DNA of 64,000 nucleotides from Pelagibacteraceae bacterium AG-430-E20 (GTDB taxonomy: Bacteria; Pseudomonadota; Alphaproteobacteria; Pelagibacterales; Pelagibacteraceae): assembly GCA_003209915.1 (NCBI GenBank), contig QCOF01000006.1, positions 1-64,000 on the forward strand, in the 5' to 3' direction. A program made the position numbers and the translations under genes. The notes beneath the pieces are model-generated. The model saw only the letters and a program-made list of their open reading frames with translations, made no database searches and had not been told where the DNA came from. Below, one piece after another: positions 1-64,000 of this stretch (its first letter is position 1; every line of letters begins with the position of its first letter).

Positions 1-1
1 T

Positions 2-730
2 ATTAGATATTTATTAAAAAAAAATATAAAATTGGCACTTACAAAAAATTCAGTTGTCAGACCTGTAGCTGAACATACATTAAGTTTAATATTAACAATT
101 TTAAGAAAATTAAAATATTATGATTATTCGACTAGAAAACTTCTTTGGAATAATAATATATCAAATCCTAAAGTTTTTGATATTTATGATAAAAGAATCT
201 TTTTAATTGGTTACGGAAAAATAGGAAAAAAAGTTTGTGATTTACTAAATATTTTTGGGTGTAAAATATTTTTTTATGATCCAAATGTAAAAAAATTTAA
301 CAAAAGTAAAGCTACTAAAGTAGGATTACATAAAGGTTTAAAAAATTCTGATATAGTAAGTCTTCATCTACCTTTAAATAAGAAAACTCATAAATTCTTT
401 AATAAAAAATTATTTAATACGATGAAAAAAGACTCAGTCTTAATCAATACATCTCGTGGTAAAATTATAAACGAAAAATGTCTTATTGATAAATTAGTTA
501 AAGAAAAAAATTTTTATGCTGGATTAGATGTATTTTATGATGAACCAATAAAAAAGGGAAATAAATTAATAAAATTGAAAAATGCTATTTTAACACCTCA
601 TATTTGTACAAGCTCAGAGGACGCAAGATTAGCAATGTCGAAAGAAGTTTATAAAAATTTAATAAATTTTTTTTATAGGAAACCAAGTAATTTATTAAAT
701 TTGAAAAAATATTTAGCTAATCTAGGTTAA
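2..730 (+). CDS. D-isomer-specific 2-hydroxyacid dehydrogenase (5'-truncated by window)
   Basis: The reading frame is open to the left edge, so the gene starts outside the window and its N-terminal part is missing. What remains is an NAD-binding domain of the D-2-hydroxyacid dehydrogenase (SerA-like) family. Visible are a Rossmann motif GYGKIG, an acidic residue after the second strand (FYDPN), the catalytic Arg in NTSRG, the Glu in YDEP and the His in TPHICTS. The family reduces 2-keto acids to D-2-hydroxy acids with NAD(P)H. The stop codon directly abuts the next ATG, so it heads or continues a glycan operon. A substrate cannot be read from the sequence; a role in making a hydroxy-acid substituent of the glycan is inference. 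Confidence 0.85.
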   Translation: MRYLLKKNIKLALTKNSVVRPVAEHTLSLILTILRKLKYYDYSTRKLLWNNNISNPKVFDIYDKRIFLIGYGKIGKKVCDLLNIFGCKIFFYDPNVKKFNKSKATKVGLHKGLKNSDIVSLHLPLNKKTHKFFNKKLFNTMKKDSVLINTSRGKIINEKCLIDKLVKEKNFYAGLDVFYDEPIKKGNKLIKLKNAILTPHICTSSEDARLAMSKEVYKNLINFFYRKPSNLLNLKKYLANLG

Positions 731-1486
731 ATGTCAAAAGCAATTCCAAAAGAATTATTAGTAGTTTTAGCTGCTTACAATGATGAAAAATTATTAAAAT
801 TTGCAATTGATAGTATTATTAGACAAAGTTACAAAAACTGGAAACTTGTTTTGGTCGATGACGGGTCAAATGATAAAACATTAACTATAATGAATGCATA
901 TAAAAAATATCGGAAAGTTGAGATTATAATCAATAAAAAAAGAATTGGATTAACAAAATGTTTAAATAAGGTAATCACAAAAAACAAGAATGCGCTAATA
1001 GCAAGAATGGACGCAGATGATATTAGCTCCACAAAAAGATTTGAAAAGCAAATAAATTTTTTGCATAAAAATAAAGATATAAGTTTATTAGGAACTAATG
1101 CTAATTATTACAACGAAAGTAATAAATATATAGGTAAATCTAATTTGCCAAATAAAGATAATGAAATTAAACAATTATTAAATAAGAAAAATCCATTTAT
1201 CCACTCAAGTGTTGTATTTAAGAAATCTTTTTTCAATGAATTAAAAGGTTATAATGAATTTTTTTTTAATGCTCAAGATTATGATTTATGGCTTAGAGGT
1301 AGAAAAAAATTTAAATATGCAATCCTAAGAGATAGACTTATAAAACACAGGATCAAATCAAACATAACTATAAAAAAAAAAATATATGGATTACTTGCAA
1401 TGATTTTAAATTTAAAATTAGAAAAAAACTTATTAATATCTTTATCATGGATATTAATGACTTTTATTATAATGATATTTAAGTAA
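731..1486 (+). CDS. Family 2 glycosyltransferase
   Basis: A GT-A fold, inverting family 2 glycosyltransferase. The N-terminus carries the nucleotide-binding strand (VVLAAYNDE, LVDDGSNDKT), a DxD-type metal-binding motif MDADD near residue 93, and the acceptor-side segment FIHSSVVFKK followed by YDLWLR. The C-terminus ends in a hydrophobic segment (LLISLSWILMTFIIMIF) that probably anchors it to the inner membrane. Its ATG immediately follows the TAA of the upstream dehydrogenase, indicating translational coupling. It probably adds one sugar to a lipid-linked glycan on the cytoplasmic face. Donor and acceptor are unknown. Confidence 0.88.
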   Translation: MSKAIPKELLVVLAAYNDEKLLKFAIDSIIRQSYKNWKLVLVDDGSNDKTLTIMNAYKKYRKVEIIINKKRIGLTKCLNKVITKNKNALIARMDADDISSTKRFEKQINFLHKNKDISLLGTNANYYNESNKYIGKSNLPNKDNEIKQLLNKKNPFIHSSVVFKKSFFNELKGYNEFFFNAQDYDLWLRGRKKFKYAILRDRLIKHRIKSNITIKKKIYGLLAMILNLKLEKNLLISLSWILMTFIIMIFK

Positions 1487-1508
1487 TTAGATTTTTATAG
1501 AAATACAA

Positions 1509-2630
1509 TTGTTAAAAAATATAATAAAAAAAAATTTTGGAATTATAATTGAAGATCCAAGAATAGGTGGTCCTCATAAACAATTAATTTACCTTATTAA
1601 TTCAATCACCAAAGATGATCTAAAAAATTTTCAAATAACTCTTTTTCTACCCAAAACTCTCAATAAGTATATTAAGAATAAAATGGTAAAAGTAGTAAAC
1701 CATAAAATTATATACTTAACAAAAAATAAAGTTTTAAGTTATATGATTAATTTTTTTAAAGATATAAATTTTCTCTCAAAGTTATATAATAAATACGATA
1801 TTGATAATCTATACATTGCTGGTGGTTCGCAATCCATTAAATCTATTATTTCAGGTATAATAAGTAAAAAAAAAATTATTTGGCATATACACGATACAAA
1901 TTGTTCTAAAATTATAAAAATAATTTTTAATTTTTTATCTATTTTTGTCGATAAAATTTTGTTTGTTTCTGAAAAATCAAAAAAATATTACCTTCCAAAT
2001 AAAAGTAATGTAAAGGCCATAAAAATGAGACCATCGATAGATTTAAATTATTTTAAAATTAGAGAAAAAAAGAAATTTAATAATAAGATTCTAAATATCG
2101 GAGTAATAGCAAATATAAATCCAGACAAAGATATTGTTACTTTAATTAAAGTTGCGAATTTGTTAAAAAACGAAAAAATTTTTATAAACGTATACGGAAA
2201 TGTATGGAATTCTCAAAGAAAATACTTTCAATTTTGTGTAGAACTAATAAAAAAATATAGTGTTAACAATATAAAATTCCATTTTAATGTAAAAGATATT
2301 AAAAAATGTTATCTAGAGACCGATATTCTTCTTTGTACGTCAAAAAATGAGTCTTTGCCCATGGTAGTTTGTGAAGCGATGGCTATGGGATTACCCATAT
2401 TTTCGACAGATGTTGGAGATATAAAAAAATTTGTAAATAAAAAAAATAATTTAGCAGGTATGATATTTGAACCTGGTGATAGCAATAAAATATCCAAACA
2501 AATAATAAAAATTAGCAATGAAAGATATAGACTTAAAAAGTATAGTTTAAATTCAATATTTTTGTCTAAAAGGTATTTCAATATTGTTGAATACAAGAAA
2601 AATTTATTAAACATACTTTATGCAAAGTAA
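1509..2630 (+). CDS. Family 4 (group 1) glycosyltransferase
   Basis: A GT-B fold retaining glycosyltransferase of the GT4 group. The C-terminal domain shows VIANINPDKDI at its start and the E-x7-E donor-binding signature ESLPMVVCE at about residues 280-288, followed by AMAMGLPIFSTDVGD. The N-terminal domain begins with IIEDPRIGGPHKQL, typical of the acceptor-side loop of this family. The frame opens with TTG; no ATG is nearby and the 22-nt gap to the previous gene is the largest in this operon. The 3' end overlaps the next gene by 11 bp. It likely elongates the surface glycan; sugar specificity cannot be assigned. Confidence 0.88.
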   Translation: MLKNIIKKNFGIIIEDPRIGGPHKQLIYLINSITKDDLKNFQITLFLPKTLNKYIKNKMVKVVNHKIIYLTKNKVLSYMINFFKDINFLSKLYNKYDIDNLYIAGGSQSIKSIISGIISKKKIIWHIHDTNCSKIIKIIFNFLSIFVDKILFVSEKSKKYYLPNKSNVKAIKMRPSIDLNYFKIREKKKFNNKILNIGVIANINPDKDIVTLIKVANLLKNEKIFINVYGNVWNSQRKYFQFCVELIKKYSVNNIKFHFNVKDIKKCYLETDILLCTSKNESLPMVVCEAMAMGLPIFSTDVGDIKKFVNKKNNLAGMIFEPGDSNKISKQIIKISNERYRLKKYSLNSIFLSKRYFNIVEYKKNLLNILYAK

Positions 2631-3381
2631 GATAAAACAAGTAAAAGTTTCAATAATTACTGTAGTAAAAAATGCTGAAAGAACAATAGAAAAAACAATT
2701 AAATCTGTTATTTCTCAAGATTATAAAAATATTGAGTATATTGTGCTAGATGGAATGTCTAATGATAGTACACCGCAAAAAATAAAAAAATATAAAAAAA
2801 AAATATCCAAGGTCATAACTTTAAAAGATAAAGGAGTTTATGATGCATTAAATATTGCAAGCATGAAGTCCAAAGGTAAAATAATTGGAATCTTGCATGG
2901 GGATGATATTTTTTATAATAAAACAATAGTAAGAAAAAATGTTGAATTCATAAAAAACAATAATTTAGATTTTACTTTTTCAGATCTTATTTATGTAGAT
3001 AAAAAAAATAAAATTTTTAGAAAAGTATCCTCTAAAAATTATAAGCCATCTCTACTGAAGTATGGAATACATCCACCCCATCCAACTTTGTTCATTAAAA
3101 AAAAAATTTTTGATAAATATGGTGGATATTCAATAAAATACAGAATTTGTTCAGATTTTGATTATTTCGCTAAATTATTTTCAAAAAAGTTGAAATGGAA
3201 GGCAAATAATTTATTAAGTGTAGTTCATAGGAGAGGAGGGAAAAGCGATACCTCTTTTTTAGAAAAGTTCCTAATGACTTCACAATTAATTGAAATTCAA
3301 AAAAAAAGAGGAATTTATTCAAATAGATTATTTTTTATAATAAAATTATTTCAAAGACTCACACAGCAATTAATAAAATAG
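2620..3381 (+). CDS. Family 2 glycosyltransferase (WcaE-like)
   Basis: A short GT2 enzyme. Motifs are SIITVVKNAERTIEKTIKSV at the N-terminus, VLDGMSNDST, the metal-binding HGDDIFY near residue 92, and PPHPTLFIKK followed by SDFDYFAKL. The combination VLDGxSxDxT plus HGDD is typical of the colanic-acid WcaE-like subgroup. Start ATG lies inside the 3' end of the upstream GT4 gene (11-bp overlap) and its TAG directly abuts the next ATG. No membrane segment is obvious. It probably acts on the growing lipid-linked repeat unit; donor sugar unknown. Confidence 0.87.
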   Translation: MQSKIKQVKVSIITVVKNAERTIEKTIKSVISQDYKNIEYIVLDGMSNDSTPQKIKKYKKKISKVITLKDKGVYDALNIASMKSKGKIIGILHGDDIFYNKTIVRKNVEFIKNNNLDFTFSDLIYVDKKNKIFRKVSSKNYKPSLLKYGIHPPHPTLFIKKKIFDKYGGYSIKYRICSDFDYFAKLFSKKLKWKANNLLSVVHRRGGKSDTSFLEKFLMTSQLIEIQKKRGIYSNRLFFIIKLFQRLTQQLIK

Positions 3382-4431
3382 ATGGTTAATTATATAATAA
3401 TAATTTTAGTGTATATTCTATTTATAAATTTAGTTAGCAAAAAATTTAAATTTTTAAATCATAATTTATCAAATCAAGATCATAAAAAAATTAATAGGAG
3501 TGATTTGATACATACTGGAGGAATTTTTTTTTTACCTATAATCATTGGAATAATTTTTTACTTAGATCTTGACTTAAATTTAAATATATTTCTATTAAGT
3601 ATTTTTTTGATATTGATTTTTATTGTTGGATATTTATCTGATATAAAATTAAATTTTAATCCAATATTAAGATTGATAATTCAAATAATATTATTTTTTT
3701 CAATAATTTATTTTTCAGATTTTTTTGTAAATAGAAGTGGAATTACAATAATTGATACCTTTTTAGATAATATCTTATTTAAATATTTTTTTACTGTTTT
3801 TTGCATTCTAGTATACATAAATGGTTTAAATTTTATTGATGGTATAAATCTTAATGCTGTTGGTTATTTGTTACAATTATTTCTATCATTAGTTATTATT
3901 AATGAAAATTACATAAATCAAATTGAAATATTAAACTTTTTACAAATGTTATTAGTTGCCATTGCGGTTTTTTATTTTTTTAACTTTAACTTTAATAATA
4001 TTCTTGGTGACTCAGGAATATATTTACTTGGATCTATAGCCTGTTTTACCACAATTTACATCGTCAACAATAACTATAATATTTCACCAATCCTAGCGAT
4101 TAATTTACTGTGGTATCCTGCTTTTGAAAATCTTTATTCAATTATAAGAAAAAAAAATATTAAAAAAAATGCTTTAAAACCGGACATTTGTCATCTACAT
4201 TCTTTGCTTTATAGGTATAATAAGTCAATCTTATCAAATAAATCAGATACATATGTTCATAATTTTTCAGGAATCACTATGAACATTTTTTTAATACCAA
4301 ATACCTTAATTTCAATATATTTTTTTAATTCCTCAAAAATTCTAATTTTAAACACTTTAATCTATTTAATTTTATATTTAATTGTCTATTACTGGTTAGA
4401 TAAAAAAATTAAAACTAAGAAAAATTCATGA
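3382..4431 (+). CDS. WecA/MraY-family polyprenyl-phosphate sugar-1-phosphate transferase
   Basis: A polytopic membrane protein (about 10 hydrophobic segments over 349 residues) of glycosyltransferase family 4 (PNPT, WecA/WbpL/MraY). Diagnostic cytoplasmic-loop motifs are visible: NFIDGIN near residue 150 (catalytic Asp region), ILGDSG near 207, and HLHSLLYR near 270 (the HxH motif of bacterial members). The DHKKINRSDLIHTGG segment near residue 40 matches the first cytoplasmic loop. Such enzymes transfer HexNAc-1-phosphate to undecaprenyl phosphate and so start the synthesis of an O-antigen-type unit. It would be the initiating enzyme for the cluster; which HexNAc it uses is unknown. Confidence 0.9.
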   Translation: MVNYIIIILVYILFINLVSKKFKFLNHNLSNQDHKKINRSDLIHTGGIFFLPIIIGIIFYLDLDLNLNIFLLSIFLILIFIVGYLSDIKLNFNPILRLIIQIILFFSIIYFSDFFVNRSGITIIDTFLDNILFKYFFTVFCILVYINGLNFIDGINLNAVGYLLQLFLSLVIINENYINQIEILNFLQMLLVAIAVFYFFNFNFNNILGDSGIYLLGSIACFTTIYIVNNNYNISPILAINLLWYPAFENLYSIIRKKNIKKNALKPDICHLHSLLYRYNKSILSNKSDTYVHNFSGITMNIFLIPNTLISIYFFNSSKILILNTLIYLILYLIVYYWLDKKIKTKKNS

Positions 4432-5456
4432 GAATTGCAATTATTGGGGCTGGTTGGTTTGGCTGTCATATAGGTAGTGAACTCCTAAATGATGGACATC
4501 AAGTCAAAGTATTTGAAAGAGAAAAAGGAATTTTTCTAGGCGCATCAGGAAATAATCAAAATAGACTTCATCTGGGATATCATTACCCAAGATCATATAT
4601 AACTAGAGAGCAATCAAGGAGATGTTTTAAAAAGTTTAAGAAGTTTTATCCTCAATTTTCCTCTAAAATAAAGAACAATTTTTATTGCATATCAGAAAAA
4701 AAGGAAAATATGATAGATTTTGAAACTTATTTACAAATTTTAAAAGCATCGAAACTACCTTTTAAAACTGTTAAGATAAACCGAACTCCTCTAAAAAATA
4801 TAAATGGTATTATTAGATGTCCAGAGGAATATGTAATATCAAAAAAAGCAAAAACTTTTTTTATAAAAAAATTTAAAAATAATATTTTTTTTAATTCAGA
4901 AATTAAAAACATAAAAAAAAAAAATGGTAAATTTATTATTAATAATTTTGAATTTGACTTTATTATAAATACAACTTGGCAACAGTTTAAGCCTTCTAAG
5001 AAATGGGATCTTTCATATGAGCTTTGCATATCACTACTTTATAAATGTAAAAGAGATACTTCATTAGCAATAACTGTCATGGATGGTCCCTTTTATACTT
5101 TGTATCCTTGGGGAGATAGTATTTATAATTTATACTCAGTAAAATTTTCTAGATTCAAAAAAACAAAAAAATTTGCTAGTATTAAAAACTACACAAATAA
5201 AATTAATAATAACGATTTAATAAAAATTAAAAAAAAAATGGAGCAAGAATTTTTAGAGTACTTTCCAAATTTTAAAAAAAAATTTGTTTTTTATAAATAT
5301 ATTAAAACTTTTAGAACCTTAATAGATAAGAAAAACCATAGTAGAGATTATCAACTAGAATTTAAGAATAATATTTTCAATGTTCTTTCTGGGAAAATTG
5401 ATCATATCTTTTTAGCTAGTGAAGACATAAAAAAATGTATAAAAAACTATTCATAA
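4428..5456 (+). CDS. FAD-dependent oxidoreductase (DAO/glycine-oxidase fold)
   Basis: The N-terminus shows a classical FAD-binding Rossmann motif, IIGAGWFGCHIG at residues 5-16, followed by VKVFERE and a GASGNNQNRLHLGYHYPRS stretch characteristic of DAO-type enzymes in glycan clusters. The second part is less conserved and ends without a membrane segment. Start overlaps the previous stop by 4 bp (ATGA) and the 3' end overlaps the next gene by 22 bp. It probably oxidises an amine or hydroxyl on a sugar or amino acid precursor, but no substrate is evident. The gene contains a run of 12 A (4913-4924). Family assignment is good, function is open. Confidence 0.75.
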   Translation: MRIAIIGAGWFGCHIGSELLNDGHQVKVFEREKGIFLGASGNNQNRLHLGYHYPRSYITREQSRRCFKKFKKFYPQFSSKIKNNFYCISEKKENMIDFETYLQILKASKLPFKTVKINRTPLKNINGIIRCPEEYVISKKAKTFFIKKFKNNIFFNSEIKNIKKKNGKFIINNFEFDFIINTTWQQFKPSKKWDLSYELCISLLYKCKRDTSLAITVMDGPFYTLYPWGDSIYNLYSVKFSRFKKTKKFASIKNYTNKINNNDLIKIKKKMEQEFLEYFPNFKKKFVFYKYIKTFRTLIDKKNHSRDYQLEFKNNIFNVLSGKIDHIFLASEDIKKCIKNYS

Positions 5457-6082
5457 CTGGTTCTAACAGCTTAATTGGTAAAAATTTAATAAAGATGATG
5501 CCAAAATCTTTAGAAATTTATAAACCTACAAAAAAAGAATTAAATTTAGTTAGTCTAAAAAATTTAGAAAAAATAAAAAAAAAAATTACCTCGAGTGATG
5601 TAATTGTTTTGTTACATTCATCAATAAGTTCAAAAATACATTTAAAAAAAACAGAAAAAGAAAAAATTAATCAATTAAAAGTAAATTTACTATCGATTTT
5701 GGAAATTTGTGAAATTGCATTAAAATATAACAAAAAAGTAAGAATATTTATTATGGGTTCTGAGTCAGGCATAAAAGGTTCATTTGATATTATCTATGGA
5801 TTATCAAAATCATCTTTACATAAATATATTGAAGAGAGGAAAATTTTTTATCCTAAACAACAGATAGTTGGTATTGCCCCATCAACAATAATCGATGGAA
5901 AAATTACAGTTAAAAGAAAAGACAAAAAAAATGTTAAAAAATCTATCCTTACGAACCCCAAAAAAAGGGGAATATTTTCAATCGAAATATCTAAATTTAT
6001 ATATTCATTAATATTTCATAATACAGATTATATTAGCAACACCGTTATAAACATTAATGGTGGAAAATTTTCAAGGATGTAA
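5435..6082 (+). CDS. Short-chain dehydrogenase/reductase (NAD(P)-dependent)
   Basis: A small SDR of 215 residues. The cofactor motif is TGSNSLIG at about residues 8-15 and the catalytic Tyr/Lys pair is in YGLSK near residues 121-125, with a Ser in IMGSES upstream. The C-terminus INGGKFSRM resembles the typical VDGG ending of classical SDRs. It is somewhat shorter than the usual 240-250 residues. The 22-bp overlap with the FAD oxidoreductase suggests the two are made together and act in one pathway, possibly successive redox steps on the same precursor (inference). Its stop directly abuts the stop of the convergent gene. Confidence 0.75.
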   Translation: MYKKLFITGSNSLIGKNLIKMMPKSLEIYKPTKKELNLVSLKNLEKIKKKITSSDVIVLLHSSISSKIHLKKTEKEKINQLKVNLLSILEICEIALKYNKKVRIFIMGSESGIKGSFDIIYGLSKSSLHKYIEERKIFYPKQQIVGIAPSTIIDGKITVKRKDKKNVKKSILTNPKKRGIFSIEISKFIYSLIFHNTDYISNTVININGGKFSRM

Positions 6083-7192
6083 TTATTTATTAACTCTTAA
6101 TAATGAGATAAAAAAAGAATTAAATATTATATTTATACAAATCAAATCAATCATAATTAGAAAATTAAATTTATTTTTATCTAAAATAAAATTAAATAAT
6201 TCAAAATGAAATATAAAATGATTCAAAAATATTAATGAAAAAAACAAACAGATAGATAACTTTAAGGAAAAAAATTTAAAAAAAGTTTCGAGCCTAGTTA
6301 CCTTAATAAGCTCCAAAGTTTCTGCTCGCAAAGTTGAATAAAGACCAAGCATAAAAAACTGTGATATGAGAAAAATAATTGCAAGATACATTATTAAAAA
6401 TTTGTTTAATAATTGATTAAAATTTGGATCAAATGATAAAGTAATTACATGTACCAGTAATAAAAAAGTCATTATAAATCCAGGTATAAAATACATAGAT
6501 TTTGGACTGCAAATTAAAATAAATTTTAAAGTTTTTAGTCCATCCTTTATTGTTCTAAGATGACTTTTACTATTTATTCTCCCGTCTTTAAAAAGTGTAA
6601 TAGGTAGCTCACTTATTTTTGCGTTATTTACTACAGCTTTAATTAGAATTTCTAGACAAAAAACCATACCACCAGAAAAAAATTTAATTTTTTCAAAAAA
6701 AGATTTTTTAATTATTTTCATTCCACAATAAACATCATTAAATGGAAGTTTATAAATTTTTTTTGCCATAAAAGTAAATAATGGATTTCCTATATATTTA
6801 TGAGATAAAGGCATGGCACCTCTTTCAATTTTTCCACCACCTAATGAAAGTCTGCAGCCTTGAACAATGTCAAAACCATTTTTAATTTTATTATAAAATC
6901 TTGGTAAATCATTGAAATCATAGCTATCATCAGCATCTGCTATAAGAATATATTCACCTTTTGAAGCTCTTATCCCACTAATAACCGCATTTCCATACCC
7001 TTTTTCAGAAACATTTATAATTTTTACATTATTTTTTTTTGCTATTTCCAAAGAACCATCAGTGCTCCCATTATCTGATAAAATTATCTCACTTTCTATT
7101 TTTAAATAATCAATTTTAGATTTAATTTTATCTATACATATTTGAAGGGTATCTGACTCGTTCAGACAGGGGATTACAATTGATAAATTCAT
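6083..7192 (-). CDS. Polyprenyl-phosphate glycosyltransferase (Dpm1-like GT2 with membrane tail)
   Basis: GT2 enzyme of the Dpm1/DPG-synthase type. The N-terminal catalytic domain has SIVIPCLNESDTL, LSDNGSTDGS, the metal-binding IADADDSYDF near residue 95 and the VQGCRL segment. The C-terminal third (about residues 230-360) contains several hydrophobic membrane segments. Relatives transfer a sugar from UDP- or GDP-sugar to polyprenyl phosphate, yielding donors for GT-C enzymes on the periplasmic side. It is a single minus-strand gene between two plus-strand units, its stop abutting the convergent SDR stop. The sugar is unknown. Confidence 0.85.
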   Translation of the reverse strand: MNLSIVIPCLNESDTLQICIDKIKSKIDYLKIESEIILSDNGSTDGSLEIAKKNNVKIINVSEKGYGNAVISGIRASKGEYILIADADDSYDFNDLPRFYNKIKNGFDIVQGCRLSLGGGKIERGAMPLSHKYIGNPLFTFMAKKIYKLPFNDVYCGMKIIKKSFFEKIKFFSGGMVFCLEILIKAVVNNAKISELPITLFKDGRINSKSHLRTIKDGLKTLKFILICSPKSMYFIPGFIMTFLLLVHVITLSFDPNFNQLLNKFLIMYLAIIFLISQFFMLGLYSTLRAETLELIKVTRLETFFKFFSLKLSICLFFSLIFLNHFIFHFELFNFILDKNKFNFLIMIDLICINIIFNSFFISLLRVNK

Positions 7193-7258
7193 TATTAAAT
7201 TATATCTATTAAAAAAATTATACCTATATTATTAATTATTTAAAACAATAAAAAAATT

Positions 7259-8488
7259 ATGTATCAAGAAAAGTATCAATTTATAATTTGGAATTATTCA
7301 ATACTTTTTTTACCATTTTCAATTGTTATTGGTTCATTTATTTTAAATTTAAATTTGATTATTATTACAGTTTTATTTTTCATAAATATTTTTTTAAATA
7401 AAGAATTAAGAATATATACAAAAGAAAAATGGTTTTTAGTTTGTTGTTTATATTTTCTTTTTCAAATTTTTTCATCGATAATTAATGACGCTAATTTAGA
7501 TTCTATTATAAGATCAGTAACTTTTTTTAAATTTTTTATTTTTGCTTTGTCCTTGAAAATAATATTAATTTTTAACAAAAAAAGTTTATTATACTTTTTA
7601 AAAATTATTTTTATACTTATTATTATATTATCAGTTGATGGAATATATCAGTACTTTTTCGGAAAAAATTTATTAGGTTTTGAGCATGATGTGGGAAGGG
7701 TATCTGGAGTTTTTGGAAATGAAAGAATATTAGGATCATATTTGAGCAAAAATTTATTTATAGCTTTGCCATTCTTTTTTTTTCTATTTCGTAGCTCAAA
7801 ATATAAATATTTATTTTTAACAATTTATTTTTCCATTATTGCTTTTGCCATTTTAATCAGTGGTGAAAGAATGGCATTTTTACATTTTATATTAGGACTT
7901 CATTTATTATTTTTATTTGTGAGTCTGAAAGAATTTAAGAAAATTTTATATTTATTTTCTATATATTTAATTATATTGGTATTTATTTTATTAAACGATC
8001 ATGTAAAGAAAAGAGTTTTAAGTATAACTCATGATCAATATGGTATTTCGAAAAATTTTAACATTAAAGATAGTTACTGGGGTGCACATTATTTAACTGC
8101 CTATGAAATATTCAAAGAAAATCCGATATTTGGCATTGGTCCAAAAAATTTTAGAGTTGAGTCATGTAAAGATAAATATTCTTCTATCGACTCAAAAAAA
8201 GCTGAACATAGATGCACTACCCATCCTCATAATATTATTCTTGAAATTTTATCAGAACAAGGAATTTTAGGAATTATACTATTCTCATCTATTTTATATT
8301 TCATTATCAGAAAACAAAATTTATTTGAAATTGTACCAGTATGTTTTTTGGTATCTTTAATTATATATGTTTGGCCTATAGGGACTTCTGGAAGCATTTT
8401 TACCACATGGAATGGAATTTTTTTATGGATTAACATAGGTCTATTATCTTATTTAAAAGAAGATATTCTAAATAATTTTCTGAAATAA
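7259..8488 (+). CDS. O-antigen ligase/polymerase family membrane protein
   Basis: A polytopic membrane protein (about 10-11 hydrophobic segments) of the Wzy/WaaL O-antigen ligase family. The long periplasmic loop before the last helices carries the signature HPHNIILEILSEQG near residue 322, preceded by NPIFGIGPKNFR, both typical of the Wzy_C domain. Such proteins polymerise O-antigen units or ligate the polymer to lipid A-core; sequence alone does not decide between ligase and polymerase. The upstream 66-bp gap is the only promoter space for this gene and the divergent GT2. Its TAA directly abuts the ATG of the next gene. Confidence 0.87.
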   Translation: MYQEKYQFIIWNYSILFLPFSIVIGSFILNLNLIIITVLFFINIFLNKELRIYTKEKWFLVCCLYFLFQIFSSIINDANLDSIIRSVTFFKFFIFALSLKIILIFNKKSLLYFLKIIFILIIILSVDGIYQYFFGKNLLGFEHDVGRVSGVFGNERILGSYLSKNLFIALPFFFFLFRSSKYKYLFLTIYFSIIAFAILISGERMAFLHFILGLHLLFLFVSLKEFKKILYLFSIYLIILVFILLNDHVKKRVLSITHDQYGISKNFNIKDSYWGAHYLTAYEIFKENPIFGIGPKNFRVESCKDKYSSIDSKKAEHRCTTHPHNIILEILSEQGILGIILFSSILYFIIRKQNLFEIVPVCFLVSLIIYVWPIGTSGSIFTTWNGIFLWINIGLLSYLKEDILNNFLK

Positions 8489-9757
8489 ATGAAAAAATTT
8501 ATTACATATTTTTTAAGTTTTGCAGTTATTATAATTATTTCAATTTCAATATATTACAAATTTAATAAAAGCTTAATTATTGATTATATTAAATTTAAAG
8601 CTCCAAAATCTGTATACGTTTTAGTAAAATTTATTAATAATAAAGATTTAAATATTAAGAGAAATTTAAATGACTATAACATTAAATTCCTTCCAGAAAC
8701 CCAGTTTATAGATTTAGATTTCAAAAAAAGTAAATTAAATTTTACGAGACAAGAAACAGGTTATTATGCAGGATTAAAAGGTAAACATTTTAGTTTTTAC
8801 TTAGATGCAAACGAAAAATATTTATTTGTCGCTGATTCAAACATGAACCTATATTACTCAAAAATTACAGATGTGATAAAACAAAAAAATAATTTTAAAA
8901 AAATAAATTCTTTAGGAATTATAAAGAATGCGTTTTCTAGAGATATAAAAATTTCCAAAAATGATATCTATATCTCGTTAACTTATAAAAATAGCGACAA
9001 GTGTTATTTTTATAAAATTTTTAAAGCAAAAATAATAAATTTACCTGATTTAAGCTTTAATGAAATTTTTTCATCAAAACAGTGCAATCCATCAAGTTAT
9101 ACGGGTGGGAGAATAGAAATATTAAATGATAATAAACAAAAAAAATTACTGTTAACAACTTACAATGCAGACAAAGATCATTTGGCACAAGAAGATAATT
9201 CTATATTTGGAAAAATTCTTATAATTGATGAGAACAATGGAGAATATGAAGTTTTTAGTAAAGGACATAGAAATTCAATTGGTTTACTTTTTGACGACGA
9301 AAATAATGTAATCTTAAATACAGAAAATGGACCTAGAGGTGGTGACGAAATTAATTTAATTTTAAGAGATAAAAATTATGGTTGGAATGTTTCGTCATAT
9401 GGAGATAACTACAAAAAAAAAAATTTATATATCGATACTCCTGATTTAAAATTTGATCACGAAAAGCTTGGTTTTCAGGAACCAATTTTTTCATTTGTAA
9501 GCTCAATAGGAATATCCCAAATAATAAAGATTGATGATAATTTTTCAAATTATTGGAACAATAACTTTTTAATTGGATCTTTAAATTCCAAACATTTATA
9601 CAGAGTAAAATTTGATAAAAGTTTTAATAAAATATTATATAGTGAAAAAATATTTATTGGAGAAAGAATTAGAGATCTAATTTATTTGAGTAAAGAAAAA
9701 ACTATTATATTGGCGATGGAAGAAACTGGCTCAATTGGGATAATGCAGAAAAAATAA
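8489..9757 (+). CDS. Membrane-anchored glucose/sorbosone dehydrogenase-like beta-propeller
   Basis: One N-terminal membrane anchor (residues about 4-23) is followed by a periplasmic domain. The strongest match is the region GHRNSIGLLF (near residue 259) and GPRGGDEINLI (near 281) followed by NYGWNVSSYGD. These are hallmark segments of the PQQ-dependent soluble glucose dehydrogenase/sorbosone dehydrogenase (GSDH) propeller, as in E. coli YliI. The N-terminal half is divergent. It directly abuts the O-antigen ligase gene, so it is probably co-expressed with it. Whether PQQ is used is unknown; a role in oxidising or binding the surface glycan is inference. Confidence 0.8.
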   Translation: MKKFITYFLSFAVIIIISISIYYKFNKSLIIDYIKFKAPKSVYVLVKFINNKDLNIKRNLNDYNIKFLPETQFIDLDFKKSKLNFTRQETGYYAGLKGKHFSFYLDANEKYLFVADSNMNLYYSKITDVIKQKNNFKKINSLGIIKNAFSRDIKISKNDIYISLTYKNSDKCYFYKIFKAKIINLPDLSFNEIFSSKQCNPSSYTGGRIEILNDNKQKKLLLTTYNADKDHLAQEDNSIFGKILIIDENNGEYEVFSKGHRNSIGLLFDDENNVILNTENGPRGGDEINLILRDKNYGWNVSSYGDNYKKKNLYIDTPDLKFDHEKLGFQEPIFSFVSSIGISQIIKIDDNFSNYWNNNFLIGSLNSKHLYRVKFDKSFNKILYSEKIFIGERIRDLIYLSKEKTIILAMEETGSIGIMQKK

Positions 9758-9765
9758 AAAATACT

Positions 9766-9789
9766 TAAATAATTAAATTTAATTATTTA
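9766..9789. repeat. 24-bp perfect palindrome in intergenic gap
   Basis: The 12-nt arm starting TAAATAATTA is followed immediately by its exact reverse complement, with no loop. It sits just after the beta-propeller gene and 41 nt before the carbamoyltransferase start. It is AT-only and lacks a G/C-rich stem, so it is a poor intrinsic terminator; it could be an operator or chance in AT-rich DNA. Confidence 0.4.
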
Positions 9790-9829
9790 TAAAATGATTA
9801 TAAATTTGTAAAACTTTAATACCAAAAAA

Positions 9830-11578
9830 TTGATAATACTCGGAATAAATTCATATCATGCTAACTCATCTGCTGCATTATTGGTAGATGGTAAGATAGT
9901 TTTTGCGATAGAAGAAGAACGTTTAAATAGGATTAAGAATTCAGGAGGATTTCCTTACTTATCAATTTTAGAGTGTCTAAAATATAAAAAAATAAATTTA
10001 AACGATATAAATTTTATTGCGATTAATACAAATCCTAAAAAATTTTTACTTAAAAAAATTACGTTTGGTTTAAAAAATTTAATTAGTTATAAAAATTTAA
10101 AATATAAAGTCTTAGATATTAACAGAAAACTTTCTATATATGATGAAATTAATAATTTACAAAATTTTGGAAAATTTAATGGCAATATTATAAATGTAGA
10201 ACATCATAAAACACATATTGCATCATCATTTTACGTTTCAAAATTTAAAGATGCTGTAGGCGTATCTGTAGATGGGTCAGGTGATTTCACAACGACCTCA
10301 AGGGCTAATTGCTATGATACAAATATTGAAATTAATGATAGAGTGCATTATCCACACTCTTTAGGCATATTTTATACTGCGATAACCAATTTTTTAGGCT
10401 TCAATACATTTGGGGAGGAGTACAAAGTAATGGCTCTAGCAGCATTAGGCAAACCAGAATTAGATAAAAAATTATCAGAAACGATTTTTTTTTATGATAA
10501 TGGTCAATTTAAATTAAATTTGAAATATTTTTTACATCACAAAAATATAAATACTTTCTCAACCATAGACAATAAGATCATTATTAATAATTTAATTGAT
10601 GAAATTAAATTCAGCGAATTAATAGGATTCAAAAAACGAAATAGGAATCATCAACTTGAGCAGAAGCATTTTAATTTAGCATATTCATTACAAAGTTTGT
10701 TCGAAAGAGCATATCTAAATTATATAAGTGCTGCCGCAGATGAATCTTCTTCTCAAAATTTATGTCTTGCTGGTGGTTGTGCAATGAATTCTGTTGCAAA
10801 TGGAAAAATAATTGAAAAAACAAAATTTAAAAATATATATCTCCAGCCAGCGGCTTATGATGCTGGTGGTGCTATTGGTGCTGCTCTTTCTGTATATTAC
10901 GAAAAAAACAAAATTAGAAAATTTGAGGATTTTAATCTTTACTTAGGACCAAAATATACAAATGACTATATAAAGAAAGCTATTCAAGAAAATGAAAGTA
11001 ATTTTACAGAAAAAAATATAAAAGTAGAAAATTTAATTGATAAAGAAGAGGAACTACTTGTAAAAATTGTTAGTTATTTAACAGAAAAAAAAATTATTGG
11101 TATTTTTAAGGGAAAAGTGGAGTGGGGCGCAAGAGCTTTAGGAAATAGATCAATAGTAGCGGACCCCAGAGGAAATGAAATTAAAAATATTCTGAATTCG
11201 AAAATTAAAAGACGAGAGTCATTTAGACCTTTTGCTCCAATAATTTTATATGAACATTTAAAAAATTGGTTTGAATTAGAAAGAGAAATTTCAACAATGA
11301 TGGAAGTTCACAAAGTTAAAAAAGAGAAAAGTACTTTTATACCAGCTGTAGTTCACATTGATCAAAGTTGTAGACTACAGACCTTAAATAAACATGATAA
11401 CCCATTTATGCATAAATTAATAAGTTTATTTTATAAAAAAACTAATGTGCCAATTTTACTTAATACGTCATTTAATGAAAATGAACCAATAGTATGCAAA
11501 CCAGAAGAGGCTATAAAAACTTTTTTACGAACAGAAATGGATATTTTATTATTAGAGGATTATTTACTTATTAGATAA
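9830..11578 (+). CDS. NodU/CmcH-family O-carbamoyltransferase
   Basis: Full-length (582 aa) carbamoyltransferase. The N-terminal Kae1-like domain shows ILGINSYHANSSAALL, AIEEERLNRIKNSGGFP, VEHHKTHIASSF and GVSVDGSGD. Mid-protein is LAGGCAMNSVANGK near residue 314, and the C-terminal YrdC-like domain has WGARALGNRSIVADPR, FRPFAPIIL and LLNTSFNENEPIV. The family uses carbamoyl phosphate and ATP to place a carbamoyl group on a hydroxyl of a sugar or secondary metabolite. The start is TTG with no ATG nearby. In this setting it probably carbamoylates a sugar of the surface glycan (inference). Confidence 0.9.
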   Translation: MIILGINSYHANSSAALLVDGKIVFAIEEERLNRIKNSGGFPYLSILECLKYKKINLNDINFIAINTNPKKFLLKKITFGLKNLISYKNLKYKVLDINRKLSIYDEINNLQNFGKFNGNIINVEHHKTHIASSFYVSKFKDAVGVSVDGSGDFTTTSRANCYDTNIEINDRVHYPHSLGIFYTAITNFLGFNTFGEEYKVMALAALGKPELDKKLSETIFFYDNGQFKLNLKYFLHHKNINTFSTIDNKIIINNLIDEIKFSELIGFKKRNRNHQLEQKHFNLAYSLQSLFERAYLNYISAAADESSSQNLCLAGGCAMNSVANGKIIEKTKFKNIYLQPAAYDAGGAIGAALSVYYEKNKIRKFEDFNLYLGPKYTNDYIKKAIQENESNFTEKNIKVENLIDKEEELLVKIVSYLTEKKIIGIFKGKVEWGARALGNRSIVADPRGNEIKNILNSKIKRRESFRPFAPIILYEHLKNWFELEREISTMMEVHKVKKEKSTFIPAVVHIDQSCRLQTLNKHDNPFMHKLISLFYKKTNVPILLNTSFNENEPIVCKPEEAIKTFLRTEMDILLLEDYLLIR

Positions 11579-11590
11579 TTATATTCAATT

Positions 11591-13318
11591 TCAAAAAATA
11601 CTTGGAATAATTATATAATAACTTAATTTATTCTTTACTTTTATTTGTTTAGTTACTTCTTCAAAATGAGTACAAGGACCTTTTGAATACATACACAGCC
11701 TATATTTAGGATTATAAATTTTAAAATCATTTAAGAACAATATTTCAGAATTATTTTGCTCAAGATTTGTTTCATCGTAAGCATAAATATTTGGCCATGG
11801 ATAATCATTATAAGTAAAGTTATATTTTTTTACTATTCTATTTAAATTATTTAGAACTACAAAAATTATAGATATTAATAGAATATATTTTAATTTTTTA
11901 AGAATTTCCTCAATTCTACTTACGTAAAAAAATTTGTATATAGCGAAACTGGCAAGCAATATTATAGCACTTACTATGAAAGAATATCCGTATCTGTAAA
12001 GTGGAAATTTTAGAAACCATAAAATACATCCAATTAAGTTAATTGAAAAACAAACATAAAAAATTTTATTAATTAAATTATTTTTATCTTTTATTCTTTT
12101 TATGGAAGATCTATTTTTTTCAGTTTTGTATAAAATAATCAATATTATAAAAATTATTGAAATAAGAGGAAGTAATTTTACAATTAAGTACTTAAAATGC
12201 TTATTTAACCATGTAGGTAACCAAGTAAAATTTTTGTTAAATTCATTTTTACTAACCTTAGGATTTTTTAAATCAGCCCAGCCTTTTGACGCAACCTCGC
12301 TTTCAATTCCTCTCCTCTCAGGATTAGCGTGCATTTCTTTTTTAATTGCACTCCAGGAAAGATTATCAAAACACAAGGTATTTATGGGATAAATAATACA
12401 AGAACTGACTAAAACATTTTTTATAAATAAACTTAATAAAAAAATTATTAAGATAGAGTTTTTAAAATTATATAAAAAATTATATTTTTTGAAATAAATG
12501 ATAAAAAAAATTGGGAATAAGAAAGAAGTAAAAAGAAAAACTTTGTTAGCAAATGCAAAAATACAAAACAGGCTTAAATAAAAAAAATTTATATATTTTT
12601 GTTTATTAAAATAAATTTGATCCAAAAAAATTGATAATACTAAAAAATAAAAAAGGTGACCAATTACATCATTGCCGATATCGTTATATCTACTATTTTT
12701 TAATAAAATGAAAACAGTAGTTAAGAAGAAAAAAACTAAAAAGAAATAATTATTTTTTTTTTTTAAAAAGGTTTTAATAAAAAATAATATTACAGTAGAT
12801 AAAATAATAGATATTGGCAAGGTAATACCTTTAGTCGAGAATAAAGAATTGTTAAATATTGCTGAAGTGTATTGAATTATAGATGTATGTCCAAATCTGA
12901 AGTGAACATTTGAAATTCCAATAATTGTTTTATATTCATTTAAAATAGAAATATAAGGCAAATGATATAGTCCAGCATCTGGACTATAACTGTGATCTAA
13001 TAATATAATTAAAAATGAAACTGATCCAATTAAAAATATAATTTTCATATAAGAGAATAAATTTCTCTCTTCAGCTTGATAAATTTTGATTAATGCAAAA
13101 AATGATATTAGTAAGATTATATTATTTAAAGTCGTATTTAGTGGAAAAAAAAAATTAAGTATTAATGCAGCAAAACTTAAATAAATAATTCCAGACAAAA
13201 CATCAAAAATTATATTTTTTTCGCCTTTCAGATCTTTAAATATGAATAAATTGATTAATCTTCCAATAGCCAAAAAAATTGCCACTGAAATCAAATTTGA
13301 TATATAAAGAAAGACCAT
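11591..13318 (-). CDS. Multi-pass membrane protein, GT-C-like (unknown function)
   Basis: A 575-residue polytopic membrane protein with at least ten hydrophobic segments and a soluble C-terminal tail of about 90 residues. A periplasmic-loop stretch near residue 110 (DHSYSPDAGLYHLPY, then SNVHFRFGHTS) is reminiscent of the first loop of GT-C transferases, where acidic residues bind the lipid-linked donor, and of the LIC_10190-type membrane family. Its ATG and the ATG of the divergent Dpm1-like gene share the palindrome CATATG, leaving no intergenic DNA. The pairing suggests that it uses the lipid-phosphate sugar made by that neighbour. I do not recognise a precise family. Confidence 0.65.
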   Translation of the reverse strand: MVFLYISNLISVAIFLAIGRLINLFIFKDLKGEKNIIFDVLSGIIYLSFAALILNFFFPLNTTLNNIILLISFFALIKIYQAEERNLFSYMKIIFLIGSVSFLIILLDHSYSPDAGLYHLPYISILNEYKTIIGISNVHFRFGHTSIIQYTSAIFNNSLFSTKGITLPISIILSTVILFFIKTFLKKKNNYFFLVFFFLTTVFILLKNSRYNDIGNDVIGHLFYFLVLSIFLDQIYFNKQKYINFFYLSLFCIFAFANKVFLFTSFLFPIFFIIYFKKYNFLYNFKNSILIIFLLSLFIKNVLVSSCIIYPINTLCFDNLSWSAIKKEMHANPERRGIESEVASKGWADLKNPKVSKNEFNKNFTWLPTWLNKHFKYLIVKLLPLISIIFIILIILYKTEKNRSSIKRIKDKNNLINKIFYVCFSINLIGCILWFLKFPLYRYGYSFIVSAIILLASFAIYKFFYVSRIEEILKKLKYILLISIIFVVLNNLNRIVKKYNFTYNDYPWPNIYAYDETNLEQNNSEILFLNDFKIYNPKYRLCMYSKGPCTHFEEVTKQIKVKNKLSYYIIIPSIF

Positions 13319-14014
13319 ATGAAATTGACAATTATTATACCTTGTTACAATGAAAAAAACACAATCAAAAAGTTAATAGATAAAATAATAAATTTAAATT
13401 TATCAAAACAGATAATTTTAGTAGATGATTTTTCTACAGATGGTTCTAGAGAAATAATTAAGATGTTCAAGAATAGAATAGATAAAATAATTTACCACAA
13501 TAAAAATATGGGTAAGGGAGCAGCAATTAAATCAACTTTTAACTTCATATTGGGTGACTTTGTTGTAATACAAGATGCTGACCTAGAATATAATCCTGAT
13601 GATTTGGTTAAAATGTATAATTTAATGCTTTCTATGAAGCATGATGTACTCTACGGGTCAAGAGTTCTAGGTAAAAATAGATACAAGGATAATAAAGGTT
13701 TTACATCAATTTTTAGAATTTTTGCAAATCATTTTTTGACAGAAATTTCAAACTTGATTAATAAACAAAAATTAACTGATGCACATACTTGTTACAAAAT
13801 GTTCAAAACTGCTATTTTTAAAAAGATCAATCTTAAGGAAAATGATTTTTCATTTTGTCCTGAAGTTACAACCAAATTGTCAAATTTTAAAATACCAATT
13901 GATGAAGTGGCAATATCTTACAAAGGTAGGTCTTATGAAGAAGGTAAAAAGATATCATTTAAAGATGCCTTGAAAGCCATTTATGTGATATTTAAATATT
14001 CTATTTATAAATGA
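13319..14014 (+). CDS. Dpm1-like polyprenyl-phosphate glycosyltransferase
   Basis: A short, membrane-tail-free GT2 of the dolichol/undecaprenyl-phosphate mannose synthase type. Motifs: LTIIIPCYNEKNTI, LVDDFSTDGS, GKGAAIKS, the metal-binding QDADLEYNPDDL near residue 82 and YGSRVLG. The ending GRSYEEGKKISFKDALKAIY is typical of the subgroup. It likely charges polyprenyl phosphate with a sugar for a GT-C partner. It opens a three-gene operon with gmd and fcl (ATGA overlaps), and its start codon touches that of the divergent membrane protein. Related to the protein at 27319-28029. Confidence 0.87.
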   Translation: MKLTIIIPCYNEKNTIKKLIDKIINLNLSKQIILVDDFSTDGSREIIKMFKNRIDKIIYHNKNMGKGAAIKSTFNFILGDFVVIQDADLEYNPDDLVKMYNLMLSMKHDVLYGSRVLGKNRYKDNKGFTSIFRIFANHFLTEISNLINKQKLTDAHTCYKMFKTAIFKKINLKENDFSFCPEVTTKLSNFKIPIDEVAISYKGRSYEEGKKISFKDALKAIYVIFKYSIYK

Positions 14015-15051
14015 AAAAAAAAAATAAAACTGCTCTTATATTTGGTGTAACAGGACAAGACGGAGCATATCTATCAAAATTTCTTCTAAAAAAAAATTAT
14101 GTAGTTCATGGTGTAAAAAGGAGACATTCATCAATCAATACTTATAGAATAGATGATATATATAGAGATCAATTTGGAAAGAAAAAGAATTTTCAATTGC
14201 ATTATGGAGATGTAACAGACTCTTTATCAATACATAATATCATAAAAAAAGTAAAACCAAATGAAATCTATAATCTTGCAGCTCAATCACATGTTGCTGT
14301 GTCATTTGAGCTTCCTGAGTATACTACAAATGCTGACGCTTTAGGCACACTAAGAATTTTAGAAACAATAGTAAAAATAGATAAAAATATAAAATTTTAT
14401 CAAGCGGGAAGTTCTGAAATGTTTGGTAAAGTTGTTGAGAGTCCACAAAATGAAAAAACTCCATTTTATCCGAGAAGTCCGTATGGAGCAGCTAAATTAT
14501 ATTCTCACTGGATAACAATAAACTATAGAGAAGCTTATAAATTATTTGCTTGTAATGGAATATTATTTAATCATGAAAGTCCATTAAGAGGAGAAACTTT
14601 TGTAACAAAAAAAATTGTCAGTGGCTTATGTAGAATAAAAAATGGCAATCAAAAGAAATTATATCTAGGTAATCTTTATGCAAAAAGAGATTGGGGACAT
14701 GCAGAAGATTATGTTGAAGCAATGTGGAAAATTCTTCAACATAATATGGCTGACGACTTTGTAATATCCACAGGAAAGCAATATTCGATAAAACAATTTA
14801 TAAATATGGTAGCCAAACAATTAAGTATGAAATTAAAATGGAAAGGAGCCGGCATAAATGAAAAAGCATACGATGAGAATAAAAATTGTGTAATTGAATG
14901 TAATATTAAATATTTTCGTAAATCTGAAGTTGACACTTTACAAGGAGATTATTCAAAAGCTAAAAAAATATTAAAATGGAAACCTAAACATAATATTAAT
15001 TCATTAATTAAAGACATGGTAGATCATGAGCTAAATTTATTATTTAAATGA
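14011..15051 (+). CDS. gmd: GDP-mannose 4,6-dehydratase
   Basis: An extended SDR converting GDP-D-mannose to GDP-4-keto-6-deoxymannose, first step to GDP-L-fucose. Evidence: cofactor motif GVTGQDGAYL at residues 12-21, the GMD-specific VHGVKRRHSSINTYRID, the active-site YGAAK near residue 157, NHESPLRGETFVTKKI and YAKRDWGHAEDYVEAMW. Length 346 matches the family (about 345-370). It overlaps the preceding gene and fcl by 4 bp each, so the three are translationally coupled. This shows that fucose (or a derived 6-deoxyhexose) is a component of the glycan, assuming GDP-mannose is made elsewhere. Confidence 0.96.
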   Translation: MKKKNKTALIFGVTGQDGAYLSKFLLKKNYVVHGVKRRHSSINTYRIDDIYRDQFGKKKNFQLHYGDVTDSLSIHNIIKKVKPNEIYNLAAQSHVAVSFELPEYTTNADALGTLRILETIVKIDKNIKFYQAGSSEMFGKVVESPQNEKTPFYPRSPYGAAKLYSHWITINYREAYKLFACNGILFNHESPLRGETFVTKKIVSGLCRIKNGNQKKLYLGNLYAKRDWGHAEDYVEAMWKILQHNMADDFVISTGKQYSIKQFINMVAKQLSMKLKWKGAGINEKAYDENKNCVIECNIKYFRKSEVDTLQGDYSKAKKILKWKPKHNINSLIKDMVDHELNLLFK

Positions 15052-15980
15052 TTACAAAAAATTCTAAAATATTTTTAGCAGGTCACAAAGGCTTGATTGG
15101 ATCTGCTATCCTAAGAAAACTAAGAAGATTAAAGTATAAAAAAATTTTTACTATTGAAAGAGCTAAATTAGATTTACGTGATCAAAAAAAAGTTAATGAA
15201 TATCTTAGAAAAATTAGACCTGATGGAGTTATAATAGCTGCTGCAAAAGTTGGAGGAATAAAAGCAAACAATGAACTAAGGGCAAATTTTATATTTGATA
15301 ACCTATCAATACAAAACAATATAATAGATGGTAGTTACAGAGCAGGTGTCAAAAATTTAATTTTTCTGGGGTCTAGCTGTGTTTATCCTAAAAATTGTAA
15401 GAAACCAATCAAAGAAAAATACCTTTTATCTAATTACTTAGAGAAAACCAATGAACCATATGCTATCGCAAAGATAGCAGGCATAAGTTTGACTCAAAGT
15501 TATAATTTTCAATACAATTTAAACTACAAATGTTTAATGCCTTGTAATTCTTATGGTATTAACGATAATTATGAAACTAATAGCTCACATTTTTTTCCAG
15601 CTTTGATAAGAAAATTAATAGAGTCCAAGCGTTATAATAAAGATCATATTAAAATCTGGGGATCTGGAAAACCTTTAAGAGAATTAATATATTCCGACGA
15701 TATAGCTGATGCATGTGTATTTTTTTTAAAAAAAAAAACTAAAGAAACATTAATTAATATTGGAACAGGTCATGAAAAATCTATTACAAATTATGCAAAA
15801 TTTATAATGAAAAACTTAAAAATTAAAAAAAAAATAATTTATGAAAAAAAAAAATTAGAGGGTACTTATAGTAAGCTATTGGATGTTTCTCTTGCAAAAA
15901 AATATGGTTGGAAATACAAAACTTCATTAGAGATTGGTTTATCACATACTATCAACGATTTTTTAAAAAAAAATAGTTAA
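15048..15980 (+). CDS. fcl: GDP-L-fucose synthase
   Basis: Bifunctional 3,5-epimerase/4-reductase that turns GDP-4-keto-6-deoxymannose into GDP-L-fucose. The N-terminus has FLAGHKGLIGSAI, then AAAKVGGIKANN, the family signature GSSCVYPKNCKKPIKE and the active-site Tyr/Lys in YAIAK near residue 138. GKPLRELIYSDDIADAC follows in the substrate domain. The 310-residue length is normal. It overlaps gmd by 4 bp (ATGA) and is the last protein gene before the 5S rRNA promoter. A run of A (about 10) occurs in the coding sequence near 15730. Confidence 0.95.
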   Translation: MITKNSKIFLAGHKGLIGSAILRKLRRLKYKKIFTIERAKLDLRDQKKVNEYLRKIRPDGVIIAAAKVGGIKANNELRANFIFDNLSIQNNIIDGSYRAGVKNLIFLGSSCVYPKNCKKPIKEKYLLSNYLEKTNEPYAIAKIAGISLTQSYNFQYNLNYKCLMPCNSYGINDNYETNSSHFFPALIRKLIESKRYNKDHIKIWGSGKPLRELIYSDDIADACVFFLKKKTKETLINIGTGHEKSITNYAKFIMKNLKIKKKIIYEKKKLEGTYSKLLDVSLAKKYGWKYKTSLEIGLSHTINDFLKKNS

Positions 15981-16001
15981 AAAATTGAGAGTATATATTA
16001 A

Positions 16002-16029
16002 TTGACAACTTTAAATTCTATTATATAAA
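16002..16029 (+). promoter_or_regulatory. Sigma-70 promoter of the orphan 5S rRNA
   Basis: A perfect -35 hexamer TTGACA (16002-16007) is followed after 16 nt by TATAAA (16024-16029). The expected transcription start, about 7 nt downstream, coincides with the 5' end of 5S rRNA at 16036. A separate promoter is expected because no 23S gene lies upstream. Confidence 0.7.
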
Positions 16030-16035
16030 TCTGGA

Positions 16036-16151
16036 GCCTAGTGACTATTGCGAAAGAGTAATACCCGATCCCATTCCGAACTCGGAAGTCAAGACTTTCT
16101 GCGCCAATGGTACTTTGTCTTAAGACACGGAAGAGTAGGACGTTGCTAGGC
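16036..16151 (+). rRNA. rrf: 5S ribosomal RNA
   Basis: The ends pair as helix I (GCCTAG at 16036-16041 with CTAGGC at 16146-16151). Inside are the universally conserved 5S segments CCCGATCCCATTCCG and GAACTCGGAAGT, and a plausible helix IV/V. Length about 116 nt is normal. There is no 16S, 23S or tRNA gene next to it: upstream is fcl and downstream an epimerase gene starting 9 nt later. No intrinsic terminator follows, so transcription probably continues into the downstream genes. Exact ends may differ by a few nucleotides. Confidence 0.95.
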
Positions 16152-16160
16152 ACAAACCAA

Positions 16161-17048
16161 ATGAAAAATCTTGTAATCGTAACTGGGGGAGCAGGTTTTG
16201 TAGGCTCTAATTTAATTGAAATGCTAATTAAAAAAACAAGTTTTAAAATTACTAGTTTAGATAATTACTCCTCAGGCAGTGAAAAAAATCATATACCAAA
16301 TAATAGAGTTAATTATGTAAAAGGTGAAACATCAAATATTAATAAAATATTTGAAAATAAAAAAAAAAATATAAAAGCTATTTTTCATTTTGGAGAATTC
16401 TCGAGAATTTTTCAAAGTTTCAAAAAATTTGATAAATGTTATGAATCAAATAGTATAGGGTCAAAGGCAGTGTTTAAGTTTTGTTTAGACAATAAAATAA
16501 AACTTATTTATTCAGCAACATCTGCAAGTTTTGGAAATAATGGTAATGATAAAAATCTTTCTCCATATGCATTTACCAAATCGAAAAATTTAGAATTATT
16601 GGAAAATTTAAAAAAATGGTTTAATTTTAAATTTGAGGTTATATTTTTCTATAATGTATATGGCCCAAGACAAATCAAAGTTGGCGACATGGCAACCGTC
16701 ATTGGAATATTTGAGTATCAGTATTTAAAAAAAAAACCACTTAGTGTGGTCAGACCAGGTAATCAAACCAGAAGATTTACTCATATTTATGATACTGTTA
16801 AAATTTGTTATGATGCTTTTAAGGCTGATAAATGTAAATATTACAGCATTAGCCATAGATCCTCATATTCAATATTAGAGGTTGCAAAATTGTTTAGAAG
16901 CAAAATTGTTTTTCTAAAACCCAGATTAGGTGAAAGATATGCCTCAGCTTTAACTAAAATAACTCATAATAACAAAATTATTCAAAAATATGGAAAATTA
17001 GAATTGAAAGATTACATATCTTCCTTTACTAAGTCTCATAAAATATGA
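16161..17048 (+). CDS. NAD-dependent nucleotide-sugar epimerase/dehydratase
   Basis: Extended SDR, GalE-like. Starting at ATG 16161 the protein opens with [20 protein letters not shown], the standard TGGAGFxGS cofactor loop. It continues with SLDNYSSG, the Ser/Thr in ATSASFG, the active-site [15 protein letters not shown] and [15 protein letters not shown]. An in-frame upstream start at 16107 would lie inside the 5S gene and is rejected. At 295 residues it is slightly short of the usual 310-340. Its start codon is only 9 nt from the mature 5S 3' end with no ribosome binding site, and its TGA overlaps the rpmJ ATG. It probably makes a sugar nucleotide for the flanking glycan genes. Confidence 0.88.
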
Positions 17049-17170
17049 AAATAAAAAGTTCATTAAAGTCAATTAAAAAAAGAGACCTAAATTCTAAACT
17101 TGTAAGAAGAAGAGGTAGAATTTACGTAATCAATAAAATAAATCCAAAGTTTAAAGCAAGACAAAAGTAA
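17045..17170 (+). CDS. rpmJ: 50S ribosomal protein L36 (bL36)
   Basis: A 41-residue basic protein beginning [13 protein letters not shown] and containing [12 protein letters not shown] and NPKFKARQK. This is the alphaproteobacterial bL36 pattern, of the zinc-ligand-poor type (no Cys visible). The ATG overlaps the epimerase TGA by 4 bp. It joins the large subunit near 23S domains II/V. Co-transcription behind 5S rRNA and a variable sugar gene is unusual for an r-protein. Confidence 0.93.
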
Positions 17171-17173
17171 TTT

Positions 17174-17284
17174 ATGGATAGTGAAAACCATAAAAAAACT
17201 TGGAATAATTTTACCAAATTAGTGTTGTGGGGCACAATTGTAGTTATAAGTGTTTTAGTGTTAATGGCAATATTCTTAATATAA
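17174..17284 (+). CDS. aa3-type cytochrome c oxidase subunit IV-like small membrane protein
   Basis: A 36-residue protein, MDSENHKKTWNNFTKL followed by one membrane helix (VLWGTIVVISVLVLMAIFLI). The HxxTWxxFTKL-helix layout is that of the bacterial aa3 oxidase subunit IV family, often encoded just upstream of the transhydrogenase genes in Alphaproteobacteria. It lies 3 nt after rpmJ and 8 nt before pntAA, so it is in the same operon. A structural role in oxidase or another membrane complex is inferred from the family. Confidence 0.8.
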   Translation: MDSENHKKTWNNFTKLVLWGTIVVISVLVLMAIFLI

Positions 17285-17292
17285 ACTAATAT

Positions 17293-18381
17293 ATGAAAAT
17301 TGCTTCTATTTTAGAAAATCAAAAAACTGAAAACAGAATAGCAATTACTCCCGAAATTGCGAAAAAATATATTTCACTTGGATTTGAGGTTTCATTATCT
17401 GAAAATTATGGAAGTCATCTTGGAATAAAAGATGAAGAGTATACAGAGTTAGGAGTTTTAATTTCAAATGATGAAGAAGAAATCATAACAAACGCTGATA
17501 TTATTGTCCAATTAGGTTTAATGAGTGATGATAAAATTACTTTATTAAAAGAAAATCAAATATTCATAGGAGTCTTAAATCCATATGAAAATAAAGATAA
17601 AATAAACAATTTAGTTAAAAAAAATATTAATACTTTTTCACTAGAATTGCTTCCAAGGATAACAAGAGCTCAATCTATGGATATATTATCTTCCCAATCA
17701 AACCTAGCTGGCTATAAAGCAGTATTAGAGTCTTTTGCATACTTTGAAAAAGCTATTCCTATGATGATGACAGCGGCAGGTACTATTCCTGCAGCAAAAG
17801 TACTAGTTGTTGGAGCAGGAGTTGCTGGATTACAAGCTATTGCAACTGCTAAAAGAATGGGAGCTATTGTATTCGCTACAGATGTTAGAATGGCTTCAAA
17901 AGAACAAGTTGAAAGTTTAGGAGGAAAGTTTTTATCAGTTGAAGGTGCAGAAAATCTTGAGACTGAAGGGGGTTATGCTAAAGAAGCGTCAGATGATTTT
18001 AAAAAGAAACAAGAAGAATTATTATATGAAACCTTAAAGAAAATTGACATTGTAGTCTGTACTGCCTTAATTCCTGGAAAAAAAGCACCAGTGATTATTA
18101 AAGAATATATGATTGATAATATGAAAGCCGGTTCAATAATTTATGATCTAGCTGCGATACAAGGTGGAAACACAGCACATACTAAAGTAAATGAAATTAT
18201 TGATAAAAATGGAGTTAAAATAATGGGAGAAAGCAACATTTTAAATAAACTCCCAACATCTGCATCAAATTTGTACGCAAAAAATGTGTTTAATTTTGTT
18301 TCAAATTTATATGATAAAGACAACAAAAAAATAAATGTAAACTTAGAGGATGAGATAATTGAGAAAACTTTAATGAAATAA
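17293..18381 (+). CDS. pntAA: NAD(P) transhydrogenase subunit alpha, part 1
   Basis: The NAD(H)-binding dI component of proton-translocating transhydrogenase (362 aa, cytoplasmic). It shows the alanine-dehydrogenase-like fold: IASILENQKTENRIAITPE, the RAQSMDILSSQSNLAGYKAV segment and the nucleotide motif VVGAGVAGLQAIATAKRMGA near residue 173. The C-terminal GESNILNKLPTSASNLYAKN is typical. The alpha subunit is split into two genes as in Rhodospirillum. The complex uses proton-motive force to make NADPH from NADH. Confidence 0.96.
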   Translation: MKIASILENQKTENRIAITPEIAKKYISLGFEVSLSENYGSHLGIKDEEYTELGVLISNDEEEIITNADIIVQLGLMSDDKITLLKENQIFIGVLNPYENKDKINNLVKKNINTFSLELLPRITRAQSMDILSSQSNLAGYKAVLESFAYFEKAIPMMMTAAGTIPAAKVLVVGAGVAGLQAIATAKRMGAIVFATDVRMASKEQVESLGGKFLSVEGAENLETEGGYAKEASDDFKKKQEELLYETLKKIDIVVCTALIPGKKAPVIIKEYMIDNMKAGSIIYDLAAIQGGNTAHTKVNEIIDKNGVKIMGESNILNKLPTSASNLYAKNVFNFVSNLYDKDNKKINVNLEDEIIEKTLMK

Positions 18382-18385
18382 AATC

Positions 18386-18691
18386 ATGGAAATAGACCCT
18401 ATTATATTTAGACTAAGTATTTTTATTCTTTCAATTTTTATAGGATACTATGTGGTTTGGAGTGTAACTCCCTCACTGCATACTCCTTTAATGTCTGTTA
18501 CTAATGCAATTTCATCAGTAATAATTGTTGGCGCAATTATAGCAGGCTTAGCTGGAAATTCTGACACCATATTTAATAACTCAAGTATATTTGGGTTTTT
18601 AGCAATATCATTAGCTGCAATTAATATATTTGGGGGCTTTCTAGTAACCCAAAGAATGCTTGCTATGTATAAAAAAAAAAAGCGTAAATAA
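18386..18691 (+). CDS. pntAB: NAD(P) transhydrogenase subunit alpha, part 2
   Basis: A 101-residue membrane protein with three to four hydrophobic helices forming part of the dII proton channel. The segment VWSVTPSLHTPLMSVTNAISS is diagnostic of PntAB. It starts 4 nt after pntAA and its stop overlaps the pntB start by one base, giving the conserved pntAA-pntAB-pntB order. An 11-A run lies in the last codons (near 18670), where a slip would change only the C-terminal tail and the coupling to pntB. Confidence 0.95.
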   Translation: MEIDPIIFRLSIFILSIFIGYYVVWSVTPSLHTPLMSVTNAISSVIIVGAIIAGLAGNSDTIFNNSSIFGFLAISLAAINIFGGFLVTQRMLAMYKKKKRK

Positions 18692-20088
18692 TGTTATCAG
18701 CAAATTTATCAGGCATATTTTATTTAATTTCAGGGGTATTATTTATTCTTGCATTGAGAGGGCTTTCTTCACCAGAAACATCAAGACAAGGAAATTTCTT
18801 CGGGGTATTAGGTATGACCATTGCTATTGTAGTTACTTTTTTATCAATTGGTAATTTTTCAAATGGATTTTTAGTTGTATTAATTTTTCTTTTAATGGGA
18901 GGATTAATAGGTGCTTTTATTGCTTATAAAATTCCAATGACAGCAATGCCAGAATTAGTTGCTGGTTTTCATAGTTTAGTTGGTCTTGCGGCTGTATTTG
19001 TTGCAATAGCTGCTTTTTTAAATCCAGAAGCTTTTAATTTAGGCTCACCTGGCAATATTAAGCTTGTTAGTTTAATTGAAATGTCAATCGGAGCAGCGGT
19101 TGGTGCAATAACTTTTTCAGGGTCAATTATTGCCTTTTTAAAACTTCAAGGATTAATGTCAGGCAACCCTATTACTTTCAAAGGTCAACATCCACTAAAT
19201 GCTTTAATTATAATTTCAATAATTGTTACTATTTATCTACTTTGTTCAACTCAGTCCTCAAATTTATTTTGGGTGCTACTTGCGATATCATTTTTAATTG
19301 GTTTTTTATTGATAATACCTATTGGCGGAGCAGATATGCCAGTTGTGATTTCAATGTTAAATTCATACTCAGGTTGGGCTGCGGCTGGTATTGGATTTAC
19401 CCTGGAAAACACTGCGTTAATAATCACTGGAGCTTTAGTAGGATCTTCTGGGGCAATTTTATCTTATATAATGTGTAAAGGAATGAATAGATCATTCTTC
19501 AATGTCATCTTAGGAGGATTTGGCACAACGGAACAATCAGCTTTAGCAAAAAATAAAGAGAAAAGACCAGTTAAAAGTGGAAATGCAGATGATGCTGCTT
19601 TTTTAATGAAAAATGCTTCATCAGTAGTAATAGTTCCAGGTTATGGAATGGCTGTTGCGCAAGCACAACACGCTCTAAGAGAAATGGTTGATACTTTGAA
19701 AAAAAATGACATTAAAGTTTCTTATGCAATTCACCCTGTTGCAGGACGAATGCCAGGACACATGAATGTATTGTTAGCTGAAGCAAATGTTCCTTATGAT
19801 GAGGTATTTGAATTAGAGGAAATTAATAACGAATTCGCAAACGCAGATGTAGCTTTTGTAATAGGTGCAAATGATGTAACAAACCCAGTTGCAAAAACAG
19901 ACCCGCAAAGCCCAATTTATGGAATGCCCGTTCTTGACGTTGAAAAATGTAAATCAGTATTGTTTGTCAAAAGAAGTTTATCTCCAGGTTATGCTGGAAT
20001 TGATAATGATCTATTTTATAAAGAAAATACATTAATGTTATTTGCAGATGCTAAAAAAATGACAGAAGACATTACTAAAAATCTGTAG
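18691..20088 (+). CDS. pntB: NAD(P) transhydrogenase subunit beta
   Basis: 465 residues: an N-terminal membrane domain of about nine helices (to about residue 270, including AGFHSLVGLAAV and GADMPVVISMLNSYSGWAAA) and a C-terminal NADP(H)-binding dIII domain. The latter shows VPGYGMAVAQAQHAL near residue 313, HPVAGRMPGHMNVLLAEANVP and GANDVTNP, all family hallmarks. With PntAA/PntAB it forms the inner-membrane transhydrogenase. The tal gene starts 8 nt after its stop, linking NADPH supply and pentose phosphate metabolism in one unit. Confidence 0.97.
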   Translation: MLSANLSGIFYLISGVLFILALRGLSSPETSRQGNFFGVLGMTIAIVVTFLSIGNFSNGFLVVLIFLLMGGLIGAFIAYKIPMTAMPELVAGFHSLVGLAAVFVAIAAFLNPEAFNLGSPGNIKLVSLIEMSIGAAVGAITFSGSIIAFLKLQGLMSGNPITFKGQHPLNALIIISIIVTIYLLCSTQSSNLFWVLLAISFLIGFLLIIPIGGADMPVVISMLNSYSGWAAAGIGFTLENTALIITGALVGSSGAILSYIMCKGMNRSFFNVILGGFGTTEQSALAKNKEKRPVKSGNADDAAFLMKNASSVVIVPGYGMAVAQAQHALREMVDTLKKNDIKVSYAIHPVAGRMPGHMNVLLAEANVPYDEVFELEEINNEFANADVAFVIGANDVTNPVAKTDPQSPIYGMPVLDVEKCKSVLFVKRSLSPGYAGIDNDLFYKENTLMLFADAKKMTEDITKNL

Positions 20089-20096
20089 GTATAAAT

Positions 20097-20792
20097 TTGA
20101 ATACTAAAATATTTTGTGACATTGCAGATAAAAATTTAATTCAAAAGTTTAATAAAAAAAGAATTGTTAAAGGTTTCACAACCAATCCCAGTCTAATGAG
20201 AAAAGCTGGAGCAAAAAACTATTTAAAGTATTCTAAAGAAATACTTAAAATTACAAAAAAGCCAGTTTCTTTTGAAGTTTTTGCTGATGATATTGAAAAT
20301 ATGGTTCTGCAAGGAAATAAATTAAGTAAGTTGGGAAAGAACGTATATGTTAAAGTTCCAGTGACTAATTCTAAAGGAAAATTTATGGGTAAAGTAATAA
20401 ATGAACTTAATAAAAAAAAAATTAAGTTAAATATTACCGCTGTATATAGTTCAAAACAAACAAAACAAATTTTAAAAAATATTAATAATAAAACAGAAGT
20501 TATTATATCTATTTTTGCTGGAAGAATGGCGGATGCAGGAAAAGATCCTATTTCTCAGTTTAAGAAAAGTATAAGTTCATCAAAAAAATATAAAAATGTC
20601 CAAATTCTATGGGCAAGTACGAGAGAACCTTATAATTATTTACAAGCAAAAAATTTAGGATGCCATATAATTACAGTCCCACCATTAATAATTGAAAAAA
20701 TAGAAAAATTTGGAAAATCTTTTCAACGACTTACGCTGGATACAGTCAAAGCATTTCTAGATGATAGTAAAAAGTCAAGATTTAAATTATAA
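20097..20792 (+). CDS. tal: Transaldolase (small TalC/FSA-like subfamily)
   Basis: A 231-residue transaldolase of the short subfamily. It has KIFCDIADKNLI, KGFTTNPSLMRKAG, SFEVFADD and the Schiff-base lysine in VYVKVPVT near residue 86. ITAVYSSKQ and SIFAGRMADAGKDP follow. It exchanges dihydroxyacetone units between sugar phosphates in the non-oxidative pentose phosphate pathway; some short relatives are fructose-6-phosphate aldolases. The start is TTG. It is the last gene of the rpmJ-pnt operon, and the neighbouring tkt is in the next core block. Confidence 0.92.
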   Translation: MNTKIFCDIADKNLIQKFNKKRIVKGFTTNPSLMRKAGAKNYLKYSKEILKITKKPVSFEVFADDIENMVLQGNKLSKLGKNVYVKVPVTNSKGKFMGKVINELNKKKIKLNITAVYSSKQTKQILKNINNKTEVIISIFAGRMADAGKDPISQFKKSISSSKKYKNVQILWASTREPYNYLQAKNLGCHIITVPPLIIEKIEKFGKSFQRLTLDTVKAFLDDSKKSRFKL

Positions 20793-20830
20793 ATTGTACT
20801 TATATTTATATTAATTAAAATTAAAAATCT

Positions 20831-22282
20831 ATGTCCCAACTTCCTCTGATTTTTAATAAAAAAATATTGGAGGAAAGACCTATAATAAGAAATTTAATTC
20901 TTTTTTTATTAATAATTATTCCTTTTTCATTAATAGTTAATTTAGACTATTTTTTTTCAAATATTAATGAAGATGAGTATACATATATCTTTATTGGAAG
21001 AGCTTTAAATGATGGTAAAACTCTTTATAAGGATGTAATTGCTTTCAAAGGTCCATTAATATTTTTCTTTTATCAAATTATCTCATTTGTGATTGAAAAT
21101 AGTATATTTCTCCTAAAGTTTTTTGGAATAATCATAAATCTTTTATGGATATCGTTTTTTTATTACAAAGAATTATTGAACAACACTAATCTTAAAACTA
21201 TTTTTTCGATTTTATTCTTAATATTAGTTTTAAGTTTTTTACCTTACGACAACAATATATTAACTGAAAATTTCTCAAATATAATATTTACACTTTTAAT
21301 ATTATTCTTAATTAAAGAACGAAAGAAGAATGACTATTATTTTATATGTTTATTTTTAGCTACATTAATTGCATTTAGGCAAAATTATTTTTTTATTTTA
21401 CCACCAATATTTATTTTAATATTTTATGAGTTAAGACAAAATATAAAGAAAATTTTATTTACTATATTATTTTTTTTATTATGCACCACACTTTTTTTTG
21501 CATATTATTATATTTTTTATTTTGACGAATTTGTTATGCATTTCTATATAGCGCCTAAATTATGGATAGGTAATAATGAATTTATACAAATATTTTTTAA
21601 TGTATATTACAATATAAAAAAGATAATAAGTTACTTGAATTTAGACCCAGTAAAAAGTTTAACAATATTATTAATATTTATATATTCATTTTTTAAAATT
21701 TACTTTAGCAATAAGCAATATCAAAAATTTTTAAATATTTTAATTTTTATGAGTTTATTTCTATTATTCTCAACACTAATATCAGAAAGATTTTTTTCTC
21801 ATTATTTAGTTATGATATATCCTGTGTCATTTTTTATATTGAGTAAAATCATGATAAGTCTAAATAAAAAGCATTTTTATCTTTTTTCTATTATATTTAT
21901 AATTTTATTTACATATAAATTTCAAGCAAATTTATATGACACAGATTATCATTTTAAAAACAAAAGTGAAAAAGAAGTAAATAAATTTTTTCAAAATAAA
22001 AATATTTTTAAAAATAATATACTTTCAGATTCAAATGAAATATATTTTGAATTGAATAATTATCCTCCTGGTAAAATATTTCATTTAGGGCATTACAACA
22101 GAGAAAAATACATAAAATTATTTTTTAATAAAAATAAAGATCAATACTTAAAACAAGCTATAAATAGTTCTGAATATATTATTATAAAAAAAAATGAATC
22201 ATCTTTTTTGCAGGAAAATTTTAATATAAACGCATTCAAGAACTTAATATTTGAAAATAAAAAATATCTTATATACAACTAA
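20831..22282 (+). CDS. GT-C (family 39-like) membrane glycosyltransferase
   Basis: A 483-residue polytopic membrane protein with about ten helices. The first periplasmic loop carries the GT39/ArnT-type motif: NEDEYTYIFIGRALNDGKTLYKD then FKGPLIFFFYQ (residues about 46-80). The acidic DE pair is expected to be catalytic. A soluble tail of about 100 residues follows the last helix. Such enzymes transfer a sugar from polyprenyl phosphate to a glycan, lipid or protein on the periplasmic side. It starts the second glycan island and probably pairs with one of the Dpm1-like enzymes at 23831 or 27319 (inference). Confidence 0.78.
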   Translation: MSQLPLIFNKKILEERPIIRNLILFLLIIIPFSLIVNLDYFFSNINEDEYTYIFIGRALNDGKTLYKDVIAFKGPLIFFFYQIISFVIENSIFLLKFFGIIINLLWISFFYYKELLNNTNLKTIFSILFLILVLSFLPYDNNILTENFSNIIFTLLILFLIKERKKNDYYFICLFLATLIAFRQNYFFILPPIFILIFYELRQNIKKILFTILFFLLCTTLFFAYYYIFYFDEFVMHFYIAPKLWIGNNEFIQIFFNVYYNIKKIISYLNLDPVKSLTILLIFIYSFFKIYFSNKQYQKFLNILIFMSLFLLFSTLISERFFSHYLVMIYPVSFFILSKIMISLNKKHFYLFSIIFIILFTYKFQANLYDTDYHFKNKSEKEVNKFFQNKNIFKNNILSDSNEIYFELNNYPPGKIFHLGHYNREKYIKLFFNKNKDQYLKQAINSSEYIIIKKNESSFLQENFNINAFKNLIFENKKYLIYN

Positions 22283-22301
22283 AATTGATAACTGGTTTAT
22301 T

Positions 22302-23438
22302 TTAATTTATTAAATCTTTAAATTTGTAAAAAGAGTTTATTTTTCTACAAATATATTTTATTTCATCCTCTTTTAGTGAATAATAAGAAGGTAAATAAAA
22401 TCCATTGTTTGATAAAAAAGTCGAATTTGGAAATTTGTAATTATTTTTGCCAAAAATATGCTTTTTTAGTAATGGCTGTTTGTGCATTGGATAGAAAAAG
22501 TCTCTAGTCTCTATACCGTTGTTTTTTAAAAATTTCTGCAATTTTAATTTTTGTGTTTTACTTTTATTCAAAATTCCTACTACCCAGTAACTATTGTCCA
22601 GATTTTTAATTCTTGGAGGCTGAATATAAATATTTTTATTGTTCTTGAGATATTTATAATAAATTTTCCCAATTTTTATTTTTATTGAAATATTTTTATT
22701 AATTTTTCTAATCTGACTTAACCCTAATGCTGCTTGAATACTAGTCATTCTATAATTCCAGCCTAATTCATCATGCTTGAATCTAATTTTTTTTCCAAAT
22801 GAAAGATTTTTATATTTATAACAATTTTGATATATTTTTTTTGAATTTGTGCAAATCATACCACCCTCTCCTGTAGTCATATTTTTATTTGCATAAAAAC
22901 TAAAAGTACTTACATCACCAAAGCTACCACATTTTCTACCTTTATATTTGTGACCAAGCATTTCGGCTGCATCTTCAATTAGATAAAGTTTTTTTTCTGC
23001 ACAAATTTTTTTTATTTTATCAATCTCACATGGAAAACCATAAATATGTACTGCCATTATAGCTTTTGTTTTTTTTGTGATTTTTTTTTTTATGTCCTCA
23101 ACCTTCATATTCCACTTTATTTTATCGCAATCTACAAGGACTGGTTTAAGATTATTTTTTAAAATACTATTTAAATTAGATATGATTGTAAAATCAGGAA
23201 CTAAAACTTCACTATTACTCTCTAAATTTAAAGATTTAACAGCAACGTCTAGTGCTGCAGTACCACTTGTGACAGTAATTGAATATTTTTTTTTTACAAT
23301 TTTGGAGAATTTCATTTCAAATTTTTTTATTATTGGTCCACTTGAGGAAATCCATCCAAGTTTCATTGATGCTATTACATTTTTGATGTCACTATTGTTT
23401 ACAAAAGGTTTAGATACTGGAAAAAATTTTTTTATCAT
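22302..23438 (-). CDS. DegT/DnrJ/EryC1/StrS sugar aminotransferase
   Basis: PLP-dependent aminotransferase of 378 residues. The N-terminus KPFVNNSDIKNVIASMKLGWISSSGP is the standard opening. TSGTAALDVA contributes phosphate binding, EDAAEMLGHKYKG carries the PLP Asp, and the Schiff-base Lys lies in FYANKNMTTGEGGM near residue 188. RMTSIQAALGLSQ follows. It transfers an amino group to a keto sugar nucleotide. The cupin gene directly upstream overlaps it by 4 bp. The position of amination and the sugar are unknown. Confidence 0.92.
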   Translation of the reverse strand: MIKKFFPVSKPFVNNSDIKNVIASMKLGWISSSGPIIKKFEMKFSKIVKKKYSITVTSGTAALDVAVKSLNLESNSEVLVPDFTIISNLNSILKNNLKPVLVDCDKIKWNMKVEDIKKKITKKTKAIMAVHIYGFPCEIDKIKKICAEKKLYLIEDAAEMLGHKYKGRKCGSFGDVSTFSFYANKNMTTGEGGMICTNSKKIYQNCYKYKNLSFGKKIRFKHDELGWNYRMTSIQAALGLSQIRKINKNISIKIKIGKIYYKYLKNNKNIYIQPPRIKNLDNSYWVVGILNKSKTQKLKLQKFLKNNGIETRDFFYPMHKQPLLKKHIFGKNNYKFPNSTFLSNNGFYLPSYYSLKEDEIKYICRKINSFYKFKDLIN

Positions 23439-23830
23439 TTTATTAATATCTTATCTTTTTTGTCTACGTAAGGTCCCTGCTTAATTTCAATAATATTTGT
23501 TTTTTTTGTTAAAATTTTTATTTTGTGACCATGGCCATATAAATTGATAATTTTAGGAGATTTTAATTTAATTTTTTTAAAAATTTTTCTATTTTCATCA
23601 TAAAGAACAATTTGTATTGATCCCCTTAATAAAATTAATACCTCAGATGTATTATTTATAACCCTTTTTATTTTTGGATGATAGTGTGCTTGTATAACAT
23701 GATTAATATCATAATTTATTAAACCTACTTGCAAATTTTCATCTATATCAGTTGAAAATGAAATTTTTTTATTAAATATTAAATTTGATATTTTACACAA
23801 AAGGATCTTTTTATTATATATTTTTCTCAT
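23435..23830 (-). CDS. Cupin-fold protein of a glycan cluster
   Basis: A 131-residue single-domain cupin. A metal-site-like HYHPKIKRV is followed by SEVLILLRGSIQIVLYDE, LYGHGHKIKIL and the ending IIEIKQGPYVDKKDK. This pattern is common in small cupins next to sugar aminotransferases in polysaccharide clusters. It lacks the FdtA 3,4-ketoisomerase signature, so that function is not claimed. It is the first gene of a two-gene minus-strand unit with the aminotransferase. Its start codon is back-to-back with a divergent GT2 start (CATATG). Confidence 0.75.
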   Translation of the reverse strand: MRKIYNKKILLCKISNLIFNKKISFSTDIDENLQVGLINYDINHVIQAHYHPKIKRVINNTSEVLILLRGSIQIVLYDENRKIFKKIKLKSPKIINLYGHGHKIKILTKKTNIIEIKQGPYVDKKDKILIK

Positions 23831-24559
23831 ATGTCGAACTATACAATTATTTTGCCAGTATTAAATGAAAAAGACAATATATTAAAATTAATTATTGAGC
23901 TTGAGAAGATTTTTATAAATTGTAATTATGAGATTATTGTTGTTGATGACTCATCAACTGATGGGACTACACAATTATTAAATGATCTTAAAGTTAAAAA
24001 AAATTTTTTTAAGCATATTTTGAGAAATAAAAAAAAAAATCTAGTCGACTCTTTAAATGAAGGAATTTCTGAGGCGAAATTTAATAAAATTATCTGGATG
24101 GATTGCGATTTTTCTCATCCTCCAAAATCTCTAAAAAAAATTTTTAATTATGTTGATAAATATAAAATGATAAGTTTTTCGAGATTTAATAAAAATAGTA
24201 AAAGATATTTTGAATTAGATCATAATCAAAATAAATATTTTATAGATAATTTAAGTTTTTTTTTAAATAAAATTTGTAATGTTTTTCTTTATAGTAATTT
24301 TTCTGATTACACGAGTGGGTTTATTTGTATAGAAAAAAATTCATTACCAAATAAGTTGAAGGGTTATTATGGAGATTATTATATAGAACTTGTATGCCAC
24401 GTTATTCGAAACAATATAAGTTTTATAGAATTACCATATGAAGAGCTTCCTAGGCATGCAGGATATTCCAAAACAACTTCAAATAAAATTAAACTTTTGA
24501 TAAATTGTTATTTTTATTTTTATAGATTCTTATTAAATCTCATAAAAAAGTTAAAATAA
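23831..24559 (+). CDS. Dpm1-like polyprenyl-phosphate glycosyltransferase
   Basis: Short GT2 of the Dpm1 type, 242 residues. Motifs: TIILPVLNEKDNILKLI, VVDDSSTDGTTQLL, NEGISEAKF and the metal-binding MDCDFSHPPKSL near residue 95. SDYTSGFICIEK and YYGDYYIELVCH lie in the acceptor domain, and a weak hydrophobic stretch ends the protein. It probably makes a polyprenyl-phosphate sugar. The start touches that of the divergent cupin gene; the 3' end overlaps the convergent acyltransferase by 9 bp. Confidence 0.83.
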   Translation: MSNYTIILPVLNEKDNILKLIIELEKIFINCNYEIIVVDDSSTDGTTQLLNDLKVKKNFFKHILRNKKKNLVDSLNEGISEAKFNKIIWMDCDFSHPPKSLKKIFNYVDKYKMISFSRFNKNSKRYFELDHNQNKYFIDNLSFFLNKICNVFLYSNFSDYTSGFICIEKNSLPNKLKGYYGDYYIELVCHVIRNNISFIELPYEELPRHAGYSKTTSNKIKLLINCYFYFYRFLLNLIKKLK

Positions 24560-25018
24560 ATATTTTTTATTTTTTAGATTAATAATTTGAGCAGTTTTAT
24601 CATCTAAGGTCCCGACAATTTTTTGCGGATTACCTTCGACTATACTATTTTCAGGTACATTTTTCTTTACAACTGATCCTGATCTTATAAAGGAATTTCT
24701 ATTTATAATAACACCTGGACTTATAATTGAATTTGGGCCAATAAAAGAATTTTCTTTTATAATAATTTTTTTTTTGTATTTTTTTATAATATGCCACTTT
24801 ACTCCATTAGTAGGATCGAAATGTACTATCAATGTGACTGAACTACTAATGCATACATTGCTATCAATCTCAATAAAATTTGGAAATTTTGTATCAAAAT
24901 AGCAATGGTTTCCTATCCAAACATTTTTACCAATTTTTACCCCTCCAATTTTGAAAAAAAATTTATTAATTGGTGGAGGTAAATAATTTCCAATGGCTAC
25001 AAACAGTCTTTTAATCAT
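24551..25018 (-). CDS. Hexapeptide-repeat O/N-acetyltransferase (WbbJ-like)
   Basis: A 155-residue left-handed beta-helix acyltransferase. Hexapeptide repeats run through VKIGKNVWIGNHCYFD, IEIDSNVCISSSVTLI and ENSFIGPNSIISPGVIINRNSFIRSGSVVKKNV, ending with ENSIVEGNPQKIVG. The likely catalytic His is in IVHFDPT near residue 72. These proteins transfer acetyl groups from acetyl-CoA to sugars. Next to an aminotransferase it could acetylate an aminosugar, or O-acetylate the glycan; neither is shown by sequence. Confidence 0.85.
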   Translation of the reverse strand: MIKRLFVAIGNYLPPPINKFFFKIGGVKIGKNVWIGNHCYFDTKFPNFIEIDSNVCISSSVTLIVHFDPTNGVKWHIIKKYKKKIIIKENSFIGPNSIISPGVIINRNSFIRSGSVVKKNVPENSIVEGNPQKIVGTLDDKTAQIINLKNKKYLF

Positions 25019-25119
25019 TACTTTTTATTATGAATAATTTCACATTATTTTATTATATTTCATTATAAATAAGTATTATTAAATTTTTTATATTAATTTA
25101 TGATGAAATTTAATTAATC

Positions 25120-25860
25120 ATGATAAAAAAAAAATTAAACATAAATGATATACCTGTAGTTATTTTGGCTGGTGGTTTAGGCACTAGATTATCAGATAAT
25201 ACAAGAAAATTACCTAAAGGCTTAGTCAAGATTGGCAATCAACCAATATTATATCATTTGATAAATTTTTTCAAATATTATGGATCTACAAAATTTATAA
25301 TTTGCACAGGTTATAAAGGTGAGATAATTAAAAAATATTTTAAAAAAAATATGAATTCAACTACTTACAAAAACTTAAATATAAAAGTTATCTACACAGG
25401 TTTAAATTCCAATACTGGTTTAAGAATAAGAAAGATTAAAAAAGAAATTGAAGATATTTTTTTTCTAACATATTGTGATGGTCTGACAAACCTTAATTTA
25501 AAATTTCTTTTGAGTTCTTTTCTAAAAAATAAAAAAATTGGAATCTTAACTTCAGTCAATCCAAATAGTAGATACGGAATTCTTTCTATAAAAGGAAATC
25601 AAATCACTAATTTTGATGAAAAAAAAAAAATTTATAATCTATGGATTAATGCCGGATACTATATATTTAACAAGAAAATATTTAAATTTATTAATGGTAA
25701 TAACCCAATATTTGAAAGACATACTTTAAAAAAAATTGCAAAAAGAAAATTAATTATGTCATATAAACACCGAGGTTTTTGGAAATGCATGGATACTTTA
25801 AAAGATAAAAATGAATTAAATAAAATATGGTCCAAAAAACCACCTTGGAAGGTCTGGTAG
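25120..25860 (+). CDS. rfbF: Glucose-1-phosphate cytidylyltransferase-like nucleotidyltransferase
   Basis: A nucleotidyltransferase of 246 residues, opening with VVILAGGLGTRLSDNTRKLPKG. It shows CTGYKGEIIKKYF, the metal-binding TYCDGLTNL near residue 120, NPNSRYGILS, INAGYYIF and the RfbF-type ending HRGFWKCMDTLKDKNELNKIW. The last segment distinguishes it from dTDP-glucose enzymes. It likely forms CDP-glucose from CTP and glucose 1-phosphate. The usual PKPMVEIG is PKGLVKIG here. It is overlapped by rfbG (TAGTG), supporting the CDP-sugar reading. A 12-A run (25619-25630) lies inside the gene. Confidence 0.86.
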   Translation: MIKKKLNINDIPVVILAGGLGTRLSDNTRKLPKGLVKIGNQPILYHLINFFKYYGSTKFIICTGYKGEIIKKYFKKNMNSTTYKNLNIKVIYTGLNSNTGLRIRKIKKEIEDIFFLTYCDGLTNLNLKFLLSSFLKNKKIGILTSVNPNSRYGILSIKGNQITNFDEKKKIYNLWINAGYYIFNKKIFKFINGNNPIFERHTLKKIAKRKLIMSYKHRGFWKCMDTLKDKNELNKIWSKKPPWKVW

Positions 25861-26912
25861 TGAGATTTTATAAAAATAAAAAAGTTCTTGTTACTGGCGC
25901 AACAGGTTTTAAGGGTGCTTGGCTTTGTTTATGGTTAGATTTAATGGGAGCAAAAGTATATGGAATAGGTAATAATCCAAATAAAAACAAAAATTTATTT
26001 TATAGCTTAAAACTTCATAAAAAAATTAATTTAATATTACTAGATGTAAGAAATTTTAAAAAACTAAAAAAATTTATTGTTTTAAGTAAGCCTGAGATTA
26101 TATTTCATATGGCTGCACAACCATTAATTATTAATTCCTATAATAATCCATATCAAACATATACTGTGAATACTTTTGGAACTTTAAATTTACTTCAAAT
26201 AATCAAAGATACAAATTTTGTAAAGTCATTAGTCTGTATAACATCAGACAAATGCTATGAAAGTAACAATTCAACAAAAGGATTTAAAGAAAATGATAAA
26301 CTAGGTGGTGAAGATCCATATAGTGGCTCCAAATCGGCATCTGAAATTATTATTAAAACTTATTATAAAAGTTTTTTTCAGAATAAAAAATGTGGAATTG
26401 CAAGCGCAAGAGCAGGAAATGTAATTGGAGGTGGTGATTGGTCAGAAAATAGATTGGTTCCGGACACAATCAATTCGTTACTTAAAAATAGGACAATAAA
26501 TTTAAGAAATCCAAATTTTAATAGACCTTGGCAACATGTTCTTGAGCCATTAAATGGTTACTTAATATTAGGCGAAAAAATATTTAAAAATCCAAAAAAA
26601 TTTTCAGGTGCATGGAATTTTGGAACTTCAAAAAATACTGTAACAAGTGTTGAAAAAATTGTTAAATATATTGTTAGGTTTTGGGGAAAGGGTAAGATTA
26701 ATATTAAGCATAATAGAAAATATTATGAACAGATAAATTTACAATTAAATATTTCAAAATCGAAAAAAATTCTTAAATGGGAGCCAAAGTATAATATACT
26801 TAAAAGTGTGCAGGTCACAGTTGAATGGTATAAAAATATTTTAATAGATAAAATTAATCCAGAAAAAGTCACAAAAAATCAAATACAAGAATTTATGGAT
26901 TATGAAAAATAA
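25860..26912 (+). CDS. rfbG: CDP-glucose 4,6-dehydratase
   Basis: Extended SDR of 350 residues. GTG at 25860 is chosen because the protein then begins VRFYKNKKVLVTGATGFKG, as RfbG proteins do, and the GTG shares a base with the rfbF stop. A possible ATG at 25827 would lie within rfbF. Further motifs are FHMAAQPLIINSYNNP, TSDKCYESN (with the DKCY typical of RfbG), YSGSKSASE (Tyr/Lys) and GNVIGGGDWSENRLVPD. It forms CDP-4-keto-6-deoxyglucose, branch point of CDP-dideoxy sugars. The next gene overlaps by 11 bp. Confidence 0.93.
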   Translation: MRFYKNKKVLVTGATGFKGAWLCLWLDLMGAKVYGIGNNPNKNKNLFYSLKLHKKINLILLDVRNFKKLKKFIVLSKPEIIFHMAAQPLIINSYNNPYQTYTVNTFGTLNLLQIIKDTNFVKSLVCITSDKCYESNNSTKGFKENDKLGGEDPYSGSKSASEIIIKTYYKSFFQNKKCGIASARAGNVIGGGDWSENRLVPDTINSLLKNRTINLRNPNFNRPWQHVLEPLNGYLILGEKIFKNPKKFSGAWNFGTSKNTVTSVEKIVKYIVRFWGKGKINIKHNRKYYEQINLQLNISKSKKILKWEPKYNILKSVQVTVEWYKNILIDKINPEKVTKNQIQEFMDYEK

Positions 26913-27315
26913 AATTAAAGTTGAAAAATTAAAAATAATTAGAAACAATAAAGGAGATATTTTAAAATATGTTTCCATAAAAAATAAAAATTTAAAAAAA
27001 TTTGGTGAAATTTACTTTACTGAAATTAAAAAAAATAAAATAAAAGGGTGGAATTTTCATAAAAAAAATACATGTCTAATTACAGTTCCTTTTGGAAAGG
27101 TAAAATTTACATTTGTTAATAATTTTCATAAAATAAAAAAATATACTTTAATTCTTGGCAGAAAGAACTACAGAATGGTAGTAGTCCCACCACGAACTTA
27201 TTTTAAATTTACATCAATCTCGAATATATCTTTGGTTGTAAATACAATGAATTTTATTCATAATGATAACGAAACCTTAAAAATTCCACTAAACGAAATC
27301 AACGAGAACTTATAA
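26902..27315 (+). CDS. RmlC-like cupin, possible sugar-nucleotide epimerase
   Basis: A 137-residue cupin similar to small dTDP-4-dehydrorhamnose 3,5-epimerase-like proteins: GDILKYVSIKN, FGEIYFTEIKKNKIKGWNFHKK, VPFGKVKFTF, VVPPRTYFKF. Only one His of the usual WHxH pair is present (WNFH). Its position directly after rfbF-rfbG suggests that it acts on CDP-4-keto-6-deoxyglucose, as an epimerase or isomerase. This is inference; no biochemical specificity can be read. It is followed after 3 nt by a Dpm1-like transferase. Confidence 0.7.
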   Translation: MKNKIKVEKLKIIRNNKGDILKYVSIKNKNLKKFGEIYFTEIKKNKIKGWNFHKKNTCLITVPFGKVKFTFVNNFHKIKKYTLILGRKNYRMVVVPPRTYFKFTSISNISLVVNTMNFIHNDNETLKIPLNEINENL

Positions 27316-27318
27316 TTT

Positions 27319-28029
27319 ATGTATAAAAAAGTATCAATTATCATACCTGTTTATAACGAAAAAAATACAATTTCTCACTGTATAGAAAATGTTTTAAAAG
27401 CAGACACTCTCAACTTAGAAAAAGAGATAATCATATCTGATAACAACTCAAATGATGGTACTAAAGAAATTTTAGAAAAAATAAATCACCCAAATATTAA
27501 AATATTATATAGAAATAAAAATGATGGCAAAGGTGCAAATTTACGGAATGCTTTAAAAAATACAACGGGAGAACTAATTATATTTCAAGATGGAGATTTA
27601 GAATATTCTCCTCGAAATTATGTAGATTTAATTAAACCTTTTTATGACAATAAAGCAGATGTTGTATTTGGCTCTAGACTAACAGGAGCAAAATTAACTA
27701 AAATTTCTGGATTTCCAAATTTTATTGCAAATAAAATAATAACTTTTTTAATAAATTTATTTTTTAATAGGATATTTACAGATATTGAAACAGGTTCTAA
27801 GGTCTTTAAATCAAATGTTTTAAAAAATTTAAATTTAATATCAAATGGCTTTGAAATTGAGGTTGAAATAACAGCAAAAATATCAAACAATAATAAACTT
27901 GAAATATTTGAAATCCCTATAGAAATAAGTTCTAGACGTTATAATGAAGGTAAAAAAGTTAAAATTTCAGATTTTTTTATTGCCGTATATAATGTCTTTA
28001 AGTGGAGATTACTACTATTAAAAAATTAA
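27319..28029 (+). CDS. Dpm1-like polyprenyl-phosphate glycosyltransferase
   Basis: Short GT2 of 236 residues with VSIIIPVYNEKNTI, ISDNNSNDGTKEIL, KNDGKGANLRNAL, the metal site QDGDLEYSPRNY near residue 95, FGSRLTG and the ending SSRRYNEGKKVKISDFF. It is similar in layout to the protein at 13319-14014. It probably loads polyprenyl phosphate with a sugar. It is the last gene of the rfbFG unit and of the second island, ending 18 nt before the 3' end of the convergent initiator tRNA. Confidence 0.86.
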   Translation: MYKKVSIIIPVYNEKNTISHCIENVLKADTLNLEKEIIISDNNSNDGTKEILEKINHPNIKILYRNKNDGKGANLRNALKNTTGELIIFQDGDLEYSPRNYVDLIKPFYDNKADVVFGSRLTGAKLTKISGFPNFIANKIITFLINLFFNRIFTDIETGSKVFKSNVLKNLNLISNGFEIEVEITAKISNNNKLEIFEIPIEISSRRYNEGKKVKISDFFIAVYNVFKWRLLLLKN

Positions 28030-28047
28030 AGAATTTTCGTATTTGAT

Positions 28048-28124
<77 letters not shown>

Positions 28125-28130
28125 ATGTAC

Positions 28131-28337
28131 TTAAATTCTGTTTTTAAGTTTATTTAGTTTTTTAACTCTTTTAATATTTTCTTGAAGAATTCTTTTTTTC
28201 TTTTCTGAAGGCTTTTCATAAGTATTTTTTAATTTAATTACCTTAAAAAAACCATCCCTTTGCAGCTTTCTCTTTAAAACTCTCAGGGCTTGCTCAATAT
28301 TATTATCTTTAACTTCTATTTTAATAATTACCTCCAA
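28131..28337 (-). CDS. rpsU: 30S ribosomal protein S21 (bS21)
   Basis: A small basic protein with VKDNNIEQALRVLKRKLQRDG, the core of bS21, and YEKPSEKKKR. It binds near the 3' end of 16S rRNA and helps initiation. The frame can open at TTG (28337), but a strong GGAGG (28335-28331) would then lie inside codons 1-3. Alignment with alphaproteobacterial S21 (MQVLVRDNN type) instead places the first residue at ATT 28325-28323, 5 nt after GGAGG. The true start is therefore uncertain and may be a rare ATT. No long C-terminal extension is present. The tRNA-fMet follows 6 nt downstream. Confidence 0.92.
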   Translation of the reverse strand: MEVIIKIEVKDNNIEQALRVLKRKLQRDGFFKVIKLKNTYEKPSEKKKRILQENIKRVKKLNKLKNRI

Positions 28338-28346
28338 AAAGGTGGT
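28330..28346 (-). promoter_or_regulatory. Shine-Dalgarno hairpin of rpsU
   Basis: On the minus strand ACCACC, five T and GGAGGT form a short stem (five pairs around one A-A mismatch) that would bury GGAGG, the best ribosome binding site seen in this block. It may limit rpsU translation; a weak stem by itself, so regulation is inference. Confidence 0.35.
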
Positions 28347-28388
28347 TTGTTATCACTTTTATAATTTTATGTCTATAATTTTTATTCA

Positions 28389-28970
28389 TTATACAGATAC
28401 ATTATTGCTTAGTTTTTGTTTTTCTTTTAGTTTCTTCTCTCTTTTTATTCTTCTCTCAGTTTTTTCTATAGCATCTAACAAATCTTTTTGGGTGAATAAA
28501 TTCAAAGCTACTGGATCTTTTGGATTAAGATTGTTATAATTCCAATAACTTTTGTTTCTGATAGAAGTAACTGAATTTTTTGTTATGCCAACAAGTTTTG
28601 CTATTTGAGAGTCCTTTAGTAAATTATGTTGTTTGATAAGCCATAAGGCTGAATCTGGTTTATCTTGTCTTTTTGAAAGTGGTACATATTTTTTTATTTT
28701 TTTTTCTGAATTCGATATTTCAATATCGCTACTTTTAATTTGTAATGGTCTTCTTTCATCCTTAGAGGATAGTTCAATTTCTTTTCTTGATAATTGACCT
28801 GATATTATAGGATTATAAGCTTTAATGCCTTTTGCAACTTCACCATCTGCTATTCCTTGAATTTCTACTTCATGTAATTGGCAAAAATCTGCAATTTGCC
28901 TAAATGTTAACGTCGTATTTTCAACTAACCAAACGGCAGTAGCCATTGGCATCAAAGGTGCGTTCGACAT
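28389..28970 (-). CDS. trcR: Cell-cycle transcriptional regulator TrcR (DUF1013)
   Basis: A 193-residue alphaproteobacterial protein of the DUF1013/TrcR family. The N-terminus MSNAPLMPMATAVWLVENT and FRQIADFCQLHEVEIQGIADGEVAKGI are highly characteristic. A second helix-turn-helix-like region is LLKDSQIAKLVGITKNSVTSIRNKSYWN, and the C-terminus is a charged helix. The family is an RNA-polymerase-associated regulator in the alphaproteobacterial cell-cycle network. It directly follows rpmE in a minus-strand operon (stop and start abut). Confidence 0.88.
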   Translation of the reverse strand: MSNAPLMPMATAVWLVENTTLTFRQIADFCQLHEVEIQGIADGEVAKGIKAYNPIISGQLSRKEIELSSKDERRPLQIKSSDIEISNSEKKIKKYVPLSKRQDKPDSALWLIKQHNLLKDSQIAKLVGITKNSVTSIRNKSYWNYNNLNPKDPVALNLFTQKDLLDAIEKTERRIKREKKLKEKQKLSNNVSV

Positions 28971-29201
28971 TTAGTTTTTCTTTTCTGATTTAAAATTTTG
29001 GAATTTTTTGTTAAATTTACTAATCCTACCCTTATCCATTAATTTTTGTTTTCCACCTGTCCAAGCTGAATGTGACTTAGGGTCAATTTCTAATTTTAAC
29101 AATTCTCCTTCAGCGCCCCATGTGGACTTGGTTTCAAACTGGCTACCATCTGTCATTTCTATTTTAATTTTATGGTAATCTGGATGTATATCTTTTTTCA
29201 T
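28971..29201 (-). CDS. rpmE: 50S ribosomal protein L31 (bL31)
   Basis: 76 residues starting [19 protein letters not shown], then [20 protein letters not shown] and [10 protein letters not shown]. This is the bL31 pattern of the Cys-free (zinc-independent) type with an alphaproteobacterial insertion. bL31 bridges the subunits. It lies between suhB (35-nt gap) and trcR (abutting) and is probably transcribed with them. Confidence 0.95.
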
Positions 29202-29236
29202 AACGAGACTTATAACAAAGAAAATTCAGAACACAA

Positions 29237-29977
29237 TTAAAAGTTCTCTAATTCTTTTAGCATTTTATCATTAATTCCATCACTTGATGCTCTAATATTA
29301 ATTGCATTATTGCTGAATTTATTAAGATCATTTACAACCCCACCAGCTTCCCTTACCAGTAGTGATCCAGCTGCTACATCCCAAATATTAATATCATTAT
29401 GAAAAAAACCATCAAATCTTCCAGCCGCCACGTATGCTAGGTCTAAAGCTGCAGAACCAGTGTATCGCATGTTAAAATTACTAAATCTTACTCCGTCACT
29501 ATTAGTCGAAAATAAGCAATCATCTATGACATTCTTATTTGATACTCTTAATCTTTGGTTATTTAGGTAAGAACCTTTATTTTTTTCAGCGAAAAACATT
29601 TCATCTTTGATGGGATCAAAAATTAAACCACTGATTATTTCTTTTTTTGATTGTAATGCAATACAAACTGCAAAATGAGGTATACCATGAAGGAAGTTTG
29701 TTGTTCCGTCAATTGGGTCAATAATCCAAATATTTTCTTCATCTTTATTTTTTATTTTTCCTATTTCTTCTGAAAGGAAAGAGTAATTTTTTTTAGTCTT
29801 ATTAAGTTCCTCAATGATAATATTTTCAACACGCTTATCAGTTTTAGTGACAAAATCTCTAGGACCCTTCTTTGATACTTGCAACTTTTCAACTTCTCCA
29901 AAATCCCTTATTAGTGACTTAGATGCTTTCTCAGCAGCTTTTATCATAACATTAAGATTTGAAGATATTGATATCAT
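29237..29977 (-). CDS. suhB: Inositol monophosphatase family protein
   Basis: A 246-residue Mg-dependent phosphatase. Metal-binding motifs are visible: FLSEEIG near residue 68, IIDPIDGTTNFLHGIP near 83-98 and the C-terminal NIWDVAAGSLLVREAGG. The family dephosphorylates inositol or related sugar phosphates, and SuhB also acts in rRNA transcription in E. coli. It starts 4 nt after efp in the alphaproteobacterial efp-suhB order. Confidence 0.93.
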   Translation of the reverse strand: MISISSNLNVMIKAAEKASKSLIRDFGEVEKLQVSKKGPRDFVTKTDKRVENIIIEELNKTKKNYSFLSEEIGKIKNKDEENIWIIDPIDGTTNFLHGIPHFAVCIALQSKKEIISGLIFDPIKDEMFFAEKNKGSYLNNQRLRVSNKNVIDDCLFSTNSDGVRFSNFNMRYTGSAALDLAYVAAGRFDGFFHNDINIWDVAAGSLLVREAGGVVNDLNKFSNNAINIRASSDGINDKMLKELENF

Positions 29978-29981
29978 ATTT

Positions 29982-30542
29982 TCAAATTTTCTTTATATAT
30001 TCAAAATTTCTTGTATCAATTATTATTACGTCGCCTGACTCAATAAATGGAGGTACTTGAATATTTAATCCATTATCAAGAGTTGCAGGTTTGTATGATG
30101 ACGAAACTGTTTGTCCTTTCAAAGCTGCATCAGTTGTTTCTATTTTACACTTTACTTGGTTAGGCAGTTCAACCGAAATTGGATCTTCATTATAAAAATT
30201 TACAGAAACTTCAAGATTGTCAGATAAAAGTTTTCCCTGATCTCCAACTACATCTTTTTTAATTTCTATTTGTTCAAAACTTTTTGGGTCCATAAAAAAA
30301 TAATAACTTTCATCCTCATAAAGGTAATTAAATTTTGCTTCCTCCAAAGAGGCCTTTTCAACAGTTTCATTTGATCTAAATCTTTCATTTAACTTTGTAT
30401 TTTTTCCCACACTTTTCATTTCAACTTGTGCGAAGGCACCACCTTTACCAGGTTTCACATGCTGAGTTTTTAAAACCTGCCATAAATCATTCTTATATTC
30501 CAAAAGCATTCCTACTCTTATCTCACCAGCGTTAATTTTCAT
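29982..30542 (-). CDS. efp: Translation elongation factor P
   Basis: 186 residues with the three-domain EF-P layout. The N-terminus MKINAGEIRVGMLLEYKNDLW is followed by the tip loop KPGKGGAFAQVEMK, with Lys33 at the site modified in many bacteria. The C-terminal OB domains end with PPFIESGDVIIIDTRNFEY. EF-P relieves ribosome stalling at polyproline. The start overlaps the thiE stop by 4 bp (ATGA). No modification enzymes (EpmA/EpmB) are in the window. Confidence 0.97.
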   Translation of the reverse strand: MKINAGEIRVGMLLEYKNDLWQVLKTQHVKPGKGGAFAQVEMKSVGKNTKLNERFRSNETVEKASLEEAKFNYLYEDESYYFFMDPKSFEQIEIKKDVVGDQGKLLSDNLEVSVNFYNEDPISVELPNQVKCKIETTDAALKGQTVSSSYKPATLDNGLNIQVPPFIESGDVIIIDTRNFEYIKKI

Positions 30543-31153
30543 TTTAATCTCTCTATTGCTTCTAAGGGTTTATATTTTTTATTATTCCAAACGTATCCTG
30601 AGATAGCTAAAAAATTTGCATTGTTCAATAACAGATTTTTATAGTTTTCAGAATTAATACCTCCGATTGCTACAATTGGGGTTTTAGTGATTTTTTTAAT
30701 CTTTTTTAAAATTTTGATATTCGCTTCATGATTAGTCTTTTTAGTTTTAGAAGAATAAAAAGCTCCAAACGCTATATAACTTGCTTTAGCTTTTATAGCT
30801 ATCTTAGCTAAGGTTATAGAATTGTGGCAGGTAATACCTATAATTTTTTTGCCGATTATCTTCCTAGCTTCCTTTATATTCATATCTTTTTGACCTAAAT
30901 GACAACCATCAGCACATAATCTTTTCGCAAGTATTGGATCGTCATTGATTAAAAATTTTACATTATTTTTTTTACAGATATTTTTAATTTTTTTTCCAAT
31001 CAAAATTTTATGCTTGAAGGAGTATTTTTTGAGCCTCAATTGAAAAAAGTTAATTTTTTCTGTTTCTAGGACTTTTTGAAGATCTTTAAAAAATTTTTTA
31101 TATATTTTGTTAGGAGAAATTAGATAAATAAATTTCTTTTTATTTACTCTCAA
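30539..31153 (-). CDS. thiE: Thiamine-phosphate synthase family protein
   Basis: A 204-residue TIM-barrel protein of the ThiE/TenI group: FFQLRLK, FLINDDPILA, CHLGQKDM, GITCHNS and IVAIGGI. ThiE joins HMP diphosphate and thiazole phosphate to thiamine phosphate. The usual phosphate-loop VGPVFPTxTK is FGAFYSSKTK here, typical of the fba-linked alphaproteobacterial branch, whose activity is less certain. It overlaps the fba 3' end by 14 bp and efp by 4 bp. No thiC or thiazole gene is near. Confidence 0.8.
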   Translation of the reverse strand: MRVNKKKFIYLISPNKIYKKFFKDLQKVLETEKINFFQLRLKKYSFKHKILIGKKIKNICKKNNVKFLINDDPILAKRLCADGCHLGQKDMNIKEARKIIGKKIIGITCHNSITLAKIAIKAKASYIAFGAFYSSKTKKTNHEANIKILKKIKKITKTPIVAIGGINSENYKNLLLNNANFLAISGYVWNNKKYKPLEAIERLK

Positions 31154-32150
31154 GTTCTCTCACCCATTTACCCTGAGCAGCCAATGTACACATTTTAGCT
31201 CTGTGATTAAAAGTTTTTTGAGTTCCCTCTATATCTTTTATATTTTTAGACCATACTTTAAGAGCACTTTGCTGAAGAGCTCTTCCATATGAGTATGTCA
31301 TAATAAAATTAGTATTGTTGTTTTTATTTATTAAATTTAAATTTTCTGTAGCTTCTAACTCAGACTGACCTCCTGATAAAAAGGCAATGCCAGGCACATC
31401 GGAAGGAACTGAATTTTTAAGACACTCAAGTGTTTTACTGGAAACCTCTTCACTGGTAGCCTTTTCTTTTGATTGAGTGCCAGCTAATATCATATTTGGT
31501 TTTAAAATAATCCCAGAAAGATCAACTTTATGTAAGATTAGTTCTTCAAAGCATTTTTTTATGACCTCTGATGTTTTGCTTAAACAGATATCTGCTGAAT
31601 GCTCTCCATCCATTAATACTTCAGGCTCTACTATTGGGACCATACCACTTTCTTGAACTAGAGCTGAGTATCTTGCAAGTGCGTGAGCATTACTATTCAT
31701 TGCAAGCTCAGTTGGACATTTATTACTAATAGAGTAAACCCCTCTCCATTTTGTAAATCTTGCTCCAAGTTTATAATATTTTTTCAATCTATCTCTAAGA
31801 CCATCTAAACCCTCAGTAATTTTCTCATTATGAGAGTTTGCTAATTCTTTAGCACCTGTATCAACTTTAATTCCTGGGACAGCACCTGAGGCTGAAATTA
31901 GGTCAGGGATGGATTTTCCAAAACTTGTAGTTTGGTTTATTGTTTCATCATAAAGAATAACCCCTCCAATGCAATCTTTCATGCATTCAGATGAGAAAAG
32001 AACTTCCCTAAACAATAGTCTATTTTCAGGAGTTGAATTTACATTTACTCCTTTCAGTCTATTAGTCATAGTACCATTGCTTTCATCTGCAGCAAGTATA
32101 CCTTTACCGCTAGAAATTATTTTCAGTGCAATTTTATTTAGTCCTGACAT
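31140..32150 (-). CDS. fba: Class I fructose-bisphosphate aldolase
   Basis: 336 residues. The N-terminus SSGKGILAADESNGTMTNRL, KWRGVYSI, PEVLMDGEHS and the Schiff-base Lys in GIILKPNMILAG mark the animal-type class I aldolase. FLSGGQSELEATENLNL forms the phosphate-binding loop and SYGRALQQSALKVW follows. It cleaves or forms fructose 1,6-bisphosphate. It sits downstream of tkt-gap-pgk with no gap to pgk, forming a triose/gluconeogenesis operon. Confidence 0.96.
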   Translation of the reverse strand: MSGLNKIALKIISSGKGILAADESNGTMTNRLKGVNVNSTPENRLLFREVLFSSECMKDCIGGVILYDETINQTTSFGKSIPDLISASGAVPGIKVDTGAKELANSHNEKITEGLDGLRDRLKKYYKLGARFTKWRGVYSISNKCPTELAMNSNAHALARYSALVQESGMVPIVEPEVLMDGEHSADICLSKTSEVIKKCFEELILHKVDLSGIILKPNMILAGTQSKEKATSEEVSSKTLECLKNSVPSDVPGIAFLSGGQSELEATENLNLINKNNNTNFIMTYSYGRALQQSALKVWSKNIKDIEGTQKTFNHRAKMCTLAAQGKWVRELESK

Positions 32151-33332
32151 TTATTGATTTAAGGCTGTTATACCAGGAAGCTTTTTACCTTCAAGGTATT
32201 CTAAAAAGGCACCACCTGCAGTTGAAACAAAGTTAAAACCATCTACAGCCTTTATACTGTTTAATAATGAGACTGTATCTCCTCCACCAACAACTGAAAA
32301 AATTTTGTTTAATTTATTATTTTTAATTATTGTTTTTGCTATTTCAATACTGCCGTTCGCAAAGTTAGGATTTTCAAAATATCCAGCAGGTCCATTCCAT
32401 AATATAGTCTTACTAGAATTAATAATATTTGTTATTTTATCAATAGTTTTTGGTCCAATGTCTAAAATCATTTCATCACTCAAAATTTGGTTCAACTCTT
32501 TTTTTTCGCATGATCCATTTAAATCTTTAGATACAAGCACATCTTCTGGATAACTTACCTTACATTTTTCTTTTTTCGAAAGTGAAATAATTTCCTCAAT
32601 GATTTGGTGACAATTTTTTTCTTTAATAGATTTTCCAATATTGTGACCAAAGTACTCAATAAAATTATTAGCCATACCTCCAACAATAATAATATTATCA
32701 AATTTAGGTATTAAATTTTTAATAATATCAATTTTTGTCGAAATTTTGGATCCTCCAATTATACAAGATATTGGTTTCGTAATTTCAGACGTAATTTTGG
32801 TAAGGGCGTCAATTTCTAACTCTATTTGTAATCCAGAAAATGAAGGCAGGAATTTAGAAATTTCAACAATTGAAGCATGTGATCGATGAGAACAAGAGAA
32901 AGCATCATTAACATAAATATCACCAAAACTTGCTAGGTGTTTTGCAAATTTATTATCATTTTTTTCTTCCTCTGCATAAAACCTAATATTTTCTAACATT
33001 AAGATTTCCTCATCAAAATTATTGAAGAAATCCTTATTTTTAATTTCATTAATATTTTGGGTAATTAATTTCACATTTAAACCTAATTGTTCCTGTAGAT
33101 TTTCACAAATTGGTTTTAATGAAAGTTCTTTTAAGGCCTTACCTCTTGGCCTACCCACATGTGATAAAATAATAATTTTAGCTTTTTGTTTATTAAGAAA
33201 TTTTAAAGTCGGTAGAATTTTATCTATTCTAGTTGTGTCACTTATTTTTCCATTAATTATAGGAACATTTAAATCTAATCTTAGTAATATTTTTTTATCA
33301 CGAAGACTTGTTTCGCTTTTAATACTTCTCAT
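32151..33332 (-). CDS. pgk: Phosphoglycerate kinase
   Basis: 393 residues with the two-domain PGK fold: LLRLDLNVPI near the N-terminus, ILSHVGRPRG, NDAFSCSHRSHAS, the hinge, GGSKISTKI, and the ATP-binding NGPAGYFENPNF and VGGGDTVSLL. It interconverts 1,3-bisphosphoglycerate and 3-phosphoglycerate. The ATG shares one base with the gap stop (TAATG) and the stop abuts the fba start. Confidence 0.97.
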   Translation of the reverse strand: MRSIKSETSLRDKKILLRLDLNVPIINGKISDTTRIDKILPTLKFLNKQKAKIIILSHVGRPRGKALKELSLKPICENLQEQLGLNVKLITQNINEIKNKDFFNNFDEEILMLENIRFYAEEEKNDNKFAKHLASFGDIYVNDAFSCSHRSHASIVEISKFLPSFSGLQIELEIDALTKITSEITKPISCIIGGSKISTKIDIIKNLIPKFDNIIIVGGMANNFIEYFGHNIGKSIKEKNCHQIIEEIISLSKKEKCKVSYPEDVLVSKDLNGSCEKKELNQILSDEMILDIGPKTIDKITNIINSSKTILWNGPAGYFENPNFANGSIEIAKTIIKNNKLNKIFSVVGGGDTVSLLNSIKAVDGFNFVSTAGGAFLEYLEGKKLPGITALNQ

Positions 33333-34339
33333 TAAGAGATTTTATGCAAATTTTCAGCTATATCACACATTCTGTTAGAAAAACCCCATTCGTTGTCATA
33401 CCATGCTGAAATTTTACCCATATTTGCTCCAACTACACTTGTTAAAGACGCATCAACAATTGCAGAGGCTGAATGATGGTTGAAATCAACAGAAACTAAT
33501 TTTTCATAAGTAACTTCTAAAATTCTTTTTAATTCTCTTTTTGAAGCTAATTCAAATTCATTATTTATATTTTTTATATTAATTTTTTTTTTTGTACAAA
33601 AAACTAATTCTACGAGAGAAACATTTGGGGTAGGTACCCTCATCGCCACACCTTCTAATTTCCCTTTCAAACTTGGAATTATTTCACCTATTGCTTTTGA
33701 TGCTCCAGTTGATGTAGGAACAATCGACTGGCTTGCAGATCGAGCTCTTCTTGGATCTTTATGTGAATTGTCCAAAATTCTTTGGTCACTCGTAAATGAA
33801 TGGATCGTAGTCATAAAACCTTTTTCAATTTCAAATTTTTTGTGAATGACATCTACAACTGGTGCCAAACAATTCGTAGTACATGAGGCAGCGGAGATTA
33901 TTTTATCTTTTTTAGATAGGGTGTTATCATTAACACCAAAAACTATTGTTTTGTCTGCATTTTTGCATGGAGCAGATACAATCACTTTTTTTGCTCCGTT
34001 TTTAATATGTGCTTCAAGTTTTTCTCTTAAGTTAAATTTACCTGTGCATTCTAAAACATAGTCAACATCATACTTTTTCCAATTAATTTTTTCAATTTCA
34101 GGCTCTTGAGAAAATGAAATTTTTTGTTTATTTATTATCAAATTATTTTCATCAAATTTAATATCAGTATCAAATTTTCCATGTATAGAGTCGTATTTAA
34201 TTAACTTACTTGTAGCTTCTGAATTTGATCTGTTATTAATATGATGAATCTTTAAATTTTTATTTCGATTTTCAAAAATTGATCTGACAATCATACGACC
34301 AATTCTACCCATTCCATTAATTCCAATTTTGATTGCCAT
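33332..34339 (-). CDS. gap: Glyceraldehyde-3-phosphate dehydrogenase
   Basis: 335 residues. The Rossmann start IGINGMGRIGRMIVRS, the catalytic Cys in SAASCTTNCLAP near residue 152, TIHSFTSDQRILD, RARSASQSIVPTSTGA and WYDNEWGFSNRM are all present. It oxidises glyceraldehyde 3-phosphate with NAD(P). It begins 2 nt after tkt and overlaps pgk by one base. Confidence 0.97.
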   Translation of the reverse strand: MAIKIGINGMGRIGRMIVRSIFENRNKNLKIHHINNRSNSEATSKLIKYDSIHGKFDTDIKFDENNLIINKQKISFSQEPEIEKINWKKYDVDYVLECTGKFNLREKLEAHIKNGAKKVIVSAPCKNADKTIVFGVNDNTLSKKDKIISAASCTTNCLAPVVDVIHKKFEIEKGFMTTIHSFTSDQRILDNSHKDPRRARSASQSIVPTSTGASKAIGEIIPSLKGKLEGVAMRVPTPNVSLVELVFCTKKKINIKNINNEFELASKRELKRILEVTYEKLVSVDFNHHSASAIVDASLTSVVGANMGKISAWYDNEWGFSNRMCDIAENLHKIS

Positions 34340-34341
34340 AT

Positions 34342-36300
34342 TTAATTTCTTATCATTTTTTTGGTTTTACTTACAATATTTGAAACAGTTAGTCCAAAGT
34401 GTTTAAAAATATCTTTGTAAGGTGCACTCTTGCCAAATTCATTAATTCCAAATGCTAGACCTGAACTCCCTAAATATTTTTTCCAACAATCACTTGATCC
34501 AGCTTCTATTGAAATTTTAAATTTAGTTTCGTTTAATATTCTATTCCTATACAATCTTGATTGTAGATCGAAAAGCTCCATGGATGGCATTGATATTACT
34601 TTACAATATATTTTATCTTTGGCTAATTTATGACTAGTTTCGATTGCTAAATTAACCTCAGAACCACTTGCAAATATTGTTAAATTAATTTTATTATTAG
34701 TTCTCAAAACTTCATAGGCTCCCAAGGAACATTTATTTATATTTGTAAATGATTTTCTTATGGGATTAAGACCTTGTCTTGTTAAAGATAAAATACTTGG
34801 AGTTTTAGAACTTTTTAAAGCATGTTCCCAACATTCAATTGTTTCAACTCTATCTGCAGGTCTAAAAACATTTAAATTTGGAATTGATCGTAAACCTGAG
34901 AGTTGCTCAATTGGCTGATGGGTTGGCCCATCCTCTCCAAGTCCTATAGAGTCATGAGTCATTACATATATCACTCTTTTTTGCATCAATGCAGATAACC
35001 TAATTGAAGGTTTGCAATAATCGGAAAAAATCAAAAAAGTTCCACCATACGGAATTAAATTTTCATTGAGTGCAATACCATTCATTATTCCACTCATTCC
35101 ATGCTCTCTTACTCCGTAGTGAATATAATCTCCACTAAAATCTCCAGGCTTAATTATTTTTTGATATTTTGTTTTTGTGTTGTTAGATCCTGCTAAATCA
35201 GCAGAGCCACCAATTAAGTTATGATTTTGGTTCGTTAATGCATTAAGTGTCATCTCAGAACATTTTCTTGTAGCTAAACTTTTAGGCTCCAAAATCGCTT
35301 TTCTTTTTTCTCTTTTTAAAATACTTATAAAATTATTTTTTTTTATATTTTTAAATTTTGTTTTGTTTTTGTTAAATATCTTAATCCATTTTTTTTCATG
35401 AGTTTCACCTTTTTGACCAATTTTTCTCCACTCTTTCAAAATTTTATTTGGAATATTAAAAGGTTTATTGTTCCAATTTAAGGCTTTTCTAACAAGTTCA
35501 ATCTCCTCTAGACCTAGGGGACTTCCATGCGAGGACGCTTTACCTGATTTATTTGGTGAGCCATATCCAATTTTTGTTTTACAGGAAATAACAGTTGGTT
35601 TTTTTGCTTTTTGAACATTTTTTAATGCTCTAAATATTTCATTTTCATTATGTCCATTTATTAAAATATAATCCCAACCATAACCCTCAAATCTTTTTTT
35701 AAAATTATCTGAGACAGCGAGATCAGTTGGACCGTCAATTGAAATTGAATTGTTATCAAAAAGCATTACTAAATTTTTAAGCTTCAAATGTCCCGCTAAA
35801 CTCATTGCTTCATGACTTATTCCTTCCATTAAACACCCATCTCCAGCCAAAACATAAGTTTTGTGATTAATTAAATCATTTCCTAATTTTTTTTTTAAAA
35901 TTTCCTCTGCAATTGCAAATCCCACTGCGTTTGCTATTCCTTGTCCAAGAGGTCCTGTTGTTGTTTCGATACCTGAGTTTGGATGGTATTCAGGATGACC
36001 AGCACATATTGAGTTTAGTTGTCTGAAATTTTTTATACTATTTAATGAAATACTCTTATATCCAGTTAAAAATAGTAAAGAGTATAAAAGCATTGATCCA
36101 TGACCCGCAGATAAAACGAATCTATCCCTGTTCATCCAATTTGGATTTTTAGGATTAAATCTTAAAAAATTCTTAAAAAGTACTGTTACAACATCCGCCA
36201 TACCCATTGGCATACCTGGATGTCCAGAATTAGCTTTTTGAACCGCATCTATTGATAAAAATCTGATGCAATTTGCTAAATCATTGTGTAGTTTATTCAA
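34342..36300 (-). CDS. tkt: Transketolase
   Basis: 652 residues, full length. Visible are SGHPGMPMGMADV, SAGHGSMLLYSLLFL, the thiamine-diphosphate motif from GDGCLMEGISHEA to MLFDNNSISIDG, ISCKTKIGYGSP, and GLGEDGPTHQPIEQL in the pyrimidine domain. It transfers two-carbon units in the pentose phosphate pathway. It is the first gene of the long minus-strand run ending at tRNA-fMet; the 51-bp gap to the divergent gene should hold both promoters. Confidence 0.97.
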   Translation of the reverse strand: MNKLHNDLANCIRFLSIDAVQKANSGHPGMPMGMADVVTVLFKNFLRFNPKNPNWMNRDRFVLSAGHGSMLLYSLLFLTGYKSISLNSIKNFRQLNSICAGHPEYHPNSGIETTTGPLGQGIANAVGFAIAEEILKKKLGNDLINHKTYVLAGDGCLMEGISHEAMSLAGHLKLKNLVMLFDNNSISIDGPTDLAVSDNFKKRFEGYGWDYILINGHNENEIFRALKNVQKAKKPTVISCKTKIGYGSPNKSGKASSHGSPLGLEEIELVRKALNWNNKPFNIPNKILKEWRKIGQKGETHEKKWIKIFNKNKTKFKNIKKNNFISILKREKRKAILEPKSLATRKCSEMTLNALTNQNHNLIGGSADLAGSNNTKTKYQKIIKPGDFSGDYIHYGVREHGMSGIMNGIALNENLIPYGGTFLIFSDYCKPSIRLSALMQKRVIYVMTHDSIGLGEDGPTHQPIEQLSGLRSIPNLNVFRPADRVETIECWEHALKSSKTPSILSLTRQGLNPIRKSFTNINKCSLGAYEVLRTNNKINLTIFASGSEVNLAIETSHKLAKDKIYCKVISMPSMELFDLQSRLYRNRILNETKFKISIEAGSSDCWKKYLGSSGLAFGINEFGKSAPYKDIFKHFGLTVSNIVSKTKKMIRN

Positions 36301-36351
36301 AATTATCCTGACTAGACTAAGAAGAATCTATTTAATACTATATCTATATAT

Positions 36352-36675
36352 ATGAATTCTATAAACGAAAAAGAAAAAAAATTAATTTTAGTTTTAGATG
36401 AATTAAAAAATTTAGACCTAACCAATCCAAAATTACAAAATAATATTGAAAATTTAAGTAAGCAAAAAAATCAATTAGAAATTGAAAAAAATGAGTTAGA
36501 AATTAAATATAAAGAACTACTAGAGGAGCATAGCTCTCTATCGAAGAAATTAGAGGAAATTAAAAACAATGAAAAAAAAGATCAAAGAAAACAAATCGAA
36601 TTTTCTGAAAAAATTGATGAATTAAATCAAGAAACAGATTCTTTATTGGAAGAAATTGATAAATGGGAAATGTAA
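36352..36675 (+). CDS. Small coiled-coil protein upstream of zapA (DUF4164-like)
   Basis: A 107-residue protein, almost entirely predicted coiled coil: heptad-like Leu/Ile spacing with many Glu and Lys from about residue 20 to the end. No signal peptide or enzyme motif is seen. Its 3' end overlaps the zapA start by 13 bp, so it is probably a partner in the cell-division context; alphaproteobacterial zapA genes often have such a neighbour. The function is inferred only from position and shape. Confidence 0.75.
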   Translation: MNSINEKEKKLILVLDELKNLDLTNPKLQNNIENLSKQKNQLEIEKNELEIKYKELLEEHSSLSKKLEEIKNNEKKDQRKQIEFSEKIDELNQETDSLLEEIDKWEM

Positions 36676-37109
36676 CTATTAAATTTAATAATAAAGAATT
36701 CATATTGTCTTGTGAGGATGGACAAGAGGAACATTTAGAAGAATTACTAATCCAAATTAGCCAAAAGTTTAATGATTTAAAAAATGATTTAGGTAATCTA
36801 GGTGAAAATAAACTTTTATTAATTACAGCTGTAAAAATAATGGATGAGTATTATGAGACTAAAAAAATGGTCGAGCAAAGAAAAAATGAATTCAAAGATT
36901 TGTCAAATAAATTTAAAGAACTTAAATCTTTAATTTATGAATATCGAGACAAGAAAGAGGATGAGATAAAAAAACTTAATTTAAATCATGAAGATTTTAA
37001 AATTGAGATTGAAAATAATCAAAAAAAATATGAGCAGTTAATTGATGAAGCGTACGACCAAATATCAAATTTTGTTAAAAAAGCAAAAATAGATAATCTA
37101 TCCCAATAA
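36663..37109 (+). CDS. zapA: Cell division protein ZapA
   Basis: 148 residues. The N-terminal ZapA domain has VTIKFNNKEFILSCEDGQEEHL, EELLIQISQKFNDLK and LLLITAVKIMDEYYE. A long charged coiled coil follows. ZapA cross-links FtsZ filaments at the division site. It overlaps the coiled-coil gene upstream and is followed after 4 nt by 5-FCL, leaving no room for a 6S RNA gene. Confidence 0.87.
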   Translation: MGNVTIKFNNKEFILSCEDGQEEHLEELLIQISQKFNDLKNDLGNLGENKLLLITAVKIMDEYYETKKMVEQRKNEFKDLSNKFKELKSLIYEYRDKKEDEIKKLNLNHEDFKIEIENNQKKYEQLIDEAYDQISNFVKKAKIDNLSQ

Positions 37110-37113
37110 ATTT

Positions 37114-37656
37114 GTGATTAAATCAAAGTTAAGAGAGAAAGTATTAAAATTAAGAAAAAGTAAGTCAAAAAAATCAATTTATATAAATCCAAACAATATT
37201 TACGCATATCTCAAAAAAAAAAATTATAATTTGAAAATTATAGGTGGATACTATCCGTCAAACTATGAAATTAACAATTTAGAAATTTTAAATTATTTTT
37301 TTAAAAGAGGTTCTACAATTTCACTTCCAAAAATTAAAAAAAAAAGTCAAATGGAATTTTATAAATGGTATAAGAATGATCCTTTGCTAATAAATAGATA
37401 TGGTATCCCAGAACCAGAGACCACCAATAGAGTTTACCCTGATATCTTATTCGTTCCTTTGGTGGCATTTGATAAAAAATTAAATAGATTAGGTTATGGA
37501 GGTGGTTTTTATGACCGTTACATTCAAAAGATATCAAAGATCAAAAAAGTAGTAAAAGTTGGTCTTGCTTTTTCTTTTCAAAGAATAAAGACCATACCTG
37601 TTAACAAACATGATAAGAAATTAGACATAATTATAACTGAGAAAGAGATTATTTAA
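37114..37656 (+). CDS. 5-formyltetrahydrofolate cyclo-ligase
   Basis: 180 residues, GTG start 4 nt after zapA. The ATP and folate-binding motif RLGYGGGFYDRY (near residue 127) and VPLVAFDKK are diagnostic, and the N-terminal KSKLREKVLKLRK is typical. It recycles 5-formyl-THF to methenyl-THF. The stop overlaps the start of the next gene by one base. The zapA/5-FCL linkage is common in Proteobacteria. Confidence 0.92.
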   Translation: MIKSKLREKVLKLRKSKSKKSIYINPNNIYAYLKKKNYNLKIIGGYYPSNYEINNLEILNYFFKRGSTISLPKIKKKSQMEFYKWYKNDPLLINRYGIPEPETTNRVYPDILFVPLVAFDKKLNRLGYGGGFYDRYIQKISKIKKVVKVGLAFSFQRIKTIPVNKHDKKLDIIITEKEII

Positions 37657-38456
37657 TGAAAATATTATTTTTAGGCGATGTAGTAGGTATTGCTGGTTGT
37701 TCAAAATTGACTAAAAATCTTTTAAATGAAATTAAATCAAAAAATATCGATTTTGTAATTGTTAATGGTGAAAATGCTGCTGCTCAAGGGGTGGGACTAA
37801 CGAAGGAAATATGTAAAGATTTCTTTAATTGTGGAGTAAATGTTATCACAACAGGAAACCATGTTTGGGACCAAAAAGAAATTATGGAGTATATTGAGAA
37901 AGAAGAAAGATTATTACGTCCTAAAAATCTTTTTGAACCTGCACCAGGAAAAGGATTTAATATTTATAAAACAAATGACAATATAAAAATTGGTGTTTTG
38001 AATTTGATGGGAAATGTATTTATGAAAAAGTGTGAGGATGTTTTTCAAGCTTCAAAGAAATTCTTAAATGAGAATAAATTAACAGAAGATTACGACATAC
38101 TTGTTGTTGATTTTCATGGTGAGATAACAAGTGAAAAAAATGCGATTGGCCATTTTTTTGATGGCAAAGCAACGCTTGTTGTAGGAACTCATACTCATAT
38201 TCCAACCAATGATGCAAGAATTTTAAATAATGGTACAGGATATCAAACAGACGCTGGTATGTGTGGCGACTATGATTCAGTCATTGGTATGAATAAAGAA
38301 AATTCATTAAATAGATTTTTAAAAAAAAACTCCACTAAACATTTTCCAGCTATTGGTGATGCTATTTTGAGTGGCGTTATGGTTGAATGTAATATAGATA
38401 CTGGCTTAGCAAATAACATTGAGAGTTATATTTATGGAAATTTTTTTAAAAATTAA
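37656..38456 (+). CDS. YmdB-family metallophosphoesterase
   Basis: 266 residues of the TIGR00282 family. ILFLGDVVGIAG, NGENAAAQGVGLT, the metal-ligand GNHVWD, VDFHGEITSEK, GTHTHIPTNDARIL and TDAGMCGDYDSVIGM are family hallmarks. Members hydrolyse 2',3'-cyclic nucleotides or related phosphodiesters using two metals. It overlaps 5-FCL by one base and precedes yebC by 9 nt. Confidence 0.92.
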   Translation: MKILFLGDVVGIAGCSKLTKNLLNEIKSKNIDFVIVNGENAAAQGVGLTKEICKDFFNCGVNVITTGNHVWDQKEIMEYIEKEERLLRPKNLFEPAPGKGFNIYKTNDNIKIGVLNLMGNVFMKKCEDVFQASKKFLNENKLTEDYDILVVDFHGEITSEKNAIGHFFDGKATLVVGTHTHIPTNDARILNNGTGYQTDAGMCGDYDSVIGMNKENSLNRFLKKNSTKHFPAIGDAILSGVMVECNIDTGLANNIESYIYGNFFKN

Positions 38457-38465
38457 ATAAAATTT

Positions 38466-39191
38466 ATGGCAGGACACTCTCACTGGGCTGGAATAAAGCA
38501 TAAAAAAGGTAAAGCAGATAAACAGCGTTCAAAAATTTTTTCAAAATTATCAAAAGAAATCACAGTTGCTGCTAAACTTGGTGATAAAGACCCTGCAATG
38601 AATCCAAGATTGAGATCCGCTATTCAAGCCGCAAGATCTGCCAACATGCCAAAGGACAATATTGAGAGGGCAATTGATAAATCTTCTGCAACAACTGGAT
38701 CCAATTTTGAGAATTTAAGATATGAGGGATTTGGACCTGATAAAATTGCTGTTATAGTGGAGACGCTAACAGATAATAAAAATAGAACAGCCTCTAATAT
38801 TAGAACAATTTTTCAAAAAAATGGAGGGAGTTTAGGAACACAGGGATCTGCCTCTCATAATTTTAAACAATTGGGAGTCATTAAGATTGATAAAAAAGAA
38901 ATCTCTGAGGAAAATATTTTGGAATTAGCAATCGATGCTGGAGCTGATGAGTGCATATCTCATAGCAATTTTCATGAAATTCATTGTTCTGTTACTGAAA
39001 TTTATAATGTTAAGAAAAATTTAGAAAAAACAATAGCTAATTTTATTTCAACAGAGATAGAGTGGATACCTCTAAATAGCGTAGATATTCAGAATGAAAA
39101 AAAAGATGATGTTACAGAATTTTTAGATAGTTTAGAAGATGATGACGATGTGCAAAATGTATTTTCAAATGTAAATTTAGAGGTTAATTAA
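38466..39191 (+). CDS. yebC: YebC/PmpR (TACO1) family protein
   Basis: 241 residues starting AGHSHWAGIKHKKGKADKQR, then ITVAAKLGDKDPAMNPRLR, ANMPKDNIERAID, YEGFGP, NRTASNIRTIFQKNGGSLG. This is the conserved YebC family, reported as DNA-binding regulators and as ribosome-associated factors easing polyproline stalls. It overlaps the RuvC-like gene by one base, in the usual alphaproteobacterial order. Confidence 0.96.
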   Translation: MAGHSHWAGIKHKKGKADKQRSKIFSKLSKEITVAAKLGDKDPAMNPRLRSAIQAARSANMPKDNIERAIDKSSATTGSNFENLRYEGFGPDKIAVIVETLTDNKNRTASNIRTIFQKNGGSLGTQGSASHNFKQLGVIKIDKKEISEENILELAIDAGADECISHSNFHEIHCSVTEIYNVKKNLEKTIANFISTEIEWIPLNSVDIQNEKKDDVTEFLDSLEDDDDVQNVFSNVNLEVN

Positions 39192-39682
39192 TGCTTATAA
39201 TAGGGGTTGATCCAGGGATATCAGGGTCAATTTGTTTCTTTCAAGATGGAGCAATAAAAGATGTGGTAGAGATGCCAACCATGATTGAGGGTAAAAAGAA
39301 TAAAAAGCAAGTAAATGGATCTCAGATTTTTAATGAAATTTCAGAGAAAATAAAAAATATAGATAAAAAAAATATAAAAGTGGTTATAGAGCACGTTACA
39401 GCAATGCCAGGTCAAGGAGTTACTAGTATGTTCAATTTTGGTCAATCTTTTGGAATACTCAAAGGAATTTGTAGTGCTATGCAGCTTTCAGTCTACTTTG
39501 TTCGACCTGCAAAGTGGAAGAAATATCATAATTTAATAAATTCTGAAAAAGACGCAAGTAGAACAAGAGCAATTGAAATTTTTCCTTATTATTCATCACA
39601 CCTATCAAAAAAAAAGGATTCTAATAAGGCAGATGCTATTCTAATAGCTAGTTATTTCTTTGAGACATTTAAAGAAGAGTAA
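39191..39682 (+). CDS. ruvC: RuvC-like Holliday junction resolvase
   Basis: 163 residues with the RNase H-type fold. Acidic residues are D7 (IIGVDPGISGS), E67 (VVIEHV) and the C-terminal Asp in NKADAILIASYF. The segment PGQGVTSMFNFGQSFGILKG resembles phage-type RuvC-like nucleases more than canonical E. coli RuvC. At the place of the second C-terminal Asp (DxxD in RuvC) Asn is found. The position between yebC and tolQ is that of ruvC, but ruvA and ruvB do not follow. Resolution of junctions is likely; equivalence to RuvC is inference. Confidence 0.78.
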   Translation: MLIIGVDPGISGSICFFQDGAIKDVVEMPTMIEGKKNKKQVNGSQIFNEISEKIKNIDKKNIKVVIEHVTAMPGQGVTSMFNFGQSFGILKGICSAMQLSVYFVRPAKWKKYHNLINSEKDASRTRAIEIFPYYSSHLSKKKDSNKADAILIASYFFETFKEE

Positions 39683-39735
39683 TAGCAGCATAATTCAAGT
39701 CAAATTGATGACACATTTAAGTGTGAATAGTAATT

Positions 39736-40410
39736 ATGGAAGCAGACATAGCAGCGAAGGCTGTAGAATTAGGCACCAACACAGATTTTTCTTTAATTAG
39801 CTTATTTTTAAGAGCTGACATAATTGTAAAATCAGTCATGATTATTTTAATACTTTGCTCGGTATATTCTTGGGCGGTAATTATAGAAAAAATTAGGTTA
39901 TTTAAAAAAATAAATAAATCTTCTGAAGAATTTGAGGAAAAATTTTGGAATTCTAAGTCTGCTGAAAATTTATATAATAGTTTACCAACTAAACTTGAAG
40001 ATCCTATGGCGTTAGTTTTTCAAAATGCAATGGAGGGGCTGTTAAAGAAAAAAACAAGAAACAATTTAAGTGAGAGGATGAGTGCACTTTTAGAAAATGG
40101 GATTGAAAGGCAAATGGCAAAAATTGATAAAGGCTTTACTTTTTTAGCTACAGTTGGTTCTACGGCACCTTTTATAGGTTTATTTGGAACTGTTTGGGGA
40201 ATTATGAATTCTTTTCAATCAATAGCAATTTCAAGAAATACCAGTCTTGCCATAGTAGCGCCAGGAATAGCGGAAGCATTATTTGCAACTGCATTAGGTT
40301 TATTAGCAGCAATACCTGCGGTTGTCGCTTATAATAAATTTAATAACGACTCCAAAAAATATTCTGAAAAATTAGAAAATTTTTCAAAAAGGTTTCTGAC
40401 TATTATTTAA
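39736..40410 (+). CDS. tolQ: Tol-Pal system protein TolQ
   Basis: 224 residues of the MotA/TolQ/ExbB family with three membrane helices (about residues 25-48, 130-155, 170-195). GSTAPFIGLFGTVWGIMNSF and APGIAEALFATALGLLAAIPAVVAYN are the pore-helix signatures. With TolR it forms the proton-driven motor of Tol-Pal in the inner membrane. The tolR start directly follows its stop. Confidence 0.96.
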   Translation: MEADIAAKAVELGTNTDFSLISLFLRADIIVKSVMIILILCSVYSWAVIIEKIRLFKKINKSSEEFEEKFWNSKSAENLYNSLPTKLEDPMALVFQNAMEGLLKKKTRNNLSERMSALLENGIERQMAKIDKGFTFLATVGSTAPFIGLFGTVWGIMNSFQSIAISRNTSLAIVAPGIAEALFATALGLLAAIPAVVAYNKFNNDSKKYSEKLENFSKRFLTII

Positions 40411-40827
40411 ATGGCTTTTAAATTAAATCGTTCTTTAAAAGAACCCATGAGTGAAATTAATGTTACGCCATTTGTTGATGTAATGTTAGTATTATTGATT
40501 ATTTTTATGGTAACAGCACCTTTATTAACTGTTGGTGTTCAAGTAGACTTACCAGAAAGCTCTGCAGATTCGCTTCCTGAGGAAACAGAACCATTAACAT
40601 TGTCTATAAATGCAAAAGGGGAGATATTTATTCAAGAGTCTAAAGTCGAATATAATAATATTATTGCAAAAGTCTTGGCAGTTTCAAAAAATAGAACGGA
40701 CACAAGAATTTATGTCAGAGGTGATAAAACTATAAATTATGGAAGAGTACTTGAAATAATGGGACTTCTTTCTGGATCTGGTTTTACAAAGGTAGCGTTA
40801 ATATCAGAGCCTTATAAACAGAGGTAA
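40411..40827 (+). CDS. tolR: Tol-Pal system protein TolR
   Basis: 138 residues of the ExbD/TolR family. The single N-terminal helix contains the proton-binding Asp: INVTPFVDVMLVLLIIFMV near residue 20. The periplasmic domain has VDLPESSA and YVRGDKTINYGRVLEIMGLL. It is coupled to tolQ (abutting) and precedes tolA by 5 nt. Confidence 0.96.
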   Translation: MAFKLNRSLKEPMSEINVTPFVDVMLVLLIIFMVTAPLLTVGVQVDLPESSADSLPEETEPLTLSINAKGEIFIQESKVEYNNIIAKVLAVSKNRTDTRIYVRGDKTINYGRVLEIMGLLSGSGFTKVALISEPYKQR

Positions 40828-40832
40828 CTAAA

Positions 40833-41693
40833 TTGAATATAAGTATAATTATCTCTTCTGTTTTTCATGCATTGTTAATTATTATTACAGCAATGAGCCT
40901 CCCTTTTTTGACTAAGAAACCCCTAGATATTCCTCCAATTGTATCAGTTGAATTAATTCAGATAGCTGAAAAAACAAATGTTCCTTTTGCCCCAAAAGCA
41001 AAAAAAATTATAGAGAAAGTTAAGGAAAAAGAAAAGCTTGTGTCTGAACAAGCTCCACCAAAAAAAGTTAAAAAAACAAAAACTAAAACCATAGTCTCTC
41101 CAGATCAAAACAATAAAAAAATTGAAAATCAAACTCCTGAGGCAATCCCTCTTCCTGATAAAACTGTTAAAAAAATTAAAACAAAAGAAGAAAAAAAGCA
41201 AAATCCAGAAAAAGTTGATAAAGAGGTGAAACAGGTTTCAGAGTTTGAAAAAAAGGATTTATTTGATCCAAATAATATTGCTGCATTAATTGATAAATCC
41301 AAGGAAGAAACTGCTGAGGTAATTAAAAAAAACAATGATACTACCCAAGACCAAGAGAGAAATATTGAGAATACAGGATTAACATTAAGCGAAGAAGATG
41401 CTCTTAAAGCACAAATTTTTGGATGTTGGAGTATTCCATTAGGTTTACCTTATAACGAAAACTTATTGGTAAGAATTAAATTAAAATTAAAGCCAGATGG
41501 ATCTGTAACAAAAACTGAAATTTTAGATCATGCAAGGATGAATAAACCAGGACAAGGATTTTATAAAGTCTTAGCAGAAAGTGCTTTAAGAGCTGTGAAA
41601 TTATGTCAGCCATTAAGAGTTCCAACAACTGGCTATGAAAGGTGGAAAGAATTACAATTAAATTTTGATGCAAGGGAGATGTTAGAAGGTTAA
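40833..41693 (+). CDS. tolA: Tol-Pal system protein TolA-like
   Basis: 286 residues: an N-terminal membrane anchor (about residues 2-22, IIISSVFHALLIIITAM), a long Lys/Glu/Pro-rich region (about 45-180) and a C-terminal globular domain with FGCWSIPLGLPYNENLLVRIKLKLKPDG pattern typical of alphaproteobacterial TolA/TonB C-domain. The start is TTG after GAGG at a good distance. It spans the periplasm and links TolQR to Pal/TolB. Confidence 0.9.
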   Translation: MNISIIISSVFHALLIIITAMSLPFLTKKPLDIPPIVSVELIQIAEKTNVPFAPKAKKIIEKVKEKEKLVSEQAPPKKVKKTKTKTIVSPDQNNKKIENQTPEAIPLPDKTVKKIKTKEEKKQNPEKVDKEVKQVSEFEKKDLFDPNNIAALIDKSKEETAEVIKKNNDTTQDQERNIENTGLTLSEEDALKAQIFGCWSIPLGLPYNENLLVRIKLKLKPDGSVTKTEILDHARMNKPGQGFYKVLAESALRAVKLCQPLRVPTTGYERWKELQLNFDAREMLEG

Positions 41694-41705
41694 TATAATA
41701 TTAAT

Positions 41706-43052
41706 ATGATAAAAAAAATTATTACATTATTTTTATTTTTAATTCTAATTCCAATAAATTCATACGCATTAATCGAGGTCGATATTACGCGTGGTAATCT
41801 TGATCCACTTCCAATAGCAGTTTCACCTTTATCTATTGATGAAAAATCAAGAAAAAGTTTTGAAAAAGTACTAAAGAAAAAAAATATTGGAGAAGAAATT
41901 TCAAGTATTGTTGAAAATAATTTGAGTACATCAGGATTATTCAATCCTTTAAGTAAAGATGCTTTTTTACAGGCTCCTGATATCGCTAATCTTAAACCAA
42001 GATTTGAAGATTGGAATTTAATTAAAGCGCAAGCACTAATAACAGGAAAAGTAAATTATGTAGATGACAAGTTAAGAGTTGAATTTAGATTATGGGATGT
42101 ACTTGCAGCAAAAGAAATGATGGCTTTAGCATTTACTACAGTTCCAAGCAATTGGCGAAGGGTAGGCCATATTATTTCTGACAAAGTTTATGAGAGATTG
42201 ACTGGGGAAAAAGGATATTTTGATACTAGAATTATTTATGTTGCTGAGGAAGGCCCTAAGACACAAAGAATAAAAAAATTAGCAATCATGGATCAAGACG
42301 GCTTCAATAATAAATTTCTAACTTTAGGTAATGAATTAGTGCTCACTCCTAGGTTTAATCCTACAAGTCAAATGGTTACTTATTTGTCTTACTTTAAAAA
42401 TCTTCCAAGGGTTTATTTATTAGATATTGAGACTGGGACACAAGAAGTTGTAGGAGATTTTCCTGGCATGACTTTTGCACCTAGATTTTCTCCAGATGGA
42501 AAAAAAATTATTATGAGTTTTGCAAAAGATGGGAAATCTGATATTTATACTATGGATTTAGAAAATAGAATTGTAGATAGGATTACAAATCATCCATCTA
42601 TCGATACCTCTCCGTCTTACTCACCTGATGGAAAATACATAACATTTAATTCTGACAGAAGTGGTTATCAACAGATTTATATAATGAAGAGTGATGGAAG
42701 TGATGTAAAAAGAATTTCATTTGGAAATGGGCTTTATGGAACTCCGGTATGGTCACCTAGGGGAGATTTAATTGCATTCACCAAATTACACAAAGGCAAA
42801 TTTTATATCGGTGTTATGAGAACAGATGGAAAAGGTGAGAGGTTGTTAACAGAAAATTACTATCAAGAAGCTCCTTCATGGTCACCAAATGGAAGAGTTT
42901 TAATTTTTTATAGAGAAACAAAGACTAACGACAAAGGCGAAGGTTTTACCGCAAAGTTGTGGTCTATTGATTTAACTGGTTACAATGAGCGTCAAATAAA
43001 GACGCCTAATGATGCATCTGACCCATCATGGTCATCTTTATTAAGTAATTAA
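41706..43052 (+). CDS. tolB: Tol-Pal system beta-propeller protein TolB
   Basis: 448 residues with a signal peptide ([21 protein letters not shown]). The N-terminal domain is followed by six-bladed propeller repeats recognisable by [24 protein letters not shown] and WSPNGRVL. TolB is periplasmic and binds Pal. It lies 12 nt after tolA; the 107-nt gap to pal may contain an additional promoter. Confidence 0.96.
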
Positions 43053-43159
43053 TATAAATTTAACCTTAGAAATATTGAAATTTCTTGATTTTTAGACTTG
43101 AAACCTCTAATTAGTTGTGAAAAAGTAACATTTTGAAATTAGCAGCAAGGAGCAATTTA

Positions 43160-43651
43160 ATGATATTAAGCAAAATTTTTAAAAACACACTTATAGTATT
43201 AGCCGCATGTTTAGTTTTATCAGCCTGTGCAACTAAAAAAGAAATTGCAACAGATATAAAAGGTTCAATGCAAGGTGATGTGTATACGGGAACAGATACA
43301 GTTGAATATCTAGCTGAAGGAGTTCCTGACAGAGTTTTCTTTGCAACAAACGAGTCAATTTTAACTACTGCTTCTAGAGAAACTTTAAGAGCACAAGCGG
43401 CATGGATGAGAAAAAATTCAAGTATCAATGTAGTACTAGAAGGTCATGCAGATGAAAGAGGAACTAGAGAGTATAACTTAGCCCTTGGAGAAAGAAGAGC
43501 TAATGCTGCAAAAGATTATTTAATGACTTATGGAGTGTCTTCTGACAGAATTACAGTGTTAAGTTATGGAAAAGAAAGACCAGTTGACTCTGGTTCAAAC
43601 CCATTGTCTTGGTCAAAAAACAGAAGATCAGTTACTGTTAAAGCAAATTAA
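43160..43651 (+). CDS. pal: Peptidoglycan-associated lipoprotein Pal
   Basis: 163 residues from ATG 43160, chosen because AAGGAG sits 7 nt upstream and a lipoprotein signal follows (hydrophobic stretch to LVLSAC, lipidated Cys about residue 23). An in-frame TTG 27 nt earlier is less likely. The OmpA-C domain binds peptidoglycan through VVLEGHADERGTREYNLALGERRA. The protein tethers the outer membrane to the wall. A strong terminator follows its stop. Confidence 0.95.
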   Translation: MILSKIFKNTLIVLAACLVLSACATKKEIATDIKGSMQGDVYTGTDTVEYLAEGVPDRVFFATNESILTTASRETLRAQAAWMRKNSSINVVLEGHADERGTREYNLALGERRANAAKDYLMTYGVSSDRITVLSYGKERPVDSGSNPLSWSKNRRSVTVKAN

Positions 43652-43663
43652 AAATTTTAATCT

Positions 43664-43704
43664 AAAGACCCCAACCACAACACTGGTATTGGGGTCTTTT
43701 TTTT
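43664..43704 (+). terminator. Rho-independent terminator after pal
   Basis: AAAGACCCCAA (43664-43674) pairs perfectly with TTGGGGTCTTT (43689-43699) around a 14-nt loop, followed by a T run to 43704. It is the clearest intrinsic terminator in the window and separates pal from cpoB. Confidence 0.93.
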
Positions 43705-43735
43705 GCCATTTTTATAATCATAAAGTAATTAGCCA

Positions 43736-44743
43736 ATGAAACTGATATTAAAATCAATTGTATTTAAGATTATTTTTATTTTTAATTTTGTCATTATTAG
43801 TAATTCCTTTGCAGATAATCACAATATCTATGAAACTTTAGAAATTATTAAAAATGATTTAAAAACTCTTGAGAGGGCTGTTTACTCTGGATCAATTGAG
43901 ATAGAAAATACATCGATTAGTAGCTCAGACTTAGAAATAGATCCAAATTCAGAAGATGTTCTTACAAGACATTTACTTAAATTGTCTGAAATCGAGGGTC
44001 AGTTTAGAGAATTAACAAATAATTTTGAAGAAATAAATTTTAAATTAGACAAACTTTCTAATCGACTGTCAAAGATCCAAGCTGACAATCAAGTAAGATT
44101 TCAAGATATAGAAACATCACTTAGCTCAGGAATATTAAGTGATAGTTCATCTAAATTAAGTTTAAAGCCCAAAATAGATGAAAATAAAATTCTTCCAGGA
44201 AGTTCTCAGCCCCAAGATCTTGGTTCAATATCATATAAAGATACAGAAACCTCTGATACGTCTCAGCAAATTCAATCAGTTGAAACTACTGCGACAATTG
44301 TAACTGAAAATTTTCAATCAGAGGATAAAATACTACCCCAAGATGTTTCGCCTGAAAAACAGTATGAATTTGCAACTAGTTTTTTAAAAGTTGGAGACTA
44401 CAGCACAGCTGAAAGAGCTTTTAGAGAATTTGTTCTTTCTAATACAGATCACGAATTAGCAGGAAGTGCTCAATACTGGTATGCAGAAACATTTAGAATA
44501 AGACAATTATATACAGATGCTGCATCAGCTTATTTAGAAGGATATCAAAAATATCCAAAAGGCAAGAAGGCGCCAATAAATTTATTAAAACTAGGTGTAT
44601 CAATGGTACAAATTGGAGAAAAAGATCAGGGATGTAAAATGATCACTGGTGTGGAGCTTCAATATCCTAATGCAAATCAATCAGTAATACAAAAAGCAAA
44701 ATATGAGTCCAAAAAATTTGAATGTATCAAACAAGACTCATAA
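43736..44743 (+). CDS. cpoB: Tol-Pal system protein CpoB/YbgF
   Basis: 335 residues: a signal peptide (FKIIFIFNFVIISNSFA), an N-terminal coiled coil (about 70-130), a Ser/Thr-rich linker and C-terminal TPR repeats (EKQYEFATSFLKVGDYSTAERAF, GSAQYWYAETFRIRQLYTDAA). CpoB coordinates outer-membrane constriction with peptidoglycan synthesis. It starts after the pal terminator, so it needs its own promoter or read-through. The 3' end overlaps tilS by 41 bp. Confidence 0.92.
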   Translation: MKLILKSIVFKIIFIFNFVIISNSFADNHNIYETLEIIKNDLKTLERAVYSGSIEIENTSISSSDLEIDPNSEDVLTRHLLKLSEIEGQFRELTNNFEEINFKLDKLSNRLSKIQADNQVRFQDIETSLSSGILSDSSSKLSLKPKIDENKILPGSSQPQDLGSISYKDTETSDTSQQIQSVETTATIVTENFQSEDKILPQDVSPEKQYEFATSFLKVGDYSTAERAFREFVLSNTDHELAGSAQYWYAETFRIRQLYTDAASAYLEGYQKYPKGKKAPINLLKLGVSMVQIGEKDQGCKMITGVELQYPNANQSVIQKAKYESKKFECIKQDS

Positions 44744-45737
44744 AAATTTACTTAACAAATTAAGAGATAAAAGAATATTTCAAATTTATAGAAAATTTGA
44801 AAATATTTTTAAACTGAATCAAGATTTTATTGTAGGGGTTTCTGGTGGTCCAGATAGCTTAGCTTTATGTTTCTTATCTAAAATTTATTCAATTAAAAAA
44901 TCTTGTAAAGCTTATTATTATATAGTCGATCATAGACTAAGAAAAAATTCATCCACTGAAGCACAATCGGTAAAAAAACTATTAAAAAAACATAATATAA
45001 AGTCAGATATTTTAAGGTGGAATGGAAAAAAACCTATTAGCAATATCCAGTCTTTAGCTAGAAATAAAAGATATAGTCTTTTGATTAATCAAGCTAAAAA
45101 AATGAATATCAAAACTATTCTAACAGGTCATCATATAGACGATTTGTATGAAAATTTTTTTATAAGAATTTCAAGAGGAAGTGGGCTAAACGGCTTAATT
45201 TCTTTTAATGAAAAAACCTTAAGAAACAAAGTAAATATTGTAAGACCGCTTATAAGTTTTGAAAAAAAACATTTAAATTATGTTACCACAAATGTTTTCA
45301 AATCTTATATTGAGGATCCATCTAATGAGGATAATAAATTTAAAAGAGTGAGGATAAGAAAGTTAATAAATCATCTTCAAAACGATGGGTTGGATAAGAA
45401 TAAACTTCTGTTGACAATTAAAAATTTAAAAGATTCTAATGAAACTATAAAATTTTATGTTGCAAAAAATTTACAAGATAATTCATATATTTATAAAGAT
45501 AAAAGCAAAATTATTTTAAATAAAGAATTTTTTAATCAACCTCATGAAGTAACTTTTAGATCTTTAACAGAGATAATTAAATTTGTTGGAAACAAATATT
45601 ATTCTGTTAGAGGAAAGAAAGTTGATACAATTATAGATAAATTAAATGGAGAGGCTAGAATTTCTCTTAAACTTACACTTGGAAATTGCATAATCCGTAA
45701 AGTGAACCAATCAATCCTGGTTCTAAAAGAGCACTAA
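44703..45737 (+). CDS. tilS: tRNA(Ile)-lysidine synthase
   Basis: 344 residues of the PP-loop family. The P-loop VGVSGGPDSLAL is near residue 44, VDHRLRKNSSTEA and GHHIDDLYENFFIRISRGSGLNGL follow. TilS modifies C34 of the tRNA-Ile that reads AUA. The ATG at 44703 lies well inside cpoB; a TTG 15 nt later is possible. A long C-terminal extension of other TilS proteins is reduced here. Confidence 0.92.
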   Translation: MSPKNLNVSNKTHKNLLNKLRDKRIFQIYRKFENIFKLNQDFIVGVSGGPDSLALCFLSKIYSIKKSCKAYYYIVDHRLRKNSSTEAQSVKKLLKKHNIKSDILRWNGKKPISNIQSLARNKRYSLLINQAKKMNIKTILTGHHIDDLYENFFIRISRGSGLNGLISFNEKTLRNKVNIVRPLISFEKKHLNYVTTNVFKSYIEDPSNEDNKFKRVRIRKLINHLQNDGLDKNKLLLTIKNLKDSNETIKFYVAKNLQDNSYIYKDKSKIILNKEFFNQPHEVTFRSLTEIIKFVGNKYYSVRGKKVDTIIDKLNGEARISLKLTLGNCIIRKVNQSILVLKEH

Positions 45738-45800
45738 ATATAATATTTTGGTTGATATTTTGTCACTTGTTTAATTGATAATAACTCTTATTTTATACCT

Positions 45801-47693
45801 ATGAATCTAAAAAATCTGGCAATGTGGGGGATAATAGTTTTCTTAACTATAGGCCTATACAATATGTTCAAAAGCCCTCAATCAAATCCTAGAGGAGGCA
45901 ATCAAATAATTTTTTCTGATTTTTTAACATCGGTTGATAATGGAGAAGTTGTAAAGGTTGAGATACAAGGTAAAAATATTAAGGGTGTTTACTCTAATGG
46001 TAATTCATTCTCTACTTATTCTCCGAACGATCCAAATTTAATTGAAAAACTATCTGAAAAAGGGGTGAGTATTTCAGCTGCTCCTTTAGAAGAAAAAATG
46101 CCATCTTTATTTGGTGTATTACTTTCATGGTTCCCCATGCTGTTATTGATTGCTGTTTGGATTTTCTTTATGAGACAGATGCAAGGTGGAAGAGGTGGAG
46201 CAATGGGGTTTGGAAAATCAAAAGCAAAAATGATGAATGAGCTTAAAGGAAAAGTTACATTCAACGATGTTGCAGGGGTAGAAGAAGCTAAAGAAGAAGT
46301 TGAGGAGATTGTAGAATTTTTAAAAGATCCAAAAAAATTCAGTAGGCTTGGAGGTAAAATACCAAGAGGTGCATTATTAGTGGGACCTCCTGGTACGGGA
46401 AAAACTCTTTTAGCAAGAGCGATTGCAGGTGAAGCCGCAGTTCCCTTTTTTACTATTTCAGGCTCAGATTTTGTCGAGATGTTTGTTGGTGTTGGTGCAT
46501 CAAGAGTAAGAGATATGTTTGAGCAGGGAAAGAAAAATTCCCCATGCATAATTTTTATTGACGAGATCGATGCTGTTGGAAGAAGTCGTGGTGCAGGTCT
46601 AGGTGGGGGCAATGACGAGAGAGAACAAACATTAAACCAATTATTAGTTGAAATGGATGGTTTCGATACTAACGAAGGAGTTATTATAATTGCTGCAACT
46701 AACAGACCCGATGTTTTAGATCCTGCATTATTAAGACCAGGTAGATTTGATAGACAAGTAGTTGTCTCAAATCCAGATATAATTGGAAGAGAAAAAATTC
46801 TAAAAGTTCATGTTAAGAAAATTAAGATGGCTCCAGATGTAAATTTAAGAACAGTTGCAAGAGGTACACCAGGTTTTTCAGGTGCAGATCTAGCAAATCT
46901 TGTTAACGAGGCAGCTTTATTAGCTGCTAGAAAAAACAAACGTATTGTTACTTTGGTAGAATTTGAGGAAGCAAAAGATAAAGTAATGATGGGGTCTGAA
47001 AGAAGATCAATGGTAATGACTGAAGAAGAGAAAACTTTAACAGCTTATCATGAGGCTGGACACGCAATTGTAACTATTAATGAGAGTGCAGCATATCCAA
47101 TTCATAAAGCTACTATTATCCCAAGAGGAAGAGCTCTTGGTATGGTTATGCAATTACCTGAAAGAGATGAATTATCACAAACACGTGAGCAGCTACACGC
47201 CCAACTTGCTATTGCAATGGGTGGAAGGGTTGCTGAAGAAATAATATTTGGTGAAGATAAAGTCACTACTGGAGCATCGAGTGATATCGAACAAGCAACT
47301 AAAAGAGCAAGAGCAATGGTCATGAGAGCAGGATTAAGCAAGGAACTTGGACCAGTTGCATATGGAGAAAACGAGGAAGAAGTTTTCTTGGGTAGATCTG
47401 TTGCAAGACAACAAAATATGTCAGAGGAAACGGCACAAAAAGTTGATTCCGAAATAAGAAAAATAGTTGATAAAGGTTATGAAAGAGCAAGAAAAGTACT
47501 AACTGAAAAAATTGATGATTTACATAAGTTAGCTAAAGCACTCTTAACCTATGAAACTCTTTCAGGGGAGGAAATAGAAAATTTGATAAATAAAAATGTT
47601 TATCCAAAAGACAAAGAAGATATTAAGGTTGAGGATAATGATAAGGGTTCTGCATTAAGTTCATTAGGACTTAAACCAAAGATAGTTCACTAA
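45801..47693 (+). CDS. ftsH: ATP-dependent zinc metalloprotease FtsH
   Basis: 630 residues: two membrane helices (about 8-25 and 102-124), an AAA domain with Walker A GPPGTGKT near residue 195, [30 protein letters not shown], and the protease domain with zinc motif HEAGH near 416. It degrades membrane and regulatory proteins including sigma-32 in E. coli. The tilS-ftsH order and the 63-nt upstream gap are usual in Proteobacteria. rpoH also lies in this window. Confidence 0.98.
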
Positions 47694-47701
47694 ACTTATA
47701 G

Positions 47702-48754
47702 ATGAAAAGATATTACACAAGAGTGTGTAATTTCTATTATGGTGCTAAGTCTAAAAATCTTGTAGAGAAAAATAAATCACTACCACTTCATGGTATTAAA
47801 GAAATTTCTTTTGATCAAATTGAAATAATTACAAGAAAATCTAAAAAAATAGTATTTATCAATCAAATTAATAAATTATCAAACTCATTAAAAAAAAAAA
47901 TTAATACTGATTTAAAGAATATTACTTCGAAAAAAAAAAATTTTAGTAATTTAAAATTTAACTTAATTCCTAATTTGCTGGGAGTTTTAAATTTGACACC
48001 TGACAGTTTTTCAGATGGAGGAAAATTTAATAAAAAAGATAAAGCAGTTAAACAAGCTATAAATTTGTTTAACTCAGGGGCAAACTTAATTGATATTGGA
48101 GGAGAGTCTACCAGACCAGGATCTAAACCTATAAATGAAAAGTTAGAATGGAGTAGAATTAATAAAACTTTAAAACTATTGAGTAAAAAAATACCAATAT
48201 CTTTGGATACAAGAAAATCAAATATAATGAAAAAAGGAATTCAACTTGGAGTGAAGTTAATCAATGATGTATCAGGTTTGGAATATGACCCAGAAACCGC
48301 AAATGTATTAAAGCTTAATAATACTCCATTTGTATTGCAGCATTCCCAAGGCCGTCCTGAGGATATGCAAAATAATCCTTCTTATAAAAATGAATTGTTG
48401 GATATTTATGATTTTTTTGAAAAAAAACTGAATTTTTTAAGATCAATTGGAATAAATCACAATAAAATAATCATTGACCCAGGAATAGGTTTTGGAAAAA
48501 ATTTGAAACATAATATGAATTTAATTAAGAACATTTCTATTTTTCATTCACTTGGTTTTCCTATACTTGTGGGAAACTCAAGAAAAAGGTTTATAAAAGA
48601 AATATCTAAAAATAATGATAGTAAATTAAGAATTGGAGGCACAGTAGCTTCTTCAATTTATATGATGACCCAAGGTGTTCAAATTTTAAGAGTCCACGAT
48701 GTTAATGAAATTATGCAAGGTATAAAAGTTTATAAAGAGATATTTAAAAATTAA
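47702..48754 (+). CDS. folP: Dihydropteroate synthase
   Basis: 350 residues. The catalytic TIM barrel starts only at about residue 95 with LLGVLNLTPDSFSDGG, followed by IDIGGESTRPGSKPI, LINDVSGL and IIDPGIGFGK. The first 90 residues are an extra N-terminal region absent from E. coli FolP. The enzyme joins p-aminobenzoate and the pterin diphosphate in folate synthesis. It lies 8 nt after ftsH and overlaps glmM by one base. Confidence 0.93.
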   Translation: MKRYYTRVCNFYYGAKSKNLVEKNKSLPLHGIKEISFDQIEIITRKSKKIVFINQINKLSNSLKKKINTDLKNITSKKKNFSNLKFNLIPNLLGVLNLTPDSFSDGGKFNKKDKAVKQAINLFNSGANLIDIGGESTRPGSKPINEKLEWSRINKTLKLLSKKIPISLDTRKSNIMKKGIQLGVKLINDVSGLEYDPETANVLKLNNTPFVLQHSQGRPEDMQNNPSYKNELLDIYDFFEKKLNFLRSIGINHNKIIIDPGIGFGKNLKHNMNLIKNISIFHSLGFPILVGNSRKRFIKEISKNNDSKLRIGGTVASSIYMMTQGVQILRVHDVNEIMQGIKVYKEIFKN

Positions 48755-50085
48755 TGCCAAAAAAATACTTTGGAACTGATGGTATTAGAGGCGTGATAAA
48801 TAGCAAAAATATTAATGGAGATATGTTTTTTAAGTTTGGTCTAGCATCAGGAACTTTTTTTAGATCACAAAAAAAAAACAAACAAGTGGCTGTAATTGCC
48901 AAAGATACAAGGCTATCAGGTTATATGCTCGAACCAGCTTTGGTATCAGGATTAACCTCAGCTGGTATGCACGTTTACACTTTGGGACCTCTACCAACTA
49001 ATGGTTTAGCGATGCTTACCAAAACCATGAAAGCTAATATGGGAATTATGATAACTGCATCACACAATCCACATTATGATAATGGATTAAAATTATTTGG
49101 CCCAGATGGAATGAAATTGTCTAACAAAATCGAAAAGAAAATTGAACATTTAATAGACCAACATATTGAAAAAAATTTATCTGAACCTGAAAAACTAGGA
49201 AGGGTAAAAAGACTAGAAACAGGAACTAGAGATTATATTAAAATTTTAAAAAAAAACTTTTCTGAGGAGTTTAATTTAAGAGGACTTAGGATTGTTATAG
49301 ACTGCGCAAATGGAGCAGGTTATAAAGCTGGTCCTGAATTATTAAAATCATTGGGTGCGAAAGTAATAGCTATTGGGGTGGAGCCTAATGGCATGAATAT
49401 CAATAAAAATTGTGGATCAGTCTATCCTCAGAATATTAAAAGAGCAGTAAAAAAATATAAAGCTCACATTGGTATATCATTAGATGGTGACGCTGATCGA
49501 GTAATAATGTGTGATGAAAAAAGTAATATAATTGATGGTGATCAAATTATTGCTGCTTTGGCCTCAAGATGGAAAAATAAAAAAATGTTAAAAGGAGGGG
49601 TAGTTGGTACCTTAATGTCAAACTATGGATTAGAGCAATACTTTAAAACTCTTAATATTAATTTTATTAGAGCAAATGTTGGTGATAGGTACGTGAAAGA
49701 AAAAATGCAAAAACACAAATTTAATTTAGGGGGTGAACAGTCAGGCCATATTATTCTTGGAAAATTTGCAACCACTGGAGATGGTTTATTAGTTGCCTTA
49801 GAGGCTTTATTTGCGTTGAGAAAAGGAAAAAAAGCTAGTGTATTTTTTTCAAAATTTAAAAAAATTCCACAAATATTAAAAAATATAGATGTAAAAGATA
49901 TAAATATAATTAATAAATCAGAAATAAAAAATTCTATTAAAATTGCAGAAAAATTAATCAAAGGACATGGGAGAATTTTAGTTAGAAAATCAGGAACAGA
50001 GTCTAAGATAAGAGTGATGGGTGAAAGTGAAAATGTAGATCTTCTAGAAAAGTGTTTAAACATAATTGTCAAAAAAATTAAATAA
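48754..50085 (+). CDS. glmM: Phosphoglucosamine mutase
   Basis: 443 residues. KYFGTDGIRGVIN at the N-terminus, the phosphoserine loop TASHNPHYDNG near residue 100, the metal loop SLDGDADRVIMCD and the phosphate-binding RKSGTESKIRVMGE identify GlmM. It converts glucosamine 6-phosphate to 1-phosphate for UDP-GlcNAc. UDP-GlcNAc would feed peptidoglycan, lipid A and probably the WecA-like initiation step. Confidence 0.97.
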   Translation: MPKKYFGTDGIRGVINSKNINGDMFFKFGLASGTFFRSQKKNKQVAVIAKDTRLSGYMLEPALVSGLTSAGMHVYTLGPLPTNGLAMLTKTMKANMGIMITASHNPHYDNGLKLFGPDGMKLSNKIEKKIEHLIDQHIEKNLSEPEKLGRVKRLETGTRDYIKILKKNFSEEFNLRGLRIVIDCANGAGYKAGPELLKSLGAKVIAIGVEPNGMNINKNCGSVYPQNIKRAVKKYKAHIGISLDGDADRVIMCDEKSNIIDGDQIIAALASRWKNKKMLKGGVVGTLMSNYGLEQYFKTLNINFIRANVGDRYVKEKMQKHKFNLGGEQSGHIILGKFATTGDGLLVALEALFALRKGKKASVFFSKFKKIPQILKNIDVKDINIINKSEIKNSIKIAEKLIKGHGRILVRKSGTESKIRVMGESENVDLLEKCLNIIVKKIK

Positions 50086-50086
50086 A

Positions 50087-50899
50087 TTGAAGACAAAATC
50101 AAAAGTACTAATTATTGCTGGATCCGACTCCTCTGGTGGTGCAGGTATACAGGCGGACATAAAAACTGTTACAGCATTAGGTTCATATGCAATGACTGCT
50201 ATTACTGCTGTAACAGTTCAAAATACCACTGGTGTCAAATCAATTGTTCCAATCAACCCTAAGGAAATTTATAACCAAGTTACATTTTCCTCAAATGATA
50301 TTAGACCAGATGCTGTAAAAATTGGAATGTTGCATTCAACAAAGGTAATCAAATCAGTCATTAAGTCATTAGATCAAATTAAAGTCAGAAATATTGTTTT
50401 AGATCCGGTCATGGTTGCAAAGGGGGGTGCGAAATTAATTGATAATAAGGCAATAAATTTACTTAAATCTACTTTGATAAAGAAAGTATTGATGATAACT
50501 CCAAATATTCCTGAGGCAGAAATTTTAACTAATACCAAAATAAAAACAAAACAGGACATGATTCTCGTTGCGCAAAAGTTAATTCAGCTAGGGGTAAAAA
50601 ATGTTCTTATTAAAGGTGGTCATTTAAAAGGAGAATTTGTTCATGATATTTATGTAAACAATAAAGATATCAAAATTTTTAATAGCAAAAGAGTTAAAAC
50701 AAAAAATACCCATGGAACTGGTTGTACTTTATCCAGTGCTGTAGCAACATTTTTATCATGTGGAAAACCAGTAAAGAAATCTTGTGAGCTTGGAATTAAG
50801 TATGTAAGTTTAGCTATTAAATCTAATCCTAATTATGGCAAGGGTCACGGTCCTATAAATCATCTTAACTCTATGAACATAAATAAAATATTTAAATAA
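50087..50899 (+). CDS. thiD: Hydroxymethylpyrimidine/phosphomethylpyrimidine kinase
   Basis: About 270 residues. [53 protein letters not shown] and [15 protein letters not shown] are ThiD hallmarks. It phosphorylates HMP to HMP-PP for thiamine synthesis. TTG 50087 is preferred because it lies just beyond the glmM stop; an earlier in-frame TTG at 50066 would overlap glmM by 20 bp. No thiC is in the window, consistent with the known SAR11 use of external HMP. Confidence 0.93.
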
Positions 50900-52191
50900 T
50901 GAAAAATATTGTAGTCGTTGGATCGCAATGGGGAGATGAAGGAAAGGGTAAGATAGTTGATTGGCTATCTGAACAGGCTGACGTTGTGATAAGATTCCAA
51001 GGAGGACACAATGCCGGACATACACTTGTTATTGATGGTGTAACTTATAAATTAAGATTGCTACCCTCAGGAATAGTAAGAAAAAATAAGATTTCAATTA
51101 TTGGTAATGGAGTAGTTGTTGATCCTTGGGCATTGTTAGACGAAGTAGAAGAAATAAAATTAAAAGGAGTAGATGTTAATGTTGATAATTTTATTATTTC
51201 GGAGTCTGCAAATTTAATTTTACCATTTCATAGAGAAATGGATGAAATAAGAGAAGACGCAGCTGGTAAAGGAAAAATTGGGACCACGAGACGAGGAATT
51301 GGACCAGCTTATGAAGATAAAGTTGGAAGAAGATCTATAAGAGTAATGGATTTAAGATCTGAACAAAATTTAGATCATAGACTTGAATCAGTTCTGTTAC
51401 ACCACAATGCTATTAGAAAAGGTTTAGGAAAAAAAATTTTTGAAAAAGAACAATTAAAAGAAGAACTATTAAAAATTGCACCAAAAATACTACAATTTTC
51501 TCAACCTGTATGGCTTAAAATTGATCAATTTAAAAAACAAAAAAAGAAAATTTTATTTGAAGGGGCTCAAGGAATTTTATTAGATGTAGATCATGGAACC
51601 TATCCTTATGTCACTTCATCTAATACTGTAGCCTCAAGCGCTGCAACAGGAACTGGTTGTGGACCAAATTCAATAAATTATGTACTGGGTATAACTAAAG
51701 CATACACTACTCGTGTAGGAGAAGGGCCTTTTCCAACAGAATTAAAAGATGATATAGGAGAATTATTAGGAACTAGAGGAAAGGAATTTGGAACTGTTAC
51801 TAGCAGAAAAAGAAGATGTGGTTGGTTCGATGGTGTTCTGGTTAGACAAACTATTAAAATTTCTGGGATCGATGGAATTGCACTTACTAAATTAGACGTA
51901 TTAGACGAATTGGATGAAATTAAAATGTGTATACATTATGAGTTAGATGGAAAAAAAATCGATTACTTACCAGCAGCTGTTGAGGATCAATTAAAAATAA
52001 AACCGATATTCAAAACTTTCCCAGGATGGAAATCTTCAACAAGTGGAATAAAAAACATGGATGCTCTACCAGAAAATGCAAAAAAATATATTTTCGCAAT
52101 TGAGGATTTTATAGGTGCAAAGATTTCAAGTATATCTACTAGTCCTGAGAGAGAAGATACAATATTAGTTGAAAACCCTTTTGAAATTTAA
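50899..52191 (+). CDS. purA: Adenylosuccinate synthase
   Basis: 430 residues with [69 protein letters not shown] and [12 protein letters not shown]. It catalyses the GTP-dependent step from IMP to adenylosuccinate. The ATG shares one base with the thiD stop. Its TAA and the TAA of convergent rpoH share the palindrome TTAA. Confidence 0.98.
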
Positions 52192-53078
52192 TTAGCTGGC
52201 AATAAATTTTTAGATTTTGCTAAAAGAAGCATATGCTTTTGAAGTTTTTCAAAAGCTTTATTTTCAATTTGTCTTACTCTCTCTCGGCTAATTTTATATT
52301 TCTGACTTAAATCTTCTAATGTTGTTGGATTATCATTCAGTCTTCTTGAGTATAAAATTTCTCTTTCTCTATCATTCAAAACTTTAATAGAATCTTTTAA
52401 TAAATCTTTTCTTTGCTCCATTTCCTCATGGTGAGCAAACTTTAGATCGTGATCTAATTCTTTATCAACTAACCAGTCTTGCCACTCATCTCCATCTTCA
52501 CCAACTTGAGCATTTAGGGAAAACTCTTTACCCGACAATCTTCTATTCATTGAAACAACTTCTTCTTTACTTACGTCAAGCTTGTTAGCAATCTGATCAA
52601 CATGTTCATCTCTCAAATCACCTTCTTGTTGAGGTGCAATTTGATTTTTAATTTTTTTCAAATTAAAAAATAATTTTTTTTGGGCTGTTGTAGTTCCAAT
52701 TTTTACTAGGCTCCAAGATCTTAATATATATTCTTGAATTGAAGCTTTGATCCACCACATAGCATATGTTGCCAACCTAAAACCTTTTTCGGGTTCAAAT
52801 TTTTTAACAGCTTGCATCAATCCCACATTGCCTTCTGAAATCATTTCATTAACTGGTAAACCATAACCTTTATATCCCATTGCAATTTTAGCAACTAATC
52901 TAAGATGGCTTGTAACTAATTTTTCAGCCGATTTAATATTTCCTGTTGTTTTCCAATTTTTTGCTAGCATATATTCTTCTTCAGCAGCAAGCATTGGGAA
53001 TTTTTTAATTTGGTCTAAGTATGCTGACAAACCTCCTTCGTTAGATAGGGATGGTAAATTATTGCTGACAGTGTTCAT
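52188..53078 (-). CDS. rpoH: RNA polymerase heat-shock sigma factor RpoH
   Basis: 296 residues of the sigma-70 family. Region 1.2/2 includes [78 protein letters not shown] pattern, and the RpoH box [10 protein letters not shown]. Region 4 is [28 protein letters not shown]. It directs heat-shock transcription. The 41-bp gap to rluD upstream is short, so it is probably transcribed with rluD or from a promoter inside it. Confidence 0.96.
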
Positions 53079-53119
53079 AAGAGAATTTATTTAGCGAATT
53101 TAAAGTAATTTTCAATGTT

Positions 53120-54100
53120 TTATTTATTAGTGTTTCTAAGCATTTCCAAAATAATATTTAGCTCATGTGGCAATTTTGAGGAAAAATACATTTTTTGATT
53201 ATTTTTTGGATGCATGAAACCAAGAGTTTTAGCATGTAAAAATTGTCTTGTTAAATCAGATATCGAATTTTGGATTTTTAAATCTATATTTTTTAGTTTT
53301 TTATATTTTTTTTTATATTTATCATCACCTACTATACTGTTCCCCTTATAATTCATATGGACCCTAATTTGATGGGTACGACCTGTTTCTAGTTTACATT
53401 CTACTAAACTTAATGTGGGTGTCTTTTCATTTTCAAAAATTTCAAGAGTTTTATAATTCGTAATTGCTTCCTTTCCTTTAGAACGACTAACCTCCATTAA
53501 TTGCCTATTTCTTGAACTACGTGTTAGGAAAGTAACTATTTGTCCTTTAGAAGGTCTTAATTTTCCCCATATTAACAGCTGGTACTCTCTTAAAATAGTA
53601 TGTTCGCTAAATTGTTTTGATAAATTCTCATGCGCTTGATTGTTTTTTGCAATTACTACTAATCCTGAGGTATTTTTGTCAATTCGATGAACAATTCCTG
53701 GTCTTAATTCGTCACCGATATTAGATAAGGAATTTTTATCATAATACATTAAGGCATTGACAATTGTTTGATCATAGTTGCCCGCACCAGGGTGCATAAT
53801 TATACCAGCTGGCTTATTGATCACCATTAAGTCTTCATCTTCATGTATAATTTCTAGTTTATAATCATATGGCTTTAATGATGCTACTTCTGGTTTTGGT
53901 ATTTCGAGAACAACCTGATCTCCAGTATTAACTTTTTTAGAGGGATTATTTGTGATTATATTATTTAATTTGAGTTTATTTTTTAATATTAAATTTTTTA
54001 TTCTAGTTCTGCTGATTAACTTCTCTCTTTGATTGATCAAAATATCAACTCTTGAATTATTTTCTTCCTGTTGAACAATAAAATTAATGTTTTTTTCCAT
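53120..54100 (-). CDS. rluD: RluA/RluD-family pseudouridine synthase
   Basis: 326 residues: an N-terminal S4 domain (SRTRIKNLILKNKLKLN) and a catalytic domain with IINKPAGIIMHPG-like NKPAGIIMHPGAG, the catalytic Asp in GIVHRIDKNTSGLVVIAK, REYQLLIWG and LETGRTHQIRVHM. RluD makes pseudouridines in helix 69 of 23S rRNA. The start lies 23 nt from the divergent tRNA-Arg, so their promoters overlap. Confidence 0.92.
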   Translation of the reverse strand: MEKNINFIVQQEENNSRVDILINQREKLISRTRIKNLILKNKLKLNNIITNNPSKKVNTGDQVVLEIPKPEVASLKPYDYKLEIIHEDEDLMVINKPAGIIMHPGAGNYDQTIVNALMYYDKNSLSNIGDELRPGIVHRIDKNTSGLVVIAKNNQAHENLSKQFSEHTILREYQLLIWGKLRPSKGQIVTFLTRSSRNRQLMEVSRSKGKEAITNYKTLEIFENEKTPTLSLVECKLETGRTHQIRVHMNYKGNSIVGDDKYKKKYKKLKNIDLKIQNSISDLTRQFLHAKTLGFMHPKNNQKMYFSSKLPHELNIILEMLRNTNK

Positions 54101-54123
54101 AAAATATAATATTAATACTATAT

Positions 54124-54200
54124 GCGCTTGTAGCTCAACTGGATAGAGCGCCTGACTTCGGATCAGGAGGTTCTGGGTTCGACTCCTAGCAGGCGCACCA
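54124..54200 (+). tRNA. tRNA-Arg (TCG)
   Basis: A 77-nt cloverleaf with encoded CCA. The acceptor GCGCTTG pairs with CAGGCGC, the anticodon stem is CCTGA/TCAGG and the loop CTTCGGA places anticodon TCG at 54158-54160. The T arm has the usual GGTTCGACTCC. It reads CGA and possibly other CGN codons. The convergent permease gene ends one nucleotide past the CCA. Confidence 0.95.
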
Positions 54201-54201
54201 A

Positions 54202-54993
54202 TTATTCTCCAATATTTATCAAAGTTCCTTTATCACGAGCTTTATCAAACGAGTAATAAAAAATCGATATTGAAAGAATAAGATAAAAAATATTAAGATA
54301 AAGGGCATTATATATATTTTCATAACTTACCTGACCGTTTACTAGAATATTTCTTGTCTCTTCAAATATATAAACGAGTGGGAGTGCAAAAGCGATAGAC
54401 TGAAAGATTCCTGGTAAAATTTCAACAGGATAATAAATACAACCAAACGGAGCTAACAAAAACATTGTAGACCATGCAATGTTTTCAAACGAAGGACCAA
54501 ATCTAAGTAATCCAGCAGACACCAGTAAACCTAGAGTAATCCCAAAAATATATAAACTTAAAAAAAGAAAAGCTAAAGGCACTCCCAATTCCAATAAAGA
54601 TATTCCAAACAGAGGAGAGGTGAGCAATATAGCTGGGACCAGTCCTATTAAAGCTCTTATTAAAGCAGTAAAGACCAAAGAAATAATGATTTCACTAACT
54701 TTCATAGGAGCAATGAAAAGGTTAGTAAAATTCCTGCTCCATATTTCCTCTAAAAATAACATGTTGAATCCAATACTTGTTCTAAATAAAAAATCATAAA
54801 GAATTGCGCAAGACAGTATTACACCTACAGCGCCACTATAGTAAGTACTGTACTCTGCAAAAAAATTTGAGATAAATCCCCATAAAGTTATTTGAATTGA
54901 GGGCCAATATATTAAGTCAAGTATTCTTGGAAAAGATCGAGTAATTAAATAAAAATGTCTTAAAAAAAGTCCATAAATTCTTGTAAAATTCAT
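54202..54993 (-). CDS. ABC-2 type transporter permease
   Basis: 263 residues with about six membrane helices of the ABC-2 (DrrB/NodJ-like) permease type. The motif LAPFGCIYYPVEILPGIFQSIAFALPLVYIFEETRN region near residue 190-220 is characteristic. It overlaps the ATPase gene by 4 bp, so the two form one exporter. The substrate is unknown; export of a lipid, glycan or drug is possible from the family. Confidence 0.9.
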   Translation of the reverse strand: MNFTRIYGLFLRHFYLITRSFPRILDLIYWPSIQITLWGFISNFFAEYSTYYSGAVGVILSCAILYDFLFRTSIGFNMLFLEEIWSRNFTNLFIAPMKVSEIIISLVFTALIRALIGLVPAILLTSPLFGISLLELGVPLAFLFLSLYIFGITLGLLVSAGLLRFGPSFENIAWSTMFLLAPFGCIYYPVEILPGIFQSIAFALPLVYIFEETRNILVNGQVSYENIYNALYLNIFYLILSISIFYYSFDKARDKGTLINIGE

Positions 54994-55718
54994 TTTTTAT
55001 TCCTCGCTATTTCCAAAAAAACTTCTTCTAAATTTTTTCTTCCATGTTTCAATATTAAATCATTTGGCGTTCCACTATCTACAATAATTCCATCTTTCAT
55101 CATTAAAACAGAACCACACAATCTTTTAACTTCATCCATATTATGTGATGCAAGTAAAACTGAAATTTTTTTTTCTTTTTTCAAATTTTCTAAAAATGTT
55201 CTTACAAAATCTCCTGTTTCAGGATCTAGTGAAGCTGTTGGCTCATCTAGTAGCAGCACTGTAGGATCATTTATTAAAGCTTTTGCCAAACTGACCCTAT
55301 TTTTTTGTCCCGATGAAAGTTCACCTGTTATTTTATCCAAAAGGTCAGTTAGCCTAAGTTGATCTGAAAGATACTCAATTCGATTTTCTAAATCATCAAC
55401 ATTATATAATTTTCCATAAACAATTAAATTTTGTTTAACTTTTAATTTTTTAGGAAGCTCAATATAAGGAGATATAAAATTCATCATATGTAATAGAGAT
55501 ATCTTGTTTGTCTCTATATTTTTTCCTTTAATTAAAACTTGACCACTAGAAGGTTTTAGTAATCCTAATATCATTCCAATGGTGGTTGTCTTTCCACATC
55601 CATTAGGACCCAATAAACCAACAATTTCATTTTCACCAATTTTAAAATTTATATTACTGACAGCATTCTTTGATTTATATTTTTTAGATAGGTTTATTAC
55701 CTCAATCGAATTTGTCAT
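54990..55718 (-). CDS. ABC transporter ATP-binding protein
   Basis: 242 residues. Walker A GLLGPNGCGKTTTIG near residue 34, the signature LSSGQKNRVSLAKAL, Walker B VLLLDEPTASLDP and the switch His in LLASHNMDEV. The layout is that of ATPases paired with ABC-2 permeases. It directly follows the sua5 stop, so the three genes are likely one transcript. It energises the permease encoded next to it. Confidence 0.94.
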   Translation of the reverse strand: MTNSIEVINLSKKYKSKNAVSNINFKIGENEIVGLLGPNGCGKTTTIGMILGLLKPSSGQVLIKGKNIETNKISLLHMMNFISPYIELPKKLKVKQNLIVYGKLYNVDDLENRIEYLSDQLRLTDLLDKITGELSSGQKNRVSLAKALINDPTVLLLDEPTASLDPETGDFVRTFLENLKKEKKISVLLASHNMDEVKRLCGSVLMMKDGIIVDSGTPNDLILKHGRKNLEEVFLEIARNKK

Positions 55719-56651
55719 TTAATATTTTGATGCCCTCTCTAACCGATCATTAATTGTTTGTCCTATCCCAATATTAGGAATTTTTTCAACAGCAATTTTT
55801 TTGTATCCTTTATTTTTAATTTTCCTTATGAGTGGATATAAATTTCTTGCAGCTTTGATAAGATTATTATTCTTACTAAGAAAGAAATAATTTTTAAAAT
55901 TTATTTTTCTTTTTTTTATTAATACAAATGCTTCTCCTTTATTTGGTTTTTTTACATTCATCCTTAATGGTATTCCAGGAGAATAATGAAGAGAAAACAA
56001 CCCTGGTGAAATCTTATTTTTAGATTTATTCTTAATTGATACTTGTTTCTTTATTATTTTTTTAATTTTTGAAACATTTAAACCTCCAAGTCTTAATATT
56101 GATAAATTATTCGTAAGGTTTATAATTGTAGACTCTACACCAATTGAACACCTCCCACCTCTGAGTATATATTTTAATTTTTTTCCAAATTCTTCTTTAA
56201 CATCTGAGGGCTGAACAGAGCTTAGTTTTGAGGAAATATTCGCACTTGGTGCAGCTAAGGGATAATTTAAAATTTTAAGTAATCTTCGTAATAGTGGATG
56301 TTTTGGAAATCTGATAGCGACGGTGTTTTTATTATTAGTCACAAATTTTGATATTTTTGAATTTTTCTTTAATTTTAGAACATATGTAATTGGACCAGGT
56401 GAAAATTTATTATACAGTTTTTTAAAATCTTCATTGATTATACAATCTTCTTTGAGACCCTTGAGATTGTAGTAGTGAACAATTAGAGGGTTGTTTGCAG
56501 GTCTTTTCTTTAATTTAAATATCTTTTTTACCGTGATATCAGAATAGGCATTCCCAGCTAACCCATAAACCGTTTCTGTTGGTACTGCTATACATTCGTT
56601 ACTGTCTAAATACTTTTTTGCTTTTTTGATATTTGATTGATTAGATTTCAT
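55719..56651 (-). CDS. sua5: L-threonylcarbamoyladenylate synthase (Sua5/YrdC)
   Basis: About 310 residues from ATG 56651: an N-terminal YrdC domain (CIAVPTETVYGLAG, NNPLIVHYYN, VAIRFPKHPLLRRLL, PLAAPSANISSKLS) plus a C-terminal Sua5 domain (ISPGLFSLHYSPGIPLRM). It makes threonylcarbamoyl-AMP for t6A37 in tRNAs reading ANN. An upstream in-frame ATG at 56690 would overlap the divergent xseB start, so 56651 is preferred. Confidence 0.92.
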   Translation of the reverse strand: MKSNQSNIKKAKKYLDSNECIAVPTETVYGLAGNAYSDITVKKIFKLKKRPANNPLIVHYYNLKGLKEDCIINEDFKKLYNKFSPGPITYVLKLKKNSKISKFVTNNKNTVAIRFPKHPLLRRLLKILNYPLAAPSANISSKLSSVQPSDVKEEFGKKLKYILRGGRCSIGVESTIINLTNNLSILRLGGLNVSKIKKIIKKQVSIKNKSKNKISPGLFSLHYSPGIPLRMNVKKPNKGEAFVLIKKRKINFKNYFFLSKNNNLIKAARNLYPLIRKIKNKGYKKIAVEKIPNIGIGQTINDRLERASKY

Positions 56652-56668
56652 GTAATAATTATTAATAT

Positions 56669-56911
56669 ATGAAAGAAAAAAATTTACCACTTGATTATCA
56701 GCACAACTCCTTGGAGGAGCTCACTGAAAAAGCAAATAGAATAATTGAGTCATTGGAGAATGAAAATAATTTAAGTAATTCTGTTGATAGTTATCAAGAG
56801 TTATTAAAGTTAAATAATCTTATTGAAAAAAAATTTCAAAATAATCTTAAATTTATAAGTGAAAAAACAAATAATAAAATTAAGGAAATCGTAAAAAAAA
56901 ATGAAAAATGA
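56669..56911 (+). CDS. xseB: Exodeoxyribonuclease VII small subunit
   Basis: 80 residues. SLEELTEKANRIIESLENENN and LEDSVxxYxEG-like NLSNSVDSYQELLKLNNLIEKKFQ match XseB, a small helical subunit that binds XseA to make the single-strand exonuclease. The upstream gap to divergent sua5 is only 17 nt. It overlaps ispA by 11 bp in the xseB-ispA-dxs order common in Proteobacteria. Confidence 0.85.
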   Translation: MKEKNLPLDYQHNSLEELTEKANRIIESLENENNLSNSVDSYQELLKLNNLIEKKFQNNLKFISEKTNNKIKEIVKKNEK

Positions 56912-57773
56912 AATTAATAAAATTGCAAAAAATACAAATTATTTTCTAAAAAGATTTATTAATAATCAAAATAGTTCTCATCTTGTCAATGCAATGAAAT
57001 ACGGTTTATTTCCTGGAGGAAAGAAAATTAGATCAAAAATACTAGTAGATTTTGGTTATTTATTTTCTATTAGTTACAAAACTTTAATACAGATTGGTGC
57101 AGCAGTAGAATGCATACACGCTTACTCTCTTATTCATGACGATTTACCTTGTATGGATAATGATAAAATTAGACGAGGAAAAGCGTCTACACATGTAAAA
57201 TACGGTGAGTCTACAGCCGTGCTTGCTGGGAATTCATTACTGACAATGGCATTTGAAATTTTATCAAACAAAAATTTAGATTTGTCTGAAAAAACAAAAA
57301 TTAATTTAATAAAAAAATTGTCTGAATGCTCAGGTCATCTAGGTATAGCTGGTGGACAATACCTGGATTTAAATTATGAGAAAAAAAAAGTTTCAAGAAA
57401 TAAGATTATTGAAATGGAAATGAAAAAAACAGGAATGTTATTTAGTTTTTGTTGTGTGGCCCCAGCAATAATAAAAAATAAAAAAAATTTAGAGCTTAGG
57501 TTTTTTGAAAATGTTGGATCAGATATAGGCTTACTATTTCAAATTTCTGATGACCTAATTGACCATGAAGGAAATTCAAAAATCGCTGGTAAAAAAACAG
57601 GAAAAGATCAAAAAAAAGGTAAAGCAACACTTATTAGTTTACTTGGTTATGATAATGCGGTTAAATATTCCAAAGATTTAATTATAAATATTGATAAAAA
57701 ATTGCAAAAATACGGTTCTAATTCAAAAAAAATAAAACAGACTTTGGAATATATTTTAAATAGAGATAGATGA
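56901..57773 (+). CDS. ispA: Farnesyl diphosphate synthase (short-chain prenyl transferase)
   Basis: 290 residues. [12 protein letters not shown], the first aspartate-rich motif [33 protein letters not shown] and the second motif [15 protein letters not shown] identify an IspA-type polyprenyl synthase. It condenses IPP with allylic diphosphates to farnesyl diphosphate. Its stop overlaps the dxs start (4 bp). Confidence 0.95.
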
Positions 57774-59686
57774 CACAAAAAAGCACATTTTTAAAAGATA
57801 TAAATTTCCCTACAGATTTAAAAAAAATTTCTGAAAAGGATTTACCAAAAGTTGCAAATGAAGTTAGAGGTGAAATGATAGATGCTGTATCTCAAACAGG
57901 TGGCCATCTAGGTGCAGGTTTAGGTGTTGTAGAACTAACTGTGGCCCTTCACTATGTATTTGACACTCCAAATGATAAATTAATTTGGGATGTAGGACAT
58001 CAATCTTATCCACATAAAATTTTAACAGGAAGAAAAGATAAAATTAGAACATTGAGACAAGGTGATGGATTATCAGGTTTTACAAAAAGAACTGAAAGTG
58101 AATACGATCCTTTCGGTGCTGCTCATAGTTCAACATCAATTTCTTCTGCGCTAGGAATAGCTGAGGCAAATAAATTGGAAAATAAATCTTCAAACGTATT
58201 AGCAGTGATAGGAGACGGTGCAATAAGTGCTGGTATGGCTTATGAAGCAATGAATAATGCAGGTGCCTCTAAAACCAAAATTATTGTTATTTTAAACGAC
58301 AACGATATGTCAATTGCCAAACCTGTTGGAGCAATGAGAACATATCTTGCAAAATTATTGACTGGAAAAATATATTTTAGTTTTAGAGAAACTATAAAAT
58401 TAATTACTTCGGCATTTTCAAAGAGGTTTAGTGCAAAAGCAGGAAAAGCAGAAGATTTTTTAAGATCTGCATTCACTGGTGGCACTATGTTTAATTCATT
58501 AGGTTTTTATTATGTGGGACCAATTGATGGACATGATTTATCAACTCTGATTCCAATTTTAAAAAATGCACGGGACTCAAATCATGAGGGTCCAATTATG
58601 ATTCATATTAAAACACAAAAAGGCAAAGGATACAGTTACGCAGAAAAAGCTAAAGATCATTATCATGGAGTTTCAAAATTTAATGTTGACACTGGCGAAC
58701 AGAATAAAAGTGGATCTAATTTACCCTCATATACAAAAGTATTTGCAAATACTCTTGTCAAACATGCCAAAAAAGATAGTAAAATTGTTGGAATAACAGC
58801 TGCCATGCCTGGTGGAACAGGAATGGATATTTTTGGTAAAGAGTTTCCAAAAAGAATGTTTGATGTTGGTATAGCTGAGCAACATGCAGTCACATTTGCT
58901 GCTGGAATGGCCACAGAAGGATACAAGCCTTATGCCGCAATATACTCAACTTTTTTACAAAGAGCATACGATCAAGTTGTTCATGATGTTGCTATACAAA
59001 GCTTACCAGTGAGATTTGCAATTGATAGAGCTGGATTAGTTGGTGCTGATGGATCAACACACGCTGGTTCCTTTGATATTACTTATTTATCAACTTTGCC
59101 GAATTTTATTGTAATGGCTGCAAGTGACGAAGCTGAATTGGTTAAAATGATAAATACCTCAGTAGATATTAATGACAGACCAAGTGCAATTAGATATCCA
59201 AGAGGAGTAGGTGTTGGAGTTGAGCTTCCTTCAATAGAGGAAAAAGTTGAAATTGGAAAAGGAAGAATAATTCAAAATGGTAGTCAAGTATGCCTGTTAA
59301 ACTTGGGTACAAGATTAGAAGAATGTAAATTAGCTGCAGAACATTTAAAACAAAAAGGAGTTTCAACTACTATTGTTGATGCAAGGTTTGCCAAACCCTT
59401 AGACGAAGAGTTAATTATTAAATGTGCTAGAGAGCATGAAATTTTAGTCTCTATTGAAGAAGGGTCAATTGGAGGATTTGGTTCACATGTCAAAAACTTA
59501 CTTTCAGAGAAAGGGATATTTGACAAAGGTCTAAAATTTAGATCAATGAATCTACCAGACAAGTTTATTGAACAGAATACACCTGAAAAAATGTATGAAA
59601 TTGCCGGGTTAAATGCTTCTCAAATTTCAAAGAAAATTTTAGATATTTTATTTAACAAAAATTCAATCAAAGTTGTAAAAAATTAA
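57770..59686 (+). CDS. dxs: 1-deoxy-D-xylulose-5-phosphate synthase
   Basis: 638 residues, full length. [40 protein letters not shown], the ThDP motif from [18 protein letters not shown] to [16 protein letters not shown], and in the second half [15 protein letters not shown] and [15 protein letters not shown]. It makes DXP from pyruvate and glyceraldehyde 3-phosphate, the first step of the MEP isoprenoid pathway. The convergent aroC ends 6 nt away. Confidence 0.98.
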
Positions 59687-59692
59687 ATTGTT

Positions 59693-60775
59693 TTAATGAC
59701 ATTGAGCTTTGTTCATCAGATAGTGATCCAATAAAACACAATTCATCATTGCCTCACCAACAGGTACAGCTCTTATACCAACACATGGATCATGTCTTCC
59801 TGTAACAGATATCGTTGTATTTTTTCCAAATTTATTTATTGTTTTTCTTGTTGTTAAGATTGAAGATGTTGGTTTTACAGCAAATGAGGCAATAATTTCT
59901 TGTCCAGTTGAAATGCCACCCAATATTCCACCGGCATTATTTGTATCAAACTTTAATTTTTTACCTTTTTGTGAAATTTCATCTGAGTTTTGTTCACCAC
60001 TTAGTTGTGCAGAGTTCATTCCTGCACCAATATTAACTCCTTTAACGGCATTAATACTCATGAAACTAGATGCTATATCAGAGTCTAGTTTTGAGTAAAT
60101 GGGTGCACCCAATCCTACCGGAATTCCTCTCGCTCTTATTTCAATCACTGCACCACATGATGATCCAGATTTTCTTACTCCTAACAAAAATTTTTCCCAA
60201 AGTTTAATCATCGATTTGTCGGGACAAAAAAATGGATTTTTAGAAATTATTTTGTCATTCCATTTGTCAGTATCACATCCTAATATACCTAATTGGGTGA
60301 CAGCACCAATAACTTTAAATTTTTTACCTAATTTTTTCTGTAAGACCAACTTTGCTATTGCACCAGCTGCAACTCTTGATGCAGTTTCTCTTGCTGAAGA
60401 TCTTCCACCACCTCTATAGTCTCTAATTCCATATTTTTTGAAATAAGTAAAGTCAGCGTGCCCAGGTCTAAATTTATCCTTAATATTTCCATAATCCTTT
60501 GATCTCATATCTTTATTATAAATAATTAAAGATATTGGTGTACCGGTGGTTCTTCCATCAAAAACTCCAGATAATATTTGAACTTTATCGTCTTCTTTTC
60601 TTTGAGTTGTAAATTTTGATTGACCTGGTTTTCTTTTATCCAGTTCTTTTTGTATATCTTTTTCACTTAAATTAATATTTGGGGGACATCCATCAACGAT
60701 ACAACCAATTGCAGGACCATGAGATTCACCCCAGGTAGAGAAACGAAATAGCTTTCCAAATGTATTAAATGACAT
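59693..60775 (-). CDS. aroC: Chorismate synthase
   Basis: 360 residues. [70 protein letters not shown]-type motifs and [17 protein letters not shown] are all present. It converts EPSP to chorismate with reduced FMN. It is a single minus-strand gene; the 34-bp gap to divergent pdxH must hold both promoters. Confidence 0.98.
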
Positions 60776-60809
60776 TATTTTATATTATATAGATTATTTT
60801 GTTTAAATT

Positions 60810-61436
60810 ATGAATCAAAAAAACTCACTTGGGCTTAATAGTTGTTTTCTGGATTTAGATGATCCAATTCATTTATTTGATACTTGGATGGAAGAAGCAA
60901 AAAAAACTGAGCCAAACGACCCAAACGCAGTAGCGCTAGCAACATCTAGCAAAAATAACATCCCATCTGTAAGGATGGTCTTGTTAAAAGACTTTAATCA
61001 AAAAGGATTTGTATTTTATACAAATTTAGACAGTCAAAAAGGACATGAACTTAGAGAAAATCCAAATGTAGCAATGTGTTTTCATTGGAAAAGTTTGCTA
61101 AGACAAATTAGAGTTAATGGCACTGTTTCATTGGTGCCCAATGAAATTGCAGATGAATATTACAATTCAAGAAGTTATGAAAGCAGAATAGGAGCGTGGG
61201 CATCTAAACAGAGCAAAGAACTTAAAAATAGAGATCTGCTAGATAAATCTATTGAAGAATATAAAAAAAAATACGCAGACAAGAATAAGGTTCCGCGACC
61301 AAATAATTGGTCAGGATGGAACTTGTCTCCCTCAAGTATTGAATTCTGGCTCGATGGAGATAATAGAATTCACGAAAGATTAAAATATATAAAAAATCTT
61401 AAAGGAGAGTGGATCAGATCTCTCTTGAGCCCTTAA
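60810..61436 (+). CDS. pdxH: Pyridoxamine 5'-phosphate oxidase
   Basis: 208 residues with DPIHLFDTWMEEAKKTEPNDPNA, PSVRMVLLKDFNQKGFVFYTN, SRIGAWASKQS and the C-terminal WDGDNRIHERLKY-like LDGDNRIHERLKY. It oxidises PNP/PMP to PLP with FMN. PLP is needed by the sugar aminotransferase of this window among others. The stop shares TTAA with the convergent prenyl synthase. Confidence 0.96.
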   Translation: MNQKNSLGLNSCFLDLDDPIHLFDTWMEEAKKTEPNDPNAVALATSSKNNIPSVRMVLLKDFNQKGFVFYTNLDSQKGHELRENPNVAMCFHWKSLLRQIRVNGTVSLVPNEIADEYYNSRSYESRIGAWASKQSKELKNRDLLDKSIEEYKKKYADKNKVPRPNNWSGWNLSPSSIEFWLDGDNRIHERLKYIKNLKGEWIRSLLSP

Positions 61437-62446
61437 AAACTTCTAGATAAGCTAAATGTTGTCAGATTTTTTAAAATTTCTTTTTCTTTAGTATCTTCAA
61501 AAACACTTAATGAATTTGAAGCAAGATTAATATAATGTTGTGCTTTCTGGTAGCACTCATTTATAATTTTGTGTTTATTTATTGAAGCAATTGTTTTATC
61601 TAAATCATCTTTATCTCTAGTGTCTTTACTAAACATATTAATTAAGTTATTTTTTTCTTCAATCCCAAGTTTCTGATAAAGTAAAATTATTGGAAGTGTA
61701 ATTTTTCCTTCAAAAAAATCTTGTCCTATTTTTTTTCCAAATAACTTAAGCTCAGCGTTGTAATCAAGTGTGTCATCAGCAATTTGGAAAGTAAGTCCAA
61801 GATTTCTTCCATAAAATTCAAGTGCATCTTTTTCTTTTTTATTACTATTAGATAAAATTGCACCAACTTTTGTAGCTGCTGCAAATAGCTCAGCAGTTTT
61901 TGCAGAAATTATTTTTAGATAAGTCTCTTCTAACATATCGACTTCACCCTTATGCTGAAGCTGTAAAACTTCTCCTTGAGCTATTTTAGATGAGGTAGAT
62001 GATAATAATTTAAGAACTTCTATATTGCCATCTTCAACCATCATCTCAAAACATCTGCTTAGCAAATAGTCACCTACTAATACTGATGAATGATTATTCC
62101 AAACTCTATTTAAGGTTTCTTTTCCTCTTCTAACCACCCCTTCATCTATAACATCGTCATGCATTAAAGTTGCACTATGAATTAATTCAACACATGCAGC
62201 TAAATTTACATCTCTTGAACCTTTTGTATAACCACATAATTTTGCAGTTCCTAAGGTTAGTAGAGCTCTCAACCTTTTACCACCAGTTTTCATATGATAA
62301 TCGGTCATTTTTTGAACTAGCTCTACATCGCTAATTAATTTAGTTTTAATTTTTTCCTCGGTTAACATAAGCTTATCTTCAACAGAATCTTTTAATTGAA
62401 AATAAGAATTATTTATCTGATTTCTGAGCTTTACAACTGATCCCAT
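61433..62446 (-). CDS. ispB: Long-chain polyprenyl diphosphate synthase
   Basis: 337 residues. GGKRLRALLTLGTAKL, the first aspartate-rich motif LMHDDVIDEGVVRRG, NNHSSVLVGDYLLSRCFEMM and the second motif FQIADDTLDYNAE. The small side chains upstream of the first DD motif fit a long-chain (octaprenyl/decaprenyl) synthase for ubiquinone. It takes its C15 starter from IspA. It is a single gene divergent from the S49 peptidase. Confidence 0.93.
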   Translation of the reverse strand: MGSVVKLRNQINNSYFQLKDSVEDKLMLTEEKIKTKLISDVELVQKMTDYHMKTGGKRLRALLTLGTAKLCGYTKGSRDVNLAACVELIHSATLMHDDVIDEGVVRRGKETLNRVWNNHSSVLVGDYLLSRCFEMMVEDGNIEVLKLLSSTSSKIAQGEVLQLQHKGEVDMLEETYLKIISAKTAELFAAATKVGAILSNSNKKEKDALEFYGRNLGLTFQIADDTLDYNAELKLFGKKIGQDFFEGKITLPIILLYQKLGIEEKNNLINMFSKDTRDKDDLDKTIASINKHKIINECYQKAQHYINLASNSLSVFEDTKEKEILKNLTTFSLSRSF

Positions 62447-62492
62447 ATTGAATTTAAACTAGTATAATTAACTTTTATTTATTACTTATCAA

Positions 62493-62520
62493 TTGACGCA
62501 CCTTATTCTTCAATTATAAC
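62493..62520 (+). promoter_or_regulatory. Sigma-70 promoter upstream of the S49 peptidase
   Basis: TTGACG (62493-62498) and TATAAC (62515-62520) are separated by 16 nt, with the gene starting 40 nt downstream. The match is good but in AT-rich DNA such boxes can arise by chance. Confidence 0.5.
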
Positions 62521-62560
62521 TAGACTTTATATTCAACTAATAATTCTATAAGAAATATTT

Positions 62561-63364
62561 ATGTTCTCTTTTTTTAAAAAGAAAAAAATAGTAGCTCATC
62601 TAAAACTGAGTGGTGTGATTGGAAATGCAGGAAAATTTAAACAGGGTATAGACTTTTCTGGCCAGGAGGAGATAATTAAAAAAGCTTTTTCATTAAAAAA
62701 AGCCAAATGTGTTGCAATTACCATAAATTCTCCAGGGGGATCACCTGTTCAATCTCACCTAATTTATAGTTTTATTAGACAGCAAGCCAAAAAAAATAAT
62801 AAGCAAGTAATAGTATTTGCAGAGGATGTTGCTGCATCTGGAGGTTATCTTATAGCATGTGCTGGGGACGAAATTTATGCAAATTCAAGTTCTATTATCG
62901 GATCCATCGGAGTTATTTATTCATCATTTGGTTTTACAGAATTAATAAAAAAAATTGGTGTTGAGAGAAGAGTTCATACAGCTGGTAAAAATAAAAGTAC
63001 TCTCGATCCCTTTCTCGAAGAAAAGAATGAAGATATAGAGAGACTTAAAAATATTCAATTAGACTTACATAAAGATTTTATTGATGTTGTAGAAAAAAGT
63101 AGAGGTAGTAAATTAAAAAAATCTGATATCGAACTTTTTTCTGGTGAATTTTGGTCAGGAAGTAAATCAAAAACCTTAGGATTAATAGATGGAATAGGAA
63201 ACGCTCACGAAATATTGAAAGAAAAATATGGAGATGATGTAATAATTAAAAAATTTGAAAAGACTAAAGGATGGTTAAGTCAAAAGCTCTCTTCCTCTAA
63301 TCAAGTAGATCAATTTGCAAATATTTTAGAGGAGAGGTCAATCTGGCAAAGATATGGTTTCTAA
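62561..63364 (+). CDS. sppA: S49-family peptidase (SppA/SohB-like)
   Basis: 267 residues, the short single-domain SppA type. [15 protein letters not shown], the nucleophile Ser in [18 protein letters not shown] (near residue 92), SSIIGSIGV and the Lys in [13 protein letters not shown] form the Ser/Lys dyad region. There is no clear N-terminal signal or membrane helix, unlike classical SppA. It probably degrades signal peptides or membrane-protein fragments. It overlaps glyQ by 11 bp. Confidence 0.9.
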
Positions 63365-64000
63365 AAATAAAAATAAAAAAAAACAAAAACCAAAATTTCA
63401 AACCTTTCAAGAAACTATTTTAAATCTCCAAAAATTTTGGAGTAAACAAGGATGTATTATTCTTCAGCCATATGATATGGAAGTTGGAGCTGGTACGTTC
63501 CATCCTGCTACAACCCTTAGATCGTTGGGCATTCAACCATGGAAAACCGCTTATGTTCAACCATCAAGAAGACCAACGGATGGTAGATATGGTGAAAATC
63601 CCAATAGACTTCAACATTATTATCAATTTCAAGTTTTGATTAAACCCTCTCCTGAAAATATAAAAAGGCTATATTTAAATAGTCTTACTACGATTGGAAT
63701 TCATCACAATGATCATGATATCAGATTCGTTGAAGATGACTGGGAAAGTCCTACATTAGGTGCAGCTGGGTTAGGTTGGGAAGTTTGGTGTGATGGAATG
63801 GAGATTACCCAATTCACTTACTTTCAACAGATGGCAGGTTATGAATGTAAACCAGTTTCAGTAGAAATTACTTATGGTTTAGAGAGGATTTGCATGTTTA
63901 CCCAACAACAAAAAAATGTTTACGATTTATTATGGAATGATGAGGATATAAAATACAGAGAAGTTTTTCATCAGGCTGAAAAAGAGTTTTCTGCTTATAA
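63354..64000 (+). CDS. glyQ: Glycyl-tRNA synthetase alpha subunit (3'-truncated by window)
   Basis: The frame from ATG 63354 runs off the right edge (215 complete codons seen). After a Lys-rich start, [65 protein letters not shown] and [21 protein letters not shown] motifs are typical of the bacterial alpha2beta2 GlyRS. It activates glycine; glyS should follow outside the window. Confidence 0.96.

Follow-up and report, generated by a model that had tools for sequence, protein, structure and literature searches.

Genes and Features at the 5S rRNA Locus

The window analysed here is a stretch of 64,000 nt from a SAR11 bacterium of the family Pelagibacteraceae, whose assembly amounts to 1.18 Mb in 16 contigs and is 91.86% complete. 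A 5S rRNA gene lies on the plus strand at 16037–16151 (Rfam RF00001, 86.5 bits against a cut-off of 38 bits, spanning model positions 1–120). A search over all contigs returned this one 5S match in the whole assembly, and the mature 3′ end of the RNA is uncertain by 1–2 nt. The ATG at 16161, 9 nt past the end of the match, opens a 295-aa ORF for an extended-SDR nucleotide-sugar epimerase/dehydratase (16161–17048, plus strand; Pfam PF01370, 1.5e-28, 100.3 bits against a cut-off of 20.9). Its translation shows the N-terminal glycine motif TGGAGFVG and a YxxxK motif (YAFTK). The protein reaches no NCBIfam equivalog cut-off; the best models are ADP-heptose 6-epimerase (89.2 bits, cut-off 274.6) and dTDP-glucose 4,6-dehydratase (65.8 bits, cut-off 365.1). 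The epimerase stop codon overlaps the start of rpmJ as ATGA (17045–17048). rpmJ (17045–17170, plus strand) encodes type B ribosomal protein L36 (Pfam 5.4e-16; NCBIfam NF002021, 74.2 bits against a cut-off of 70) and has a single match in the assembly. It is followed on the same strand by a 36-aa ORF of the aa3-type cytochrome oxidase subunit IV family (COX4_pro_2; 17174–17284; Pfam PF07835, 4.6e-12) and by pntA, which forms the core flank (17293–18381; NCBIfam NF006942, 3.9e-112, 375.6 bits and thus slightly below the cut-off of 383).

The other side of the 5S gene is occupied by surface-sugar genes, as expected at the margin of the SAR11 hypervariable region HVR2. Directly upstream lie gmd (510 bits, cut-off 415) and a GDP-L-fucose synthase-like gene (377 bits, below the cut-off of 500). 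A carbamoyltransferase gene with N and C domains and a TTG start (9830–11578) is found upstream of these sugar genes. The 5S gene is split from 16S, again as at the HVR2 margin, with 16S fragments on contig C3 and 5S on contig C6. No 23S gene was found in the incomplete assembly.

The gap between the 5S gene and the epimerase consists of nine nucleotides (acaaaccaa, 16152–16160, plus strand). This bears out the preliminary description of the locus, which had placed the ATG only 9 nt behind the 5S gene with no terminator, promoter or Shine-Dalgarno (SD) sequence between them. The length of the gap leaves no room for a terminator, and a promoter or terminator inside it is ruled out. A terminator scan of 13000–18500 returned a single candidate, on the minus strand (16751–16735), against 1.5 expected. 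The statement on promoters is correct for the gap but not for the upstream side of the 5S gene, where a TTGACA-N16-TATAAA pair is located at 16002–16029. An SD-like 4-mer is indeed absent from positions −20 to −4 of the ATG, but this is not special. Among the 66 window ORFs (ATG ORFs of at least 100 aa after an overlap filter, not curated genes) an SD-like word, as defined from a general anti-SD sequence with the 16S match in the assembly being partial, is present in 7 and lacking in 59. Absence of an SD sequence is thus normal here.

Conservation of the Junction in the Genus and Family

We searched 151 genomes of the genus (the window's included) and examined all 106 loci with a 5S match. In 101 of them a start codon (100 ATG, one GTG) follows 6–25 nt past the 5S gene, so that a structural RNA stands directly before a start codon without a terminator or promoter between them. 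As these loci are alike, the arrangement is not due to chance. rpmJ comes first after 5S in 59 loci (gap 6–25 nt, median 12) and the epimerase or a close homologue in 42 (gap 6–15 nt, median 9), the other 41 epimerases being 64–80% identical to that of the window. SD-like words are missing from positions −20 to −4 at all 101 junctions, and AGG, GGA or GAG occurs in none of the gaps.

These homologues also bear on the choice of the epimerase start codon. In the window, the frame stays open upstream to an ATG at 16107 inside the 5S gene (16107–16160). An in-frame start codon within 5S or farther upstream occurs in 14 of the 42 epimerase homologues, while in the remaining 28 (the 42 including the window's own) an in-frame stop lies in the gap or in 5S with no alternative start before. 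Initiation at 16107 was rejected on these grounds, no such start being common to all, and 16161 is the sole start present throughout the set. A later start codon, the possibility raised against this ATG in the preliminary description, is unlikely because the glycine-rich NAD motif begins about eight residues into the ORF.

Behind the epimerase, rpmJ was found in 39 of the 42 epimerase-first loci within the stretch examined. The two genes overlap or are separated by at most 8 nt in 37 of these 39, with ATGA in 17; the remaining two junctions measure 45 nt and 806 nt. The latter distance belongs to L039, in which rpmJ lies about 0.8 kb further downstream. Three epimerase-first loci have no rpmJ within the stretch examined, which covers 2 kb in L034 and L099 and 0.8 kb in L036.

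Something else follows 5S in 5 of the 106 genus loci, and in four of these it is a gene on the opposite strand, which argues that 5S can work without a tightly spaced co-directional partner. Named by eye from their translations, these genes are a glycosyltransferase-like ORF before rpmJ in L056, L062 and L063 and a gmd-like gene in L087. The fifth locus, L040, has gmd- and fcl-like genes about 80 nt past 5S, likewise named by eye. Translocation of 5S has been reported in one Arctic SAR11 isolate (PMC12421898) and could parallel L040.

Searches of the family and the order matched 214 and 215 genomes, respectively; about 30 best-scoring loci of each were examined, and 21 further genomes were added by hand. 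Two cut-off 5S pieces of one genome, G159, were excluded (L199 and L200, the latter with the order 5S, 36 nt, rpmJ). This yielded 45 further family loci, 7 from the same genus and 38 from other genera, which are best-scoring or hand-picked rather than random: 38 are rpmJ-first, 6 epimerase-first and one has a different SDR gene. This gene, in L179 from another genus, encodes a protein with 27% identity, starts 11 nt past 5S and is followed by rpmJ. Judged by its sequence, it represents another type of sugar gene in this place behind 5S.

The median intergenic spacer in strain HTCC1062 is 3 nt (PMC2704228), and a short distance between 5S and the next gene is therefore ordinary for the lineage. 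With short spacers being usual and the core gene order largely conserved, selection cannot be deduced from the spacing alone or from the 5S–rpmJ adjacency alone.

A Putative Promoter and Weak Flank Pairing of the 5S Gene

The promoter-like pair of the window (16002–16029, plus strand) has 11 of 12 matches and ends 7 nt before the 5S match. The predicted transcription start coincides with the 5S 5′ end or lies next to it. In the genus loci, a TTTACA/TTGACA and TATAA-type pair ends 3–12 nt before the 5S match. With hexamers picked after the sequences had been seen, a pair with at least 9 of 12 matches is present in 104 of 106 genus loci compared to 429 of 2080 control positions taken upstream within these loci; for at least 10 matches the counts are 83 of 106 and 61 of 2080, and the mean score is 10.3 of 12 compared to 7.7 at the control positions. 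A general promoter scan gave no overall excess (40 sites versus 37.8 in shuffles) and omitted the pair at 16002–16029, since only sites with a final T in the −10 hexamer are listed by it. Taken from these sequence patterns, the 5S gene probably starts its own transcript.

The flanks of the 5S gene were compared between taxa as well. The flank duplex averages −15.8 in 16 order-mates of another family and −19.8 in 27 class loci from 21 genomes (L226 and L229, with 5S cut off, excluded), both well below shuffled sequences, and falls below −12 in 14 of the 16 and 22 of the 27. Such strong pairing resembles ordinary rRNA operons. In the window's family the values are −5.1, −4.3 and −3.9, no better than shuffled. 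23S lies directly upstream of 5S in four of four order-mates and in the one class locus tested, but in none of three family loci, where no 23S was found within 1.5 kb upstream of 5S. Outlying subclades retain a single rRNA operon (PMC7318151; PMC3815206).

The Epimerase as a Variable Passenger

A pntA tree (FastTree) was built from the 140 of 151 family loci with enough pntA; it contains many weak forks and some short rows. On this tree, the change between the epimerase-first and rpmJ-first states requires at least 22 steps, nine of which are forced by well-supported branches. None of 500 shuffles was as low as 22, so the epimerase-first state is clustered and yet has switched often. Hence, the comparison identifies ribosomal protein L36, not the epimerase, as the stable partner of 5S, and the epimerase as a variable passenger supplied by the surface-sugar region nearby.

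The type of 5S gene and the presence of the passenger are associated. All 42 epimerase-first genus loci have an AGGC-type 5S ending, compared to 27 of 59 rpmJ-first loci; in the tree, 42 of 42 epimerase-first rows carry this ending. Among 97 genus rows, the epimerase state is shared with the nearest neighbour in 5S in 79.5 cases and with the nearest neighbour in pntA in 63. The association points to joint movement of 5S and the sugar gene, although a tree-corrected test did not reach significance: in the independent-pairs test of 5S type against epimerase, an average of 2.8 of 9 pairs pointed the same way and 0.0 the other way.

tRNA Genes With the Same Layout

Start codons also stand close behind tRNAs. 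Among the 30 tRNAs with an encoded CCA in the window's own genome, eight (L112, L116, L124, L125, L127, L128, L129 and L133) have an ORF start 2–10 nt past the CCA, the neighbours being mechanical ORFs of at least 80 aa. Two of these arrangements were followed through the genus in 61 genomes each, taking the best 30 loci of the 58 genomes with hisS and of the 54 with tig. tRNA-His precedes hisS by 4–7 nt in 23 of the 30 loci examined; in the other seven a tRNA-like end is visible without an ARAGORN call. tRNA-Leu precedes tig by 9–16 nt in 28 of 30, the remaining two gaps being 115 and 170 nt. This pattern suggests that 3′ ends of stable RNAs serve as 5′ ends of mRNAs in the lineage. Because tRNAs show the same layout as 5S, a special role of the junction in sugar synthesis is disfavoured.

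A Model for Expression From a Putative 5S Promoter

The kind of system proposed here is a structural-RNA-headed operon. We propose that the single 5S gene left the rRNA operon in this family and took up the first position in a mixed RNA/protein operon with the order promoter, 5S, variable sugar gene (where present), rpmJ, often a cox4-like gene, and pntA. RNA polymerase would start at or near the 5S 5′ end and transcribe through into the next gene. Read-through is proposed because a terminator is absent behind 5S; Rho-dependent termination inside the downstream gene may work against it. A nuclease would then cut at or just past the 5S 3′ end, which would yield mature 5S and an mRNA in one event. 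The freed mRNA would have about 6–12 nt before the AUG, no SD sequence and leaderless-type translation. The epimerase would enter and leave at the 5S/rpmJ boundary beside HVR2, and when present it mostly overlaps or abuts rpmJ, so that L36 translation is probably coupled to it. On balance we consider it probable that a transcript initiated at the 5S promoter runs through 5S into the next gene, is cut behind the RNA and is then translated, for the sugar gene and/or rpmJ, in a near-leaderless manner. Read-through, cleavage and leaderless translation, as well as any purpose of the arrangement, we infer from gene order, spacing, the promoter-like pair, the missing SD sequence, the lack of room for a terminator and the conservation of all these. 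As for purpose, 5S and L36 are both parts of the large subunit and may be kept together by selection; the pairing could also result, without any function, from tight packing in general and from a conserved order of core genes.

The preliminary description had left two options for the mRNA, namely a 5′ leader formed by 5S or a nearly leaderless state after trimming of 5S. This alternative follows from a gap too short for a terminator or promoter, and it fits the anatomy of 101 of the 106 genus loci. Of its two branches, translation of an uncut transcript, with 5S remaining attached as a folded leader for regulation or stability of the mRNA, appears improbable to us. In its favour, a canonical ribosome site would not fit into the gap, and folding does not indicate masking of the start codon by 5S: accessibility of the start site is alike with 5S attached and removed (0.63 and 0.64). 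In the minimum-energy fold the window's 5S pairs with the coding region, and helix I is retained in 60 of 101 folded junctions. Against an uncut leader, this 5S gene is the only copy found and ribosomes need the RNA freed, a stem ending about 9 nt before the AUG should collide with the small subunit, and tRNA-headed ORFs with 4-nt gaps point to excision. It is less probable still that the last AGG of 5S (GCCAGGC; here GCTAGGC) serves as the SD sequence of the downstream gene once helix I opens. The AGG lies 7–16 nt before the start (10 nt in the window), and the restriction of the epimerase-first loci to the AGGC-type ending would agree with such a role. Yet this association is accounted for by shared inheritance, the motif is missing in 32 of 59 rpmJ-first loci, and the AGG is paired within 5S and weak as an SD sequence.

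Two further readings concern the purpose of the arrangement. The preliminary description saw in it a link between sugar-nucleotide synthesis and rRNA transcription, with the 5S promoter tying surface-sugar synthesis to growth rate. The occurrence of two SDR types at the same position (the epimerase homologues and the SDR of L179) speaks for such a coupling. On the other hand, rpmJ rather than the epimerase directly follows 5S in more than half of the genus loci, the two states have switched repeatedly on the tree, opposite-strand inserts also occur, and the neighbouring sugar region by itself explains the supply of sugar genes. Overlap of the epimerase with rpmJ, or direct abutment, at nearly all measurable junctions disfavours the link as well. 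We therefore regard a purposeful coupling as unlikely; the connection to sugar synthesis looks incidental. Plain streamlining is a much stronger contender, with a chance that we put only a little short of even. It holds that genes are tightly packed, that co-transcription of 5S with the following gene is accidental and reflects no functional link, and that a 5S leader is nothing special. This reading opposes a purpose but not the transcript and the cut, and its probability thus overlaps with that of the cut-transcript model. The short spacers of HTCC1062 (PMC2704228), the tRNAs with the same layout, the general scarcity of SD-like words in the window and the 5S loci with other neighbours all agree with it. 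It accounts less well for rpmJ keeping its place beside 5S, or beside 5S and one sugar gene, in most family loci despite the hypervariable border, and for the promoter-like pair that 5S commonly has of its own.

A broader extension of the cut-transcript model is conceivable, though we consider it somewhat less likely than not. SAR11 would use a mitochondrion-like punctuation in which the 3′ ends of 5S and several tRNAs are mRNA 5′ ends and maturation enzymes create leaderless mRNAs. One cut would tie an RNA of the 50S subunit (5S) to a protein of the same subunit (rpmJ), and exchange at the HVR could carry the sole 5S gene of the cell together with a surface-sugar gene. Few cells in the sea are as abundant as SAR11 bacteria. 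If the extension is true, gene expression in this streamlined bacterium, although free-living, would have RNA processing as one of its core steps, in a way resembling mitochondria; trimming of stable RNAs would make the mRNA of the 5S operon and also those of hisS and tig, and exchange of surface-sugar genes could touch a single-copy rRNA gene.

Relation to Known Systems

In mitochondrial tRNA punctuation, structural RNAs stand against start codons and their excision yields leaderless mRNAs. The arrangement proposed here differs in that it concerns a free-living bacterium and would have 5S as well as tRNAs as the excised units. Bacterial tRNA–mRNA co-transcripts such as that of E. coli tufB likewise join a structural RNA and a protein gene in one transcript, as we propose for 5S. 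They have a longer spacer with a ribosome site, whereas the gaps described here are mostly 2–16 nt and without an SD sequence. Leaderless mRNAs are common in actinobacteria (PMC3848588; PMC4633059). Translation from 0–10-nt leaders is shared with the proposed system, but the actinobacterial 5′ ends come from transcription starts and not from trimming of a structural RNA, as these reports describe them.

Parts of the SAR11 locus have been described before. The rRNA genes are split, with HVR2 between 23S and 5S, and have been proposed as recombination anchors (Wilhelm et al., 2007; PMC2217521). The window agrees with this account in having its sole 5S gene beside a surface-polysaccharide region and apparently apart from 23S. 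In that account 5S is the border of the region, while here a sugar gene lies beyond 5S in the 42 epimerase-first genus loci. The available text of the paper does not discuss the junction between 5S and the start codon. Among the genes annotated in front of the pntA element in metagenome data, 5S and rmlB are the most frequent, and in HTCC1062 rpmJ precedes the element (Meyer et al., 2009; PMC2704228). The order rpmJ, pntA element, pntA in the window is the one reported for HTCC1062, and the rmlB of that study would correspond to the epimerase described here. A junction of about 10 nt or co-transcription with 5S is not mentioned in the accessible portion of that article. Thus, the split 5S gene and HVR2, as well as 5S or rmlB before the pntA element and rpmJ in HTCC1062, are already known. 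Within the accessible text of the open-licence literature searched, we found no report for SAR11 of co-transcription of 5S with rpmJ or of leaderless translation downstream of 5S, and no account of the SAR11 5S/start-codon junction or of RNA-punctuated leaderless expression.

The pntA element itself deserves a comment. The Rfam "pntA sRNA" match (RF01810, 17170–17231) lies over the start of the COX4_pro_2 ORF. This ORF was not found in all of the loci compared. In an alignment of 75 sequences it evolves as a coding region, with a pN/pS of 0.18 and 62% of the differences at third positions, and RF01810 may in fact represent a gene for a small protein.
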